DNA of 64,000 bases from Gallionella sp. (GTDB lineage: Bacteria > Pseudomonadota > Gammaproteobacteria > Burkholderiales > Gallionellaceae). The translations under genes were made by a program, and so were the position numbers. Below, piece by piece: positions 1-64,000 of this stretch (position 1 is the first letter of the stretch; every line of letters starts with the position of its first letter). The notes under the pieces are model-generated. The model was given only the letters and a program-made list of their open reading frames with translations. It was not told the origin of the DNA and did no database searches. The stretch is from contig JAUSAO010000083.1 in assembly GCA_030652475.1 (NCBI GenBank), positions 1 to 64,000 on the forward strand. The letters are read 5' to 3'.

Positions 1-129
1 ACAACCATGATTCCAGAGACCGCCATGCCCGCAGCTCGGACAGCGCAGAGGTCGATAGACTTCCGGTTTGCTGCGCAGCGTCTCAATATGTTGGCGAAGG
101 GTGCTGATGCCAGATACAATTCGACTCAT
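1..129 (-). CDS. Zinc-ribbon protein, N-terminal 43 residues only (DUF6431-like, transposon-associated?)
   Basis: The window edge cuts this gene; only its start is present. The reading frame begins at ATG 129 with a GGAGA ribosome binding site about 8 bases upstream. The peptide starts MSRIVSGISTLRQHIETLRS and continues into C30-P-S-C33-G and C43, the beginning of a zinc ribbon. It recalls DUF6431-type proteins found with transposases, but that is from memory and not checked. It lies inside the proposed Tn7-like element and reads away from glmS, so it is either cargo or part of the transposition machinery. Function is unknown. Confidence 0.5.
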   Translation of the reverse strand, partial: MSRIVSGISTLRQHIETLRSKPEVYRPLRCPSCGHGGLWNHGC

Positions 130-770
130 AGGCCGGTCTCCATTGTGCAACGTGAAAAGTGTCAGAACTTCCCACATTAACAGAGGTATATCGGCCTTCT
201 TTACGTTCAGGTTGTCTTGCGATAGTTGCGGTGCGGATTTGACAGGTTCCCTGATAAATCTCGGGATGGTGGAAGCTGGGGAATCTCAGCTATTGAGGGA
301 CATTACAGGTGGTTTCAACCTTGTGATGGAAATGAATAGCGCAACAGTCAGGGACGGCAGCGATAATGCATGACTCATCGTGATATCAATCAGGCTTGTC
401 AGAGTCGGTTAATTTTCAAATCGCCGACCATCCGATGTTCCTTCGTCAGCAGTCGTTCATTTTCGACAGCTGAATAGCAGCTATTGGCACATTGTACTCG
501 CTCGGTATCTCGAATTGCCAGCGCCGAAGCGGTCGCTCAAAGTTAATTGAGCAAAGATAGGTTTGACTGTCGGCATTGGCCTAACTGCTGACATCTGCAC
601 CATTAGCACTAAACTGATTGCATACAGCGCTTGTTCATTTTAGTCAGTGAATTTGCTAATCACAATGCTGCCGATTTTCTCATCAATTTGTGATCGATTA
701 TGCCCTACATGCGAAAGGGGAAAACTTCATTTGCAGGCTAATACCTGCTATGAAATTTGCCCCCTTACTA
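130..770. other. Non-coding stretch inside the transposon end, with a long palindrome
   Basis: No frame in this 640-bp stretch has recognisable protein similarity. A plus-strand frame at 68-373 overlaps the zinc-ribbon gene and has no credible start, so it is discounted. The one clear structure is an imperfect palindrome at about 714-767: arms of roughly 23 bp meet at GCAGG (733-737) and CCTGC (744-748) around a 6-base loop. It has no T-run, so it is not an obvious terminator. Confidence 0.5.
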
Positions 771-824
771 TTTACGACTTTAATGGTTAATTTACGACTT
801 TAATAACCTATTTACGACTTTAAT
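771..824. repeat. Three 14-bp direct repeats at 20-bp period (candidate TnsB sites)
   Basis: TTTACGACTTTAAT occurs exactly at 771-784, 791-804 and 811-824. The copies are spaced one per 20 bp, about two helical turns, so a protein would bind them on one face of the DNA. The last copy ends 11 bp from the proposed transposon terminus. Arrays of about 20-bp sites bound by the transposase are typical of Tn7, Tn5053 and IS21-type ends. Confidence 0.8.
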
Positions 825-859
825 TGTACGGAACAAAGGAACAGAACAGGAACATGTGA

Positions 860-2686
860 TTATTCCACGGTCACAGACTTGGCTAGATTTCTCGGCTTGT
901 CCACGTCGGTTCCCTTCTGCAATGCGACGTAATATGACAGCAACTGCAATGGGATGGTGTGCAAGATGGGACTCAAATATCCTGCATGCTCGGGCATTTG
1001 CAGGATATGTACGCCGTCCGTTTCACGTATATGAGTATCCGCATCGGCGAATACATACAGCTCACCGCCACGCGCGCGGACTTCCTGCAGATTGGATTTT
1101 AGTTTTTCCAGCAGCACATCGTTCGGTGCGACCGATATCACCGGCATATCCTTGTCTACCAGCGCCAGGGGGCCATGTTTCAGCTCACCCGCCGGATAGG
1201 CTTCGGCGTGTATGTAGGAAATTTCCTTCAGCTTGAGTGCGCCCTCCAGCGCAATGGGATAGTGTAGGCCGCGCCCCAAAAACAGGGCGTGCTGTTTGTC
1301 CGCAAAGTGTTCGGCTATCTTCGCAATTTGCGGCTCCAGATCCAGCACCTTTTGTGTTGCGGCGGGCAGATGGCGCAGTGCATGCAAATGCTGTTGTTCC
1401 TGTTCCGGCGTCAGGCGTCCACGCTGCTTGGCCAGCACCAGGGTCAACAAAAACAGCGCAACCAGCTGTGTGGTGAATGCCTTGGTCGAAGCCACGCCGA
1501 TTTCCGGTCCCGCACGCGTCAAGAAACGCAGCTGCGAAAGCCTGATAAGTGCACTTTCTGGCACATTGCAAATTGCCAGTGTATGCGTGTGCCCAAGCGC
1601 TTTGGCATGATTCAATGCGGCCAGTGTGTCCGCAGTTTCACCGGATTGAGAAAGCACAATGACCAGTGCTTTGGGATTGGGTACGCTGGTGCGGTAACGG
1701 TACTCGCTGGCAATTTCTACCGTGCACTGAATACCGGCAATTTCTTCCAGCCAGTAGCGCGCCACCAGACCGGCATGATGGCTGGTGCCGCAAGCCAGAA
1801 TCAGAATGCTGTCTATGCTTTCGAATGAGGCCGCAGCTTCCGCGCCAAAAATCCCCGGAACGATGGATTTACTGTTACAGACGGATTCCAGCGTATCGGC
1901 AATAGCCTGGGGTTGTTCGTGAATTTCCTTTTGCATGTAATGGCGATAGTTGCCCAGCGACACGCTTTCGTTGCTGATTTCACTCACCTGAACCGGGCGA
2001 TCAACCGGATTACCGTCCGCAGCGAATATTTGGTAAGCCAAGCGGCCTACTTCAACCACATCGCCTTCTTCGAGATAAACGACTCTGCTGGTGACCGGCA
2101 ACAGCGCAGAAACATCCGAGGCAAAAAAATTCTCTTCTATGCCAATACCCATCAGCAACGGGCTGCCGCGTCGTGCGCAAATAATTTGATCGGCATTGTC
2201 TGACGCAATCACGCCGATGGCATACGCGCCTACCAGCTCGGTGAGTGCAGCCTGCGTGGCTGCCAGCAAGGTATTGCCAAGCACATAATGGCTGTGAACC
2301 AGATGTGCGATGACTTCAGTATCGGTATCCGATGTAAATTCGTAACCCTCCGCTGTCAGGCGGGTACGTAGTGATTCGTAATTCTCGATAATGCCGTTAT
2401 GCACTACGCCGATCAGATTGCGGCTCATGTGCGGATGGGCATTACGTTCGCTGGGTACACCATGAGTTGCCCAACGGGTATGGGCGATACCGAGCAATCC
2501 CTGCGTATTGGCACTCTTTTCGCTCAGTTCAGCTACTCGGCCATTACTCCGCACACGATCCAGCAGTCCGTCATGTAACACCACCAGTCCGGCTGAGTCG
2601 TAGCCACGATATTCGAGTCGCTGCAATCCTTCCAGCAAGATAGGCACAACATTGCGTTGTGCTACTGCGCCCACGATTCCACACAT
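860..2686 (-). CDS. glmS: Glutamine-fructose-6-phosphate aminotransferase
   Basis: GlmS makes glucosamine-6-phosphate from fructose-6-phosphate and glutamine, the first committed step toward UDP-GlcNAc for peptidoglycan and LPS. The protein has 608 residues, the usual length. It starts MCGIVGAV, with Cys2 as the N-terminal nucleophile of the glutaminase domain (about 1-240), followed by two SIS sugar-isomerase domains (about 285-600). The C-terminus reads [11 protein letters not shown], the conserved segment whose DNA is the Tn7 attachment target. It follows glmU by 73 bp and is probably co-transcribed with it. Downstream DNA appears to have been replaced by a transposon end, so any native terminator has been displaced. 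Confidence 0.97.
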
Positions 2687-2759
2687 ATATTTAACCCCGT
2701 TTAAAGTTTGCTGGTTGATATTCGAAAATGATCGGCTGCACCTAGCTGGCGACCAGAGG

Positions 2760-4127
2760 CTAATTCTTTATCTGTTTAACGGGTCGTTTCCATCCTTTGA
2801 CAGAAACCTGCTTGCTGCGCGACAGTGTGAGTTCACCTTCCGCTGTATCGCGGGTTATCGTTGAGCCCGCCCCTATGGTTGAACCCCGGGCGACGGTGAC
2901 GGGTGCGACCAGTTGCGTATCAGAGCCGATAAAAACATCATCTTCAATCACGGTACGGTGCTTATGTGCGCCGTCATAATTACAGGTGATCGTGCCCGCG
3001 CCGACATTTACCCGTCGCCCGATAGTGGTATCGCCGATATAGCTCAAATGATTGGCTTTACTGGACTGTGCAATTTCGCTGTTCTTTATTTCGACAAAGT
3101 TGCCGACATGAACGTCGTCGTGCAACTTGGTCCCGGGACGGAGGCGCGCGTAGGGACCGATGCGGCAAGCCGATCCGACTATGCTGCCATCCAGATGGCT
3201 GTAGGGAGAAATTTGCGCGCCCTCTGCAAGGGTGGTATTTTTAATGACGCAGTATGCCCCGATTTGCACGTTGTCACCCAGCGACACTGCGCCTTCAAAA
3301 ATACAACCGACATCAATTTCAACATCACGGCCACACTCCAGCGATCCTCGCACATCCAGGCGCGCCGGGTCTGCAAGCGTTACCCCCTGAGCCAGCAGGC
3401 GCGCCGATACAACTTGTTGCCAGGTGCGTTCCAGAACGGCCAGCTGGGATTTGCTGTTTATCCCGTGTATCTCCCATTCATGGGTGGGTTGCACAGTGCG
3501 AACCGCCACGCCTGCTTCTACCGCCATACCGACAATATCGGTCAAATAATATTCGCCCTGAATATTATCCGTACGCAATCGTGACAACCACTCGCGCAGC
3601 TGTTGAGTCGGCGCAAGCAAAATCCCGGTATTTACTTCAGTAATTTCACGCTGTTCCGCGCTGGCATCCTTCTCTTCGACGATACTGATCACATCACCTT
3701 GCTCATTGCGCACGATACGACCATATCCCGCAGGATTGGCCATATTTACCGTCAGCAAAGTCAGACCATCACCAATTTGCTGCATCTGATGCAATGTTTT
3801 GTGTTGAATCAGAGGAACATCCCCGTATAACACCAGCGTTTGGCTGTCATCGGCCAGATAGGGCATGGCCTGTTGTACTGCGTGACCCGTACCCAGTTGC
3901 GGCTCCTGAATAACGAATTGCGCCGCGTATTGCTGCATAGCCTGAGGAACGGTTTCTCCGCCATGACCATAAACCACGCAAATTTTCTGCGGCTGGAGTG
4001 AAGTCGCACAATCCAGCACATGCTGCAGCAGAGGCTTACCCGCCAGTGCATGCAATACCTTGGGTTTCGCAGAATACATGCGCGTGCCTTTACCGGCAGC
4101 CAGGATTACAACGTTTAGTGGGTTCAT
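2760..4127 (-). CDS. glmU: Bifunctional GlcNAc-1-phosphate uridyltransferase / glucosamine-1-phosphate acetyltransferase
   Basis: GlmU acetylates glucosamine-1-phosphate and then couples it to UTP, giving UDP-GlcNAc. The N-terminal nucleotidyltransferase domain carries the GKGTRM...KPKVL loop at residues 13-25. The second half is a left-handed beta helix of hexapeptide repeats, with YARLRPG and NFVEIKN near 325-345 and the NHLSYIGD segment that holds the acetyltransferase site. Its 455 residues are normal. It sits between the ATP synthase operon and glmS, the same pathway partner. The operon terminator upstream suggests it has its own promoter in 4128-4250. Confidence 0.97.
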
Positions 4128-4249
4128 ATCACACCTTTACTCGGACACGTAATTATAAGCAATTTAGCATGGTCAGGTTGGAACTACAGCGACATGAAGC
4201 CGACATGCGTTGATTATGAACTGCTGTTAACTACAGATATGTCAGGCAC

Positions 4250-4278
4250 AAAAAAAGCAGCCTAAGCTGCTATTTTTG
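4250..4278 (-). terminator. Rho-independent terminator of the atp operon
   Basis: On the minus strand AGCAGC, a 4-base loop and GCTGCT are followed by a T-run. The stem is 4256-4261 paired with 4266-4271, and A/T tracts on both sides could let it work in both directions. It lies just after the atpC stop codon. Confidence 0.8.
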
Positions 4279-4294
4279 TGTGTCTGCACTAAAA

Positions 4295-4723
4295 CTAATG
4301 GCCTGCGCTTTTGCGTATCTGGCTGATTGCCCGCAACTGCGCGACCGCTTCCAGAAGCTCAGATTGCGCTTGCGCATAATCAAGGTCGGAAGTGCGATTC
4401 TTCATCGCTTCTTCTGCTGCCTGCTTAGCTTCCAGGGCACGCGCTTCGTCCAGATCCTTACCGCGAATCGCAGTATCGGAAAGAATGGTCACTACGTTAG
4501 GTTGCACTTCAAGCACGCCACCTGAAACATAGATCAATTCTTCTTCCGCAATATCCGGACGTTTAATCCGTACAGAACCTGACTTGATGCGGGTTAACAA
4601 CGGTGCATGGCGTGGATATATCCCAAGCTCGCCCATCTCACCCGGCACCACGACTACTTCTGCCAGACCGGAAAAGATCAACTCTTCCGCACTTACTACA
4701 TCGACATGTACTGTCATTGCCAT
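4295..4723 (-). CDS. atpC: ATP synthase F1 subunit epsilon
   Basis: The epsilon subunit is part of the central stalk and regulates ATP hydrolysis. The 142-residue protein has the N-terminal beta-sandwich ([17 protein letters not shown], then [17 protein letters not shown]) and a C-terminal helical hairpin rich in alanine and glutamate. The first ATG has AAGGGG about 6 bases upstream; a second ATG two codons later is less well placed. It is the last gene of the operon, 10 bp after atpD, and ends just before a strong terminator. Confidence 0.96.
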
Positions 4724-4733
4724 GGTGTTCCCC

Positions 4734-7062
<2,329 letters not shown>

Positions 7063-7077
7063 TTCTCACTCCACCTT

Positions 7078-7197
7078 ATAACCAGCCACCTGGCAACCGA
7101 CTAGGGTTGCTTAGTGGAATGGCTAGTTGTTTATCATAACCAACCACTTGGCAACCGTCTTTTGGTTGCTTAGTGGGATGGCTAGTCGTCACATCAG
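7078..7197. repeat. Two tandem ~60-bp palindromic repeats between atpA and atpG
   Basis: Copy 1 (7078-7135) and copy 2 (7136-7197) each begin ATAACCA and run to GGATGGCTAGT or GAATGGCTAGT and a final ATC. Each is an imperfect palindrome. The outer stem pairs AAC.AGCCA with TGGCT.GTT; the inner stem pairs GCAACC with GGTTGC around a variable loop. The end of copy 2 overlaps the atpA stop codon. A third, diverged copy lies at 34992-35052. In the atp transcript both copies would fold as hairpins. Confidence 0.85.
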
Positions 7198-8735
7198 TAA
7201 ACTGCAGTTGCCTTGAATTCTTCAATCGCAGCAGACAACAGCTTCTCGTTATCCGCGCTCAGGTCTTTTTTGGATTCAATCGTATCCATCAATTCCTTGT
7301 TCTTGGACTTCAGGTAAGCATGTACCGCAGATTCGAATGCCAGCGCTTTAGGCACTGCAACGTCATCGAAGTATCCTTTGTTCACGCAGAATAAAGTAAC
7401 GGCCATTTCAGCAACAGACAACGGGCAATATTGCAACTGCTTCATCAGTTCTGTTACCAGCTTGCCGCGCTCCAACTGCTTGCGTGTCGCCTCATCCAGA
7501 TCAGAAGCGAACTGGGCAAATGCAGCCAATTCACGATACTGAGCCAGTGCCAGACGCACACCGCCACCCAACTTCTTGATTACCTTGGTCTGTGCAGCAC
7601 CCCCTACGCGGGATACCGAAACACCCGCGTTAATCGCAGGGCGAATACCGGCGTTAAACAAGTCGGTCTCGAGGAAAATCTGACCATCGGTAATCGAAAT
7701 CACGTTGGTAGGAACGAATGCAGAAACGTCACCTGCCTGAGTTTCGATGATAGGCAATGCGGTCAACGAACCTGTTTTACCTTTAACTTCACCCTTGGTG
7801 AATTTTTCTACGTAATCCGCGTTGACACGCGCTGCACGTTCCAGCAAACGGGAATGCAGGTAGAACACGTCACCAGGATAAGCTTCACGACCAGGAGGAC
7901 GACGCAGCAGCAGTGAAATCTGACGGTAGGCCCAAGCTTGCTTGGTCAAGTCGTCATAAACGATCAGCGCATCTTCGCCACGGTCACGGAAGTATTCGCC
8001 CATAGTGCAACCCGCATACGGTGCGAGGAATTGCATCGCAGCGGAATCGGATGCCGTTGCGGCAACAATGATGGTGTAACCCAGCGCGCCATGCTCTTCA
8101 AGTTTGCGTACTACGTTGACAACAGTCGAAGCCTTCTGACCGATCGCAACATAGATACAGGTCATGTTCTGACCTTTCTGGTTGATGATCGCGTCGATCG
8201 CAACGGCAGTCTTGCCTGTCTGACGGTCGCCGATGATCAATTCACGCTGACCACGGCCAACCGGAACCATGGAGTCAATTGACTTCAATCCAGTTTGTAC
8301 CGGCTGATCAACTGACTGGCGCTCAATAACGCCCGGCGCGACTTTTTCGATCTTGTCGGTCATCTTGGCATTGATTGGGCCTTTGCCATCGATGGGCTGT
8401 CCCAGCGCGTTAACGACACGACCGCACAATTCTGGTCCTACAGGAACTTCCAGAATGCGGCCGGTGCACTTAACCGTGTCACCTTCAGTGATGTGTTCAT
8501 ATTCACCGAGAATTACGGCACCAACAGAATCACGCTCAAGGTTTAAAGCCAAGCCGAATGTATTGCCGGGGAATTCCAACATTTCACCCTGCATTACGTC
8601 GGACAAACCGTAAACACGTACGATACCATCGGTCACGCTGACCACCGTACCTTCGGTGCGCGCCTGCGTCAGCGCTTCGAAATTATCGATGCGACTGCGA
8701 ATCAAATTGCTTATTTCTGAAGGGTTGAGCTTCAT
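7194..8735 (-). CDS. atpA: ATP synthase F1 subunit alpha
   Basis: Non-catalytic nucleotide-binding subunit that alternates with beta in the F1 hexamer. The 513-residue protein starts [20 protein letters not shown] and has the Walker A motif GDRQTGKT near residue 170. Later segments are conserved, including [21 protein letters not shown]. It follows atpH by 30 bp. Its TGA stop codon lies within the end of a palindromic repeat, so the repeat abuts the gene with no spacer. Confidence 0.97.
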
Positions 8736-8765
8736 CTGGATTTCCTTATCTTGATAAATCTATTA

Positions 8766-9299
8766 TCAGGCCAGGGCGTTAGCCATTTCGCCAAGACGGG
8801 TTCGCGCGGAACCATCGATCACTTTGTCTCCGGCACGAATAACAACACCACCTAGCAAATCTTTATTGACTTTACAGACCAGCTTAATTTCGCGCCCCAT
8901 GCGCTTCTTCAACGAGCTGATGATTTTTTCTTGCTGCGCAACTGACAAATCGAAAGCCGAGTCCACAACCACATTAACGGTTTTTTCAGCTTCTGCCCGC
9001 AATGTTTCAAACATAACCGCTATTTCGGGCAATATTTGAAGACGTTGATTTTCGATTAACACCCGCACAAAATTATTAAGTTGATTCGTTGGTTTGCCAC
9101 CTAGCAAACCACTCACCAAACTTTCAAGCTGAGCGGGCGTTACTTGCGGACTGCCGATGATTGCGTGCACTTCGGGATGAGTGACTGCTTCAGCCAGGTT
9201 TACGATGGCTTCAGACCAGCCCTTCAAATCTGCCAGCTTTTGTGCTGCATCAAATGCAGCTTGTGCATATGGCCGTGCTGTAGTTATGGCTTCAGACAT
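8766..9299 (-). CDS. atpH: ATP synthase F1 subunit delta
   Basis: The delta subunit joins F1 to the peripheral stalk. The 177-residue protein starts MSEAITTARPYAQAAFDAAQ, the typical N-terminal helical domain, and ends with the conserved DLLGGVVIRAGDKVIDGS segment and TRLGEMANAL. It starts 5 bp after the atpF stop codon, so translational coupling is likely. Confidence 0.95.
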   Translation of the reverse strand: MSEAITTARPYAQAAFDAAQKLADLKGWSEAIVNLAEAVTHPEVHAIIGSPQVTPAQLESLVSGLLGGKPTNQLNNFVRVLIENQRLQILPEIAVMFETLRAEAEKTVNVVVDSAFDLSVAQQEKIISSLKKRMGREIKLVCKVNKDLLGGVVIRAGDKVIDGSARTRLGEMANALA

Positions 9300-9304
9300 G
9301 ATGT

Positions 9305-9775
9305 TCAGATTTCCGCAACAAGTTTATCGAGCAAGTCGTTATGTGCCTTGGCATCAATTTCACGGCCCAAAATCTTACTTGCGCCCGCCAAAGCGATTGC
9401 TGATACCTGGGTACGCAATTGTTCCTTGGCACGAAACACTTCCTGATCTATTTCAGCTTTGGCGCCGGTGATAATACGATCACCTTCCGTTCTTGCCTGA
9501 TCTTTGGCTGCTTCAATAATTTCGCTGGCGCGCTTTTCACCACCAGCCAGAATGTCAGCTGATTTTTCTTTCGCTTCGCGCAATATTTCTGCAGCACGTT
9601 TTGCAGCCAATTCCAGATCATGCTTCGCGCGCTCGGCATCGGCCAATCCATCAGCTATTTGTTTTTTGCGCTCTTCCAACGCGGCGATGATGGGTGTCCA
9701 GACGAACTTCATGCAGAACCACACGAACAGTGCGAACATGATGGTCTGGGCGAGAAGAGTTGCATTAATGTTCAT
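9305..9775 (-). CDS. atpF: ATP synthase Fo subunit b
   Basis: Peripheral stalk subunit. The 156-residue protein has one N-terminal membrane helix (about residues 5-25, LLAQTIMFALFVWFCMKFVW) and then a long charged coiled coil rich in alanine, glutamate and lysine. Size and pattern match subunit b of proteobacteria. It lies between atpE and atpH in the standard order. Confidence 0.95.
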   Translation of the reverse strand: MNINATLLAQTIMFALFVWFCMKFVWTPIIAALEERKKQIADGLADAERAKHDLELAAKRAAEILREAKEKSADILAGGEKRASEIIEAAKDQARTEGDRIITGAKAEIDQEVFRAKEQLRTQVSAIALAGASKILGREIDAKAHNDLLDKLVAEI

Positions 9776-9817
9776 GCAAGCTACCTTTCCTGAATTGTGC
9801 TATGACGCTTAGGTTAA

Positions 9818-10057
<240 letters not shown>

Positions 10058-10094
10058 TTATTTCTCCTGGTAGTTAAAGTTAAAGTTGATTAAA

Positions 10095-11015
<921 letters not shown>

Positions 11016-11019
11016 CTAT

Positions 11020-11487
11020 CTAAGTCGTTATTCTACTCAAAAACAAGCGCGCTATGATCAGCGCTGCTTGACCTATCACAAAGCCACCCAATACCGCGAG
11101 TGGCGTTAATTTCAGTACTACCATACACAAACCAAGCAGCATCACTACCAACAAAAATCTTTCGATGGCATAAAAATACATGAGCCTTAATTGATGGTGG
11201 GCTTCCTGACTAACTTGCCGTGCTGACCGAGACATTCTCCAGGCCAGTTGTGCTCCATTGAAAACCGATACCGCACCGCCACTCATTAGCGCTATTGCCA
11301 TCTGCGGCGAGCTTTTCAAGCTGTAGGCGATGCCTGTTACCACTAGCGTTACCACCAGTTGCAACACAACCACCTGTCGCGCTATTTTCTTTTCTTCGGC
11401 TTCAACATGCAAAAGCGCCGGAATAGTATCAGCGTTTTCCGGGTGTGTCAAACCCGCTTGTTGCACGTCAACGGTGCCTTTACTCAA
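11020..11487 (-). CDS. atpI: ATP synthase-associated protein I
   Basis: Small membrane protein that assists assembly of the c ring or ion supply. Four hydrophobic segments are visible (about 60-80, 85-105, 125-145 and 145-165 of the longest frame). The start is uncertain. TTG at 11487 overlaps the last codons of parB and gives 155 residues starting with SKGTVDVQQAG. A longer frame starting within parB is less likely. Tight overlap with parB suggests parAB and atp are transcribed together. Confidence 0.8.
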   Translation of the reverse strand: MSKGTVDVQQAGLTHPENADTIPALLHVEAEEKKIARQVVVLQLVVTLVVTGIAYSLKSSPQMAIALMSGGAVSVFNGAQLAWRMSRSARQVSQEAHHQLRLMYFYAIERFLLVVMLLGLCMVVLKLTPLAVLGGFVIGQAALIIARLFLSRITT

Positions 11488-12349
11488 GCTGCCTGCCTTC
11501 TTGCAACTTGAGCAGGAACGCTTCCAGCTGTTCATGACTCGCATATTCGATGACCAGCTTGCCCGAGCCTTTACTGCCCGATTTAATTTCTACCCGCGTT
11601 CCCAGGCATGCGCTTACTTCTTCCTGCAATCTGAGCGTATCCCTGTTCGGCGCTATCCTCTTCTTTGTATTAGCAGGCTCTGCTTCGCGCGTTTGCCGTT
11701 GTACCAGCTTTTCTGCCTCGCGCACTGATAGCTGTTCCTTCACGATTTTGTTGGCCAACAGTATTTGTTGTGCGCTTTCCAGCGGCAACAACGCCCGCGC
11801 ATGCCCCATGTCCAATCTGTTTTCCATCAGCATGTCCTGCACGCCCTGAGGCAGCCTGAGCAGCCTCAGTAAATTACTGGCTGCGCTGCGCGAACGCCCT
11901 ACCGCGTCAGCCGCTGTCTGATGAGTCATCTCGAATTCATCAATCAGCCGCTGTATCCCGATCGCCTCTTCCAGCGGATTCAGGTTTTCACGCTGAATAT
12001 TTTCAATCAGTGCTATTGCCAATGCGGCATTGTCAGGCACGCTGCGCACCAGCACAGGCACGTGGCTCAGGCCTGCAATTTTCGAGGCGCGCCAGCGGCG
12101 CTCTCCGGCAATTATTTCATAGCTTTCATCAATCAACTGGCGCACAAGAATGGGCTGTATCACGCCCTGCGCCTTGATTGAAGCCGCCAAATCCTGCAGC
12201 GCCTGTTCCGCGATGTTTGAACGAGGCTGGTACTTTCCCGGCTTGAGCAATGTGACGCTCAAATCACGCAACACATCATCTTTTTCGCTTTTCCCGCCGG
12301 ACAATAATGCTTCCAGCCCACGGCCCAATCCCTTTGGTGGTTTTGTCAT
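11480..12349 (-). CDS. parB: Chromosome-partitioning protein ParB
   Basis: CTP-dependent DNA clamp that loads at parS and spreads to form the partition complex. The 289-residue protein has the N-terminal MTKPPKGLGRGLEALL tail that binds ParA and the CTPase fold with GERRWRA near residue 115. A helix-turn-helix follows (TAADAVGRSRSAASNLLRLL), then a C-terminal dimer domain. It starts 11 bp after parA. Three perfect parS sites lie in this window. Confidence 0.97.
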   Translation of the reverse strand: MTKPPKGLGRGLEALLSGGKSEKDDVLRDLSVTLLKPGKYQPRSNIAEQALQDLAASIKAQGVIQPILVRQLIDESYEIIAGERRWRASKIAGLSHVPVLVRSVPDNAALAIALIENIQRENLNPLEEAIGIQRLIDEFEMTHQTAADAVGRSRSAASNLLRLLRLPQGVQDMLMENRLDMGHARALLPLESAQQILLANKIVKEQLSVREAEKLVQRQTREAEPANTKKRIAPNRDTLRLQEEVSACLGTRVEIKSGSKGSGKLVIEYASHEQLEAFLLKLQEGRQLE

Positions 12350-12360
12350 ACTCGCCTCCT

Positions 12361-13143
12361 TTAGGCTGACGTTGCGGATTTCGCCGCGTTATTCAATAAC
12401 TCACCGGCCAGCGCCAGATAAGCTTGTGTTCCCTTGGAGGCTTTGTCGTGATAAAGCACGGGAACGCCGTAACTGGGCGCTTCGGCCAGGCGTACATTGC
12501 GTGGAATTACCGTGCGATAGACTTTGCTGCCAAAATGCGCCTGTAGCTGATCGGAAACCTGCTGCGCCAGGGTATTGCGCGGATCAAACATGGTACGCAG
12601 CAGCCCTTCAATCTCCAGAACCGGGTTCAAACTGGCACGCACCTTGCGGATGGTGTTAACTAAATCGCTTAAGCCCTCAAGCGCGTAATATTCGCATTGC
12701 ATCGGGATCATCACCGATTTTGCCGCACACAATCCATTTAAAGTCAATAGGTTAAGTGCTGGCGGACAATCAATCAACACATAGTCATAATTCTCCGCGA
12801 CCAGTTGTAGCGCATCTCTCAAGCGTGTTTCCCGCTGTGAAAAATCAACCATCTCGATTTCTGCGCCCGCCAAATCCCGATTGGCTGGCAGCACATCATA
12901 CTTACCCGTCTCTGATTTTTTTCTGGCCTCGACAATAGTTTTAGTGCCCAACAACACATGGTAGACAGTGATTTCCAAATCACGCTTTTCTATTCCGCTA
13001 CCCATGGTCGCATTGCCTTGCGGGTCCAGGTCGATCAACAACACCCGCTGCTTGGCTACGGCAAGACTGGCGGCAAGATTTACGGTTGTTGTGGTTTTTC
13101 CCACCCCGCCCTTCTGATTGGTAATGGCCATAATTTTTGTCAT
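12361..13143 (-). CDS. parA: Chromosome-partitioning ATPase ParA
   Basis: Deviant Walker ATPase that moves ParB-parS complexes along the nucleoid. The 260-residue protein begins [18 protein letters not shown]; Lys11 and Lys16 are the two Walker A lysines of the deviant motif. DLDPQGNAT and LIDCPPALN match switch regions. It overlaps rsmG by 4 bp (ATGA), so the two are translationally coupled. A chromosomal rather than plasmid copy is indicated by the mnmG-rsmG-parA-parB order. Confidence 0.97.
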   Translation of the reverse strand: MTKIMAITNQKGGVGKTTTTVNLAASLAVAKQRVLLIDLDPQGNATMGSGIEKRDLEITVYHVLLGTKTIVEARKKSETGKYDVLPANRDLAGAEIEMVDFSQRETRLRDALQLVAENYDYVLIDCPPALNLLTLNGLCAAKSVMIPMQCEYYALEGLSDLVNTIRKVRASLNPVLEIEGLLRTMFDPRNTLAQQVSDQLQAHFGSKVYRTVIPRNVRLAEAPSYGVPVLYHDKASKGTQAYLALAGELLNNAAKSATSA

Positions 13144-13811
13144 ATTGCCGATTCTCCTCTAGGCGTTGCAATAACCAAACAGCGCGCCGCATCCAGTCCC
13201 GGTACGCGCAACGGTATGATTTCTTTCATAATACAATCATCCGGCATCCCTGCCAGCTCATTTTCCGGCAAGCCTTTCATGGCGACCCAGCGTCCATGTG
13301 GCGCAATCAGGTGGCGAGTTATGCGCAGAAAATCCCCCAACTCGGTAAAAGCGCGCGAAGTAATTCCGTCAAACTTGTCCGTCGTTTGATATTCCTCAAC
13401 TCTTGCACAACGAACCTGCACATTACGCAGACCCAGCTCGATAATAGCCTGTTGCACAAAACCGGTTTTTTTACTATTGCTGTCCAGCAGGACGAATTGC
13501 CATTCCGGTTGTACGATAGCCAGAACCAAACCCGGCAAACCTGCCCCACAACCCACATCCAGCCAGCGTCCAACTCCCAGATGAGGAATCACGGCCAGAC
13601 TATCCAGCAAATGATGACTGAGCATCTGCTGAGGATCGCGTATCGCCGTCAGGTTATAAACCTTGTTCCACTTTACCAGCAACGCCAGGTAATCGAGCAG
13701 TTTCGCCTGTGTTTCGCTACTGATTTGTATCCCCAGTTGAATAATACCGCGCTCCAACCCTTCGGCTAATGACGTGCGATTATTCAGCTGGCCTGGCATC
13801 ACGAAATCCAC
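13140..13811 (-). CDS. rsmG: 16S rRNA (guanine-527-N7)-methyltransferase
   Basis: Methylates G527 of 16S rRNA with S-adenosylmethionine. The 223-residue frame has the SAM-binding motif [10 protein letters not shown] and a preceding helix region typical of GidB. Two starts are possible: GTG at 13811 or ATG at 13799. The longer one overlaps mnmG by 32 bp and is kept, but the shorter may be real. It lies in the usual mnmG-rsmG-parA cluster. Confidence 0.94.
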
Positions 13812-15672
13812 GTTTTAAATGCACCAATAACAATGAAATAGCAGCAGGCGTAATGCCGGAAATCCGTGCGGCCTGACCAACCGTTTCAGGCTTATATTGA
13901 TTTAGTTTTTGCTGAACCTCTATGGATAAGCCTCGCACCTCGCGATAATCGAGGTTATCCGGTAAATGGAGTGCCTCATTTTGCTCATTTCGATCAATTT
14001 CCTGATTTTGCCGCTCTATGTAGCCATGATATTTAGCCTGTATTTCTACTTGCTCAGCCACTTTTGGGTCGGCTACTCCGACACCGCCCCCCGTCAGGGT
14101 GAGCAAACTGGCGTAGTTCACATCCGGTCGACGCAACAGTTCATACAAGGAATATTCGCGCTCAATATTTTTACCCAGTACACGCTGCGCATCTTCTTCC
14201 GGCAAGTTACGCGGATTCACCCATGTTCGGCGCATACGCTCTTGCTCAATGGCAATCGCTTCACGTTTTTCGTCAAATGCCTGCCAGCGCGCATCATCTA
14301 CCAGACCTAGCTCGCGCCCCTTCTCCGTCAGACGCAAATCGGCATTGTCCTCGCGCAACTGCAATCGATACTCTGCGCGGCTGGTGAACATGCGATAAGG
14401 TTCGGCCACTCCCTGAGTAATAAGATCATCCACCATCACACCCAGATAGGCCTCATCCCGGCGCGGACACCAGGCTTCCTTTTCCTGTACTTGCAGTGCC
14501 GCATTCAGGCCGGCAAGCAAACCTTGCGCTGCCGCCTCTTCGTAACCGGTTGTTCCGTTGATTTGTCCGGCAAAGAACAAGCCCTGGATAGCCTTTGTTT
14601 CCAAAGAACTTTTTAAGCCACAGGGATTAAAGTAATCATATTCAATCGCATAACCCGGTCGCAATATATGCGCATTTTCCAGGCCTTTAATGGAACGAAC
14701 CAGCTCCAGCTGCACATCAAATGGCAAACTGGTTGAGATGCCATTCGGATAAACCTCATGCGTAGTCAAACCTTCCGGCTCAAGGAAAATTTGATGCGCA
14801 GTCTTATCGGCAAAGCGCGTGATTTTATCTTCGATGGAAGGACAATAGCGCGGCCCCACGCCTTCGATAACGCCGGTAAACAAGGGAGAGCGATCCAGCC
14901 CACCACGAATGATGTCATGCGTGCGCTCGCTGGTTTCCGTGATCCAGCAAGGTAATTGTCGGGGATGTTGCGCTGCACTACCCATGAAGGAGAACACCGG
15001 CACGGGGTTGTCACCCGCTTGTTCCTGCAATAAGGAATAGTTGATAGTGCGGCCATCAATGCGCGGCGGTGTGCCTGTTTTCAACCTGCCCACCGGTAGC
15101 TTTAACTCGCGCAAGCGGTGCGCCAAACTGAGCGAAGGAGGATCCCCTGCGCGTCCCGCCTGATAGCTTGCCTGACCGACATGAACCAACCCGGCTAAAA
15201 ATGTCCCTGCGGTCAGCACGACTGTTTTCGAACTGAAGCGCAGGCCGAGCTGGGTGATGACACCCGTGACCCTATCCTGCTCCACCTGTAAATCGTCAAC
15301 CGCCTGCTGGAATAACCACAGATTGGGCTGATTTTCCAGTGCTGTTCGGATGGCTTGCTTGTACAACATACGGTCGGCTTGCGCCCGCGTTGCCCGCACC
15401 GCGTAACCTTTGCTGGAATTAAGGATGCGAAACTGGATGCCGCCCACATCCGTCGCCATCGCCATCGCTCCGCCCAGCGCGTCCACTTCCTTAACCAGAT
15501 GACCCTTGCCTATCCCGCCTATGGAAGGATTACAGGACATTTGTCCTAGCGTCTCGATATTGTGGCTAAGCAACAAAGTTTTGCAACCAGCGCGTGCGCT
15601 GGCCAGGGCCGCCTCGGTTCCGGCATGCCCTCCTCCCACTACAATCACATCGAATACATCAGGAAATTTCAT
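13780..15672 (-). CDS. mnmG: tRNA uridine-5-carboxymethylaminomethyl modification enzyme, FAD subunit
   Basis: MnmG works with MnmE to modify the wobble uridine (U34) of several tRNAs. The start at ATG 15672 ([20 protein letters not shown]) matches the family N-terminus and gives 630 residues; a frame 12 codons longer exists but is not conserved. The GGGHAG dinucleotide fold, the [14 protein letters not shown] segment and the C-terminal [18 protein letters not shown] region are present. MnmE is encoded just upstream, with a parS site between the two genes. Confidence 0.96.
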
Positions 15673-15734
15673 CTTGCCGCTGAGCTTAAAAGGAGGCGCA
15701 TCATACAACAGACCCGCCTCAATCCGAAATGGCG

Positions 15735-15750
15735 TGTTTCACGTGAAACA
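15735..15750. promoter_or_regulatory. parS site (between mnmE and mnmG)
   Basis: TGTTTCACGTGAAACA is a perfect 16-bp match to the universal chromosomal parS palindrome bound by ParB. It starts 1 bp beyond the mnmE stop codon and is about 4 kb from dnaA. Confidence 0.95.
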
Positions 15751-15751
15751 G

Positions 15752-17095
15752 CTATTTCCCAATACAAAACCGGCTGAATATCTCGCCCAACAAGTCGTCA
15801 GCGCTAAATTTTCCGGTGATGCTGTTCAATGCCTGCTGAGTCAGCCGTAGTTCTTCGGCAAATAATTCAGGTTGCGCCAACAAGACTGATGCCAGAGCAA
15901 GATGGGATTGGGCCAGATTCAACGCATGCAGGTGGCGTTCGCGAGCAACAAATGTGCCGCTTTCCTGATTGCGCCAGCCAATTAATTTGAGCATCCGATC
16001 ACGCAATGCCTCGATACCCTCGCCGGTTTTTGCGGAAATACGAATGCCCTCTTCTCCCGGCACAATCGTTTTGTCGTGTAGCAAGTCAGCCTTGTTGTAT
16101 ACCAGCAGCCGGGGAATATCAGCGGGAAAGCCGGATATGATTTCCAGCTCTTCTGCACTACATCCGCTCGCCGCATCCAGCAGCATCAGAATTAAATCGG
16201 CTCGCTGTACCGTCTGACGGGTACGTGCCATGCCCAGATTTTCGACCTCATCCTGTGAGACCCGCAAACCGGCCGTGTCCATGATATGTAAAGGGACGCC
16301 GCGTATCTGTATCGCCTGGCGAATGACATCGCGCGTCGTTCCCGGAACATCGCTGACCAGGGCGACTTCCTCGCCGGACAAGCGGTTTAACAGGCTTGAC
16401 TTACCGACATTCGGCCGTCCTACCAGCGCAATATGTGCCCCTTCACGCAACAAGCTTCCTTGTTTTGCACACTCCAGAGTCTGCTGCAATTTGGTCTGAA
16501 CATTTTGCAGTATTGAATCACGAAGACGGGTGTCAGCAACATCGATGTCTTCTTCCGGGAAATCCAGCATTGCTTCAACCAGCATCCGTAAGCGTACCAG
16601 CTGATCGACCAGAACATGAATAGCAGAAGAAAATTCACCCTGCAATGAACGCATGGCACTTCGTGCCGCTTCGCTCGTAGTCGCATCAATAAGGTCCGCC
16701 ACGCTTTCAGCTTGTGCCAGATCCAGCTTATCGTTGAGGAAAGCTCGCTGTGTGAACTCCCCCGGCTCAGCCAGACGAACGCCCAGGCTCAGGCAGCGTT
16801 GTAATAGCAAGTGCAACACGGCGGTACCGCCATGGCCCTGCAATTCCAGAACATCTTCACCTGTGTAGGAGTGTGGTGCAGGAAAATACAGGGCGATACC
16901 CTGATCGATGACTTGATCGTTCCCATCCAGAAAATCACCCAAGGTAGCATGACGCGGCGCAGGCAATTTACCCAATACCGCTAGTGCGATAGCGGCGATC
17001 TCCTTGCCGGAAATTCGCACCACCCCTACACCTCCGCGCCCTTGCGCGGTGGCTATTGCGGCTATCGTATCAGCGTTTGGCTGCAACAGCCTCAA
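15752..17095 (-). CDS. mnmE: tRNA modification GTPase MnmE
   Basis: GTPase partner of MnmG in U34 modification. The 447-residue protein has the N-terminal tetrahydrofolate-binding domain (DTIAAIATAQGRGGVGVVRISG). The inserted G domain carries the P-loop GRPNVGKSSLLN near 215-226 and DTAGLR at the G3 position. The C-terminus FCIGK carries the catalytic cysteine. It overlaps yidC by 26 bp. Confidence 0.97.
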   Translation of the reverse strand: MRLLQPNADTIAAIATAQGRGGVGVVRISGKEIAAIALAVLGKLPAPRHATLGDFLDGNDQVIDQGIALYFPAPHSYTGEDVLELQGHGGTAVLHLLLQRCLSLGVRLAEPGEFTQRAFLNDKLDLAQAESVADLIDATTSEAARSAMRSLQGEFSSAIHVLVDQLVRLRMLVEAMLDFPEEDIDVADTRLRDSILQNVQTKLQQTLECAKQGSLLREGAHIALVGRPNVGKSSLLNRLSGEEVALVSDVPGTTRDVIRQAIQIRGVPLHIMDTAGLRVSQDEVENLGMARTRQTVQRADLILMLLDAASGCSAEELEIISGFPADIPRLLVYNKADLLHDKTIVPGEEGIRISAKTGEGIEALRDRMLKLIGWRNQESGTFVARERHLHALNLAQSHLALASVLLAQPELFAEELRLTQQALNSITGKFSADDLLGEIFSRFCIGK

Positions 17096-18704
17096 CCTCT
17101 AAGCCGCGGGTGATATACCATTGCTGAGCAATAGACAACGCATTATTGACGATCGAGTACAACACCAGACCCGCCGGAAAGAAGAAAAATATAACGCTGA
17201 AGGCAATCGGCATGATTTGCATCAGCTTGGCTTGCATGGGATCGGGTGGGACCGGATTCAGCCTGGCCTGAATAAACATGCTGGCCCCCATAATGACGGG
17301 CAATATGTAGTAGGGATCAGCCGTTGACAGATCGGTTATCCAGCCAAAAAACGGTGCGTAGCGCATTTCCACACTAGCCAGAATAGACCAATACAGTGCG
17401 ATAAATACCGGGATTTGAATCAAAACCGGAAGACATCCGCCCAGCGGGTTTATTTTTTCGGTTTTGTATAAATCCATCATGGCGCGATTCAGTTGCTCGC
17501 GATCATTAGCGTGCTGCTGCTTGATTTTTTCCAGCTTGGGAGCAACCAGGCGCATTTTTCCCATGGAACGATAGCTTGCTGCCGACAACGGGAAGAACAG
17601 AATTTTAATCAGTACAGTCAGCACGATAATCGCCACGCCCCAGTTTTGCACCAGACCGTGAATAAAAGTCAGCACCCAAAACATCGGTGTAGCAATAACC
17701 GTGAGCCAGCCGTAATCAACTGTCAGACCCAGTCCGGGTGAGATGTCATTAAGACTGGATTGGGCCGGACCCGCGTAAAGCGGTACGGTTATAACCGATT
17801 TTTGTCCTGCAGCAATGGCCGGGACAGCCAAAACAACACCCGCTGAATACAATCCGTTATCCAGCTTACGTGTAAAAAATTCACGATTTGATTTTTGTTC
17901 AGGTATCCAGGCGGCAACAAAATAGTGTTGCAGCATACCTATCCAGCCATTATCGGATTCTTTAGGATAATCAACTTTGGCTTTATCAATATCCGAAAAA
18001 GCAACTTTCTGGAATTTTTCCTGTTCCGTATATACCGCTGCCCCGGTATAGGTGGGTAACATCATCGAATCGCCTGCCGGAGCAACACTGTCGCGAACAA
18101 ATTGGTAATAAGCCGAAGTATTTAATGCTGCGCCTGTGCTATTTTCAATTTCATATGTAATATCAATAACATAACTATTCTTGTGAAAAGTTAACAGCTT
18201 GACAACTTTAACCCCGTTCGGCTCTTCGGCAGTCAGCCTTACCTGAAGTTGATCTGCATTTGCTGCTAATTCGTAGCTTTCCTGTTCAACAGCAAAAATA
18301 CTGTTGTGGTTGGGCATACCTTCGCCCAATAAACCAGACTGTGCTGCATAACTATGTGTATTCGCACCTTTTTCAAACAATACAAAATGCTTATTTTTGT
18401 CCTCACCATCAGGGTGATTTAAAAATTCCAGGCGCTGAATATCACCACCCACGCTACTGATTTCAGCTTCCAGGATATCTGTTTTAACCTTGATGGTTTT
18501 TCCTGCCACCTGTTTTTCAGACGCTTGAAGTATTGTCGCTTGTGCAGCGACATCAGCAGCCTTAATCGTAGCCACGGGTAGATCAGACTTTACTGTATTT
18601 GCCTGCTGAACGATTTGCGGATGCTGATAACGCTGCCAGCCATCCCAAATCATCATTAGCGAAAATGAAAGAATTAAAAACAGGAAAAGTCTCTGAAAGT
18701 CCAT
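17070..18704 (-). CDS. yidC: Membrane protein insertase YidC
   Basis: Inserts and folds inner-membrane proteins, alone or with Sec; subunits a and c of ATP synthase are classic clients. The 544-residue protein has an N-terminal membrane anchor (about 4-22), a large periplasmic beta domain (about 40-340) and the conserved C-terminal group of five membrane helices. NPLGGCLPVLIQIPVFIALYW is present. Gram-negative length is typical. It follows yidD by 20 bp. Confidence 0.97.
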   Translation of the reverse strand: MDFQRLFLFLILSFSLMMIWDGWQRYQHPQIVQQANTVKSDLPVATIKAADVAAQATILQASEKQVAGKTIKVKTDILEAEISSVGGDIQRLEFLNHPDGEDKNKHFVLFEKGANTHSYAAQSGLLGEGMPNHNSIFAVEQESYELAANADQLQVRLTAEEPNGVKVVKLLTFHKNSYVIDITYEIENSTGAALNTSAYYQFVRDSVAPAGDSMMLPTYTGAAVYTEQEKFQKVAFSDIDKAKVDYPKESDNGWIGMLQHYFVAAWIPEQKSNREFFTRKLDNGLYSAGVVLAVPAIAAGQKSVITVPLYAGPAQSSLNDISPGLGLTVDYGWLTVIATPMFWVLTFIHGLVQNWGVAIIVLTVLIKILFFPLSAASYRSMGKMRLVAPKLEKIKQQHANDREQLNRAMMDLYKTEKINPLGGCLPVLIQIPVFIALYWSILASVEMRYAPFFGWITDLSTADPYYILPVIMGASMFIQARLNPVPPDPMQAKLMQIMPIAFSVIFFFFPAGLVLYSIVNNALSIAQQWYITRGLEVEAVAAKR

Positions 18705-18724
18705 GGTGGTATTTTTTTGATTAA

Positions 18725-18934
18725 TTATGGTGCCGGATCGTAACCACCTGGATGCCAGGGATTACAGCGCGCGATACGCTTGATACTCAACCAGATGCCC
18801 TTAATCGGGCCATGTCTGGCCAAAGCTTCGCATGCGTAATGAGAACAACTGGGAGTAAAACGGCATGTCGGCGGGCTCAGCGGGCTAATGAAATATTGGT
18901 AGCCACGGATAATTTTAATCAGGATTCTGCGCAT
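18725..18934 (-). CDS. yidD: Membrane protein insertion efficiency factor YidD
   Basis: Small protein that assists YidC-dependent insertion. The 69-residue peptide contains the family core: [20 protein letters not shown], then [10 protein letters not shown] and the C-terminal [13 protein letters not shown]. The three conserved cysteines (CRFTPSCS and CNPWH) are intact. It overlaps the end of rnpA by 16 bp, as in most proteobacteria. Confidence 0.96.
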
Positions 18935-19290
18935 CTTATTGCCACCCGACTGAAAAGTTTACTCAAACCGTTCCTGCACGCAGTTTTATCCGAGCGCTCT
19001 GAGTTACGCGCCATCACGACCAGATCAATACCGCATCGCTTGATTTCGTGGATACGAAAAAGCTCCCTGATTTCACGCTTAACCAGGTTTCTGTCTACTG
19101 ATTTTGGTATATATCTTTTGGCCACAACGATGCCCAGCCTTGCATTTTTTGTGTGATTCACCACAAAAAAAAGCTTGAAATACTTGTCTGAGACCGCGTG
19201 TGTCTTCAGACAATGGCCATAGCCTTCGCTGCGCGGAATGCGTTGCGCAGCTGAAAAGCTATTTTGATGCTTACACAGCGAGTCTTGCAC
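18919..19290 (-). CDS. rnpA: Ribonuclease P protein component
   Basis: Protein cofactor of RNase P, which matures the 5' end of tRNAs. The frame holds the conserved RNA-binding core ([20 protein letters not shown] followed by [10 protein letters not shown]). The 123-residue frame starts at GTG 19290, inside rpmH by 20 bp, so rpmH and rnpA overlap and are probably coupled. A slightly later start cannot be excluded. The first 25 residues are unlike the core and poorly conserved. Confidence 0.92.
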
Positions 19291-19405
19291 GGCCCTTGGC
19301 GCGACGGGCGCGGATTACAGCTCGACCACCTCGTGTTTTCATGCGTACTAAAAATCCATGGGTACGTTTTCTTTTCGTAACGGAAGGTTGGTATGTGCGT
19401 TTCAT
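19271..19405 (-). CDS. rpmH: 50S ribosomal protein L34
   Basis: The 44-residue basic protein reads [20 protein letters not shown] and ends [11 protein letters not shown], a canonical L34. It lies just before rnpA and opposite dnaA, the standard rpmH-dnaA divergence at the origin. It is preceded on the minus strand by a strong sigma-70 promoter. Confidence 0.97.
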
Positions 19406-19439
19406 TCTGAATTATCCTCGGGAAGTCATAAAACGCGGT

Positions 19440-19468
19440 ATTACAATGTGTTAGCTACTTTGTGTCAA
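19440..19468 (-). promoter_or_regulatory. Sigma-70 promoter of rpmH-rnpA-yidD-yidC
   Basis: On the minus strand TTGACA (19468-19463) and TGTAAT (19445-19440) are separated by 17 bp. The -35 is a perfect match and the -10 differs at one base. It is correctly placed to drive rpmH, 35 bp downstream. Confidence 0.8.
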
Positions 19469-19488
19469 GATATATTTGCTTTATTGCC

Positions 19489-19497
19489 TGTGGATAA
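19489..19497 (-). promoter_or_regulatory. DnaA box upstream of dnaA
   Basis: TGTGGATAA is the complement of the perfect R-type box TTATCCACA. It lies 65 bp before the dnaA start, where DnaA autoregulates its own gene; it may also belong to a bipartite origin with the dnaA-dnaN gap. Confidence 0.75.
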
Positions 19498-19561
19498 GTT
19501 TTGATATCGTCTGTAGAATGCGATAATGCTCATGCTAATTTGCACATCCATTTAGGTCTAT

Positions 19562-20917
19562 ATGCAAGAAAACGCCTTCTGGGATACCTGTTTACGTTCT
19601 TTCGAAAAGAGCCTCCCACCCCAGCAATTTAATTCCTGGATTAAGCCTCTTAAATTAACAGGTGACAATGGCCATCTGGTTTTAACTGCGCCTAATACAT
19701 TTACATTAAAAATATTACAGGATCGTTTTTTTCCTGAAATAAACCGCCAGGCAAAACTGGCTTATGCCATCGTCCCTCAATTTGAATTCCGTGTTGTAGA
19801 AACAGCGACCAGCAATTCGCCTCCCCCACCTCCAATAGCGGAGACGAAAAAAGTTGCCGTTGAAACTAAGCCCAAGATAGAAACCTCCTTCAGGGGTTAT
19901 GGAAAACTAAACCAAAATTTAACTTTTGATAGTTTTGTTATTGGTAAAGCCAATCAGTTGGCGTTTGCTGCGGCGACACAAGTTGCCGAGTTACCCGGTG
20001 TTTCATACAACCCATTATTTATTTATGGCGGTGTGGGACTGGGTAAAACGCATTTGGCCCAAGCGATTGGCAACCAAATCTGTATTAATAAACCTCATGC
20101 AAAAGTTTGCTACATGCATGCTGAGCGCTACGTTGCTGACGTGGTGCGTGCTTACCAAACTAACAAATTTGAGGAATTTAAACAGTATTACCATTCTTTG
20201 GATGTTTTACTTATTGATGACATTCAATTTTTTGCCGGAAAAGCCAAAACCCAGGAAGAATTTTTTTATGCCTTCAATACCCTGGTTGATTCACACAAAC
20301 AGGTTATCTTGACCAGTGATACTTTTCCCAAGGAATTAACTGGTCTGGAAAGCCGCCTGGTTTCCCGTTTTGGCTGGGGACTTACCATCGGAATCGAACC
20401 CCCAGAATTGGAAATGCGTGTTGCTATTTTGCTCAAGAAAGCTGCAATCAGCGGATATTCACTCAATGATGCCGTTGCATTTTTTATTGCCAAACATGTT
20501 AATTCCAATGTGAGGGAGCTTGAAGGCGCGCTAAAGCGTGTTGAAGCATATACCAAATTTCACAAGCGTATTATTTCAGTTGAAACGGCAAAAGAAGCAT
20601 TAAAAGACATTTTGGTTGCACAGAGCCGGCAAATTTCCATTGATAATATTCAAAAGACCGTTGCGGATTATTATCGCATCAAAATTATCGAGTTGCTGTC
20701 CAAGAAAAGAACCAGAAACCTTACCCGCCCCAGGCAAATTGCCATGAGCCTGGCGCGTGAATTAACCACAATGAGCCTGCCGGAAATTGGTAATGCCTTT
20801 GGAGGCAGAGATCACTCCACCGTGATCCATGCCTGCCAAACAGTGATTACATTAAGAGCAAGCGATACAACTATTGATGCTGATTACAATACCTTGCTGC
20901 AAACACTGACAGGATAA
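19562..20917 (+). CDS. dnaA: Chromosomal replication initiator DnaA
   Basis: Initiates replication by binding DnaA boxes and melting the origin. The 451-residue protein has the N-terminal DnaB-interaction domain (FWDTCLRSFEKSLPPQQFNS), a proline-rich linker near 82-95 and an AAA+ domain with GGVGLGKTH around 156-164. The C-terminal DNA-binding helix-turn-helix carries the signature GGRDHSTVIHACQTV. The gene is AT-richer than most of the window, as are dnaN and the gaps around them. Confidence 0.98.
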   Translation: MQENAFWDTCLRSFEKSLPPQQFNSWIKPLKLTGDNGHLVLTAPNTFTLKILQDRFFPEINRQAKLAYAIVPQFEFRVVETATSNSPPPPPIAETKKVAVETKPKIETSFRGYGKLNQNLTFDSFVIGKANQLAFAAATQVAELPGVSYNPLFIYGGVGLGKTHLAQAIGNQICINKPHAKVCYMHAERYVADVVRAYQTNKFEEFKQYYHSLDVLLIDDIQFFAGKAKTQEEFFYAFNTLVDSHKQVILTSDTFPKELTGLESRLVSRFGWGLTIGIEPPELEMRVAILLKKAAISGYSLNDAVAFFIAKHVNSNVRELEGALKRVEAYTKFHKRIISVETAKEALKDILVAQSRQISIDNIQKTVADYYRIKIIELLSKKRTRNLTRPRQIAMSLARELTTMSLPEIGNAFGGRDHSTVIHACQTVITLRASDTTIDADYNTLLQTLTG

Positions 20918-21201
20918 AGTTATGAATCTCAATTTACGACTAAAGCACGTAAATGTTCTAAAATGACGAAACTTAGCAAATATTTCTCAAGGTATTAAGT
21001 ATGAAGCTATGGATATGTTGTTGATAAAGTGTGCATATCTCTTAGAATTTTTTGATTTTTTTATTTATCCACATAAGACCTGCTGTTAACCAACAGTAAC
21101 AACACAACTAAATTTGATAAGTAACATAATGTTTATTATCAAATTTTTATACTTATCCACTGGATCTTTAGGCATTATTAGTCTTATTAGGAATTTATAT
21201 T
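20918..21201. other. Candidate oriC (dnaA-dnaN gap)
   Basis: This 284-bp gap is very AT-rich, with a long T-run segment at about 21046-21067. It contains a perfect DnaA box TTATCCACA at 21065-21073 and a one-mismatch box TTATCCACT at 21153-21161. An inverted repeat TTTACG-N9-CGTAAA lies at 20933-20953. Two clear boxes are few for an origin, so the start site could also use the box upstream of dnaA. Confidence 0.6.
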
Positions 21202-22311
21202 ATGTTTATTAAAAAGATAAGTAAGGAAGTTTTGCTCAAACCATTACAGACAGTTGTTGGTATTGTAGAACGCAAACAAACAATGCCAATTTTATCTAAT
21301 GTATTGATTGAAAATGAATTTGGTAAAATCCGCTTTACTTCTACTGACCTGGAAATTCAAATCACCACGACAATACCTACAGAATCTGACGACGATTCCG
21401 CTGAGGCAATAACGGTGGGTGGCAAAAAACTACAGGAAATATTACGTATACTTCCCGACCAAAGTTCAATATCCATTGAAACCAAGGAAAACAAAACCCA
21501 GATTAAATCTAATAAAAGCAGATTTAATCTACAGTCTTTACCAGCTCAGGATTTTCCAAAGCTAAATAACCAAATTGCAAATTCAAATAAATTACAATTA
21601 AGTCAAACTGCACTCAAAACACTTTTAAGCTCTGTTCAATTTGCCATGGCTCAGCAAGATGTACGTTATTATTTGAACGGTGTTCTTTTTGTCATCGAAG
21701 ATAATAAATTCAGGGCTGTCGCGACTGATGGGCATAGATTGGCTTATAACGCGATAGATATTGAAAAAACTTCAGAAAAACAGGAAATTATTATTCCGCG
21801 CAAAGCAATCATGGAGCTGTCAAAATTGCTCAGTAATGATGACGATGATCAAATTGAAATCGAATTTTCAACTCAACAACTTAAAGCCACTTTTTCAAAT
21901 ATAGAGTTGATCACTAAATTGATAGAAGGAAAATTTCCTGATTATCAAAGAGTTATACCGAATTACAGCAATCACTTGAGTATCAACAGAACACTGGTTC
22001 AACAAGCTTTGCAGCGGGCAGCTATTTTATCGAATGAGAAGTTCAGGGGGGTTCGCTTTGTACTTACTGAAAAAAACTTGTGCATTATAAGTAGCAATAG
22101 TGAACAGGAAGAGGCACAGGTTGAGATTGAAACTGATTATCATGGCGAGGCAATTGATATTGGTTTTAATGTGAATTATTTGCTGGACGGATTGAATAGC
22201 ATTAACAGCGAAACAGCCATTTTTTCGTTTGGAAGCCCTAACAGCAGTATTTTAATTACATCTCCCGATGATCTGGACTTCCGATATGTGGTGATGCCCA
22301 TGCGCATTTAA
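21202..22311 (+). CDS. dnaN: DNA polymerase III subunit beta (sliding clamp)
   Basis: Ring-shaped processivity clamp of the replicase. The 369-residue protein starts MFIKKISKEVLLKPLQTVVG and has three repeats of the clamp fold. It ends with DFRYVVMPMRI, the family C-terminus (YVVMPMRL in E. coli). It follows dnaA in the usual dnaA-dnaN-gyrB order. recF, which often lies between dnaN and gyrB, is absent. Confidence 0.97.
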   Translation: MFIKKISKEVLLKPLQTVVGIVERKQTMPILSNVLIENEFGKIRFTSTDLEIQITTTIPTESDDDSAEAITVGGKKLQEILRILPDQSSISIETKENKTQIKSNKSRFNLQSLPAQDFPKLNNQIANSNKLQLSQTALKTLLSSVQFAMAQQDVRYYLNGVLFVIEDNKFRAVATDGHRLAYNAIDIEKTSEKQEIIIPRKAIMELSKLLSNDDDDQIEIEFSTQQLKATFSNIELITKLIEGKFPDYQRVIPNYSNHLSINRTLVQQALQRAAILSNEKFRGVRFVLTEKNLCIISSNSEQEEAQVEIETDYHGEAIDIGFNVNYLLDGLNSINSETAIFSFGSPNSSILITSPDDLDFRYVVMPMRI

Positions 22312-22350
22312 TTACGGGAAAAATGCGACTTTTCAGACAATTTTATGTAA

Positions 22351-24768
<2,418 letters not shown>

Positions 24769-24795
24769 ATTTTAACCTGGTGTTTTCAGCAAAAG

Positions 24796-24813
24796 GCCAC
24801 GATTATGCGTGGC
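24796..24813 (+). terminator. Weak hairpin after gyrB
   Basis: GCCACG, a 6-base loop and CGTGGC form a perfect 6-bp stem 28 bp after the gyrB stop codon. The following GTTCCTAATTT is only moderately T-rich, so termination is possible but not certain. Confidence 0.35.
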
Positions 24814-24839
24814 GTTCCTAATTTCTGGAATAGTAGCAA

Positions 24840-25007
24840 TGCTGCAAGTCAATAAACACAAGGCTTGCAGAACAGGCTTGTTAAAAGCAGCATAAAACCG
24901 CCTGATGAGACTTCGGTAAGGGGTGAGTGAGGGTAAAGTGAATACGAGGCTTACAGAGCAGGCTTGTTAAAATACTCTGGAGCAGCTCGTTGACGCAGTG
25001 GTAAGGG
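24840..25007. repeat. Tandem diverged repeat, copies A and B
   Basis: Copy A starts near 24840 with TGCAAGTCAATAAACAC, followed by AGGCTTGCAG and CAGGCTTGTTAAAA, then 29 bp and GTAAGGGG. Copy B (about 24938-25007) repeats AGGCTT.CAG..CAGGCTTGTTAAAA, then 28 bp and GTAAGGGG. A third copy lies at 28881-28984, beyond the broken sensor gene. Apart from this and the hairpin above, the 279-bp gap has no gene. Confidence 0.75.
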
Positions 25008-25047
25008 GATGCTTCACAGTTTATATTACGCGTTGCGCTATGCAACG

Positions 25048-26157
25048 TCAGACATTGAAGCTGTAATGCTGCTCACGGAATATTGTCAGGCATGCATCTA
25101 CTGCTTGCGGGTCGTAAAAAATCTCGCGGTTTTTAGTGATTTCCGCAAGTGCTGCCTCTATCCCTAATCCTGGGCGATAAGGTCGGTGCGCCGAAATTGC
25201 CTCGATCACGTCCGCTACCGCAAGGATGCGCGCACCGAGCAGAATGGCATCACCCTTTAGCCCTTGCGGATAGCCGGAGCCGTCGAGCCGCTCATGATGT
25301 TGTAACACCATGAGTGCAATCGGCCAGGGGAAGTTAATGCCTTTCAGAATGCCATAACCCGCTTGCGGATGGATTTTGATCAGGCTGTACTCGATGTCGG
25401 TGATCTTGCCCGGCTTGCTAAGGATCTCAGCTGGAATCTGTATTTTTCCCAAGTCGTGCACGATCCCGGCAAGATGGATGGCATGCACCTGTTCCTCGGA
25501 CAGCCCCATCTGTCTGGCTATCGTCATCGCCAGATCGGCCACCCTGATCTGGTGTCCTGCGGTATAGGGATCGCGCATTTCAACGATGGTGGCGATAGCT
25601 TGCACAGTGTCGTCCAGGCTATCCTGTAGTTGCACCAATTGCTCCTGATTTTTGATCAGTGCAAGATTGCGTTCGTGGCGGGTATGCAAAGAGCGCACAC
25701 CGAACGCCATATCCCCGGCCATCTCTTCCAGCAGTTTGACTTCGCTGGGGGTGAAGGCGTTCACTTCTCCGGCACACACATTGAGGATGCCGAATACGGA
25801 ACCGTCTCCGTTGATCAGGGACAGCGCGATGCTGGCCGCATAGCCGTGTTGCTGTGCCGCGTTGCGCCACGGCAAATATTGCGGGTCGTTGGCGATGTCC
25901 TGACACAACTGTGTCGCACCGCTGCGGATGGCCCGCCCGCTTGGTCCCATGCCATGCCCGGCCTCCGCCCAAGTGAGCTGCAGGGCATCCAGATAACCTT
26001 CGTCATATCCGGCACGCGCCATGATTTTGATGGACTGGCTCTCGTCGTGCTGCGCATAGCCCACCCAGGCCAGGCGATAGCCTCGCTGGTGGACGATGGC
26101 CAAGCAGATTGCTTGCAATAACTCGTCTTCGTCGGTGGTGTGAACTTTCGGCGCCAT
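25048..26157 (-). CDS. GAF-HD-GYP cyclic-di-GMP phosphodiesterase (C-terminal part of a broken gene)
   Basis: This 369-residue frame has a GAF domain (about 10-155), a short helical linker and an HD-GYP domain (about 185-355). The metal-binding H234-D235 (IVHDLGKIQIP) and HHERLDGSGYPQGLKG at 287-302 are intact, so the domain could hydrolyse cyclic-di-GMP if made. It begins abruptly at VHTTDEDELLQAIC, a segment that in relatives lies mid-protein after a PAS domain. No good binding site precedes its ATG. It is most simply the C-terminal half of the gene at 26310-28340, separated by a frameshift and a stop. Expression as a free protein is possible but unproven. Confidence 0.8.
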   Translation of the reverse strand: MAPKVHTTDEDELLQAICLAIVHQRGYRLAWVGYAQHDESQSIKIMARAGYDEGYLDALQLTWAEAGHGMGPSGRAIRSGATQLCQDIANDPQYLPWRNAAQQHGYAASIALSLINGDGSVFGILNVCAGEVNAFTPSEVKLLEEMAGDMAFGVRSLHTRHERNLALIKNQEQLVQLQDSLDDTVQAIATIVEMRDPYTAGHQIRVADLAMTIARQMGLSEEQVHAIHLAGIVHDLGKIQIPAEILSKPGKITDIEYSLIKIHPQAGYGILKGINFPWPIALMVLQHHERLDGSGYPQGLKGDAILLGARILAVADVIEAISAHRPYRPGLGIEAALAEITKNREIFYDPQAVDACLTIFREQHYSFNV

Positions 26158-26309
26158 GGAGCCCGATTAACTTCGCCCAGCGTGGCGAGGGCGCGGTTGG
26201 TATGTTGAATCGTGGCTTCTGCCTGCTTGCGTTCGGTGACATCTTGGAATGAGCCTCTTACATTGACGACTTCTCCACCATCCTTGATGGGTTGCGCAAT
26301 GGTTCTAAC
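26158..26309 (-). pseudogene. Relic PAC segment joining the two halves of the sensor gene
   Basis: In the frame of the upstream gene, the sequence after the TGA at 26312-26310 continues with VRTIAQPIKDGGEVVNVRGS, then FQDVTERKQAE and NRALATLGEVNR. This is a textbook PAC end followed by the linker that should lead into VHTTDEDELL. The stop replaces a residue that is tryptophan in such motifs (KWVRT), so TGG to TGA is the likely change. The downstream block is in another frame, with 14 nt between the conserved parts. Confidence 0.85.
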
Positions 26310-28340
26310 TCATTTGTGATTGTCCTTGGCGGTCACTATCTCCAATTCCAGGTCGTAAGGCGTGCCGTCCTCAACGGCCGCCTTGATGGCCGCTTCAATT
26401 TTCTGCCGGGATTCGCCCTGATAAAACCCGATTCCGATTTCACGGCTGGTTTGTTCTTCCGGATTCATATCATGAATCCGGGCCACCTCTTCTGTCCATG
26501 TACCCTGGCCGGTACGGGGATCGAATTCCCAGCCGCCTATTTTTGCTATTCTGCCCATCTCGCTAAGCAGCGCCTCGCTTTTTTTCAGGGCATCTTCCAC
26601 CCGCTTGCGCTCGGTGAGGTCGTAGAAAATCACCAGGCTGGAGTCGCCCATCGGTGCCATGCTGAACTGGATGTCGCGCACGGTGCCATCCTTGCCGGTG
26701 ACTTTGTATTCCATCGGTTCGAGCTCGGCTCGGTTCCGCTGCGCCCTCTCCACCGCCGCCTGCCATGCTTGCGCGACGCGCTGCCGATAGGCGGGATCGG
26801 GATAGGCCTGCAGCCACCACTCCGCCAGCGTCGGGATGTCGGCCAGCGTGTAGCCGAACGTCTCGATGAATTTGCGGTTCAGGAACGTGATGTTCCCAAG
26901 TTCGTCGTTCATCGCCAGCGCCACTGGGGACAATTCGATGATTGAGCGGGACTTTGCCTCGCTCACGCGCAGCGCCGCCTCTGCCCGGTGGCGGCTAATG
27001 GCGATAACTGCGATGTTCGTGGCGGTGTCGATAAGCTTAAGATGCTCCGGCTGTGGCAGCCCCGGCTGGCGGTAATACATCGCGAACGTGCCGAACACCT
27101 GCCGCTGCGCGTCTAAAATCGGCGTGGACCAGCAGGCGCGCAACCCGTGCGGCAGCGCCGCTGCTTTATAATTCGCCCACAGCGGATCGGTGGCAATGTC
27201 CTCCACGAACACCGCCTCCTTTCGGTAGGCCGCCGTGCCGCACGATCCGGCGCTCGGTCCGATCGGCTGCCCGTCCACCGCCGCGACAAACTCCGCCGGC
27301 AGACTCGGCCCCGCGCCGTGGCGGACGTGTACGCCGTCTTCGTCGAGCAGGAGGATGGATCCCAGCATCCCTGGCAATTGAGCTTCGATGAGCCGGATCA
27401 GCGCGGTCAGCGTCTTCGGCAAAGGAGTCCCGATGGCGATCATCTCCAGCACCTGTTTCTGCCCGCTGAGCAGAGTTTCCGCCTGTTTGCTTTCGGTGAT
27501 GTCTTCGAGAATGTGCACGGAGTGAAGGTAAACACCTTGCTCGCCGTACACGGTGAAGGTGCGCGAACGGTAGTTTGCGTCACCGACGATTATTTCTTCT
27601 TCATCTGCCGCCGCCGTGCCTGCCTTGGCCATCACCCGCAGGCAACCGGCTAACGGCGCACCGGTTTTGGGGAAAATTTCGTAATAGGGCTGGCCGATGA
27701 TTTCCTGGAAGGGAATTCCGGCGTGTTGCTGGTAAGCGCGATTGCAGCGCAGGATGCGGAACTGCTTGTCGTGCAGGAAAAACGGATCGTTCACCACATC
27801 CAGCGCGGTCATCCACTCCTGATGCGCATCTTCGATTTTCTTGTGCATACTCTCAAGGTCTTCGAGCATGAACAACAGTGCACTGCGTTGGCCTTCTTTT
27901 ATCAGCTGGGTGGCGGCGGGCGGTGCTGCTGCATGGAGCGAATTTTCCAACGAACCGCTCGTGACTGGAATATCACCGGCTGGTTCGGCGGAAAGCGGTT
28001 TGCGCAGTGCGGCAATTTCCTCCACCAATTCTTTCATGCGCAGTTCGCGCCCGACGGTGAGTATCTGGAAGCGGTGCAACTCGTCGAGTTGCCGTTCGAG
28101 TTCGGCTTGCTGGTTCAGCGGCCGGAAAACCAGGAGATAGAGAGTGGGAGCAGCAATTGCGGTGAGTAGGATGGGATCGACGAACTTCCAGGCCATATTC
28201 CATAGAAGACCTTCATGCAGGGCCGTGGCGTGTATGCCTTCGATCATTGCCATGATTAAGAACTCACTCACCAGTATGATAAAACCCACCGCTATCACCA
28301 CTCTTGCAGGGGTCTTCAGGACTATCGGCAACATTTTCAT
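26310..28340 (-). CDS. PAS/GAF membrane sensor, N-terminal part of a broken cyclic-di-GMP signalling gene
   Basis: The 676-residue product starts at ATG 28340, with GGAG 7 bases upstream; a GTG four codons earlier is less likely. It has two N-terminal membrane helices (about 13-35 and 52-75), a helical region and a PAS domain ending in ILEDITESKQAE. A GAF domain follows (about 295-460, GTPLPKTLTALIRLIEAQLP), then a second PAS ending FYDLTERKRVEDAL and a third PAS that is cut off. The stop at 26310 falls inside the PAC motif of the third PAS. With the downstream frames it would have formed one sensor of about 1100 residues with an HD-GYP output. As it stands it has sensing modules and no output domain. 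Confidence 0.85.
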   Translation of the reverse strand: MKMLPIVLKTPARVVIAVGFIILVSEFLIMAMIEGIHATALHEGLLWNMAWKFVDPILLTAIAAPTLYLLVFRPLNQQAELERQLDELHRFQILTVGRELRMKELVEEIAALRKPLSAEPAGDIPVTSGSLENSLHAAAPPAATQLIKEGQRSALLFMLEDLESMHKKIEDAHQEWMTALDVVNDPFFLHDKQFRILRCNRAYQQHAGIPFQEIIGQPYYEIFPKTGAPLAGCLRVMAKAGTAAADEEEIIVGDANYRSRTFTVYGEQGVYLHSVHILEDITESKQAETLLSGQKQVLEMIAIGTPLPKTLTALIRLIEAQLPGMLGSILLLDEDGVHVRHGAGPSLPAEFVAAVDGQPIGPSAGSCGTAAYRKEAVFVEDIATDPLWANYKAAALPHGLRACWSTPILDAQRQVFGTFAMYYRQPGLPQPEHLKLIDTATNIAVIAISRHRAEAALRVSEAKSRSIIELSPVALAMNDELGNITFLNRKFIETFGYTLADIPTLAEWWLQAYPDPAYRQRVAQAWQAAVERAQRNRAELEPMEYKVTGKDGTVRDIQFSMAPMGDSSLVIFYDLTERKRVEDALKKSEALLSEMGRIAKIGGWEFDPRTGQGTWTEEVARIHDMNPEEQTSREIGIGFYQGESRQKIEAAIKAAVEDGTPYDLELEIVTAKDNHK

Positions 28341-28352
28341 AAGGTACTCCAC

Positions 28353-28880
28353 AATTCTGGCTGTTCAACAGTGGCGGAAAGTGCACGAAGAAGCGATGTG
28401 TGCAAACTAATCGTGGGGGGCTGAATACATAACCTGCAATCTAACAGCAAAACTCTTGATGTGATATGAAAAATATTTTACGCAGTACAGCAAGAGTTCC
28501 AGATGCGCATTTGAGTTCGAAATGCAACAGCCGCTGCTGGGTTCATAACCCTGCACTTGTTGCAGTCGGGAAGTAAGTTCCCTGATCACCGCCAGTGCTT
28601 GTGCCTCCGGTATGGCGGTCTATTCATTAGCCGACTTTTACAATTAGCGGAAGGCTCTGTTGCCGGATCTGCGTCTTGGCACCGTATTGGGTGAACAGGC
28701 TCGGCAAGATAAATTAAGTGCCGGGCAGGTTTTGTAATGAGGGGGGAATCTTGTCTGCGAAGTAAATGCGGCGGAGTGATTTTATCTTGCGCTGTGGTCG
28801 CTTCTATCGAAGCGGTGATTTTCTTGTCTGGTTCCAATGCGGCCTTAAATTTACCTGAGAATGGTGAAATTATTAATGGT
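28353..28880. other. Gap without a convincing gene
   Basis: Two overlapping minus-strand frames (28407-28589 and 28586-28837) exist, but neither has a good binding site or a recognisable family. The plus strand shows short frames broken by stops. The sequence looks like decayed or non-coding DNA. Confidence 0.5.
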
Positions 28881-28984
28881 TGCTCTGCAAGTCAATAAAC
28901 ACGGGGCTTCCAGAGGGCGCTTCTCAAAACGCGCTATAACGCGTTGCCGGGGGATGGGCAAGGGGGTAGGTTAGGGTGAAAAAA
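28881..28984. repeat. Diverged repeat, copy C
   Basis: It starts TGCAAGTCAATAAACAC exactly as copy A at 24840, then GGGCTTCCAGAG, CTTCTCAAAA and, after a similar interval, AAGGGGGTAGGTTAGGGT. It is in the same orientation as copies A and B, so the broken sensor gene is bracketed by direct repeats about 4.0 kb apart. Confidence 0.7.
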
Positions 28985-29090
28985 TGGACGCGAAATTTCG
29001 GCTCGACAGGATTTTGCGGATATTCGCCTGCAAGGAGGGTTGTTATGAATTGCGGGCGGGTTGGATGGCGCGGCTAGTCAAAGCGGGAAA

Positions 29091-29106
29091 TGTTTCACGT
29101 GAAACA
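29091..29106. promoter_or_regulatory. parS site after topA, within a 28-bp perfect palindrome
   Basis: Perfect TGTTTCACGTGAAACA, extended symmetrically by GGGAAA on the left (29085-29090) and TTTCCC on the right (29107-29112). It lies 12 bp beyond the topA stop codon, so the palindrome may also act as a transcript end for topA. Confidence 0.95.
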
Positions 29107-29123
29107 TTTCCCGATAAAAATAT

Positions 29124-31724
29124 TCAGGCTTTTTTGACAGTCGCTTTCTTGGCGGCGGGTTTTGCTGCCTTGCTTGCAGCTTTAGGCTTTGCCACAGCCT
29201 TGGGCGTGGCTTTGGGTTTCGCAGCCGTTTTGGGCTTGGCTGTTGCCTTGGGTTTAGCCGCTGCTTTCCTGGTGGTCTTTTTTCCGGTGTCTCCTTTTGC
29301 GGCTTTGGCGGCGATCAGTTCCAGCGCCTGTTCCAGTGTGATGTCGTCGGGTGAGACATCCTTGGGCAGCGTGGCGTTGACCTTGCCGTGGCGTGCGTAA
29401 GGGCCGTAGCGTCCGCTGCAAATCTCGACCGTGGTCTTGTCTTCCGGGTGGTCGCCCAGCGTGCGCAACACGGTGTTGCCATCTTTGGCTTGCGCCAGCA
29501 GTTCGGTTGCACGCTCCAGTGTGATGTCGAAGATGCTGTCGGAGCGCGGGATGGATTTGAATTTGCCGTCATGGCCGATGTAAGGACCGAAGCGACCGAT
29601 ATTGACGATGACTTTTTTGCTGGTTTCCGGGTGCAAACCCAGGTCGCGCGGCAGCGACAGCAGCTTCAGGGCGCTGGACAGGTCGGCCTGCTCGATAGGC
29701 ATTTCCTTGGGCCAGGAGACGCGCTTGGGTTTGGCTTTCTCGCCTTCGATCACTTCGCCGAGTTGCACGTAGTGGCCGTAAGGGCCGCGCAGCAGCAACA
29801 CCGCCTGGGCGGTATCTGGATGCGCGCCCAGCTCGACTCGGGCGCTGGCATCATCCTGCGTCTCGCCGCTGACGCTGCGTTTGTATTTGCATTCAGGGTA
29901 GTTGGTGCAGCTGATGAAACTGCCGTAGCGGCTGAGTTTTTTGGCCAGAGGTTTGCCACATTCCGGGCAGGCTTCGTCCAGTAACTCCTGCGGGCGTTCG
30001 ATATGGGTTTTTTCCTTGATCAGACCGGAGAAGCCCTTCCAGAATTCGTCCAGTACACCTATCCAGTCACGTTTGCCGTCTGAGACTTCGTCCAGCTCGT
30101 CTTCCAGCGAGGCGGTGAAGTTGTAATCGACATAGCGGGTAAAATGATCGGTGAGAAAACGCGTGACTACGCGACCCACATCGGTGGGCATGAAGCGCTT
30201 CTTATCGAGAACGGCATATTCACGGGTTTGCAGCGTGGAAATGATGGTGGCATAAGTTGAGGGGCGACCGATGCCGTATTCTTCCAGCGATTTAACCAGG
30301 CTGGCTTCCGTGAAGCGCGGTGGCGGCTGGGTGAAATGCTGTTCGCCGAACAGCTTGTCTATCGGCAATATATCGCCCTCAGCCAGTGGTGGTAGTTTGC
30401 TGCCCTGCTCTTCTTCTGCATCGTCCACATCTTCCATGTAAACGCTGATAAATCCAGCAAAAACAAGTACTTGTCCATTTGCACGGAAAAGTGTGTCGTC
30501 GCCACCCAGACGGATATCGGCGCTGACAGTATCATAGCGTGCCGGTGCCATCTGGCAGGCCAGGGTGCGCTTCCAGATCATTTCGTACAGTCTGGCCTGA
30601 TCAACGGTCAGGCGGTCACGCAGGCTGTCTGGTGTGCGCGTGATGGAAGTCGGGCGTATTGCTTCGTGCGATTCCTGGGCATTCTTGGTCTTGCTTTTGT
30701 ACGTGGGCGGTGTGCCAGGCAGATAGTCGCCGGAAAAATGTTCCTGAACGTAGTCACGAATTTCCTGCACGGCTTCCTTCGCCAGCGTTACCGAATCGGT
30801 ACGCATATAGGAAATCAGACCGACGCTCTGTCCGCCGACATCCACGCCTTCATACAGCGATTGCGCAGTGCGCATGGTGCGTTCGGCAGACATACCCAGT
30901 TTGCGTACGGCTTCCTGTTGGAGTGTGGAGGTGGTGAATGGTGCGGCGGCATAGCGTTGCTTGGCTTTCTTTTCCACCCGTACGACTTTGGGCGGCAGTT
31001 TGGCGTCGCTCAGTTTGGTAAGGATGGCGTCATATTCGGCCTGACTGCCAATCGAAAGTTGCTCCAGTTTCTTGCCCTGATACTGGAATAGCCGGGATGA
31101 AAATGGCTGGAAGTCCTTGTGGCTGTCCAGATGCACCGTCCAGTATTCCTGGCTGGTGAATGCCTCAATTTGTAACTCGCGCTCGACAATCAGGCGCAAG
31201 GCGGGGCTTTGCACGCGCCCTGCCGATAAGCCGGGGCGTATCTTGCGCCACAACAAAGGCGACAGATTGAATCCAACCAGATAGTCCAGTGCGCGTCGCG
31301 CCTGTTGAGCATTGACCAGCGGCATGGCAATTTCACGCGGGTTTGCGACCGCTTCGCGCACCGCTGATTGCGTGATTTCATAGAACACCACGCGCTTCAT
31401 ATTCTTGTTTTTAAAGCCTCTTTTTGCCTTGAGTAACTCGGCGATATGCCAGGCAATTGCCTCTCCTTCGCGGTCAGGATCGGGCGCTAGCAGGATATTC
31501 TCAGCGGAAGCGGCCGCTTTGGCGATGGCATCCATGTGTTTGCTGTTGCGCGCGATGGTTTCGTAGTTCATCGCAAAACCATTTTCGGTATCTACCGCGC
31601 CACTCTTGGGAACGAGATCGCGTACATGCCCGTAGGAGGCAAGCACCTCGAAATCATCACCCAGATACTTCTTGAGTGTCTTGGCCTTGGCCGGTGATTC
31701 TACGATTAAAAGATTAATTGCCAT
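29124..31724 (-). CDS. topA: DNA topoisomerase I
   Basis: Type IA enzyme that relaxes negative supercoils. The 866-residue protein starts with the TOPRIM fold (LLIVESPAKAKTLKKYLG; acidic triad near D82-D84-E86). The active tyrosine is Y306 in GLISYMRTDS. One four-cysteine zinc finger is clear (CPECGKPL to CTNYPEC, about 580-605), followed by topoisomerase C-terminal repeats. The last 50 or so residues are a low-complexity Ala-Lys-Pro tail made of PKA and KAA units, resembling the tails of histone-like proteins. It is divergent from nothing and lies upstream of a parS site. Confidence 0.97.
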   Translation of the reverse strand: MAINLLIVESPAKAKTLKKYLGDDFEVLASYGHVRDLVPKSGAVDTENGFAMNYETIARNSKHMDAIAKAAASAENILLAPDPDREGEAIAWHIAELLKAKRGFKNKNMKRVVFYEITQSAVREAVANPREIAMPLVNAQQARRALDYLVGFNLSPLLWRKIRPGLSAGRVQSPALRLIVERELQIEAFTSQEYWTVHLDSHKDFQPFSSRLFQYQGKKLEQLSIGSQAEYDAILTKLSDAKLPPKVVRVEKKAKQRYAAAPFTTSTLQQEAVRKLGMSAERTMRTAQSLYEGVDVGGQSVGLISYMRTDSVTLAKEAVQEIRDYVQEHFSGDYLPGTPPTYKSKTKNAQESHEAIRPTSITRTPDSLRDRLTVDQARLYEMIWKRTLACQMAPARYDTVSADIRLGGDDTLFRANGQVLVFAGFISVYMEDVDDAEEEQGSKLPPLAEGDILPIDKLFGEQHFTQPPPRFTEASLVKSLEEYGIGRPSTYATIISTLQTREYAVLDKKRFMPTDVGRVVTRFLTDHFTRYVDYNFTASLEDELDEVSDGKRDWIGVLDEFWKGFSGLIKEKTHIERPQELLDEACPECGKPLAKKLSRYGSFISCTNYPECKYKRSVSGETQDDASARVELGAHPDTAQAVLLLRGPYGHYVQLGEVIEGEKAKPKRVSWPKEMPIEQADLSSALKLLSLPRDLGLHPETSKKVIVNIGRFGPYIGHDGKFKSIPRSDSIFDITLERATELLAQAKDGNTVLRTLGDHPEDKTTVEICSGRYGPYARHGKVNATLPKDVSPDDITLEQALELIAAKAAKGDTGKKTTRKAAAKPKATAKPKTAAKPKATPKAVAKPKAASKAAKPAAKKATVKKA

Positions 31725-31733
31725 GCGCGTTGT

Positions 31734-32189
31734 TCAATGTAAATGAGTGGAATGTAGGGGGGTGAGCAACTCTTCGATCACCAGCGGGCTAAGGTCCTGA
31801 TGACGATTCCATAGCACGATCAACATGATAAGTTTGAGTTTGTCCAGTCCGAGAGATTTTTGTTGCAGTGCAACAGCCCGGTCAATAACAATTTCACGCT
31901 CGACGATGGAAATCATTTTTTGCTGTTCGGCAAACAATAAAAATTGACGTGCCTCATCGTCGATGCGCTGGACTTCCAGTTCGGCAAAACAACGTACCCC
32001 TGCATGCGTCAGGGTGGCAGGATAGCTATCGGAGTCTTGCAGTTGTAAGCCGGATAACCAGGTCAGTGCTTCACTTATGTCCTCGCCTTCAAAACCGGCG
32101 GCAGAGAGTTTGCGCGACAGCTTGTCCGGTGCCGGGTAGCTGCCCGCATCGATATAGCTTTCAAACAGGTACATTAAGATTTCAAACAT
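31734..32189 (-). CDS. smg: Smg family protein (DUF494)
   Basis: Family of unknown biochemical role, found with dprA and topA or def in many proteobacteria. The 151-residue protein begins MFEILMYLFESYIDAGSY and contains LSRKLSAAGFEGEDISEALTWL, both typical of Smg. It has no membrane segment and the second half is helical. It lies 14 bp after dprA and 9 bp before topA, so dprA-smg-topA form a transcription unit. Confidence 0.92.
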   Translation of the reverse strand: MFEILMYLFESYIDAGSYPAPDKLSRKLSAAGFEGEDISEALTWLSGLQLQDSDSYPATLTHAGVRCFAELEVQRIDDEARQFLLFAEQQKMISIVEREIVIDRAVALQQKSLGLDKLKLIMLIVLWNRHQDLSPLVIEELLTPLHSTHLH

Positions 32190-32203
32190 GATTTGCGTGG
32201 TGT

Positions 32204-33289
32204 TTAGTTAATTCGTTGGAACAAACCACCGGGTAGCGCAGTAATGCGGCCTTCCAGCTCAAGCGGCAACAGCATGGCGGATAGCTGGCTAACCGTCAAG
32301 CCACTGCGTGTACAAAGCCCATCCATGCTCACCGGATCGAAGCCGATTAGTGCCAGCAGATCGGAGCCCTGATATTGCGAGTCGGACGTTTCTGGCTTGC
32401 CTGAATATACGTGGCGCACGCCGGGCAACTCTTCGAGTATGTCCTGGGCCGTTTCAGCCAGTTTTGCGCCTTGCTTGATGAGTGCATGACAGCCCTTGCT
32501 TTGCGGCGAGTGTATAGAGCCGGGAATGGCGAATACGTCTCTGCCCTGTTCCATCGCCAGCCGTGCGGTAATCAGCGAACCGCTTTGCAGCGAAGCTTCT
32601 ACCACCAGACAACCGATACTCATGCCGCTGATAATGCGGTTGCGGCGCGGAAAGTTTGTGGCGACGGGCGGCGTGCCAAGTGGGAATTCCGAGATTAACG
32701 TGCCTTGTGCTGCAAGAGCATGAGCCAGATCACGATTGGCCGCAGGGTAAACCTTGTCCAGCCCCGTTCCGACCACAGCGATGCTGCCGCTCATTCCGCG
32801 CAATGCGCCACGATGGGCGGCCGCATCTATACCGTGCGCCATGCCACTGATGATGCACAGTCCGGCATCACTCAATGATTTTGAAAATTCCTCCGCGTTG
32901 CTCTTGCCCTGTGGTGTGGCATTGCGACTGCCTACAATGGCGAGCGCTGTGGCATTCAGCAAATCGCGCCGTCCTTTGACATACAGCAAAAGCGGCGGGT
33001 CAGCGATGTTGAGCAGCGCTTGCGGGTAGTCGCTATCGCCAAGCGTAACAATATGATTCTGATCCTCTTTCAGCCAGTTTAACGCAGGCGCGAGCAGATC
33101 ATCGGTGATGCCACCGCTGATAGCGGCGGCAACCTCTGCTTTGACAAAAGATTTGAGTATGCTGACAGGCGCGGCCAAAACAGCATCGGGTGAACCGAAT
33201 TCCTGTAGCAAACGCCGCGCCCCTTCACCACCCAGTCCTCGTATCAGGCTGAGTGCCAGCCAGGCCTTGATTGAGATATCAATAGGCAT
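32204..33289 (-). CDS. dprA: DNA-processing protein DprA (Smf)
   Basis: DprA loads RecA on incoming single-stranded DNA during natural transformation. The 361-residue protein has a short N-terminal helical region, the Rossmann-like core (ALAIVGSRNATPQGK, SGMAHGIDAAAHRGAL, NRIISGMSIGCLVVEA) and a C-terminal winged-helix domain. Its presence does not prove competence, since the gene is widespread. Confidence 0.95.
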   Translation of the reverse strand: MPIDISIKAWLALSLIRGLGGEGARRLLQEFGSPDAVLAAPVSILKSFVKAEVAAAISGGITDDLLAPALNWLKEDQNHIVTLGDSDYPQALLNIADPPLLLYVKGRRDLLNATALAIVGSRNATPQGKSNAEEFSKSLSDAGLCIISGMAHGIDAAAHRGALRGMSGSIAVVGTGLDKVYPAANRDLAHALAAQGTLISEFPLGTPPVATNFPRRNRIISGMSIGCLVVEASLQSGSLITARLAMEQGRDVFAIPGSIHSPQSKGCHALIKQGAKLAETAQDILEELPGVRHVYSGKPETSDSQYQGSDLLALIGFDPVSMDGLCTRSGLTVSQLSAMLLPLELEGRITALPGGLFQRIN

Positions 33290-33318
33290 GAATCAAGTGA
33301 AACTCGCGTAGTAGGCTG

Positions 33319-34347
33319 TCAGGGAGTGAGGGCGTGATCCATGAGTTGTACGGGCAGGCGGGTTTGCATCACCAGCGCGTATGAAACCTTTTCAAACACA
33401 CGGAACACAAACAGGTAACCGTAGCGCTCATCCGGCATGGCGAGGTCTTTACCTTCGTGTTGAACGATACGGCCTTTACGGTACATAGCCAGTACATGGC
33501 CGCTTTGTAAGCCATCGCGCTCACCCTTGTTAAGGGTAATCACCGTGTTTTGGCCGGCTTGCGAAACGCCGCCATATATTGAAATTACGCTGGCCTTTAT
33601 GTGGCTGTCCGGTGCGCGTGGCAGGTAATTGCGAGATTCGATGGCGCTGGGGGCCACCAGACGATCACCTAATTTAATTTCCTGTTTGGAATGCGTGACA
33701 ACTACGGTGCTGATATCGGCCAATTCCCTGACCTCGATTTCACCGAGATAGATGGCCTCGTGACCAAGAGTTTCGCGGGTATTCGGATCAATAAAGGTTT
33801 TGCCGGGGCGATAAACCTGCCATTTGTTGCCTTGCTCGCCTGTCAAACCTTTGGCGTAGGCGATATCGCCGGATCCGAGAATAACCCGCCCTTCATGCAG
33901 CCCAACTAACACCGGGGCGCCTGCCAATACTTCGTCTGCCACCACCAAAGGCTGGCTCAAAAAGGGCTCAATAGCCGTGGATGGAATGCTGGGTATGGCA
34001 TCCTGCATGCCAATCCCGGCGCGGATTTGGGGTGACAGTTTGATTGTGTCGCTTCGGTCGGTAACGGTGCCGCCTATGCTTAATGTACCGCTGGCGCGAT
34101 CCAGAACGATTCTTTCCCCCGGATAAATCCAGTGCGGATCCTTGATGGTGTTTTTATTCATGCCCCAGATATATGGCCATCTCCACGGGTCACTGAAGAA
34201 CTTCCCGGAGATGTCCCATAAGGTGTCACCTTTGACGACGATGTATTGATCGGGGGCATCACTGCGGATCTGTGGGGGAGCTTCAGGCTGACCAGCAAAA
34301 GCCAAGACAGGCAATAAAAAGCAAATCAGCGATATAATCTTACGCAT
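33319..34347 (-). CDS. LysM domain protein, exported
   Basis: The start at ATG 34347 (MRKIISLICFLLPVLAFAGQ) gives a clear signal peptide cut near AFA; an upstream TTG would add seven residues. One LysM domain (about 33-85) follows: QYIVVKGDTLWDISGKFFSD. The rest, about 250 residues, is a beta-rich region of no recognised family with segments such as GERDGLQSGHVLAMYRKGR. Proteins of this kind are regular neighbours of dprA and def in betaproteobacteria and probably bind peptidoglycan in the periplasm. It is divergent from def across 91 bp. Confidence 0.88.
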   Translation of the reverse strand: MRKIISLICFLLPVLAFAGQPEAPPQIRSDAPDQYIVVKGDTLWDISGKFFSDPWRWPYIWGMNKNTIKDPHWIYPGERIVLDRASGTLSIGGTVTDRSDTIKLSPQIRAGIGMQDAIPSIPSTAIEPFLSQPLVVADEVLAGAPVLVGLHEGRVILGSGDIAYAKGLTGEQGNKWQVYRPGKTFIDPNTRETLGHEAIYLGEIEVRELADISTVVVTHSKQEIKLGDRLVAPSAIESRNYLPRAPDSHIKASVISIYGGVSQAGQNTVITLNKGERDGLQSGHVLAMYRKGRIVQHEGKDLAMPDERYGYLFVFRVFEKVSYALVMQTRLPVQLMDHALTP

Positions 34348-34438
34348 GGAAAACCCCGAAAGAGTCAAAGATAAAGGCGCACGGTGTTCCCGTGACGCTT
34401 TAAATTCTGCATCTAGTCAATTAAATTAGCAAGCATTT

Positions 34439-34942
34439 ATGGCAATCTTACAAATTTTGCAGTATCCGGATGAACGTCTGCACACAATCGCGAGAAAGGT
34501 CGTGCAGGTTAATGATGTCACGCGTAAATTGGTGCGTGACATGGCGGAAACCATGTATGCTGCTCCGGGAGTCGGTCTGGCGGCAACCCAGGTAGATGTG
34601 CACGAACAGGTCATTGTGGTGGATATTTCCGAGACACATGATCAGTTGAGGGTGTTTATCAACCCGGAGATTCTGCGTCACAGCGGTGAATCAGAGGGCG
34701 AAGAAGGCTGTCTGTCGGTGCCGGGAATATACGAAAAGGTGCGCCGGGCAGATCATGTGACGGTACAGGCGCTTGATCAGGAAGGTAAGTCTTTCACTGT
34801 GCAGGCCGAGGGATTTTTGGCGGTTTGTATCCAGCACGAAATGGATCATTTGCGTGGCAAGGTATTCGTCGAATACTTGTCGCAACTTAAACAAACACGA
34901 TTGCGCGCCAAGCTGAAAAAGCGGCGGCGCGAAGCGCTGTAA
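34439..34942 (+). CDS. def: Peptide deformylase
   Basis: Removes the formyl group from nascent proteins. The 167-residue protein has all three motifs: [15 protein letters not shown] and HEMDHLRG. The cysteine of motif 2 and both histidines of motif 3 ligate the metal. The tail is lysine- and arginine-rich ([10 protein letters not shown]). It is first of def-fmt-rsmB, which handle translation start and ribosome maturation. Confidence 0.97.
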
Positions 34943-34957
34943 CGTACAAATCGCGTA

Positions 34958-35075
34958 GCGAATCGTTTGCCCCCTCGCCCACTTGTGGGAGATAACCAGC
35001 GCTTGGGCATCGTTCTCTGATGCCTTAGTCGAATGGCTAGTTGTTTCATCAGGGTTGGGGAGAGGGAAACGGGCA
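34958..35075. repeat. REP-like repeat with a palindromic element nested inside, before fmt
   Basis: The outer repeat begins GCGAATCGTTTGCCCCCTCG (34958) and ends with GGTTGGGGAGAGGG (35053-35067). Between these, 34992-35052 holds the third copy of the atpA-atpG palindromic element: it starts ATAACCAGC and ends GAATGGCTAGTTGTTTCATC, but its inner stem is GGCATC/GATGCC rather than GCAACC/GGTTGC. Removing it would leave a continuous GTGGGAGAGGGTTGGGGAG-type repeat. Confidence 0.75.
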
Positions 35076-35130
35076 TGACGTTTTTTATAATATTAGGGGC
35101 GGCAATTTGGCCATGCCCGTTAGGCTCTCC

Positions 35131-36063
35131 GTGAAAATAATTTTTGCTGGTACGCCGCAATTCGCAGCCAGTGCCCTGGCTGCGTTGCTCGAAAAGCATC
35201 AAGTTGTCGCCGTGTTGACGCAGCCGGACCGTCCGTCGGGGCGCGGCATGCAGCTTACTGCCAGCCCGGTGAAACAGCTCGCCTTGCAACATGGACTGAC
35301 GGTTTTGCAGCCAGATAGCCTCAAGACTGAACAGGCTCAGCATGAGATTGCCGCACTGGATGCCGATGTTATGGTGGTGGCAGCCTATGGCTTGATCTTG
35401 CCAAAAGCAGTGCTGGAATTGCCGCGTTACGGTTGTTTGAATATTCATGCTTCGCTGCTGCCGCGATGGCGAGGGGCGGCACCGATACAACGGGCGATAC
35501 TGGCGGGTGACAGCGAGACCGGCATCACGATCATGCAGATGGATGCGGGCTTGGATACGGGCGACATGCTATCGCGCCACGCGTGTCCGATCACAGCCGA
35601 GGATACCGCTCAGACCTTGCATGACAAGCTTGCAAAAATTGGCGCTGACAGCCTGCTTGCTACCTTGTGTTCACTGGAAAAAGGCAGTTTGATCCCGGTC
35701 AGACAAGATGACGGTGCCGCGTGTTATGCAGCCAAGTTGCTCAAAGGCGAGGCGCAGATTGATTGGCGGCAGGATGCACTACAAATAGCGCGGGCGGTGC
35801 GTGCCTACAATCCTTTCCCGGTGTGTCAGGCCAGGCTGAATAATGTGGTTTTAAAAATTTGGCAGGCGGGCTTATGTTCGGAGCAGTCCGGCATGCCTGG
35901 CGAGATATTGGCTGTGGATAAGCAAGGCGTTACTGTTGCCTGCGGCAAAGGCGCACTGCTTTTAACGGTGTTGCAACGTCCTGGCGGCAAGGCGCAACCG
36001 GCTGTGCAATTTCTGCAGGCGATGCCGATTCGTGTTGGTGATAATTTTTCGATAATCGAATGA
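35131..36063 (+). CDS. fmt: Methionyl-tRNA formyltransferase
   Basis: Formylates initiator Met-tRNA. GTG at 35131 is chosen because TTAGG lies 6 bases upstream and the product then begins KIIFAGTPQFA like the family; an ATG at 35113 would add six residues. The 310-residue protein has the N-terminal hydrolase-type domain with SLLPRWRGAAPIQRAI (catalytic His just before, NIHASLLP) and a C-terminal tRNA-binding barrel. It partners def in one operon. Confidence 0.95.
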   Translation: MKIIFAGTPQFAASALAALLEKHQVVAVLTQPDRPSGRGMQLTASPVKQLALQHGLTVLQPDSLKTEQAQHEIAALDADVMVVAAYGLILPKAVLELPRYGCLNIHASLLPRWRGAAPIQRAILAGDSETGITIMQMDAGLDTGDMLSRHACPITAEDTAQTLHDKLAKIGADSLLATLCSLEKGSLIPVRQDDGAACYAAKLLKGEAQIDWRQDALQIARAVRAYNPFPVCQARLNNVVLKIWQAGLCSEQSGMPGEILAVDKQGVTVACGKGALLLTVLQRPGGKAQPAVQFLQAMPIRVGDNFSIIE

Positions 36064-36118
36064 GCAGAAGATAAGAAGTGGCCCAATTATGATAAAACTA
36101 CCGACGTTCGTTTCTTCA

Positions 36119-36165
36119 CCTCTCTCCTCTCCCGCATGCGGGAAAGAAGGGGCTAAACGATTCTC
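36119..36165. repeat. REP-like repeat after fmt, inverted relative to the copy before fmt
   Basis: The minus strand reads GAGAATCGTTTAGCCCCTTC and then TTCCCGCATGCGGGAGAGGA, closely matching the outer repeat at 34958-35067 without its insertion. The two copies are in opposite orientation and flank fmt. CCCGCATGCGGG is itself a short hairpin. Confidence 0.7.
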
Positions 36166-36184
36166 CATGCGGGTATCGTTCTAA

Positions 36185-37450
36185 ATGCATAATATTCAAC
36201 TCGCCGCCCTGCAGATAGTTCAGCAAGTGATGGTGGACGGGCGCAACCTCAATCAAGTACTGGATGAATCACTGCGCAGAAAATCGGTCTGGACACCCGC
36301 ACAGCGTGCGGCCCTGCAAGATTTGAGCTATGGCACGTTACGTTTTTACGGTCAATTGAATGCGGTGCTTGATTTATTGTTGCACAAGCACATGACGGAT
36401 AACCGGATCACTTATTTGCTGCTGGTCGCACTTTATCAATTGCAATACACCAAGGCGGCGCAGCATGCGGTGGTGGATTATGCCGTGCGTTCGGCAGATA
36501 TTCTGAATCCAAAAATCAGGGGCTTGGTCAATGCGATTTTGCGTAATTTTTTGCGTAATCAGGCCGACTTGCTTGCGCAGGCTGCGCTTAAACCAGAAGG
36601 GCAATACAGTCATCAACAGTGGTGGATAGACGAGCTCAGGGCTCAGTATGGTGAGTGTGCTGCCGCGATACTCGAAGCCGGGAATCAACACCCGCCGATG
36701 ACGCTAAGGATTAATCAGCGGCGTGGCACGACAGAGGATTATCTGGCGCAACTGGTAGAGCATGGCCTGTCTGCCCGGCGAATAGCGCCGGATGCGCTGC
36801 AATTGGACAAGCCGGTGTCAGTGGACAAGGTGCCCGGGTTTTTTTCCGGCAGCGTGTCTGTGCAGGATGCGGGCGCACAGTATGCCGCACGTGTGCTGGA
36901 TGTTCACGATGGCATGCGCGTGCTGGATGCGTGCGCGGCGCCGGGCGGCAAGACAGCGCACATTCTGGAGCGGGCAGACGTTGAGATGGTGGCATTGGAC
37001 AAGGATGAAAAACGCCTGACGCGTGTAGCAGAAAATTTGCAGCGTCTGGAATTGTCCGCAACGCTATTGGCCGGGGATGCCGCCCAACCCGAAGACTGGT
37101 GGGATGGCAAACAGTTTGAACGTATCCTGGCCGATGTGCCCTGCTCCGCCACCGGCGTAGTGCGTCGCCACCCCGATATCAAATGGTTGCGCCGCAAAAA
37201 GGATATTGCCTCTTTTGCTGCCCAACAGTCCGGTATTTTGCAATCATTGTGGCCGCTATTGGCGCAGGAGGGTAAATTGCTATACGCCACTTGTTCTATC
37301 TTTAGTCAAGAAAATCAGGATGTTATAGACGAGTTTCTGATAAAAAATCCGGGGGCGCAACAGCTGGCAATTGATTTGCCTAATGGGGCTTTGTTGCCAA
37401 ACGATGAGCATGATGGATTTTTCTATGCCTTGCTGCAAAAAACTGCTTAA
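36185..37450 (+). CDS. rsmB: 16S rRNA (cytosine-967-C5)-methyltransferase
   Basis: Methylates C967 of 16S rRNA. The 421-residue protein has an N-terminal NusB-like RNA-binding domain (about 1-140, LAALQIVQQVMVDGRNLNQ) and a SAM-dependent methyltransferase domain with DACAAPGGKTAHILE. The two catalytic cysteine motifs, ADVPCSATGVVRRHPDIKWL and LLYATCSIF, are intact. Its end overlaps the DUF4390 gene by about 26 bp. Confidence 0.96.
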   Translation: MHNIQLAALQIVQQVMVDGRNLNQVLDESLRRKSVWTPAQRAALQDLSYGTLRFYGQLNAVLDLLLHKHMTDNRITYLLLVALYQLQYTKAAQHAVVDYAVRSADILNPKIRGLVNAILRNFLRNQADLLAQAALKPEGQYSHQQWWIDELRAQYGECAAAILEAGNQHPPMTLRINQRRGTTEDYLAQLVEHGLSARRIAPDALQLDKPVSVDKVPGFFSGSVSVQDAGAQYAARVLDVHDGMRVLDACAAPGGKTAHILERADVEMVALDKDEKRLTRVAENLQRLELSATLLAGDAAQPEDWWDGKQFERILADVPCSATGVVRRHPDIKWLRRKKDIASFAAQQSGILQSLWPLLAQEGKLLYATCSIFSQENQDVIDEFLIKNPGAQQLAIDLPNGALLPNDEHDGFFYALLQKTA

Positions 37451-38015
37451 GGTCTTTCTGGGGCTGTACTTGTTGATGGGGCTGTTTGCCGCAACAGCAC
37501 ACGCGGATGGAATAGACGTAAATAAAGCAGAAATTCGGCTGGGTGAGGAGGGGTATCAGCTCGCGGCAGATTTCAACGTCAACCTGAGTTATACCGTTCA
37601 GCAGGCGTTGTCGTTGGGGGTGCCGCTCTATTTTGTGGGCGAATTTTCGCTGACACGTTCGCGGTGGTATTGGCTGGACGAACAAGTATTTCAGGGTGAG
37701 CAATCCGTCAAGCTTTCATATAACGTCCTTACCCGTCAGTACCGTATCTCACGCGGCTCGCTGTTTCAGAACTTTGCCAGCCTGGATGAAATGTTGCGTA
37801 TTCTGGAGCGGCAAAACTCGGCGCTCATTCCCGCAGAAATGATAAAAAAAGAGGCGAACTATGTTGCCGCCGTGCGTTTGCGTTTGGATACCAGGCAGCT
37901 GCCCAAATTGATGCAGGTGAATGTGCTGACCAGCAAAGACTGGGATCTGGATTCGGGCTGGTATCGCTGGGTGATGCGTTCGGCAGACGTGCGTAACACG
38001 GGCAAGGCGGAGTGA
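37425..38015 (+). CDS. DUF4390 protein, exported
   Basis: About 196 residues starting with a signal peptide (MPCCKKLLKVFLGLYLLMGL, then ATAHA). Several upstream starts within rsmB are possible; ATG 37425 has GGA 7 bases before it. The body matches DUF4390, a beta-rich periplasmic family (LGVPLYFVGEFSLTRSRWYW and LSYNVLTRQYRIS). It lies 7 bp before ntrY, and this arrangement is common in betaproteobacteria, which suggests a link to the NtrY sensor. Confidence 0.87.
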   Translation: MPCCKKLLKVFLGLYLLMGLFAATAHADGIDVNKAEIRLGEEGYQLAADFNVNLSYTVQQALSLGVPLYFVGEFSLTRSRWYWLDEQVFQGEQSVKLSYNVLTRQYRISRGSLFQNFASLDEMLRILERQNSALIPAEMIKKEANYVAAVRLRLDTRQLPKLMQVNVLTSKDWDLDSGWYRWVMRSADVRNTGKAE

Positions 38016-38022
38016 GGGCGCA

Positions 38023-40149
38023 GTGAAATATCTGATTACCTTAAGTCTCATCGCAGTGACGGTCTTGCTGTATCTGTTATCCAGCCGCAGCGCGAATACC
38101 GAAGTATTTTCCGTCAGCTATTACGGCTTGCTTGGATTGACTGGTTTGCTGGCGTTAGGCCTGTCAGGTCTGGTTGCCTTTCAGTTTTGGCGCTTGCGCG
38201 ACAAATTAAGGAAGAAGGTGTTTGGCGCCAAGCTGACTTTACGTCTGGTGCTATTTTTCACCCTGGTAGCCGTTTTGCCCGGAATATTGGTCTATGCCGT
38301 ATCGGTCAATTTTTTATCGAAGAGCATTGAGTCGTGGTTCGATGTACGCGTGGAAAAGGCGCTGGAAGGCGGCCTTAATCTGGGCAGAAGCGGGCTGGAC
38401 AATAGCCTCAAGGAGCTGTCGAAAAAGACCCAGTTTGTCGCCCTCTTACTGTCAGAAAAAAATCCCGTGCAGTTTCAGAATGCACTGGCTCAGCTAATCG
38501 ATGAAGGCATGGCGCAGGAGGCGGCTGTATTCGGCCAGGGCGGCAAATTGCTCGCCTTTGCCGCCAGCGATAATGCGCTGTTGCCCGATATTCCAGACGA
38601 AAGCCTGATGCAGCAGGTGCGGGAAAAGGGACAATACTCGGTTATTGAGGCGATGCCCAACAAGGCGATGAGTTTGCGGGTGTTGGCCTTGGTGAATGCA
38701 AATAGCTATTCGGGGGCGAACTATATTCTGCAATTCAATCAGGCTGTTCCCAAGCAGATTGAAGACGATGCGGAGATGGTGCAATCGGTCTATCGTGACT
38801 ATCAGGAACTGACGCTCTCCAGGCTGGGGCTAAAGCGTTTATATGGCATCACGCTGACGCTGTCGTTGTTGGTGGTATTGCTCACGGCGATATCGGTGGC
38901 ATTTTATATCAGCGAGCGACTGGGTTCTTCGCTGGAAGCGCTGGCGGAGGGCACCCGGGCGGTCGCGCAGGGGGATTTTACCGGACAACACCCGATACGC
39001 AGTAGCGATGAATTGGGTGCGCTGACGGGTTTGTTCAATCAAATGACCAACCAGTTGGCTGATGCCAGACGAGCCAGCGAACAGCAGCAGCGCGAAGTTG
39101 AAAGCGCCAAGGGCTATCTGGAAAGTGTGCTGACACATCTCTCATCGGGGGTGCTGGCACTCGATGGTGAATTCCGCTTGCGTTCGGTGAATACCAGTGC
39201 CGCCCATATTTTGGGCGCGCCCCTGCAGGATATGCAGCGTATGTCCTTGCAGCAAATTGCGGATAAATTCACTTTATTGCATTCCTTTTGTAAAAGCATT
39301 ACAAATGCATTTTCGGGAACCAGCAATGGTGAATGGCAGCGTCAAATTGAAAGGCTGAGCAAAAATGGCAACCAGATTCTGTTGATCCGTGGAACGCGTC
39401 TGCCTCAGGGCGCTGAGGCAGGATTCGTCGTGGTTTTTGATGACATCAGTCATTTGTTGCAGGCGGAGCGTCAGGCCGCCTGGGGTGAGGTAGCTCGCCG
39501 CCTGGCCCATGAAATCAGGAACCCGCTCACGCCGATACAGCTCTCGGCAGAGCGTTTGCAATACAAGTTAAGTGACAAATTGGATGAGAGTGATGCGAAG
39601 TTGTTGCGGCGTGCCACACAAACTATCGTCAGCCAGGTGTCGGCGATGAAAAATATGGTGAGTGATTTTGCTGATTACGCACGCGGCCCTTCTTTGAAAT
39701 TGACCCGTCTGGATCTGCATCGATTGATTAAGGAAGTTCTGGGCCTGTATGAGGCCAACGCAGTACCCATTACGCTGAATCTGCAGGCCGGTTGCGCCGA
39801 GATTAATGGAGATGCAACGCGCTTGCGTCAAGTGTTGCACAATCTTTTCCAGAATGCGCAAGACGCGTTGCAGGGAATTGCCCAGCCGGAGATCGTCTTG
39901 AGCAGTGAAATCGGGCAAGGGGAGATTCATTTGCGCGTGTCGGATAATGGAACAGGCTTCCCTGAGAGTGTGTTGTCACGCGCTTTTGAGCCTTATATGA
40001 CGACGAAGACCAAAGGCACCGGCTTGGGCCTGGCGATTGTGAAAAAAATCATCGAGGAGCATGGTGGTCGAATAACGCTTGAGAATGGTGTAAACGGCGG
40101 AGCGTACGTAAATATCAGCCTGTCGTTGAATGAGGAGGGGCAAGAATGA
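38023..40149 (+). CDS. ntrY: Sensor histidine kinase NtrY
   Basis: Membrane sensor of the NtrYX pair, linked in other bacteria to nitrogen and redox control. The 708-residue protein starts at GTG (GAGG 6 bases upstream). It has three or more N-terminal membrane helices, a periplasmic loop, a fourth helix near 280-300 and a HAMP region. A PAS domain (about 360-470) is followed by the dimerisation domain with phosphorylated H496 in RRLAHEIRNPLTPIQ, and a HATPase domain ending around 705. It overlaps ntrX by 4 bp. Confidence 0.94.
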   Translation: MKYLITLSLIAVTVLLYLLSSRSANTEVFSVSYYGLLGLTGLLALGLSGLVAFQFWRLRDKLRKKVFGAKLTLRLVLFFTLVAVLPGILVYAVSVNFLSKSIESWFDVRVEKALEGGLNLGRSGLDNSLKELSKKTQFVALLLSEKNPVQFQNALAQLIDEGMAQEAAVFGQGGKLLAFAASDNALLPDIPDESLMQQVREKGQYSVIEAMPNKAMSLRVLALVNANSYSGANYILQFNQAVPKQIEDDAEMVQSVYRDYQELTLSRLGLKRLYGITLTLSLLVVLLTAISVAFYISERLGSSLEALAEGTRAVAQGDFTGQHPIRSSDELGALTGLFNQMTNQLADARRASEQQQREVESAKGYLESVLTHLSSGVLALDGEFRLRSVNTSAAHILGAPLQDMQRMSLQQIADKFTLLHSFCKSITNAFSGTSNGEWQRQIERLSKNGNQILLIRGTRLPQGAEAGFVVVFDDISHLLQAERQAAWGEVARRLAHEIRNPLTPIQLSAERLQYKLSDKLDESDAKLLRRATQTIVSQVSAMKNMVSDFADYARGPSLKLTRLDLHRLIKEVLGLYEANAVPITLNLQAGCAEINGDATRLRQVLHNLFQNAQDALQGIAQPEIVLSSEIGQGEIHLRVSDNGTGFPESVLSRAFEPYMTTKTKGTGLGLAIVKKIIEEHGGRITLENGVNGGAYVNISLSLNEEGQE

Positions 40150-40790
40150 GCAAACAGATTCTGGTTGTGGATGATGAAGTTGGCATACGTGAATTGCTGG
40201 CGGAAATTTTATTTGACGAGGGTTATCAGGTTCATCTGGCTGAAAATGCCGAACAGGCACGCGTGTACCGGCATGAATTTGAACCCGATTTGGTGTTGCT
40301 GGATATATGGATGCCCGATACTGATGGCGTAACGCTGTTGAAGGAGTGGGTCGAGCAGGATTTGCTGACCATGCCGGTGGTGATGATGTCCGGCCATGGC
40401 ACGATAGAGACCGCCGTTGAGGCAACGCGCATCGGTGCGGTGGATTTTCTGGAGAAGCCCATTTCGCTGCAAAAACTGCTGAATACCGTAGCCAAAGCTA
40501 TCAAGGAAGGCGCGGCAATAATAAAAACCCCGGTTGCTGTTGATGTCGCGCAAAATCTGGTTGTCGAAATGGATGGCGCCACTATGAACTTTCCCTTGCC
40601 TCTGGATTTGCCGCTACGCGAAGCGCGCGAACATTTTGATGCAATATACTTTGATTACCATTTGCAAAAAGAGGCTGGCAACGTATCGCGTGTGGCAGAA
40701 AAAATAGGCCTGGAGCGCACACATCTGTACCGCAAACTTAAACAACTGGGTATAAAAGTTGCCAAAAAAAGCGGCGAAAATGAGCATTAG
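40146..40790 (+). CDS. ntrX: Response regulator NtrX-like, receiver plus Fis-type HTH
   Basis: Partner of NtrY. The 214-residue protein has a receiver domain (about 1-125) with phospho-acceptor D53 in LVLLDIWMPDTDG, and a C-terminal Fis-type helix-turn-helix (GNVSRVAEKIGLERTHLYRK, about 180-205). Typical NtrX proteins have about 450 residues because an AAA+ sigma-54 activator domain lies between these. Here that domain is absent, so direct activation of sigma-54 promoters is not expected. It may act as a repressor or DNA-binding switch. Not a frameshift: the frame is continuous. Confidence 0.88.
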   Translation: MSKQILVVDDEVGIRELLAEILFDEGYQVHLAENAEQARVYRHEFEPDLVLLDIWMPDTDGVTLLKEWVEQDLLTMPVVMMSGHGTIETAVEATRIGAVDFLEKPISLQKLLNTVAKAIKEGAAIIKTPVAVDVAQNLVVEMDGATMNFPLPLDLPLREAREHFDAIYFDYHLQKEAGNVSRVAEKIGLERTHLYRKLKQLGIKVAKKSGENEH

Positions 40791-40921
40791 CAGCGTTCAA
40801 CAACAACAAGAAATTGGTAAGTTTGTTGCTGTATTCCGGGGTGTGCGGCATAATTCCAACAATTAACATTCGGCGTTAAACATAAACCCATCCCCTTGGG
40901 ATGTTTCGGAGGAGTCAGTAA

Positions 40922-42937
40922 ATGACAGCAAATCGTAGTATTACACCACCAAAGTACAATGACATAACCAGCGCAATCCGCATGCTGGCCGTAGATGCTG
41001 TGCAAAAAGCAAACTCCGGTCATCCGGGCGCACCTATGGGTATGGCAGAGATTGCTGATGTGCTTTGGAATCGCCATCTGCGTCACAATCCGGCCAACCC
41101 CAAGTGGCCTGGCCGTGACCGCTTCATGATGTCCAATGGCCACGGCTCAATGCTGGTATACGCATTGTTGCATTTGTCCGGTTACGACTTGCCTATTGAT
41201 GAGCTGAAGCGTTTCCGTCAAATGCATTCCAAGACGCCGGGCCATCCTGAATATGGTTACACCGCCGGCGTGGAAACAACCGGTGGTCCGCTCGGTCAGG
41301 GCATCACCAATGCCGTAGGTATGGCGATGGCAGAAAAGTTGCTGGCGGCAGAATTCAACAAGCCGGGGCATGAGATCGTCAACCACAACACCTATGTGTT
41401 CATGGGCGACGGCTGCATGATGGAAGGTATTTCGCATGAGGCTTGTGCGCTGGCCGGAACCTGGGGTCTGGGCAAGCTTATGGCTTTCTGGGATGATAAC
41501 GAAATATCGATTGACGGTCATACCAACGGCTGGTTCACTGACGACACTGCAAAGCGTTTTGAGGCTTATGGCTGGCACGTCGTTGCGAATGTTGAAGGTC
41601 ATGATTCAGCAGCCATTGACGCCGCGATTCGTGCGGGTCACGCTGTTACCGACAAGCCTACCCTGATTTGCTGCAAGACTGTTATTGGCGCAGGTTCTCC
41701 TAACAAGGAAGGCACTCACGATGTGCATGGCGCGGCATTGGGCGAGGCTGAAGTGGCCGCAACCCGTGCGCACCTTGGCTGGAATTATCCTCCGTTTGAA
41801 ATCCCTACGCATGTGTATGAAGCGTGGGATGCGCGTACGCGCGGTGAAGGCCTAGAGAAATTGTGGAATAACAAGTTCGCCGAATATCGCGCAGCTTATC
41901 CGGCAGAAGCGGCTGAATTTGAGCGCCGTACCAAGAGTGAACTGCCAGCTGGCTGGGCAGAGCATGCAGCCGCTGCGATCGCTGCGACCAATGCCAAAGG
42001 TGAGACCATTGCAACGCGCAAGGCATCACAAAACGCAATCAATGCGCTGGCGCCTGCGTTGCCTGAGTTTCTGGGCGGCTCAGCCGATCTGACTGGCTCA
42101 AACTTGACCAACTGGACAGGCTGCAAGCATGTACATGGCAAGACCACCGGCAACTACATCAGCTACGGTGTACGCGAATTCGGTATGTCACACATCATGA
42201 ACGGCATGGCATTGCATGGCGGCTTGCTGCCATTCGGCGGCACCTTCCTGATGTTCTCCGAATATGCGCGTAATGCATTGCGTATGGCCGCACTGATGAA
42301 GCAGCGTGTGATTTTTGTTTACACCCATGACTCCATCGGTCTGGGCGAAGATGGCCCGACTCACCAACCCGTTGAACAGACTGCAACGCTGCGTCATATT
42401 CCCAACATGGAAACATGGCGTCCGTGCGACACCGTTGAATCCATCGTGTGCTGGGTTGCCGCAGTTGAACGCAATGACGGGCCTTCCAGCCTGATCTTCA
42501 GTCGCCAGAACTTGCAATTCCAGAAGCGTGATGCGGCGCAAATCGCCAATATCCGCAAGGGTGCATATGTGCTGTCTGAAGCCGCAGGTGGCAAGCCACA
42601 GGCTGTAATCATCGCGACGGGTTCCGAAGTAACCTTGGCACTGGATGCGCAAAAAGCACTGGCTGCGGATGGTATCAATGTGCGCGTAGTGTCCATGCCT
42701 TCGACCAATGTGTTCGATAAGCAGGATCAGGCTTACAAGGATAGCGTATTGCCCAGGGGTGTAAACCGCGTCGCTGTTGAAGCGGGTGTGACAGGCGGTT
42801 GGTACAAATATGTTGGTCTGGATGGCGCGGTGGTGGGCATGGATTGCTTCGGTGAATCCGCACCTGCGCCTGAATTGTTCAAGCACTTCGGTTTCACTGT
42901 GGAAAATGTAGTGAAGGCGGTCAAGGGCGTGCTGTAA
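40922..42937 (+). CDS. tkt: Transketolase
   Basis: Thiamine-diphosphate enzyme of the Calvin cycle and pentose phosphate pathway, moving two-carbon units between sugar phosphates. The 671-residue protein has [13 protein letters not shown], the ThDP motif GDGCMMEG...WDDN near 155-190 and the central pyrimidine domain ([18 protein letters not shown]). It heads the tkt-gap-pgk-pyk-fba run. The leader before it contains a CATCCC/GGGATG hairpin followed by GGAGGAG. Confidence 0.96.
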
Positions 42938-42969
42938 GGCTGAAAGACGACAAATTTATAAATAACTAA

Positions 42970-43983
<1,014 letters not shown>

Positions 43984-43989
43984 TAAAAT

Positions 43990-44062
43990 GGGAAGTGGGG
44001 AGTGGATAGTGGGAAGTAGGGAAAACCCGCTTTCACTCACCACTCACTACTTCCTACTCCCC
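43990..44062. repeat. G-rich inverted repeat between gap and pgk
   Basis: GGGAAGTGGGGAGTGG... (43990-44021) is answered by CCACTCACTACTTCCTACTC... (44040-44062) in an imperfect hairpin with arms of about 25-30 bp. The units GGGAAGT, GGGGAGT and GGATAGTG repeat inside one arm. Hairpins of this kind occur as dispersed repeats in bacterial intergenic DNA. Confidence 0.6.
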
Positions 44063-44087
44063 AAGTTTTACATTTATGGAGTAGAAA

Positions 44088-45284
44088 ATGTCCGTAATTA
44101 AAATGACCGATTTGGCTCTCAAGGGCAAACGCGTCCTGATCCGTTCTGATTTGAATGTGCCCGTCAAAGACGGCAAAGTGACATCCGATGCGCGCATCAC
44201 CGCCTCCATGGCCACGATCAATGCCGCGCTCAATGCGGGCGCACGCGTGATGGTGACCTCGCATCTGGGCCGCCCTGAAGAAGGCGTGTATTCCGAAGAG
44301 AATTCGCTGAAGCCGGTGGCAGATGTTATCGCCAACAAGCTGGGCAAGCCGGTGCGTCTGATCAAGGATTGGACAGAGGGTGGTTTTGATGTAGCCGAAG
44401 GTGAATTGGTATTGCTGGAAAATTGCCGCTTTAACAAAGGCGAGAAGAAAAGCAATGAAGAGCTTTCCAGGAAATATGCCGCCTTGTGCGACGTATTCGT
44501 CATGGATGCCTTCGGCACCGCGCACCGTGCTCAGGCATCGACTCATGGTGTGGCCAGATTTGCGCCCGTTGCTGCTGCCGGCATTTTGCTGACCGAAGAA
44601 CTGGAGGCACTGACTAAAGCGTTGCTCAGTCCGGCACGTCCGATGGTTGCCATCGTTGGCGGTTCCAAGGTTTCCACCAAGCTGACCGTACTCGAATCCT
44701 TATCTGAGAAATGCGAGCAGTTGGTCGTCGGTGGCGGCATCGCCAATACCTTCCTCAAGGCGACGGGGCACCCTGTCGGCAAGTCGCTGTGCGAGGATGA
44801 TCTGGTCCCAACTGCACAGGCTCTGATTGCCAAGATGACGGCACGTGGCGCCATTATTCCTATCGCGACCGATGTGGTGGTGGGTACGGCTGCACCATTT
44901 ATTCCGGGCAACGAGAATACACCGGCTATCCTGAAAGACGCCAAGGACGTTACCGATGAGGAAATGATTTTTGACATCGGCCCCAAGTCCGCACAGGAAA
45001 TCTGTGACATCATCATGAATGCTGGAACAGTCGTATGGAATGGTCCGGTCGGCGTGTTTGAATTTGATCAGTTTGGCGAAGGTACCAAAGCCATAGCTAA
45101 AGCCATAGCTGAAACAAAGGCCTTCACGCTTGCGGGTGGCGGCGACACGATTGCAGCGATTCAGAAGTACGATATTTTTGACAAAGTATCCTATATCTCC
45201 ACTGCAGGCGGTGCGTTTCTTGAGTTCCTCGAAGGCAAAACTTTGCCTGCGGTGGCGATTCTGGAAGAACGCGCTAAACAATAA
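44088..45284 (+). CDS. pgk: Phosphoglycerate kinase
   Basis: Uses 3-phosphoglycerate and ATP to make 1,3-bisphosphoglycerate in the Calvin direction, the reverse in glycolysis. The 398-residue protein has the substrate-binding start [20 protein letters not shown], the [16 protein letters not shown] segment and the C-terminal nucleotide-binding GGGDT motif near 350. It is separated from gap by a large inverted repeat, so a partial terminator or processing site may lie between them. Confidence 0.97.
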
Positions 45285-45299
45285 TTTACTAGGAATCAC

Positions 45300-46748
45300 A
45301 TGCTGCGTAGAACCAAAATAGTTGCAACGCTGGGGCCAGCCTCCAGCGACCAAAAAGTCCTTGAAGACATGATTCGTGCCGGAGTCGATCTGGTGCGGAT
45401 GAATTTCTCGCATGGCTCGGCTGCCGATCACATGAAACGTGCAGAGGTCGTACGAGCTGCCGCGAAAGCAGTCGGACGAACCGTTGGCATTTTGGCTGAT
45501 CTGCAGGGCCCGAAAATCCGTGTGGGAAAATTCGAGAATGACAAGATCGAGCTGAACAGAGGCGATACGTTTATTCTCGATGCGGCCATGAATGGTCTGG
45601 GTAATCAGGAACGCGTTGGGCTGGACTACAAGGAGTTGCCCAACGATGTTAGTCGTGGTTCGGTACTGTTGCTTAATGACGGCATGCTGGAATTTGACGT
45701 AGTCGAAGTCAATGGCATGAGCATAGTCTGTAAGGTGGTGCGCGGCGGTATTTTATCCAATAATAAGGGTATTAATCGCAAGGGCGGGGGTTTGACGGCA
45801 CCCGCGCTGACCGAGAAGGATAAGGAAGACATCAAGACGGCCGCGCTGATTAATGCCGACTATCTGGCGATCTCCTTCCCGCGTAGTGGCGATGACATGC
45901 GTTACGCGCGCAAGTTGATGCACGAAGCAGGCGGTCAGAGCCTGTTGATGGCAAAGATTGAGCGCGCCGAAGCCATTCCGGCATTGGCCGATATTATCGA
46001 TGCATCGGATGCCATCATGGTGGCGCGTGGTGACTTGAGTGTGGAAGTCGGTGATGCGGCTGTTCCCGGATTGCAAAAGCGCATGATCAAGATGGCGCGT
46101 GCCAAGAACCGTCTGGTCATTACCGCTACGCAGATGATGGAATCCATGATCACCAATCCGATTCCGACACGTGCGGAAGTCTCGGATGTGGCGAATGCGG
46201 TATTGGATGGCACGGATGCGGTAATGCTGTCTGCAGAAACTGCAGTGGGTGATTATCCGGTGGAAACCATCGAGGCCATGGTGCGTATTTGTCTCAATGC
46301 TGAACACCAGACGGATGATCATGCGATCGATCGCCGCGGAATAGTGCAGAAATTTACGCGCATCGACCAATCCATCGCCATGTCCGCGCTGTTTGCCGCT
46401 TCACACTTCAAGGTGAAGGCGATCGTGGCACTGACACAATCCGGCTCGACGGCCCTGTGGATGTCACGCGTAAATGCCGGAGTGCCTATTTTTGCCTTGA
46501 CGCCGGTTGAACAAACCCTGACGAAGGTGACCTTGTTCAGCGGCGTACATCCGGTACTGTTCCCGGGCAGAAATGCGCAACATCCCGCTCAGGAGCTGAT
46601 CGATGCGGAACAACAACTGGTCGAAATGGGTTATGTCGAAGATGGTGATCTGGTAGTCGTTACCGTTGGCGAGGCTGTAGGAAAGTCGGGGCATACCAAT
46701 ACCATGAAAATTGTGCGCATTGGCGATCATCACAAGAACAGCATCTGA
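45300..46748 (+). CDS. pyk: Pyruvate kinase
   Basis: Makes pyruvate and ATP from phosphoenolpyruvate. The 482-residue protein starts MLRRTKIVATLGPASSDQKV and shows the conserved active-site segments MNFSHG, the MVARGDLSVEV region and TATQMMESMI. Its place among Calvin genes lets fixed carbon be drawn off to pyruvate for biosynthesis. It begins 15 bp after pgk. Confidence 0.96.
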   Translation: MLRRTKIVATLGPASSDQKVLEDMIRAGVDLVRMNFSHGSAADHMKRAEVVRAAAKAVGRTVGILADLQGPKIRVGKFENDKIELNRGDTFILDAAMNGLGNQERVGLDYKELPNDVSRGSVLLLNDGMLEFDVVEVNGMSIVCKVVRGGILSNNKGINRKGGGLTAPALTEKDKEDIKTAALINADYLAISFPRSGDDMRYARKLMHEAGGQSLLMAKIERAEAIPALADIIDASDAIMVARGDLSVEVGDAAVPGLQKRMIKMARAKNRLVITATQMMESMITNPIPTRAEVSDVANAVLDGTDAVMLSAETAVGDYPVETIEAMVRICLNAEHQTDDHAIDRRGIVQKFTRIDQSIAMSALFAASHFKVKAIVALTQSGSTALWMSRVNAGVPIFALTPVEQTLTKVTLFSGVHPVLFPGRNAQHPAQELIDAEQQLVEMGYVEDGDLVVVTVGEAVGKSGHTNTMKIVRIGDHHKNSI

Positions 46749-46805
46749 GTAAAAGTTACATAAGAATCAAAGTAATAAGAGTTTTTAATCAATCAGGAGA
46801 AAAAA

Positions 46806-47870
46806 ATGGCTTTAGTATCTTTGCGTCAACTTCTCGATCATGCAGCAGAAAATAGCTACGGTTTGCCAGCATTCAACGTCAATAATCTGGAACAGGTCAA
46901 GGCGATCATGGAAGCGGCTGACGAGTGCAATAGCCCGGTCATCATGCAAGGCTCTGCCGGTGCGCGCAAGTACGCCGGTGAGCCGTTTCTGCGTCATCTC
47001 ATTGAAGCGGCTGTGGAAATGTATCCGCATATTCCTGTTGTTATGCATCAGGACCACGGTGCCTCTGAAGCGGTTTGTATCAACGCAATCCGCTCCGGTT
47101 TTTCCAGCGTGATGATGGACGGTTCCTTGCTGGCAGACGGCAAGACACCTTCTTCTTTCGAATACAACGTCAATATTTCACGTCGTGTGGCTGAAATGTC
47201 TCATGCGGTGGGCGTGTCAGTAGAAGGCGAGTTGGGCTGTCTGGGTTCTCTGGAATCCGGCGAAGGCGAAAAGGAAGACGGTCATGGCGCTGAAGGCGTT
47301 CTGAGCCATGATCAATTGCTGACCGATCCGGAAGAAGCGGCTGAATTCGTGCGTCAAACCGGTGTAGATGCGCTGGCAATCGCCATCGGCACTTCACACG
47401 GCGCATACAAATTCACCCGCCCTCCTACCGGTGCGGTATTGCGTATTGATCGCATCAGGGAAATTCATGCCCGTCTGCCTAACACCCACCTCGTGATGCA
47501 CGGTTCTTCTTCCGTTCCACAAGAATGGCTGAAGATCATCAATGAATTCGGCGGCACCATGGGCGAAACCTACGGTGTTCCGGTTGAGGAAATTGTCGAA
47601 GGCATCAAGAACGGCGTGCGTAAAGTAAACATCGACACGGATCTGCGTATGGCCTCTACCGGCGCAACTCGCCGTTATCTGGCGCAAAACACCAAAGATT
47701 TCGACCCGCGCAAGTTCCTGGCCGCTACCACAGTGGCCATGAAGGAAATTTGCAAGGCGCGTTATGAAGCGTTTGGTTGCGCAGGTCAGGCAGCCAAGAT
47801 CAAGCCGATTTCTCTGGAAGCAATGGCAAACCGTTACGCTAAAGGCGAGTTGAACGCGATCATCAAGTAA
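46806..47870 (+). CDS. fba: Fructose-bisphosphate aldolase, class II (Calvin subtype)
   Basis: Zinc aldolase that joins triose phosphates to fructose-1,6-bisphosphate; the Calvin cycle may also use it for sedoheptulose bisphosphate. The 354-residue protein has H81-Q-D83-H84 as the metal and catalytic segment, [13 protein letters not shown] and a final [11 protein letters not shown]. It is the last gene of the tkt-fba group, before a strong terminator. Confidence 0.96.
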
Positions 47871-47883
47871 GCGTTCTTCCTAG

Positions 47884-47921
47884 CCAACAAAAAGGCGACC
47901 TTGGGGTCGCTTTTTTGTTGG
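47884..47921. terminator. Bidirectional terminator between fba and cbbR
   Basis: CCAACAAAAAGGCGACC and GGTCGCTTTTTTGTTGG form a long hairpin with a 4-base loop and T-runs in both directions. It would end the fba transcript and the convergent cbbR transcript. Confidence 0.9.
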
Positions 47922-47951
47922 TCGGAACGAATAGATAGTTGCTGTCTGGGT

Positions 47952-48845
47952 TCACTGTGCGCCTTCAGTCAGTAAAAATTCCTTAAAAGCCAGGGCGGCG
48001 CTGGACAAGCGTTTGTTGCGCCGATACGCAACAAACCAGTGGCGTAGCAGTGGAAAGTTTTCGACGTCCAGTATTGCCAGCCTGCCGGTTTCCAGTTCCA
48101 GTTCGATGCTGTGCAGCGATAATATGCCCAGTCCCATGCCTGCGCGCACAGCCTGTTTGATGGCCTCGTTGGTTTCCATTTCCATGCTGATATGCGGCTG
48201 GATGTGATGCAGATCGAAAACACGCTCCATCGCACTGCGCGTACCGGAACCTTTTTCGCGAGACATAAAGGTTTCGTGCGCGAGTTGTGAGAATTTGATG
48301 TCTTTGAGTGTGGACAAGGGATGGCCTGGGTCGGCAATGACCACCAGAGGATTGTCCAGAAACGACTCTGCGTTGAGGTCTAATCCATCAGGCGGCTGGC
48401 CCATGATAGCCAGGTCAGTGCTGTTGTCAGCGAGTTGTTTGAGCACGGCGTCCCGGTTGGCAACTTGCAGAATCACATTGATATTCGGATGCCGCTGGCA
48501 AAATTTAGCCAGCAACTGCGGTGTGAAATAATTGGCAGTATTGACTACCGACAGAGTGAATTTTCCCTGCCCCAATCCTTTCATATCGTCGAACACCGCT
48601 TCAATTTCGATTAATTGTTGTGAAATGTTACGGGCGTAATGAAACAGTTCTCGCCCCGCTTCAGTGAGAAATATTTTTTTCCCCATTTGTTCGAATAACG
48701 GCAGCCCGATGTGCCCTTCCAGTTGCTTGATTTGCATGGACACTGCCGGTTGTGAGAGGTATAGTTCCTTTGCCGCGCGAGAATAGTTTAAATGGATAGC
48801 CACTTTTTCAAACACTTGCAGTTGTCGTAAAGTGAAGTGGAGCAT
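47952..48845 (-). CDS. cbbR: LysR-type regulator CbbR
   Basis: Activates the Calvin operon in response to metabolites such as RuBP or NADPH. The start is set at MLHFTLRQLQVFEKVAIHLN (residue 18 of the longest frame), the usual beginning of LysR proteins, giving 297 residues. The helix-turn-helix reads YSRAAKELYLSQPAVSMQIK, followed by QLEGHIGLPLFEQ; the rest is a substrate-binding domain. It is divergent from cbbM, the classic arrangement, with a T-N11-A palindrome in the shared region. Confidence 0.93.
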   Translation of the reverse strand: MLHFTLRQLQVFEKVAIHLNYSRAAKELYLSQPAVSMQIKQLEGHIGLPLFEQMGKKIFLTEAGRELFHYARNISQQLIEIEAVFDDMKGLGQGKFTLSVVNTANYFTPQLLAKFCQRHPNINVILQVANRDAVLKQLADNSTDLAIMGQPPDGLDLNAESFLDNPLVVIADPGHPLSTLKDIKFSQLAHETFMSREKGSGTRSAMERVFDLHHIQPHISMEMETNEAIKQAVRAGMGLGILSLHSIELELETGRLAILDVENFPLLRHWFVAYRRNKRLSSAALAFKEFLLTEGAQ

Positions 48846-48887
48846 GGCGGCGAGACGGGTGGGTCGTATTGCGTGATTATACATAAT

Positions 48888-48944
48888 CATAAGCATTTCT
48901 TATGGTTTCAATAAAAATAATTGACTATCGCTTATATGACTATC
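48888..48944 (+). promoter_or_regulatory. CbbR operator and cbbM control region
   Basis: CATAAG-CATTT-CTTATG at 48888-48904 is a perfect palindrome that contains the LysR motif T-N11-A. Downstream TGACTATC occurs twice (48922-48929 and 48937-48944), 15 bp apart. TTGACT at 48921 is a possible -35 and TATAGT at 48949 a possible -10, but their 22-bp spacing is too long for a standard promoter. The RNA start is therefore unclear. Confidence 0.6.
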
Positions 48945-49025
48945 CCCCTATAGTGGCGACCAGTTGCACGATGTTGTTCGTTGGTAGTTAGTGAAATTAT
49001 CGTTAACACACAGGAGAGGTAAATT

Positions 49026-50405
49026 ATGGATCAATCTAATCGTTATGCAGATCTGTCGTTAAAAGAAGAAGATCTGATCAAGGGTGACGGGCACATTCTC
49101 GTTGCTTACCACATGCAGCCAGCCACGGGTTATGGTTATCTGGAAACTGCGGCGCACATCGCGGCAGAATCTTCCACTGGTACCAATGTTGAAGTGTGCA
49201 CCACCGATGACTTTACCAAGGGCGTGGACGCGCTGGTATATTTTATCGATGAAGCTAAAGGTGTAATGAAGGTCGCTTATCCGATCGAATTGTTCGATCG
49301 CAATGTGATCGACGGTCGTGCGATGATTGTTTCCTTCCTGACACTGGCCATTGGCAATAATCAGGGACAGGGCGATGTAAAATGCCTGAAGATGCATGAC
49401 TTCTATGTGCCTTGGTCGATGTTGCGTCTGTTCGATGGCCCGTCCAAAGATATTACCGACATGTGGGATATTCTGGGTCGTCCACGCGTCAACGGTGGTT
49501 ACATCGCCGGTACAATCATTAAGCCCAAGCTGGGTCTGCGTCCTGAGCCATTTGCCAAGGCGGCTTACCAGTTCTGGCTGGGTGGCGATTTCATCAAGAA
49601 CGATGAGCCACAAGGCAATCAGACTTTCTGCCCTACCAAGAAAGTGATCCCGCTGGTCTATGACGCAATGAAGCGCGCCATGGATGAAACGGGCCAGGCC
49701 AAGATTTTCTCCGCCAATATCACCGCCGACGATCACTACGAAATGCTGGCGCGTGCCGATTACATTCTGGAAACATTTGGACCGGATGCAAACAAGGTGG
49801 CCTTCCTGGTGGACGGCTATGTCGGTGGTCCAGGCATGGTGACAACGGCACGTCGTCAGTATCCTGACCAGTACCTGCACTACCATCGTGCCGGTCACGG
49901 TGCGGTGACCTCGCCTTCTGCATTGCGTGGCTACACTGCGTTTGTGCTGTCCAAGATGTCCCGTCTGCAAGGTGCTTCCGGCATCCACGTGGGAACCATG
50001 GGTTACGGCAAAATGGAAGGTGAGAAGGATGACCGGCATATCGCTTACATGATCGAGCGTGATTCAGCGGACGGTCCTTACTATCATCAGGAATGGCACG
50101 GCATGAAGCCGACCACGCCTATCATCTCCGGCGGTATGAACGCGCTGCGTCTGCCAGGTTTCTTCGAAAACCTGGGTCACGGCAACGTGATCAATACTTC
50201 TGGCGGCGGTTCTTACGGTCACATCGACTCTCCTGCAGCGGGCGCGATCTCCTTGCGTCAGTCGTATGAGTGCTGGAAAGCGGGTGCGGATCCTATCGAA
50301 TTTGCGAAGGAGCACAAGGAATTTGCGCGCGCATTTGAGTCATTCCCTGGCGATGCGGACAAGATATTCCCGGGCTGGCGCGACAAGCTGGGCGTGCACA
50401 AGTAA
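49026..50405 (+). CDS. cbbM: RuBisCO form II, large subunit
   Basis: Fixes CO2 onto ribulose-1,5-bisphosphate; form II needs no small subunit and none is encoded here. The 459-residue protein has catalytic K166 in [10 protein letters not shown] and the carbamylated K191 with D193-E194 in [14 protein letters not shown], the same numbering as the Rhodospirillum enzyme. Form II favours high CO2 and low O2, consistent with microaerobic iron oxidation. An AGGAGAGG binding site precedes the ATG. cbbQ and cbbO follow. Confidence 0.98.
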
Positions 50406-50434
50406 GCTTGGTTGGTATTAAAGCTGTGAAAACG

Positions 50435-50462
50435 CGCCCCCACTTGCTGGGGGCGTTTTTTT
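50435..50462 (+). terminator. Terminator or attenuator after cbbM
   Basis: CGCCCCCA, a 5-base loop and TGGGGGCG, followed by seven T residues, form a strong intrinsic terminator 30 bp after cbbM. Because cbbQ starts at 50517 on the same strand, it may let cbbM be made in excess over cbbQO. Confidence 0.9.
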
Positions 50463-50516
50463 CCAAAAATCAAAACCGTTCAGGCCGCGCGGATACGTGG
50501 CGAGTATGGGGGTAAC

Positions 50517-51320
50517 ATGACCGATAAAGATCAATACAAGATACATCAGGAGCCGTTTTATCAGGCGCAGGGTAATGAAGTTACGTTGTATGAGGCGGCC
50601 TATGCTGCCCGTTTGCCTGTGATGGTGAAGGGCCCGACAGGTTGCGGCAAATCTCGTTTTGTCGAATATATGGCGTGGAAATTGAACAAGCCGCTGATTA
50701 CGGTGGCGTGTAATGAAGACATGACAGCAAGCGATCTGGTCGGGCGCTATTTGCTCGATGCCAATGGCACGCGCTGGCTCGATGGCCCGCTGACCACGGC
50801 AGCGCGCATCGGTGCGATCTGCTACCTCGACGAAATCGTCGAAGCGCGCCAGGACACCACTGTAGTGATCCATCCGCTGACCGACCACCGGCGCACGCTG
50901 CCGCTGGATAAGAAGGGCGAGCTGATTCAGGCGCACCCTGACTTTCAGTTGGTGATCTCCTACAATCCGGGCTACCAGAGTCTGCTGAAGGATCTGAAGC
51001 AGTCCACCAAACAGCGTTTTACGGCGCTTGATTTTGATTATCCGACAAGCAAGCTGGAGACCGAAATTCTCAGTAAGGAAACGGGTATGGACGCAGACAT
51101 TTGCGCCAAATTGGTCAAGATCGGGGTAGCTGCTCGTAATCTGAAAGGGCATGGCCTGGATGAGGGCGTTTCCACGCGTTTGCTGGTGTACGCGGCGACA
51201 CTGATCAAGGGCGGGGTCGAGCCCAGGGATGCGTGCCGTATGGCTATGGTACGTCCGATTACCGATGATGCGGACATACGCGATACACTGGATCATGCGA
51301 TTGATGCTGTGTTTGCCTGA
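50517..51320 (+). CDS. cbbQ: RuBisCO activase AAA+ subunit CbbQ
   Basis: With CbbO it forms the activase that removes inhibitory sugar phosphates from RuBisCO. The 267-residue MoxR-type AAA+ protein has Walker A GPTGCGKS (39-46), a Walker B segment ICYLDEIVEA near 100 and a C-terminal helical domain. NorQ is a close relative, but the cbbM and cbbO neighbours make CbbQ the correct name. Confidence 0.94.
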   Translation: MTDKDQYKIHQEPFYQAQGNEVTLYEAAYAARLPVMVKGPTGCGKSRFVEYMAWKLNKPLITVACNEDMTASDLVGRYLLDANGTRWLDGPLTTAARIGAICYLDEIVEARQDTTVVIHPLTDHRRTLPLDKKGELIQAHPDFQLVISYNPGYQSLLKDLKQSTKQRFTALDFDYPTSKLETEILSKETGMDADICAKLVKIGVAARNLKGHGLDEGVSTRLLVYAATLIKGGVEPRDACRMAMVRPITDDADIRDTLDHAIDAVFA

Positions 51321-51322
51321 GA

Positions 51323-53575
51323 ATGAAGACCATACCAGAAGAACTGGAAGTCTATTGGCAACAGCTTGACTGCGGTTTTCCGCGTGTGGCCGAGGTGTTC
51401 GCTGATTGCATGCAAGAGGCGCTGGTCAAACTTACCGGGGAGGGGGTCAGTGCCTATATCGAATATGCACGCTTTCTTGGCAAGATGGGGCGCGGCGCTG
51501 AGCCCATTCTGATTTTCCTGGAAGAGTGGCCGGGTATCGCCAAGAAAACAGGTGAGGATGCGCTGCCCGCAATCGCAGAGTGTATACGTAGAATGTACAA
51601 ATCGCCCAACGGCAAAGCGATCACGCCCTTCCTGCAATCATTGCCGAGTGTGGTGCGCAGATTGCCTGCCCGGCAGCAGTTACAGGAGTACTTGAATCTC
51701 ATCCTGGATTTTATGGAACGCACCACAGGTTCCATACACGGCATTCATCAGACTTTCGCCAGCCCAGGCTTGCCGGCACTGTTCAAGCAGATCGCGGTGC
51801 TCCTTGGTCAATTATCATTGGCAGGACTGAAGAACTGGGTTGATTACGGTGCCCGCTATTACAACGACCACCCCGAGCGGCAAATTGATTACTTCAGCCT
51901 GCAGTCTGCGGACAGTCGTGCGGTATTGCAACGTGAGCGCCACGGCACCTTGCTGATGGACAATGAGCGTAAGCTGGACTTGTACTTGCGCGGGTTGTGG
52001 CAAGACGAGGATATGTTGATCCCTTATTCCAACATGTTTGACGAACTGCGCCAGCCCGTTCCCTATTACGACAATCTGGGCATACGTCTGCCGGATGTCT
52101 ATAACGACATGCATGGCATATCCGGTATAGACCGGTATCGTGCGACCCTGGCGCATATGGTTGGACATCGGCGCTGGAGTAAGGCGATCTTCGCTGACAA
52201 TTTCAGCCCGTTCCAGCGTATGGCGGCAGAGTTTCTGGAAGACAGCCGGGTGGAATATCTGGTGATGCGCGAGTACCCCGGACTGCGTCGTCTTTTTCTG
52301 GCGTTGCATCCGATTCCGGCCGAAGACGCTTACGACCCGGAACAGGAATCCGGCGTGCGCCATCGTCTGACCATGCTGTCGCGCGCGATACTCGATCCGC
52401 AGCACACTTACAAAAATCTGCACGTTGTCGAGTTTGCGCAGCACTTCCACGCCCTGATGCAAAACAGCGATATGAGCACACCGGAGATGGCCGATATGGC
52501 GGTTTCTTTCGTTGCGAAAACGCGCCGCCAGAGCGATCAGCTCGCCAAGACCCACTTCAAGGACACAGTGGTAAGTTATCGCGACGACAATCGCCAGATG
52601 TGGCATTTCATCGAGGAAGATGACGAGGGAGAGGTTGTTGATCAGCATCGCAAAATGGAGCCGAACAAGGACCTCGAAGGCCTGCCGCCGCGCCATTACC
52701 ACGAGTGGGACTACAATAACCAGAGCTACCGTCCTGACTGGGTGAGCGTTTATGAAGCCCTGCACCCGTCCGGAAACGCGGCGGATATCGACAGGCTGCT
52801 GGCCAAGCATGCGTCACTGGCCAAACGCTTGAAGAAAATGCTCGATTTGCTCAGGCCCCAGGACAAGGTTCGTATCCGCTATCAGGAAGAGGGCAGCGAA
52901 CTGGATCTGGATGTGGCCTTGCGCTCATTGATCGATTTCAAGGGGGGTTCGTCACCTGATCCGCGCATCAATATGAGCCACAAGACCAGCGGACGCAATA
53001 TTGCGGTGATGGTGTTGCTGGACTTGTCACAATCACTCAATGAAATGGCGGCTGGCAGCAACCAGTCTATACTGGAGCTCAGCCAGGAGGCAGTTTCACT
53101 GCTGGCCTGGGCAATAGAAAAGCTGGGTGACCCCTTCGCAATAGCCGGATTTCATTCCAACACACGTCATGACGTGCGCTACATGCATATCAAGGGGTTC
53201 AGTGAAAAGTGGGATGATAATGTGAAGGGCAGGCTGGCCGCCATGGAGGCCAGTTATTCCACACGCATGGGCGCGGCGATGCGCCACGCTTCGCATTATC
53301 TGGAAAAACAGCAAGCCGATAAAAAATTGATGCTGATCCTGACCGACGGTGAACCTGCGGATATTGACAGCAAGGATGGGCGTATTTTGATTGAGGACGC
53401 CCGCCAGGCGGTCAATGAACTGGATCGGAAAGGTATCTATTCCTATTGCATCAATCTGGACCCCAAGGCAGATGAATATGTGAAGGATATTTTCGGCAAG
53501 CAGTACAGCATTATCGACAAGGTGGCTCAATTGCCGGAGAAATTGCCGCAACTGTTCATTGCGCTTACTAAATAA
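51323..53575 (+). CDS. cbbO: RuBisCO activase adaptor CbbO (von Willebrand A domain)
   Basis: Substrate adaptor of the CbbQO activase; its von Willebrand domain binds the acidic surface of RuBisCO. The 750-residue protein has a long helical N-terminal part (about 1-540) and a C-terminal vWA domain with the metal-binding MIDAS residues D-x-S-x-S in LLDLSQSLNE (around 565) and LTDGEPADID. It starts 2 bp after cbbQ, so the two are coupled. Confidence 0.93.
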   Translation: MKTIPEELEVYWQQLDCGFPRVAEVFADCMQEALVKLTGEGVSAYIEYARFLGKMGRGAEPILIFLEEWPGIAKKTGEDALPAIAECIRRMYKSPNGKAITPFLQSLPSVVRRLPARQQLQEYLNLILDFMERTTGSIHGIHQTFASPGLPALFKQIAVLLGQLSLAGLKNWVDYGARYYNDHPERQIDYFSLQSADSRAVLQRERHGTLLMDNERKLDLYLRGLWQDEDMLIPYSNMFDELRQPVPYYDNLGIRLPDVYNDMHGISGIDRYRATLAHMVGHRRWSKAIFADNFSPFQRMAAEFLEDSRVEYLVMREYPGLRRLFLALHPIPAEDAYDPEQESGVRHRLTMLSRAILDPQHTYKNLHVVEFAQHFHALMQNSDMSTPEMADMAVSFVAKTRRQSDQLAKTHFKDTVVSYRDDNRQMWHFIEEDDEGEVVDQHRKMEPNKDLEGLPPRHYHEWDYNNQSYRPDWVSVYEALHPSGNAADIDRLLAKHASLAKRLKKMLDLLRPQDKVRIRYQEEGSELDLDVALRSLIDFKGGSSPDPRINMSHKTSGRNIAVMVLLDLSQSLNEMAAGSNQSILELSQEAVSLLAWAIEKLGDPFAIAGFHSNTRHDVRYMHIKGFSEKWDDNVKGRLAAMEASYSTRMGAAMRHASHYLEKQQADKKLMLILTDGEPADIDSKDGRILIEDARQAVNELDRKGIYSYCINLDPKADEYVKDIFGKQYSIIDKVAQLPEKLPQLFIALTK

Positions 53576-53682
53576 TGGCGAGCCAAATAAACCCGCTTTG
53601 CGCGCAGAATAGGGCGGAAAAGCGGTAGAATTGTAAAGTTGAAATTTAATAACTATCTTACTTTAATAACCGAGGAGAAAGC

Positions 53683-54684
53683 ATGAGTAAAAGTCTGATT
53701 CAATTCATCATTGAAGAGCAACGCCACATCCCCAACGCCAGCGGTGATTTTACCGGGTTGTTGAGCGACATCATTTCAGCCTGCAAACAAATTGCTCATG
53801 ACGTAAACAAAGGCGCGCTGATCGGCGTGCTGGGCAGCGCAGGCAGTGAAAACGTACAGGGCGAGACACAAAAGAAGCTGGACATCATCACCAACGATGT
53901 TTTCATCAAGGCGAATGAGTGGGGTGGTCACCTGGCTGCGATGGCATCGGAAGAAATGGATGATATCTATGAAATTCCAAAGCAATATCCACGCGGTAAA
54001 TATTTGATTACCTTTGACCCGCTGGATGGATCTTCCAATATCGACGTGAATATTTCTGTTGGTACGATTTTCTCCATCCTTCGTTGTCCTGAAGGCGTAA
54101 GCAATCCTACAGCAGCCGATTTCATGCAGCCTGGCACCAAACAGGTATGCGCCGGTTATGCACTGTACGGCCCGAACACCATGATGGTCATCACCACCGG
54201 TAACGGCGTGAACGGCTTTACGCTGGATCGCGATGTAGGTGACTTCTTCCTGACCCATCCTGACATGCAGATCCCTGTTGATACCCAGGAATTTGCGATC
54301 AACATGTCCAATCGTCGCTACTGGGAAGAACCGGTACAACGCTACATTGAAGAATGCGTCAAGGGCAAGGACGGTGGTCGTGAGAAGAACTTCAACATGC
54401 GTTGGGTGGCTTCCATGGTTGCAGAAATCCATCGTATCCTGACGCGCGGCGGTATTTTCTTGTATCCGTTCGACAACAAGGAAGCTGGCAAGGCAGGCAA
54501 GTTGCGTTTGATGTACGAAGCGAATCCAATGTCGTTCATCGTTGAGCAGGCAGGTGGTGTATGTTCTACTGGCCGTGAACGCATCATGGAGCTGCAACCT
54601 ACCGGTCTGCATCAGCGTGTGCCGGTTATCATGGGTTCTAAGAACGAAGTAGACCGTGTGGTGGGGTACCACAAGGGCGCGTAA
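53683..54684 (+). CDS. fbp: Fructose-1,6-bisphosphatase, class I
   Basis: Removes the C1 phosphate of fructose-1,6-bisphosphate to feed the regeneration phase of the Calvin cycle. The 333-residue protein has the metal-site motif [13 protein letters not shown] and the C-terminal [18 protein letters not shown] segment. The class I fold lacks the sedoheptulose-bisphosphatase signature, so both activities cannot be claimed. It has a GAGGAGAA binding site and its own terminator. Confidence 0.97.
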
Positions 54685-54693
54685 TACCTTTTA

Positions 54694-54720
54694 ATGCCCC
54701 CGTGTTTGGGGGTATTTTTA
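54694..54720 (+). terminator. Terminator after fbp
   Basis: GCCCCC, a short loop and GGGGGT with flanking AT pairs, followed by ATTTTTA, form an intrinsic terminator 10 bp after the fbp stop codon. Confidence 0.85.
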
Positions 54721-54744
54721 CGTCTGAGATTTGAGGAAATTATT

Positions 54745-55239
54745 ATGTCCAAACCGCTCGTTTCCATCATCATGGGCAGTAGCAATGATTGGGAAGTCAT
54801 GAGTCAGGCCGCGCAACAGCTGAAAGACTTTGGCGTGGCTTATGATGCGCGCGTCATCTCTGCACATCGCTCGCCTGATTTGTTATTTGATTACATTAAA
54901 GAAGTCAGCGCGCGAGGTGTACAGTGTTTCATCGCTGGCGCGGGCGGCGCGGCGCATCTTGCCGGCGTGATTGCCGGAAAGACCACGCTGCCGGTGTTCG
55001 GTGTGCCGATTCCGTCCAAGTATCTCAAAGGCCTGGATTCGTTGTTATCCATTGTGCAAATGCCCAAGGGAATTCCGGTTGCGACGTTCGCTATTGGCGA
55101 AGCCGGGGCAGCGAATGCCGGGTTGTTTGCCATTTCCATGCTGGCGTTGAATGATGTGCCGCTGGCACAACGCCTGACCGAGTATCGAAAACAACAAGCA
55201 ATCAAGGTTGCCGAGACGGTATTGCCGATATTGCCTTAA
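54745..55239 (+). CDS. purE: 5-(carboxyamino)imidazole ribonucleotide mutase
   Basis: Purine-synthesis enzyme that rearranges N5-CAIR to CAIR. The start at ATG 54745 (GAGGAAATT before it) gives 164 residues beginning MSKPLVSIIMGSSNDWEVM. An upstream in-frame ATG lies in the fbp terminator and is discounted. The AHRSPD and AGGAAHLAGV loops mark the class I type found with PurK. purC is next. Confidence 0.96.
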   Translation: MSKPLVSIIMGSSNDWEVMSQAAQQLKDFGVAYDARVISAHRSPDLLFDYIKEVSARGVQCFIAGAGGAAHLAGVIAGKTTLPVFGVPIPSKYLKGLDSLLSIVQMPKGIPVATFAIGEAGAANAGLFAISMLALNDVPLAQRLTEYRKQQAIKVAETVLPILP

Positions 55240-55308
55240 GCGGTCACCCGGGGGCGAAACCAGGGCCGCAAGGTCCATTCACCTATTAATTGTTCACAAG
55301 GAAACGCC

Positions 55309-56193
55309 ATGTCTGTACTGCATGAATCCAGTTTAACCAGCTTGCCGTTGTTGCATCGCGGCAAAGTTCGCGATCTCTACGAAGTCGATGCGCAGCATTT
55401 GCTGATTGTGCAGACCGACCGACTGTCGGCATTTGATGTTATTTTGCCTGACCCGATTCCGGGCAAGGGTGAAGTACTCACGACCTTGTCAAATTTCTGG
55501 TTCGAGAAATTACAACACATTATTCCTAATCATCTGAGCGGCATCGCGCCGGAATCGGTGGTGAGTGGCGCATTAGAACAGGAGCAGGTACGAGGCCGCT
55601 CTTTCGTGACCAAAAAACTCAAGCCTTTGCCAATAGAAGCGATTGTGCGCGGTTATCTGGTAGGTTCAGGCTGGAAGGACTATCAAAAAACTGGTACGGT
55701 CTGCGGCCTGACCCTGCCGTCCGGCCTGCGTGAAGCCGAAAAGCTGCCACAGCCGTTGTTCACCCCTTCTACCAAAGCCGCAGTAGGGGATCACGATGAA
55801 AATATTTCCTTCGCGCAAACTGTTGATTTATTGGGCGAAGCGCGGGCGGCAGAAGTCCGTGATGCGGCTATTGCATTGTATGTTGAAGCCGCGAATTACG
55901 CGTCCAGCAAAGGGATTATCATTGCAGACACCAAGTTTGAATTCGGGGTGGATGAAAAAGGTCAGCTATATCTGATTGATGAGGCGCTGACACCGGATTC
56001 ATCACGTTTTTGGCCTGCCGAAGCCTATCAGGTGGGGAGCAACCCACCCAGTTTTGACAAGCAGATTGTTCGTGATTGGCTGGAAACATCGGGCTGGGAC
56101 AAGCAGGCACCGGGACCCCATATTCCGCAACAGGTAATGAAGAAAACAGCTGAAAAATATCAAGAAGCATTAGAGCGCTTGATGGCAGCATGA
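55309..56193 (+). CDS. purC: SAICAR synthetase
   Basis: Joins aspartate to CAIR in purine synthesis. The 294-residue protein has the N-terminal [11 protein letters not shown] nucleotide loop, [17 protein letters not shown] and the C-terminal [13 protein letters not shown] region. The length is that of the longer SAICAR synthetase type. It follows purE by 69 bp. Confidence 0.95.
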
Positions 56194-56227
56194 GAGAACC
56201 TTTAAAAATCAGAAAGCATCTGCTGCA

Positions 56228-56875
56228 ATGACAGAAAATCACAATAGCTGGCCGCAACAGCTGATAGAAGGATTTTTACGTTTCCGTGATAATCGTTTTC
56301 CGAGCGATGATGTCAAATATTTGCGTTTGTTCGCAGAAGGTCAAAAGCCCAAGTTTTTGATCGTAGGTTGCTGTGATTCGCGGGTTGATCCCGCTCTCAT
56401 TTTTGATTGCGAACCGGGCGAATTATTTGTGGTCCGCAATGTGGCCAATCTGGTTCCGCCGAATGAAGAGCGCGTCGGCCACCACGGAACGACCGCAGCC
56501 CTTGAATATGGCGTATGTAATCTGGGTGTGGAGCACATCGTCGTGCTGGGACACGCGCACTGCGGAGGCATACAGACCTTGCTGCAAACCGGGGCGGCGG
56601 CCAATCCCGATTCCTTTATCGATGACTGGATGAAACTGGTTGATTCCGCACGTGTCAGTGTGGAGCAGGATTATGCCGATGCCAGCGCAGAACAACGCCA
56701 GACTGCCTGCGAGCAGCGTGCAATTCTGGTGTCGCTGGAAAACCTGCTTACCTTTCCGTGGATAGCGCAGCGTGTGGCTGCTGGAACGCTCAGACTGCAC
56801 GGCTGGTATCTCGATATCAATCAGGGTCAGTTACTGGGCTATAACGCAAAAACTCTTCAGTTCGAACCGCTGTAA
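56228..56875 (+). CDS. can: Beta-carbonic anhydrase
   Basis: Interconverts CO2 and bicarbonate. The 215-residue protein has zinc ligands C48 (with D50 and R52 of CxDxR), H109 and C112 in GHAHCGG. All are conserved, so it should be active. Carboxylation needs make the location between purine genes and the RuBisCO region reasonable, since PurK uses bicarbonate and RuBisCO uses CO2. The stop codon directly abuts the convergent DUF4124 gene. Confidence 0.95.
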   Translation: MTENHNSWPQQLIEGFLRFRDNRFPSDDVKYLRLFAEGQKPKFLIVGCCDSRVDPALIFDCEPGELFVVRNVANLVPPNEERVGHHGTTAALEYGVCNLGVEHIVVLGHAHCGGIQTLLQTGAAANPDSFIDDWMKLVDSARVSVEQDYADASAEQRQTACEQRAILVSLENLLTFPWIAQRVAAGTLRLHGWYLDINQGQLLGYNAKTLQFEPL

Positions 56876-57484
56876 CTATTTTCCGGTCAGTTCCTTGTAA
56901 CGCGCCTTATCTGCATCGTAACGTGCCTGTACAGCCAGCTTTTCGGCTTTATATTTGTCCATATCCTGCTGTAGATGTTTTACGCGTTCCAGCGCTTCCT
57001 TGAGGTCATCTCTCAGGGATGCAGGTATATTGCCGCCTGCTTTGCTTCGGCTATCCACATCTTTTTGGAAGCCCAGCAAGTTGTTGTTGGCCATCTTGAG
57101 TTGTGAATTGATGCTGTTGATGCGGGCATCGACCTGCTGGAGATTGCGGGAGCGCGATAGTTCAATTTCATCTACGCTGCTGTAGGTGTCGGTCAAGGAT
57201 TTGTCGTAGCGCTTTTTATCCCTTGCCTCGTCCTCATCCGAGCGTATCTTATTGACTTCCAACTCTTTGGCGCGTCGTTCTTCCGGTGTCAGAACATCCT
57301 GAGATTTAATGATGGCTCCGGATTTGTTCAATATCTGGCGATCTTTTCCGGCATATTCAGGCGGGATGGTCTGGCCATAGTGTGTTGTGCCCTGGTCATC
57401 CACCCACTTATACATTTTTGCCGAAACAGGCGAACAGAAGGTTGCGCCGGCAATCAGGGCGATCAGCAATTTAGATTGGGTCAT
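56876..57484 (-). CDS. DUF4124 protein, exported coiled coil
   Basis: The 202-residue protein has a signal peptide (MTQSKLLIALIAGATFCSPV, cut after SA), then the DUF4124 core KMYKWVDDQGTTHYGQTIPPEY, and a long charged coiled coil (about 70-200). Its start overlaps the end of pyrE by 14 bp, with GGAG inside pyrE. Function is unknown; DUF4124 proteins are periplasmic. A smaller relative lies at 62415. Confidence 0.9.
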   Translation of the reverse strand: MTQSKLLIALIAGATFCSPVSAKMYKWVDDQGTTHYGQTIPPEYAGKDRQILNKSGAIIKSQDVLTPEERRAKELEVNKIRSDEDEARDKKRYDKSLTDTYSSVDEIELSRSRNLQQVDARINSINSQLKMANNNLLGFQKDVDSRSKAGGNIPASLRDDLKEALERVKHLQQDMDKYKAEKLAVQARYDADKARYKELTGK

Positions 57485-58124
57485 TTTTTACTCCAAAAAG
57501 GTCGCGATAGGTCTGTACTGCAGTCAGATTTTCAACCATTTCGGGTGTGCCTTGCAAGAAGCCCAGCAGGTCATTCAGCGTGGCTATCGCCACGACCGGA
57601 ATGTTGTAGCTCAGCCGGACTTCCTGTACGGCGGACAAGTCACCCTGCCCGCGTTCCATGCGATCCAGCGCGATTACGACTGCGCAGGGCTCCGCACCTT
57701 CGGCGCGTATCAGGTCGATGGACTCCCGTACCGATGTGCCGGCAGAAATGACATCGTCGATAATCAACACGCGTCCTTGCAACTTCGCACCCACTGTGGT
57801 GCCGCCTTCGCCGTGGTCCTTGGCTTCCTTGCGATTGTAGCAATAGGGTACGTTGCGCCCTTGTTCGGCTAGCGCAATCGCGGTGCCAGCTGCCAGCGGT
57901 ATGCCTTTGTAGGCGGGGCCGAACAGCATATCAAACTGGATATTGGACGCCAGAATGGCTTGCGCATAGAACTGTGACAGATTGCGCAGCGAGATGCCGT
58001 CATTGAACAGGCCGGCGTTGAAAAAATAGGGTGACAATCGCCCGGCCTTGGTTTGAAATTCACCGAAACGCAGCACCTTTTGCTGAACGGCAAAATGAAT
58101 AAAATCCTGTCTGAAGTTGTACAT
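57471..58124 (-). CDS. pyrE: Orotate phosphoribosyltransferase
   Basis: Adds phosphoribosyl to orotate in pyrimidine synthesis. The 217-residue protein has the PRPP-binding motif VLIIDDVISAGTS and the flexible-loop lysine region YNRKEAKDHGEGG. Its start is near the divergent xth. Its end overlaps a DUF4124 gene. Confidence 0.96.
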   Translation of the reverse strand: MYNFRQDFIHFAVQQKVLRFGEFQTKAGRLSPYFFNAGLFNDGISLRNLSQFYAQAILASNIQFDMLFGPAYKGIPLAAGTAIALAEQGRNVPYCYNRKEAKDHGEGGTTVGAKLQGRVLIIDDVISAGTSVRESIDLIRAEGAEPCAVVIALDRMERGQGDLSAVQEVRLSYNIPVVAIATLNDLLGFLQGTPEMVENLTAVQTYRDLFGVKNDPI

Positions 58125-58195
58125 GGCGTTTGCGCGTGTAGGAAGTAACGGTGGGAAACATTATAATCGCGCGTTCTCTCACATTGGAATTTTTT

Positions 58196-58963
58196 GTGCG
58201 CATCATTTCTATCAACCTGAATGGTATTCGTTCCGCCGCCAGCAAGGGGTTTTATCAATGGCTGGCGGCCCAGAATGCCGACGTTATTTGTTTGCAGGAA
58301 CTCAAGGCGCAAGCGGGCGACCTGACTGAACAAATGCTCGCGCCGCACGGCTACCACGGCTATTTCCATTATGCTGAAAAAAAAGGCTACAGCGGAGTAG
58401 GCATCTATTGCCGGGAAAAACCGCAGCACGTCACAGTGGGCTTGGGCATCAGCGAGTTTGATGCAGAAGGGCGCTATTTGTGCGCAGATTTTGCGGACTA
58501 CAGCGTGGTCTCGCTGTATCTGCCTTCCGGGTCGAGTGGAGAAGAGCGGCAGGGCGTAAAGTTCAGCTTCATGGCAGCATTTCTCCCGCATCTTCGCGAA
58601 CTACGCGCCAGCGGACGTGAAGTGGTAGTGTGCGGTGACTGGAATATTGCGCATAAGGAAATCGATCTGAAAAACTGGCGCGGCAACAAGAAAAATCCCG
58701 GCTTTCTGCCCGAAGAGCGTGCCTGGCTTACCGACTTATTCGATGAGGTGGGTTTTGTTGATGTGTTTCGTCACATACATCCGGAGTTGGAAGCCTATAC
58801 CTGGTGGTCGAATCGCGGGCAGGCATGGGCGAAAGATGTCGGCTGGCGTATCGATTATCAAATTGCTACGCAGGGCATCGCGCAACGGGCACAAGCGGCA
58901 AGCGTCTACAAGGCGGAGCGCTTTTCCGACCACGCACCGCTGACCATCGATTACCGCGATTAG
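58196..58963 (+). CDS. xth: Exodeoxyribonuclease III (AP endonuclease)
   Basis: Cuts abasic sites and removes 3' blocks in base excision repair. GTG at 58196 gives the family start RIISINLNGIRSA and 255 residues; GGAA lies 7 bases upstream. Catalytic E35 is in ICLQELKAQ; CGDWNIAHKEIDLKNW and FSDHAPLTID hold the remaining acidic and histidine residues. The convergent rhodanese overlaps it by 4 bp. Confidence 0.95.
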   Translation: MRIISINLNGIRSAASKGFYQWLAAQNADVICLQELKAQAGDLTEQMLAPHGYHGYFHYAEKKGYSGVGIYCREKPQHVTVGLGISEFDAEGRYLCADFADYSVVSLYLPSGSSGEERQGVKFSFMAAFLPHLRELRASGREVVVCGDWNIAHKEIDLKNWRGNKKNPGFLPEERAWLTDLFDEVGFVDVFRHIHPELEAYTWWSNRGQAWAKDVGWRIDYQIATQGIAQRAQAASVYKAERFSDHAPLTIDYRD

Positions 58964-59412
58964 CCTTGCACCCAGGGCAAGCCTTCAACACGCCAGCCGC
59001 CTGAAGTGTTGCGGTGCCCTTGAGTATCTTTTTCGCCTTCGAAGCCCACCAGCACATTGTAGCTATCGCGGTAACCTGCCTGAGTGGCCGCAATGGCGGC
59101 GAAGTTGGAGCGTGCGCCGCTGCGACAAATGAAGAGCACCAGCGCTTCCTTGTCCACCTGCTGTTCCAGCGCGGCAATAAAGTTCGGATTGAGTGTCATG
59201 CCAGGATAAGACGCCCATTCAATTTCGACCGCATCGGGAATGCGCCCAACCCAGTCCAGTTCGGCGCGGCAGCGCACATCCACCAGTTTGGCGCCCGGTG
59301 CGGACTGCAATATTTCGTGCGCTTCATCCGGGAACAGTGCGCCCTCGTAAGGTAGATTTAATTCTTTGGCGCGTTGTTGAGCGGATTGCAGAATAGCGGT
59401 AATTTTTCCCAT
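58960..59412 (-). CDS. Rhodanese-domain sulfurtransferase
   Basis: Single-domain rhodanese of 150 residues with catalytic C96 in the loop CRSGARS, typical of the sulfur-transferring group. It lacks a signal peptide and should be cytoplasmic. It could serve sulfur trafficking or detoxification. The physiological substrate cannot be told from sequence. Confidence 0.9.
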   Translation of the reverse strand: MGKITAILQSAQQRAKELNLPYEGALFPDEAHEILQSAPGAKLVDVRCRAELDWVGRIPDAVEIEWASYPGMTLNPNFIAALEQQVDKEALVLFICRSGARSNFAAIAATQAGYRDSYNVLVGFEGEKDTQGHRNTSGGWRVEGLPWVQG

Positions 59413-59499
59413 GATGTTTCTTCCTGTAGTATTGCGGGTATTCTTTAGAATGAGCCTGCGCTAAGCTGCGCGGCAGAGCACCATACTAGCGCAATCAAG

Positions 59500-60690
59500 A
59501 TGAAAAATCACATACACACGCAATCTCCACATACTGGCAAGGATGTTTTTGAGCCTACAGACCCCGAGCGGTTTGCCGCTGCGCAAAAAAGCACGTGGGT
59601 GAGTATCGTTATCAATGTGCTGTTAACGTTCTTTCAGATCGTGGGCGGATTCTTTTCGCATTCGCAGGCTTTGATGGCCGACGGACTTCATTCGCTGTCG
59701 GATTTGTTGTCCGATGTGCTGGTGTTGTACGCCAACCGGCATGGGAACCGCCATGCCGATGCCAACCATCCTTACGGTCATGCAAGGGTGGAAACCGCCG
59801 CCACATTAATACTGGGTATTTTTCTGGCGGTGCTGGGAGTGGGGTTGCTGGTGGCTGCTGCGATGCGCCTGCAGCACCCGGAGGCGTTGCAGGTGGTTAA
59901 CCCGATCGCGCTCGGCATTGCCATTTTTGCCTTGATTGCCAAGGAAGGCCTGTTCCGTTACATGCTGGCGGTGGCCAAGCGGGTGCGCTCGCAGATGCTA
60001 GTGGCCAACGCGTGGCACGCCCGCTCTGATGCGGCGTCGTCGTTGGTCGTGGTGGTGGGCATAGGCGGGAATTTGCTGGGTTACACTTTTCTGGACCTGG
60101 TGGCGGCGGCCGTGGTGGGCGTGATGATTGCGCACATGGGCGGCAAGCTGGCGCTGGAGGCCCTGGCAGAACTCATTGATACCGGGCTGGATGCCGAAGA
60201 GGTGGAGGCCATACGGCAAACCTTGCTGAATACGCACGGCGTGTTGGGCCTGCATGATTTGAGGACGCGCAAGATGGCAGACAATGCGCTGGTCGATGCG
60301 CACATACTGGTTGACCCCAGAATCAGTGTTTCCGAGGGGCATTACATCGCCGAAACGGCTCGCCATGCTGTGCTCAAGCACCATCATGTGCTGGATGTGA
60401 TGGTGCACATTGATCCGGAAGACGACATCCAAGCCAAGCATAACATCAAGTTGCCCAGTCGCCCCGGATTGCTGGCGCAGCTTGCCGAGCGTCTCGGCGA
60501 TGCCAGCGTAGCGGGTAATCGGGTGATATTTCATTATCTGGAAGGCAAGGTGGATGTGGAGCTCTATCTGCCCGCCGGTCAGCAAAGCACCGAGCATGTC
60601 AAAACTTTGCAGGCACGGTGTGATGAACTGGTTCAAGACGACCCCTTATTTCGCGCCATACACATTCATAGCAATCATGCACAACAATAG
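59500..60690 (+). CDS. Cation diffusion facilitator (CDF) metal exporter
   Basis: Proton-coupled divalent metal exporter. The 396-residue protein has about six membrane helices; D61, H64 and D68 (ADGLHSLSD) in helix 2 and H173 and D177 (HARSD) in helix 5 form the transport site, a D/H pattern seen in Fe, Mn and Zn exporters. The cytoplasmic domain is longer than usual: the first C-terminal domain ends near MVHIDPEDD (about 310), and a further 85 residues follow. In an iron oxidiser, Fe(II) export is a plausible job. Confidence 0.9.
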   Translation: MKNHIHTQSPHTGKDVFEPTDPERFAAAQKSTWVSIVINVLLTFFQIVGGFFSHSQALMADGLHSLSDLLSDVLVLYANRHGNRHADANHPYGHARVETAATLILGIFLAVLGVGLLVAAAMRLQHPEALQVVNPIALGIAIFALIAKEGLFRYMLAVAKRVRSQMLVANAWHARSDAASSLVVVVGIGGNLLGYTFLDLVAAAVVGVMIAHMGGKLALEALAELIDTGLDAEEVEAIRQTLLNTHGVLGLHDLRTRKMADNALVDAHILVDPRISVSEGHYIAETARHAVLKHHHVLDVMVHIDPEDDIQAKHNIKLPSRPGLLAQLAERLGDASVAGNRVIFHYLEGKVDVELYLPAGQQSTEHVKTLQARCDELVQDDPLFRAIHIHSNHAQQ

Positions 60691-60703
60691 TGCATAAACA
60701 CCT

Positions 60704-60734
60704 GATTGCGCCCATGTTTGGTGCGATTTATTTT
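60704..60734 (+). terminator. Possible terminator after the CDF gene
   Basis: ATTGCGCC pairs with GGTGCGAT, using wobble pairs, around a 7-base loop, then TTATTTTTG. The stem is imperfect, so confidence is moderate. Confidence 0.5.
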
Positions 60735-60788
60735 TGTGCTATATCACGGGCTTATGGCACAATGCCGACTTGATATGCAGATTAGGGT

Positions 60789-60804
60789 TGGCACGCTTTC
60801 TGCG
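60789..60804 (+). promoter_or_regulatory. Sigma-54 promoter of glnA
   Basis: TGGCACGCTTTCTGCG has the -24 GG and -12 GC elements 10 bases apart, as sigma-54 requires, and fits the consensus TGGCACR-N4-TTGCW except at the final bases. It lies 54 bp before the glnA start. It predicts NtrC-dependent, nitrogen-regulated transcription; glnL lies downstream. Confidence 0.85.
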
Positions 60805-60858
60805 TTTGATATTTCGGGTTCTGGTTGACTGTTTGATTTGACTATTGAGGAGAGAGTA

Positions 60859-62274
60859 ATGTCGTTGTCGGTAAATGATGTGTTGCAGATGGTTAAAGAC
60901 CATGATGTCAAATTTATGGATTTTCGTTTCACCGATACCCGTGGCAAAGAGCAGCACGTCAGTGTGCCTGCCAAATACGTGGGTCTGGAGAAATTTGAAG
61001 AAGGTCACGCTTTCGATGGTTCTTCCATCGCCGGCTGGAAAGGTATCCAGGCTTCGGACATGCTGTTGATGCCCGATCCGGCTACCGCCTACCTCGATCC
61101 GTTCATGGATGAAAACACCATCGTCATTACCTGCGACGTGGTAGAACCTACCGATGGCAAGGGTTATGACCGCGACCCGCGTTCGATCGCGAAGCGCGCT
61201 GAAGCCTATCTGCAATCCACTGGTATTGGCGACACCGCTTACTTTGGCCCTGAGCCGGAGTTCTTCATTTTTGATTCGGTCAACTGGAAGATTGATATGT
61301 CCGGTTGCTCGGTAAAAATCAACTCTGAAGAGGCCGCCTGGTCTTCCGATGAAAAATACGACAGCGGCAATACCGGCCACCGTCCGGTAGTCAAGGGCGG
61401 ATACTTTCCGGTTCCTCCTGTAGACAGCCTGAACGACATTCGCGCCGCAATGTGTCTGGCCCTTGAAGATATCGGCATCGAAGTCGAAGTTCACCACCAC
61501 GAAGTGGCGACAGCCGGCCAATGCGAAATCGGTACCAAGTTTGACACCCTGGTGCGTCGCGCTGACCAGACCCAGGCGTTGAAGTACGTCGTGCACAACG
61601 TCGCACACCAGTATGGCAAGACCGCGACCTTTATGCCCAAGCCTATCGTCGGCGACAACGGCTCCGGCATGCACGTGCATCAGTCTATCTGGAAAGACGG
61701 CAAGAACACCTTCGCGGGTAACGGTTACGCCGGCTTGTCCGAGACCGCGCTGTTCTACATCGGCGGTATCATCAAGCACGCCAAGGCACTGAATGCGATT
61801 TGTAATCCAGGTACCAACTCCTACAAGCGTCTGGTTCCCCACTATGAAGCACCGACCAAGCTGGCCTATTCTGCGAAGAACCGTTCCGCTTCGATCCGTA
61901 TTCCTCACGTAGCCAGTGACAAGGCGCGTCGTATCGAGACACGTTTCCCTGATCCAACTGCCAACCCTTATCTGTGCTTCGCGGCGCTGATGATGGCGGG
62001 CCTGGATGGTATCCAGAACAAGATTCACCCTGGCGATCCGGCTGACAAGAACCTGTATGACCTGCCGCCGGAAGAAGACGCAAAGATCCCAACCGTGTGC
62101 AGTTCGCTGGACGAGGCCTTGGAGAATCTGGACAAGGATCGCGAATTCCTGACTCGCGGCGGTGTGTTCTCCAACGACTTCATCGATGCCTTCATCGCAT
62201 TGAAGATGGACGAAGTCACACGTCTGCGCATGACCACTCACCCTGTTGAATTCGAGATGTACTACAGCATCTAA
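60859..62274 (+). CDS. glnA: Glutamine synthetase, type I
   Basis: Central ammonium-assimilating enzyme. The start at ATG 60859 ([12 protein letters not shown]) has a GAGGAGAG binding site; a frame seven codons longer has no such site. The 471-residue protein holds the Mg/ATP-binding segments [11 protein letters not shown] and GPEPEFFIF, then the HVHQSIWK loop. The adenylylation tyrosine is in [10 protein letters not shown] sigma-54 promoter and a rho-independent terminator bracket it. Confidence 0.98.
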
Positions 62275-62296
62275 GCCGGATTACAAGTGACAAAAT

Positions 62297-62320
62297 AAAA
62301 CGGGGCGCAAGCCCCGTTTT
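62297..62320 (+). terminator. Terminator after glnA
   Basis: AAAACGGGGC, loop GCAA and GCCCCGTTTT give a perfect hairpin 22 bp after the stop codon, followed by a further T. Confidence 0.93.
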
Positions 62321-62414
62321 TACGTTACGCAGTCGCTGTGAATTTACCTCAAAAGGTTTGTCACGTTCGGGTGCATGCCCTATACTCATTTCGCCTTTTG
62401 GCAGGAGAACGAAC

Positions 62415-62846
62415 ATGAAATCCGGTTACTTGCTTGCGTTGTTATGCATGGTTCCGTCGTTGGCGCAGGCTGACATATACAAATCTGTTGATGCCAGTGG
62501 GCATGTCACCTATTCCAGTGCACCAATCAAGGGCGGAAAAAAAGTCATATTAACCCCGTTACCCACCTTGTCCCCAACTGTGCGTTCCAAAGCTTCCCCG
62601 CAGGATTTTCCCAAAGTAACGCAGGAAGCGCAAAGAGGGCGCGATGATACACGCCGTAAAATCCTGGAGGATGAGCTGAGAATCGAGACGGGGTTGCTCG
62701 GTGCAGCCACGCAAAATCTGAATAGTGCGGAGGCCAATCCCAAAGCGGCGAGAGATGATGAGAAGCGCAAGGAATTAAGCGGGCAGATGGATTTGCATCA
62801 GAGAAATATCAATGCACTCAAAATAGAATTATCCAAGCTGAAATAA
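62415..62846 (+). CDS. DUF4124 protein, short exported form
   Basis: Starting at ATG 62415 (CAGGAGAACGAAC before it) the 143-residue protein has a signal peptide (MKSGYLLALLCMVPSLAQA) and the DUF4124 core DIYKSVDASGHVTYSSAPI. A lysine-rich linker and a helical tail follow. It resembles the 202-residue gene at 56876 but is shorter and between glnA and glnL. In other betaproteobacteria a DUF4124 gene occurs in this place; its role is unknown. Confidence 0.88.
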   Translation: MKSGYLLALLCMVPSLAQADIYKSVDASGHVTYSSAPIKGGKKVILTPLPTLSPTVRSKASPQDFPKVTQEAQRGRDDTRRKILEDELRIETGLLGAATQNLNSAEANPKAARDDEKRKELSGQMDLHQRNINALKIELSKLK

Positions 62847-62901
62847 CTTCCTGGCTGGGCATGATTGTTGCTTAATTGCTTAGTATATTATATGGCTCTA
62901 T

Positions 62902-63942
62902 ATGGCTGACCTTCCCTATCTTACGCTCGACTATCTCTCCACCGCCGTCATCTTGCTGGACGAGGAGTTGCGTGTTATCCACCTCAATCCGGCAGCTGAA
63001 AATCTGTTTGAAGTGAGCGGCAAGAATCTGACCGGCAATTTTCTGCAGATGTTATTCACCGATACCGTGCAAATCGAAAATGCGATGCACCGCGCATTGC
63101 GCGATAACGCCAGCTATATAGAGCATGATCTGATGCTGTCCACGCATGCCCACAACAAGCTGCATGTGCGCTGCACGGTTACGCCGGTGCGGCTGGAGAC
63201 GCCCTGTTTGTTACTGGAATTTCATCCCTTGGACAGGTCGCTCAAACTGGCACGGGAAGAGCAGATGCTGGACCAGACACAGGCCAATCGTTTGCTGTTG
63301 CGCAATCTTGCACACGAAATCAAGAATCCTCTGGGTGGAATACGCGGTGCTGCACAGCTGCTTGAACAGGAACTGGAGAAACCGGCGTTGCGCGAATACA
63401 CCCAGGTCATCGTGCAGGAAGCCGATCGCCTGCGCGCCCTGATGGAAAAGTTGCTCACGCCACAGCGAAACACCCAACACAGCGCCCTGAATATCCACGA
63501 GGTGCTGGAGCGTGTGCGCTCGGTCGTCCTGGCGGAAATGCCGGAAGGTCTGAAGATACAGCGTGATTACGACACCAGCCTGCCTGCGCTGATAGGAGAT
63601 AAAGAGCAGATGATACAGGTGGTACTCAACATCGTGCGCAATGCTGCACAGGCGATGCACGGCAAGGGGCTGATTATTCTGCGCACGCGTATCGCGCGTC
63701 AGGTGACGCTGTTCAAGAAGCGCCATCGTCTGGCCGTGATGGTGCAAATTATTGATGATGGACCAGGCATTCCGCCGGAATTGCGCGACAAGGTTTTTTA
63801 CCCGCTGGTATCCGGGCGTGCCGACGGTCATGGGCTGGGTCTGACGTTGGCACAGGATTTTGTCAGCCAGCATCATGGAACGATAGAATTCGACAGTGAA
63901 CCGGGCGGCACCCGCTTTACCGTGATGTTGCCGCTACCTTAA
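62902..63942 (+). CDS. glnL: Nitrogen regulation sensor kinase NtrB
   Basis: Cytoplasmic histidine kinase that phosphorylates NtrC when nitrogen is limiting, under control of PII. The 346-residue protein has an N-terminal PAS domain (about 1-115), the dimerisation domain with phosphorylated H138 in LRNLAHEIKNPLGGI and a HATPase domain (NIVRNAAQAM, DDGPGIPPEL and GLGLTLAQDF). No membrane segment is present. ntrC would be expected next, but the window ends 58 bp later; an ATG at 63995 might be its start. Confidence 0.95.
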   Translation: MADLPYLTLDYLSTAVILLDEELRVIHLNPAAENLFEVSGKNLTGNFLQMLFTDTVQIENAMHRALRDNASYIEHDLMLSTHAHNKLHVRCTVTPVRLETPCLLLEFHPLDRSLKLAREEQMLDQTQANRLLLRNLAHEIKNPLGGIRGAAQLLEQELEKPALREYTQVIVQEADRLRALMEKLLTPQRNTQHSALNIHEVLERVRSVVLAEMPEGLKIQRDYDTSLPALIGDKEQMIQVVLNIVRNAAQAMHGKGLIILRTRIARQVTLFKKRHRLAVMVQIIDDGPGIPPELRDKVFYPLVSGRADGHGLGLTLAQDFVSQHHGTIEFDSEPGGTRFTVMLPLP

Positions 63943-64000
63943 AAGCAGTCGCTAGACGCTGGTCGTAAGTTACTGCAAGCCAACAGCCTGCCTATGAATA

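Follow-up and report, generated by a model that had tools for sequence, protein, structure and literature searches.

Tn7 and the glmS-targeting Tn7-like transposons are the described systems closest to the locus studied here. In the sections of PMC11406308 drawn on here, the end with overlapping sites appears to be the one nearest the attachment site, the side of the element that faces this site varies between elements, the ends typically finish in TGT/ACA, and TnsE is almost universal in glmS-targeting elements. A 99-base end of prototypic Tn7, used as the query, gave 100% matches in E. coli records. E. coli NZ_CP033762 has the Tn7 end 25 nt beyond the glmS stop, adjoined by tnsA, and the sites in the E. 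coli Tn7 end have offsets of 9, 29, 50 and 70 and thus a pitch of 20-21 bp. We analysed a stretch of 64,000 nucleotides from Gallionella sp., hereafter the window, in which an initial annotation had recognised a Tn7-like transposon at glmS. Relatives lend support to the family, to the position and to the view of the repeats as transposase sites; the element itself is very probably decayed here and without its tns gene set. We consider it very probable that the window feature is the glmS-side end of a decayed glmS-targeting Tn7-like element, a relic in this genome.

The window contains an intact glmS (860..2686, minus strand, 608-aa ORF), the 3' end of which is the attachment site and the stop codon of which occupies 862-860, as had been annotated. 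The glmS-side transposon end (771..835, minus strand) has its terminus at 835, from where it reads TGTTCC away from glmS, and 24 nt separate the glmS stop from this terminus, in agreement with the TGT-type end described before. Three exact copies of the 14-bp repeat TTTACGACTTTAAT, all on the plus strand, are located at 811..824 (repeat 1, nearest the terminus), 791..804 (repeat 2) and 771..784 (repeat 3), which bears out the three transposase-site-like repeats of the initial annotation; their 20-bp pitch across 771-824 resembles the site spacing of the Tn7 right end. The terminal TGTTCCGT occupies 828..835 (minus strand), and the outermost repeat lies 11 nt from the terminus, a distance shared with many relatives. 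When up to 2 mismatches were allowed, TTTACGACTTTAAT had 3 matches in the 64 kb against 0.35 expected, none of 100 shuffles contained three such matches, and the only exact copies in the 3.06-Mb assembly were the three of the window. A site on contig C48 (up to 2 mismatches in 15 bases) was dismissed as noise; the reversed control pattern gave 5 matches compared with one such site. Moreover, the first 28 bases of the window end aligned to the glmS-side end of E. coli Tn7 with a score of 11, whereas letter shuffles had a mean score of -6.1 and none of 20,000 scored as high. The window end lies at the fixed position just past the glmS stop, and its TGT terminus with an array of closely spaced TnsB-type sites on the attachment side fits what PMC11406308, in the sections drawn on here, describes for the att-side ends of Tn7-like elements.

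GTDB contigs were scanned for pairs of the exact repeat separated by six bases, which gave 33 stretches, two of them from one genome (L026, L036). Their titles gave betaproteobacterial genera or groups, the named genera being ones that we take to be Betaproteobacteria, or only Proteobacteria/Pseudomonadota. A glmS gene pointing at the repeats was present in 29 of the 33, and the distance from the last repeat to the glmS stop was 32-39 nt in 22 (35 nt in the window) and 53-55 nt in 4, the remaining 3 having 12, 144 and 644 nt; the 4 stretches without glmS included one cut by a contig end (L027). The termini read ATA in 23 stretches (22 by script, L028 by eye) and ACA in 8, and were ambiguous in L049 and not readable in L027. 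As a separate observation, genomes G021, G063 and G078 (L079/L087/L092 and L097/L100/L103) carried the same end repeats and a shared interior within differing non-glmS flanks, as judged by eye, with a weak TniQ/TnsD match in L097 and L103; this is possibly a sister element with another target.

Among the 158 genomes of the window's family, exact repeat pairs occurred in 5. The 25-base end pattern, with up to 2 mismatches tolerated, was present in 18, and 8 of these had an end beside glmS; in G076 and G077 a 96-97% identical GlmS was encoded next to the same kind of end. TnsD (PF15978) was matched in 11 of these genomes, 10 above the cut-off, and the window genome had no match. Few of the 18 end-bearing genomes have a TnsD match (G017, G034 and G045 above the cut-off, G048 with one weak broken match), so that an end commonly occurs without one, owing to decay or to incomplete assemblies. 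The same scarcity would also suit repeats that belong to the host, as terminator or regulatory sites of the glmS 3' region and not as a transposon end, and so would the hairpin-forming stretch just inside the end (715..766, plus strand, -22.3 kcal/mol in the window), which is common to four other genus members and precedes the repeats in all five. The hairpin consensus over these five members has 17 pairs, 3 with changes on both sides; the covariation term of +0.36 is no support, and we claim no RNA function. The parA loci speak against a host feature. A parA match was present in 39 of 76 genus genomes, and 12 of the 30 parA loci examined had glmS within a flank of roughly 1.5 kb; in L145, L150, L151 and L162 parA and glmS lie 23-40 nt apart (spacing read by eye), without the repeats. 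The other 18 loci had no glmS in the flank, and some had far ends beside parA (L135, L136, L137, by eye). In addition, the ends in G021, G063 and G078 lie away from glmS, and matching 5-bp duplications surround the elements of G017 and G034. Element-free sites and the duplications already contradict the host-feature reading, and we give it practically no credence.

TnsA was searched with 33 handles, of which G045 and G160 were the same contig; L027, L036, L049 and L051 were left out by locus, the genomes of three of these being covered by L026, G076 and G034. A TnsA match was found for 18 of the 33 handles, 16 above the cut-off. Seven genomes, G017, G034, G045, G165, G171, G172 and G182, chosen for TnsA and an end on one contig, were analysed at length (G178 also has both on one contig and is not among the seven). 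In all seven loci tnsA, tnsB and tnsC are located away from glmS and run toward it, followed by a second TniQ and TnsD in the opposite direction, then cargo, the end and glmS; the TnsD match of G034 covers residues 150-589 only, the N-terminal domain being missing. TnsA, TnsB, TnsC and TnsD of E. coli Tn7 matched all seven stretches, and Tn7 TnsE gave no match in them at E 0.01. Long stretches of G076 and G077 had the glmS-side end and no tns match. In G017, Pfam recognised TnsA, an AAA ATPase, TniQ and TnsD (TnsD E 6.9e-94), the TnsB frame had no Pfam match and hit Tn7 TnsB in PDB at 4.9e-37, and the best PDB matches of its TnsA, TnsB, TnsC and TnsD were all Tn7 proteins. These relatives, which have tnsABC, TniQ and TnsD, share with the window the end repeats and their approximate distance from glmS, and support the reading of the TTTACGACTTTAAT repeats as putative TnsB sites.

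The G017 element, of about 23 kb, has AGTTG on both flanks and abuts an older single-site end, and the G034 element, of about 31 kb, has GCCGC on both flanks and a far terminus TAG (by eye). With 2 mismatches allowed, G165, G171, G172, G182 and G045 showed no distal site. The G017 cargo comprises type I restriction genes, a phosphonate-type transporter and a 2-hydroxyacid dehydrogenase, the neighbours of which passed the NCBIfam PhnC and PhnE models; we infer that this dehydrogenase may be a phosphite dehydrogenase, NCBIfam giving no family above the cut-off for the protein. The cargo of G045, G171 and G172 includes GmrSD-like, HEPN, PLD and OLD/AriA-like proteins (8 ORFs scanned, 2 without a Pfam match).

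Several loci showed more than one end. Back-to-back ends were present in L090 (G076:C102) and L078 (G017), with 5 and 4 bases between them, and suggest that one attachment site was used repeatedly; the junction contig stretch of G076, as fetched, had no glmS match. G046 and L024 each have two ends no more than about 82 and 430 bp apart, of which the outer has a single site. In L141 (G074) and L157 (G016), by eye, and in L098 (G045:C21), by tblastn, a second, short fragment similar to the glmS 3' end was observed close to parA or to an end; these fragments are perhaps duplicated attachment sites.

In the window, the interior at 314..714 is decayed and has no recognised gene. When 300-714 was compared by blastn (E 0.05) with the tns-bearing stretches of relatives that had been fetched, no tns DNA was detected, and the best E value of tblastn for tns in 1-860 was 0.42 among the matches listed, the TnsD result not being among these. 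The repeat at 1..313 is shared with contig C119 at 97% identity, C119 starting with the same 310 bases as the window, and is the probable cause of the contig break. On the side, a stretch of 28-30 bp at 308-336 recurs at 8 further places of the genome (97-100%), three of these copies beginning 113 bases from the start of a contig, and looks like the edge of a dispersed repeat; 482-603 matches C22:64406-64528 at 83%, a segment that adjoins an ORF pair, toxin-antitoxin-like by eye, which is also in the glmS element of G077.

In G077 parA is directly beside the far end, and its orthologue in the window genome (99%) is located on contig C116, which ends 2.0 kb past it. The terminal 423 bases of C116 are single-copy in the assembly and encode the C-terminal part of a DUF6431 protein, the N-terminal piece of which is the 59-aa ORF at 1..177 of the window (minus strand; DUF6431 by the name of plasmid homologues, nothing convincing in Pfam); two DUF6431 homologues have four residues between the pieces, which corresponds to about 11 nt missing if there is no indel. 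Because the two pieces would make up one DUF6431 frame, C116 probably adjoins the window inside this reading frame, although C119 has the same 310 bases at its start; if C116 and the window are joined, the parA-glmS distance would be about 2.9 kb, with no tnsABC in this interval. On C116, the part from parA to the DUF6431 frame holds a probable far end, inside it 40 bp that match the interior of the G077 element, an IS3 transposase piece and a PIN/Phd toxin-antitoxin pair. At the probable far end, TATTCAGATCAAT upstream of parA equals the outermost 13 bases of the G048 end and then diverges (by eye). The same part of C116 also contains an 88-bp piece of tnsD (87.5%, E 4e-24), a 5' fragment with the start region that soon runs into a stop.

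The initial annotation had expected tnsA-tnsB-tnsC and a glmS-targeting tnsD to the left, a far end with a second copy of the repeats, and AAGGA beyond it. No tnsABC was found at the end of C116 or at that of the window, and the tnsD fragment is all that the putative left flank offers of these genes; a degenerate far end is probably there, and no second end within 2 mismatches exists in the assembly. The letters AAGGA are present beside the terminus (836..840) and remain an unconfirmed candidate for the 5-bp duplication, the 5-mer outside the probable far end being CCAAT instead. A left side with neither tns trace nor far end had been named as the outcome that would speak against the annotation, and the tnsD fragment and the degenerate far end narrowly depart from it. 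The two 5-mers of the window genome differ, and therefore the far end and the glmS-side end may stem from different insertions; the 5-mers flanking the G077 and G076 ends differ as well. Because a 5-bp target duplication (CCAAT vs AAGGA) and tnsA, tnsB, tnsC and TnsD inside the element (the 88-bp fragment only) were both looked for in the window genome and not found, the feature was filed as a relic. Nevertheless, the same two results also count against our preferred explanation: no matching 5-bp duplication in the window genome, G077 or G076, and no tns gene besides the tnsD fragment in the window genome.

A rival reading is that the element is complete in the organism: C116 would not be joined to the window, and the assembly would lack the DNA that bears tnsABC, TnsD and the far end. 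The window does start at a contig break in the repeat shared with C119, in an assembly of 146 contigs, and the glmS-side end is intact with its three exact sites. C116, however, carries the very parA that adjoins the element in G077, its single-copy terminal bases continue the same DUF6431 frame, and TnsD had no match while TnsA and TniQ were matched only in comM, at an estimated completeness of 99.5%. We therefore regard a complete element as unlikely, although a missing tns-bearing contig is conceivable with 146 contigs and 4.9% contamination.

Within the assembly, TnsA and TniQ were matched solely in an element that lies inside comM on contig C109 (L014, G000:C109:55000-74999, at about 8806-14568), with TnsA, TnsB with a Mu-type C-terminus, TniB and TniQ. 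It adjoins the C-terminal part of a comM-type Mg-chelatase gene, and nearby ORFs look restriction- or defence-like by eye. These tns genes were rejected as the missing genes of the glmS end; they lie beside comM and with other end-like repeats.

Under the relic reading, an element of a glmS-targeting Tn7-like family present in Betaproteobacteria would have inserted between parA and glmS in an ancestor. TnsD would have bound the glmS 3' end and TnsC would have been recruited, and TnsA and TnsB would have cut and joined the element about 24 nt past the stop, with the closely spaced TnsB sites facing glmS. In the later decay tnsABC and most of tnsD may have been lost, insertion sequences and the toxin-antitoxin pair may have come in and the far end may have degenerated, the glmS-side end with three perfect sites surviving. 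Alternatively, the end could have been kept in a non-autonomous element that a tns-bearing relative still moves in trans, as might be imagined for G077, where far end and glmS-side end are 5.8 kb apart with no tns match between them (the intervening ORFs resemble cation-efflux and toxin-antitoxin genes, by eye only); the far end is degenerate in the window genome and the flanking 5-mers mismatch both here and in G077, and we hold this to be highly improbable. A further idea, speculative and doubtful in our view, is that the surviving three-site end of the relic binds the TnsB of incoming relatives and keeps a Tn7-type target immunity on the glmS site. If this were true, relic ends would be scars that block re-insertion at glmS; in G017 and G076 a further end immediately adjoins a single-site scar, as might be expected if blocking required several sites, and G046 and L024, too, have two ends close together.

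The analysis describes a group of glmS-targeting Tn7-like elements whose loci were seen in Gallionella-type genomes, Rhodoferax, Polaromonas, Janthinobacterium and Undibacterium. In this group tnsABC are distant from glmS, TniQ is paired with TnsD and TnsE is not detectable; the loci whose cargo was examined (G017, G045, G171, G172) carry defence, restriction or phosphonate-type genes. As the window illustrates, an end can still be recognised at a glmS site from which the transposition genes have disappeared. Attachment-site scars can therefore serve as a record of past insertions. Taken alone, the window is of modest significance: its feature is real, yet as a trace of a mobile element of known kind it is fairly ordinary.

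Literature searches naming the genera or the cargo found no paper. The C109 element of the window genome resembles Tn6022-like elements in comM in lying beside a comM-type gene, and differs from the window end in its target and its end-like repeats; TnsF and TnsE mark Tn6022 in the sections of PMC10293859 drawn on here. The differences from Tn7 are that tnsABC lie away from glmS and run toward it in all seven relatives examined, whereas Tn7 tnsA adjoins glmS and runs away from it, that the relatives have a second TniQ, that Tn7 TnsE has no tblastn match in their seven stretches, that many of their termini read TAT/ATA, and that the tns genes are gone from the window genome. The main text of PMC10293859 contains the term betaproteobacteria 0 times and, in the sections drawn on here, does not single out this group or its gene order. 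The likeness to Tn7 consists of the terminus beyond the glmS stop (24 nt in the window, 25 nt in E. coli Tn7), the TGT terminus with several sites at a pitch of 20 bp compared with 20-21 bp, the site core ACAAT(T)AAAGTC(G/T)TAAA, and the homologues of TnsA, TnsB, TnsC and TnsD in the relatives. Further, the tandem tniQ/tnsD genes in 1,048 surveyed loci, as reported in the sections of Faure et al. 2023 (PMC10293859) drawn on here, have the same arrangement as in the relatives described above.
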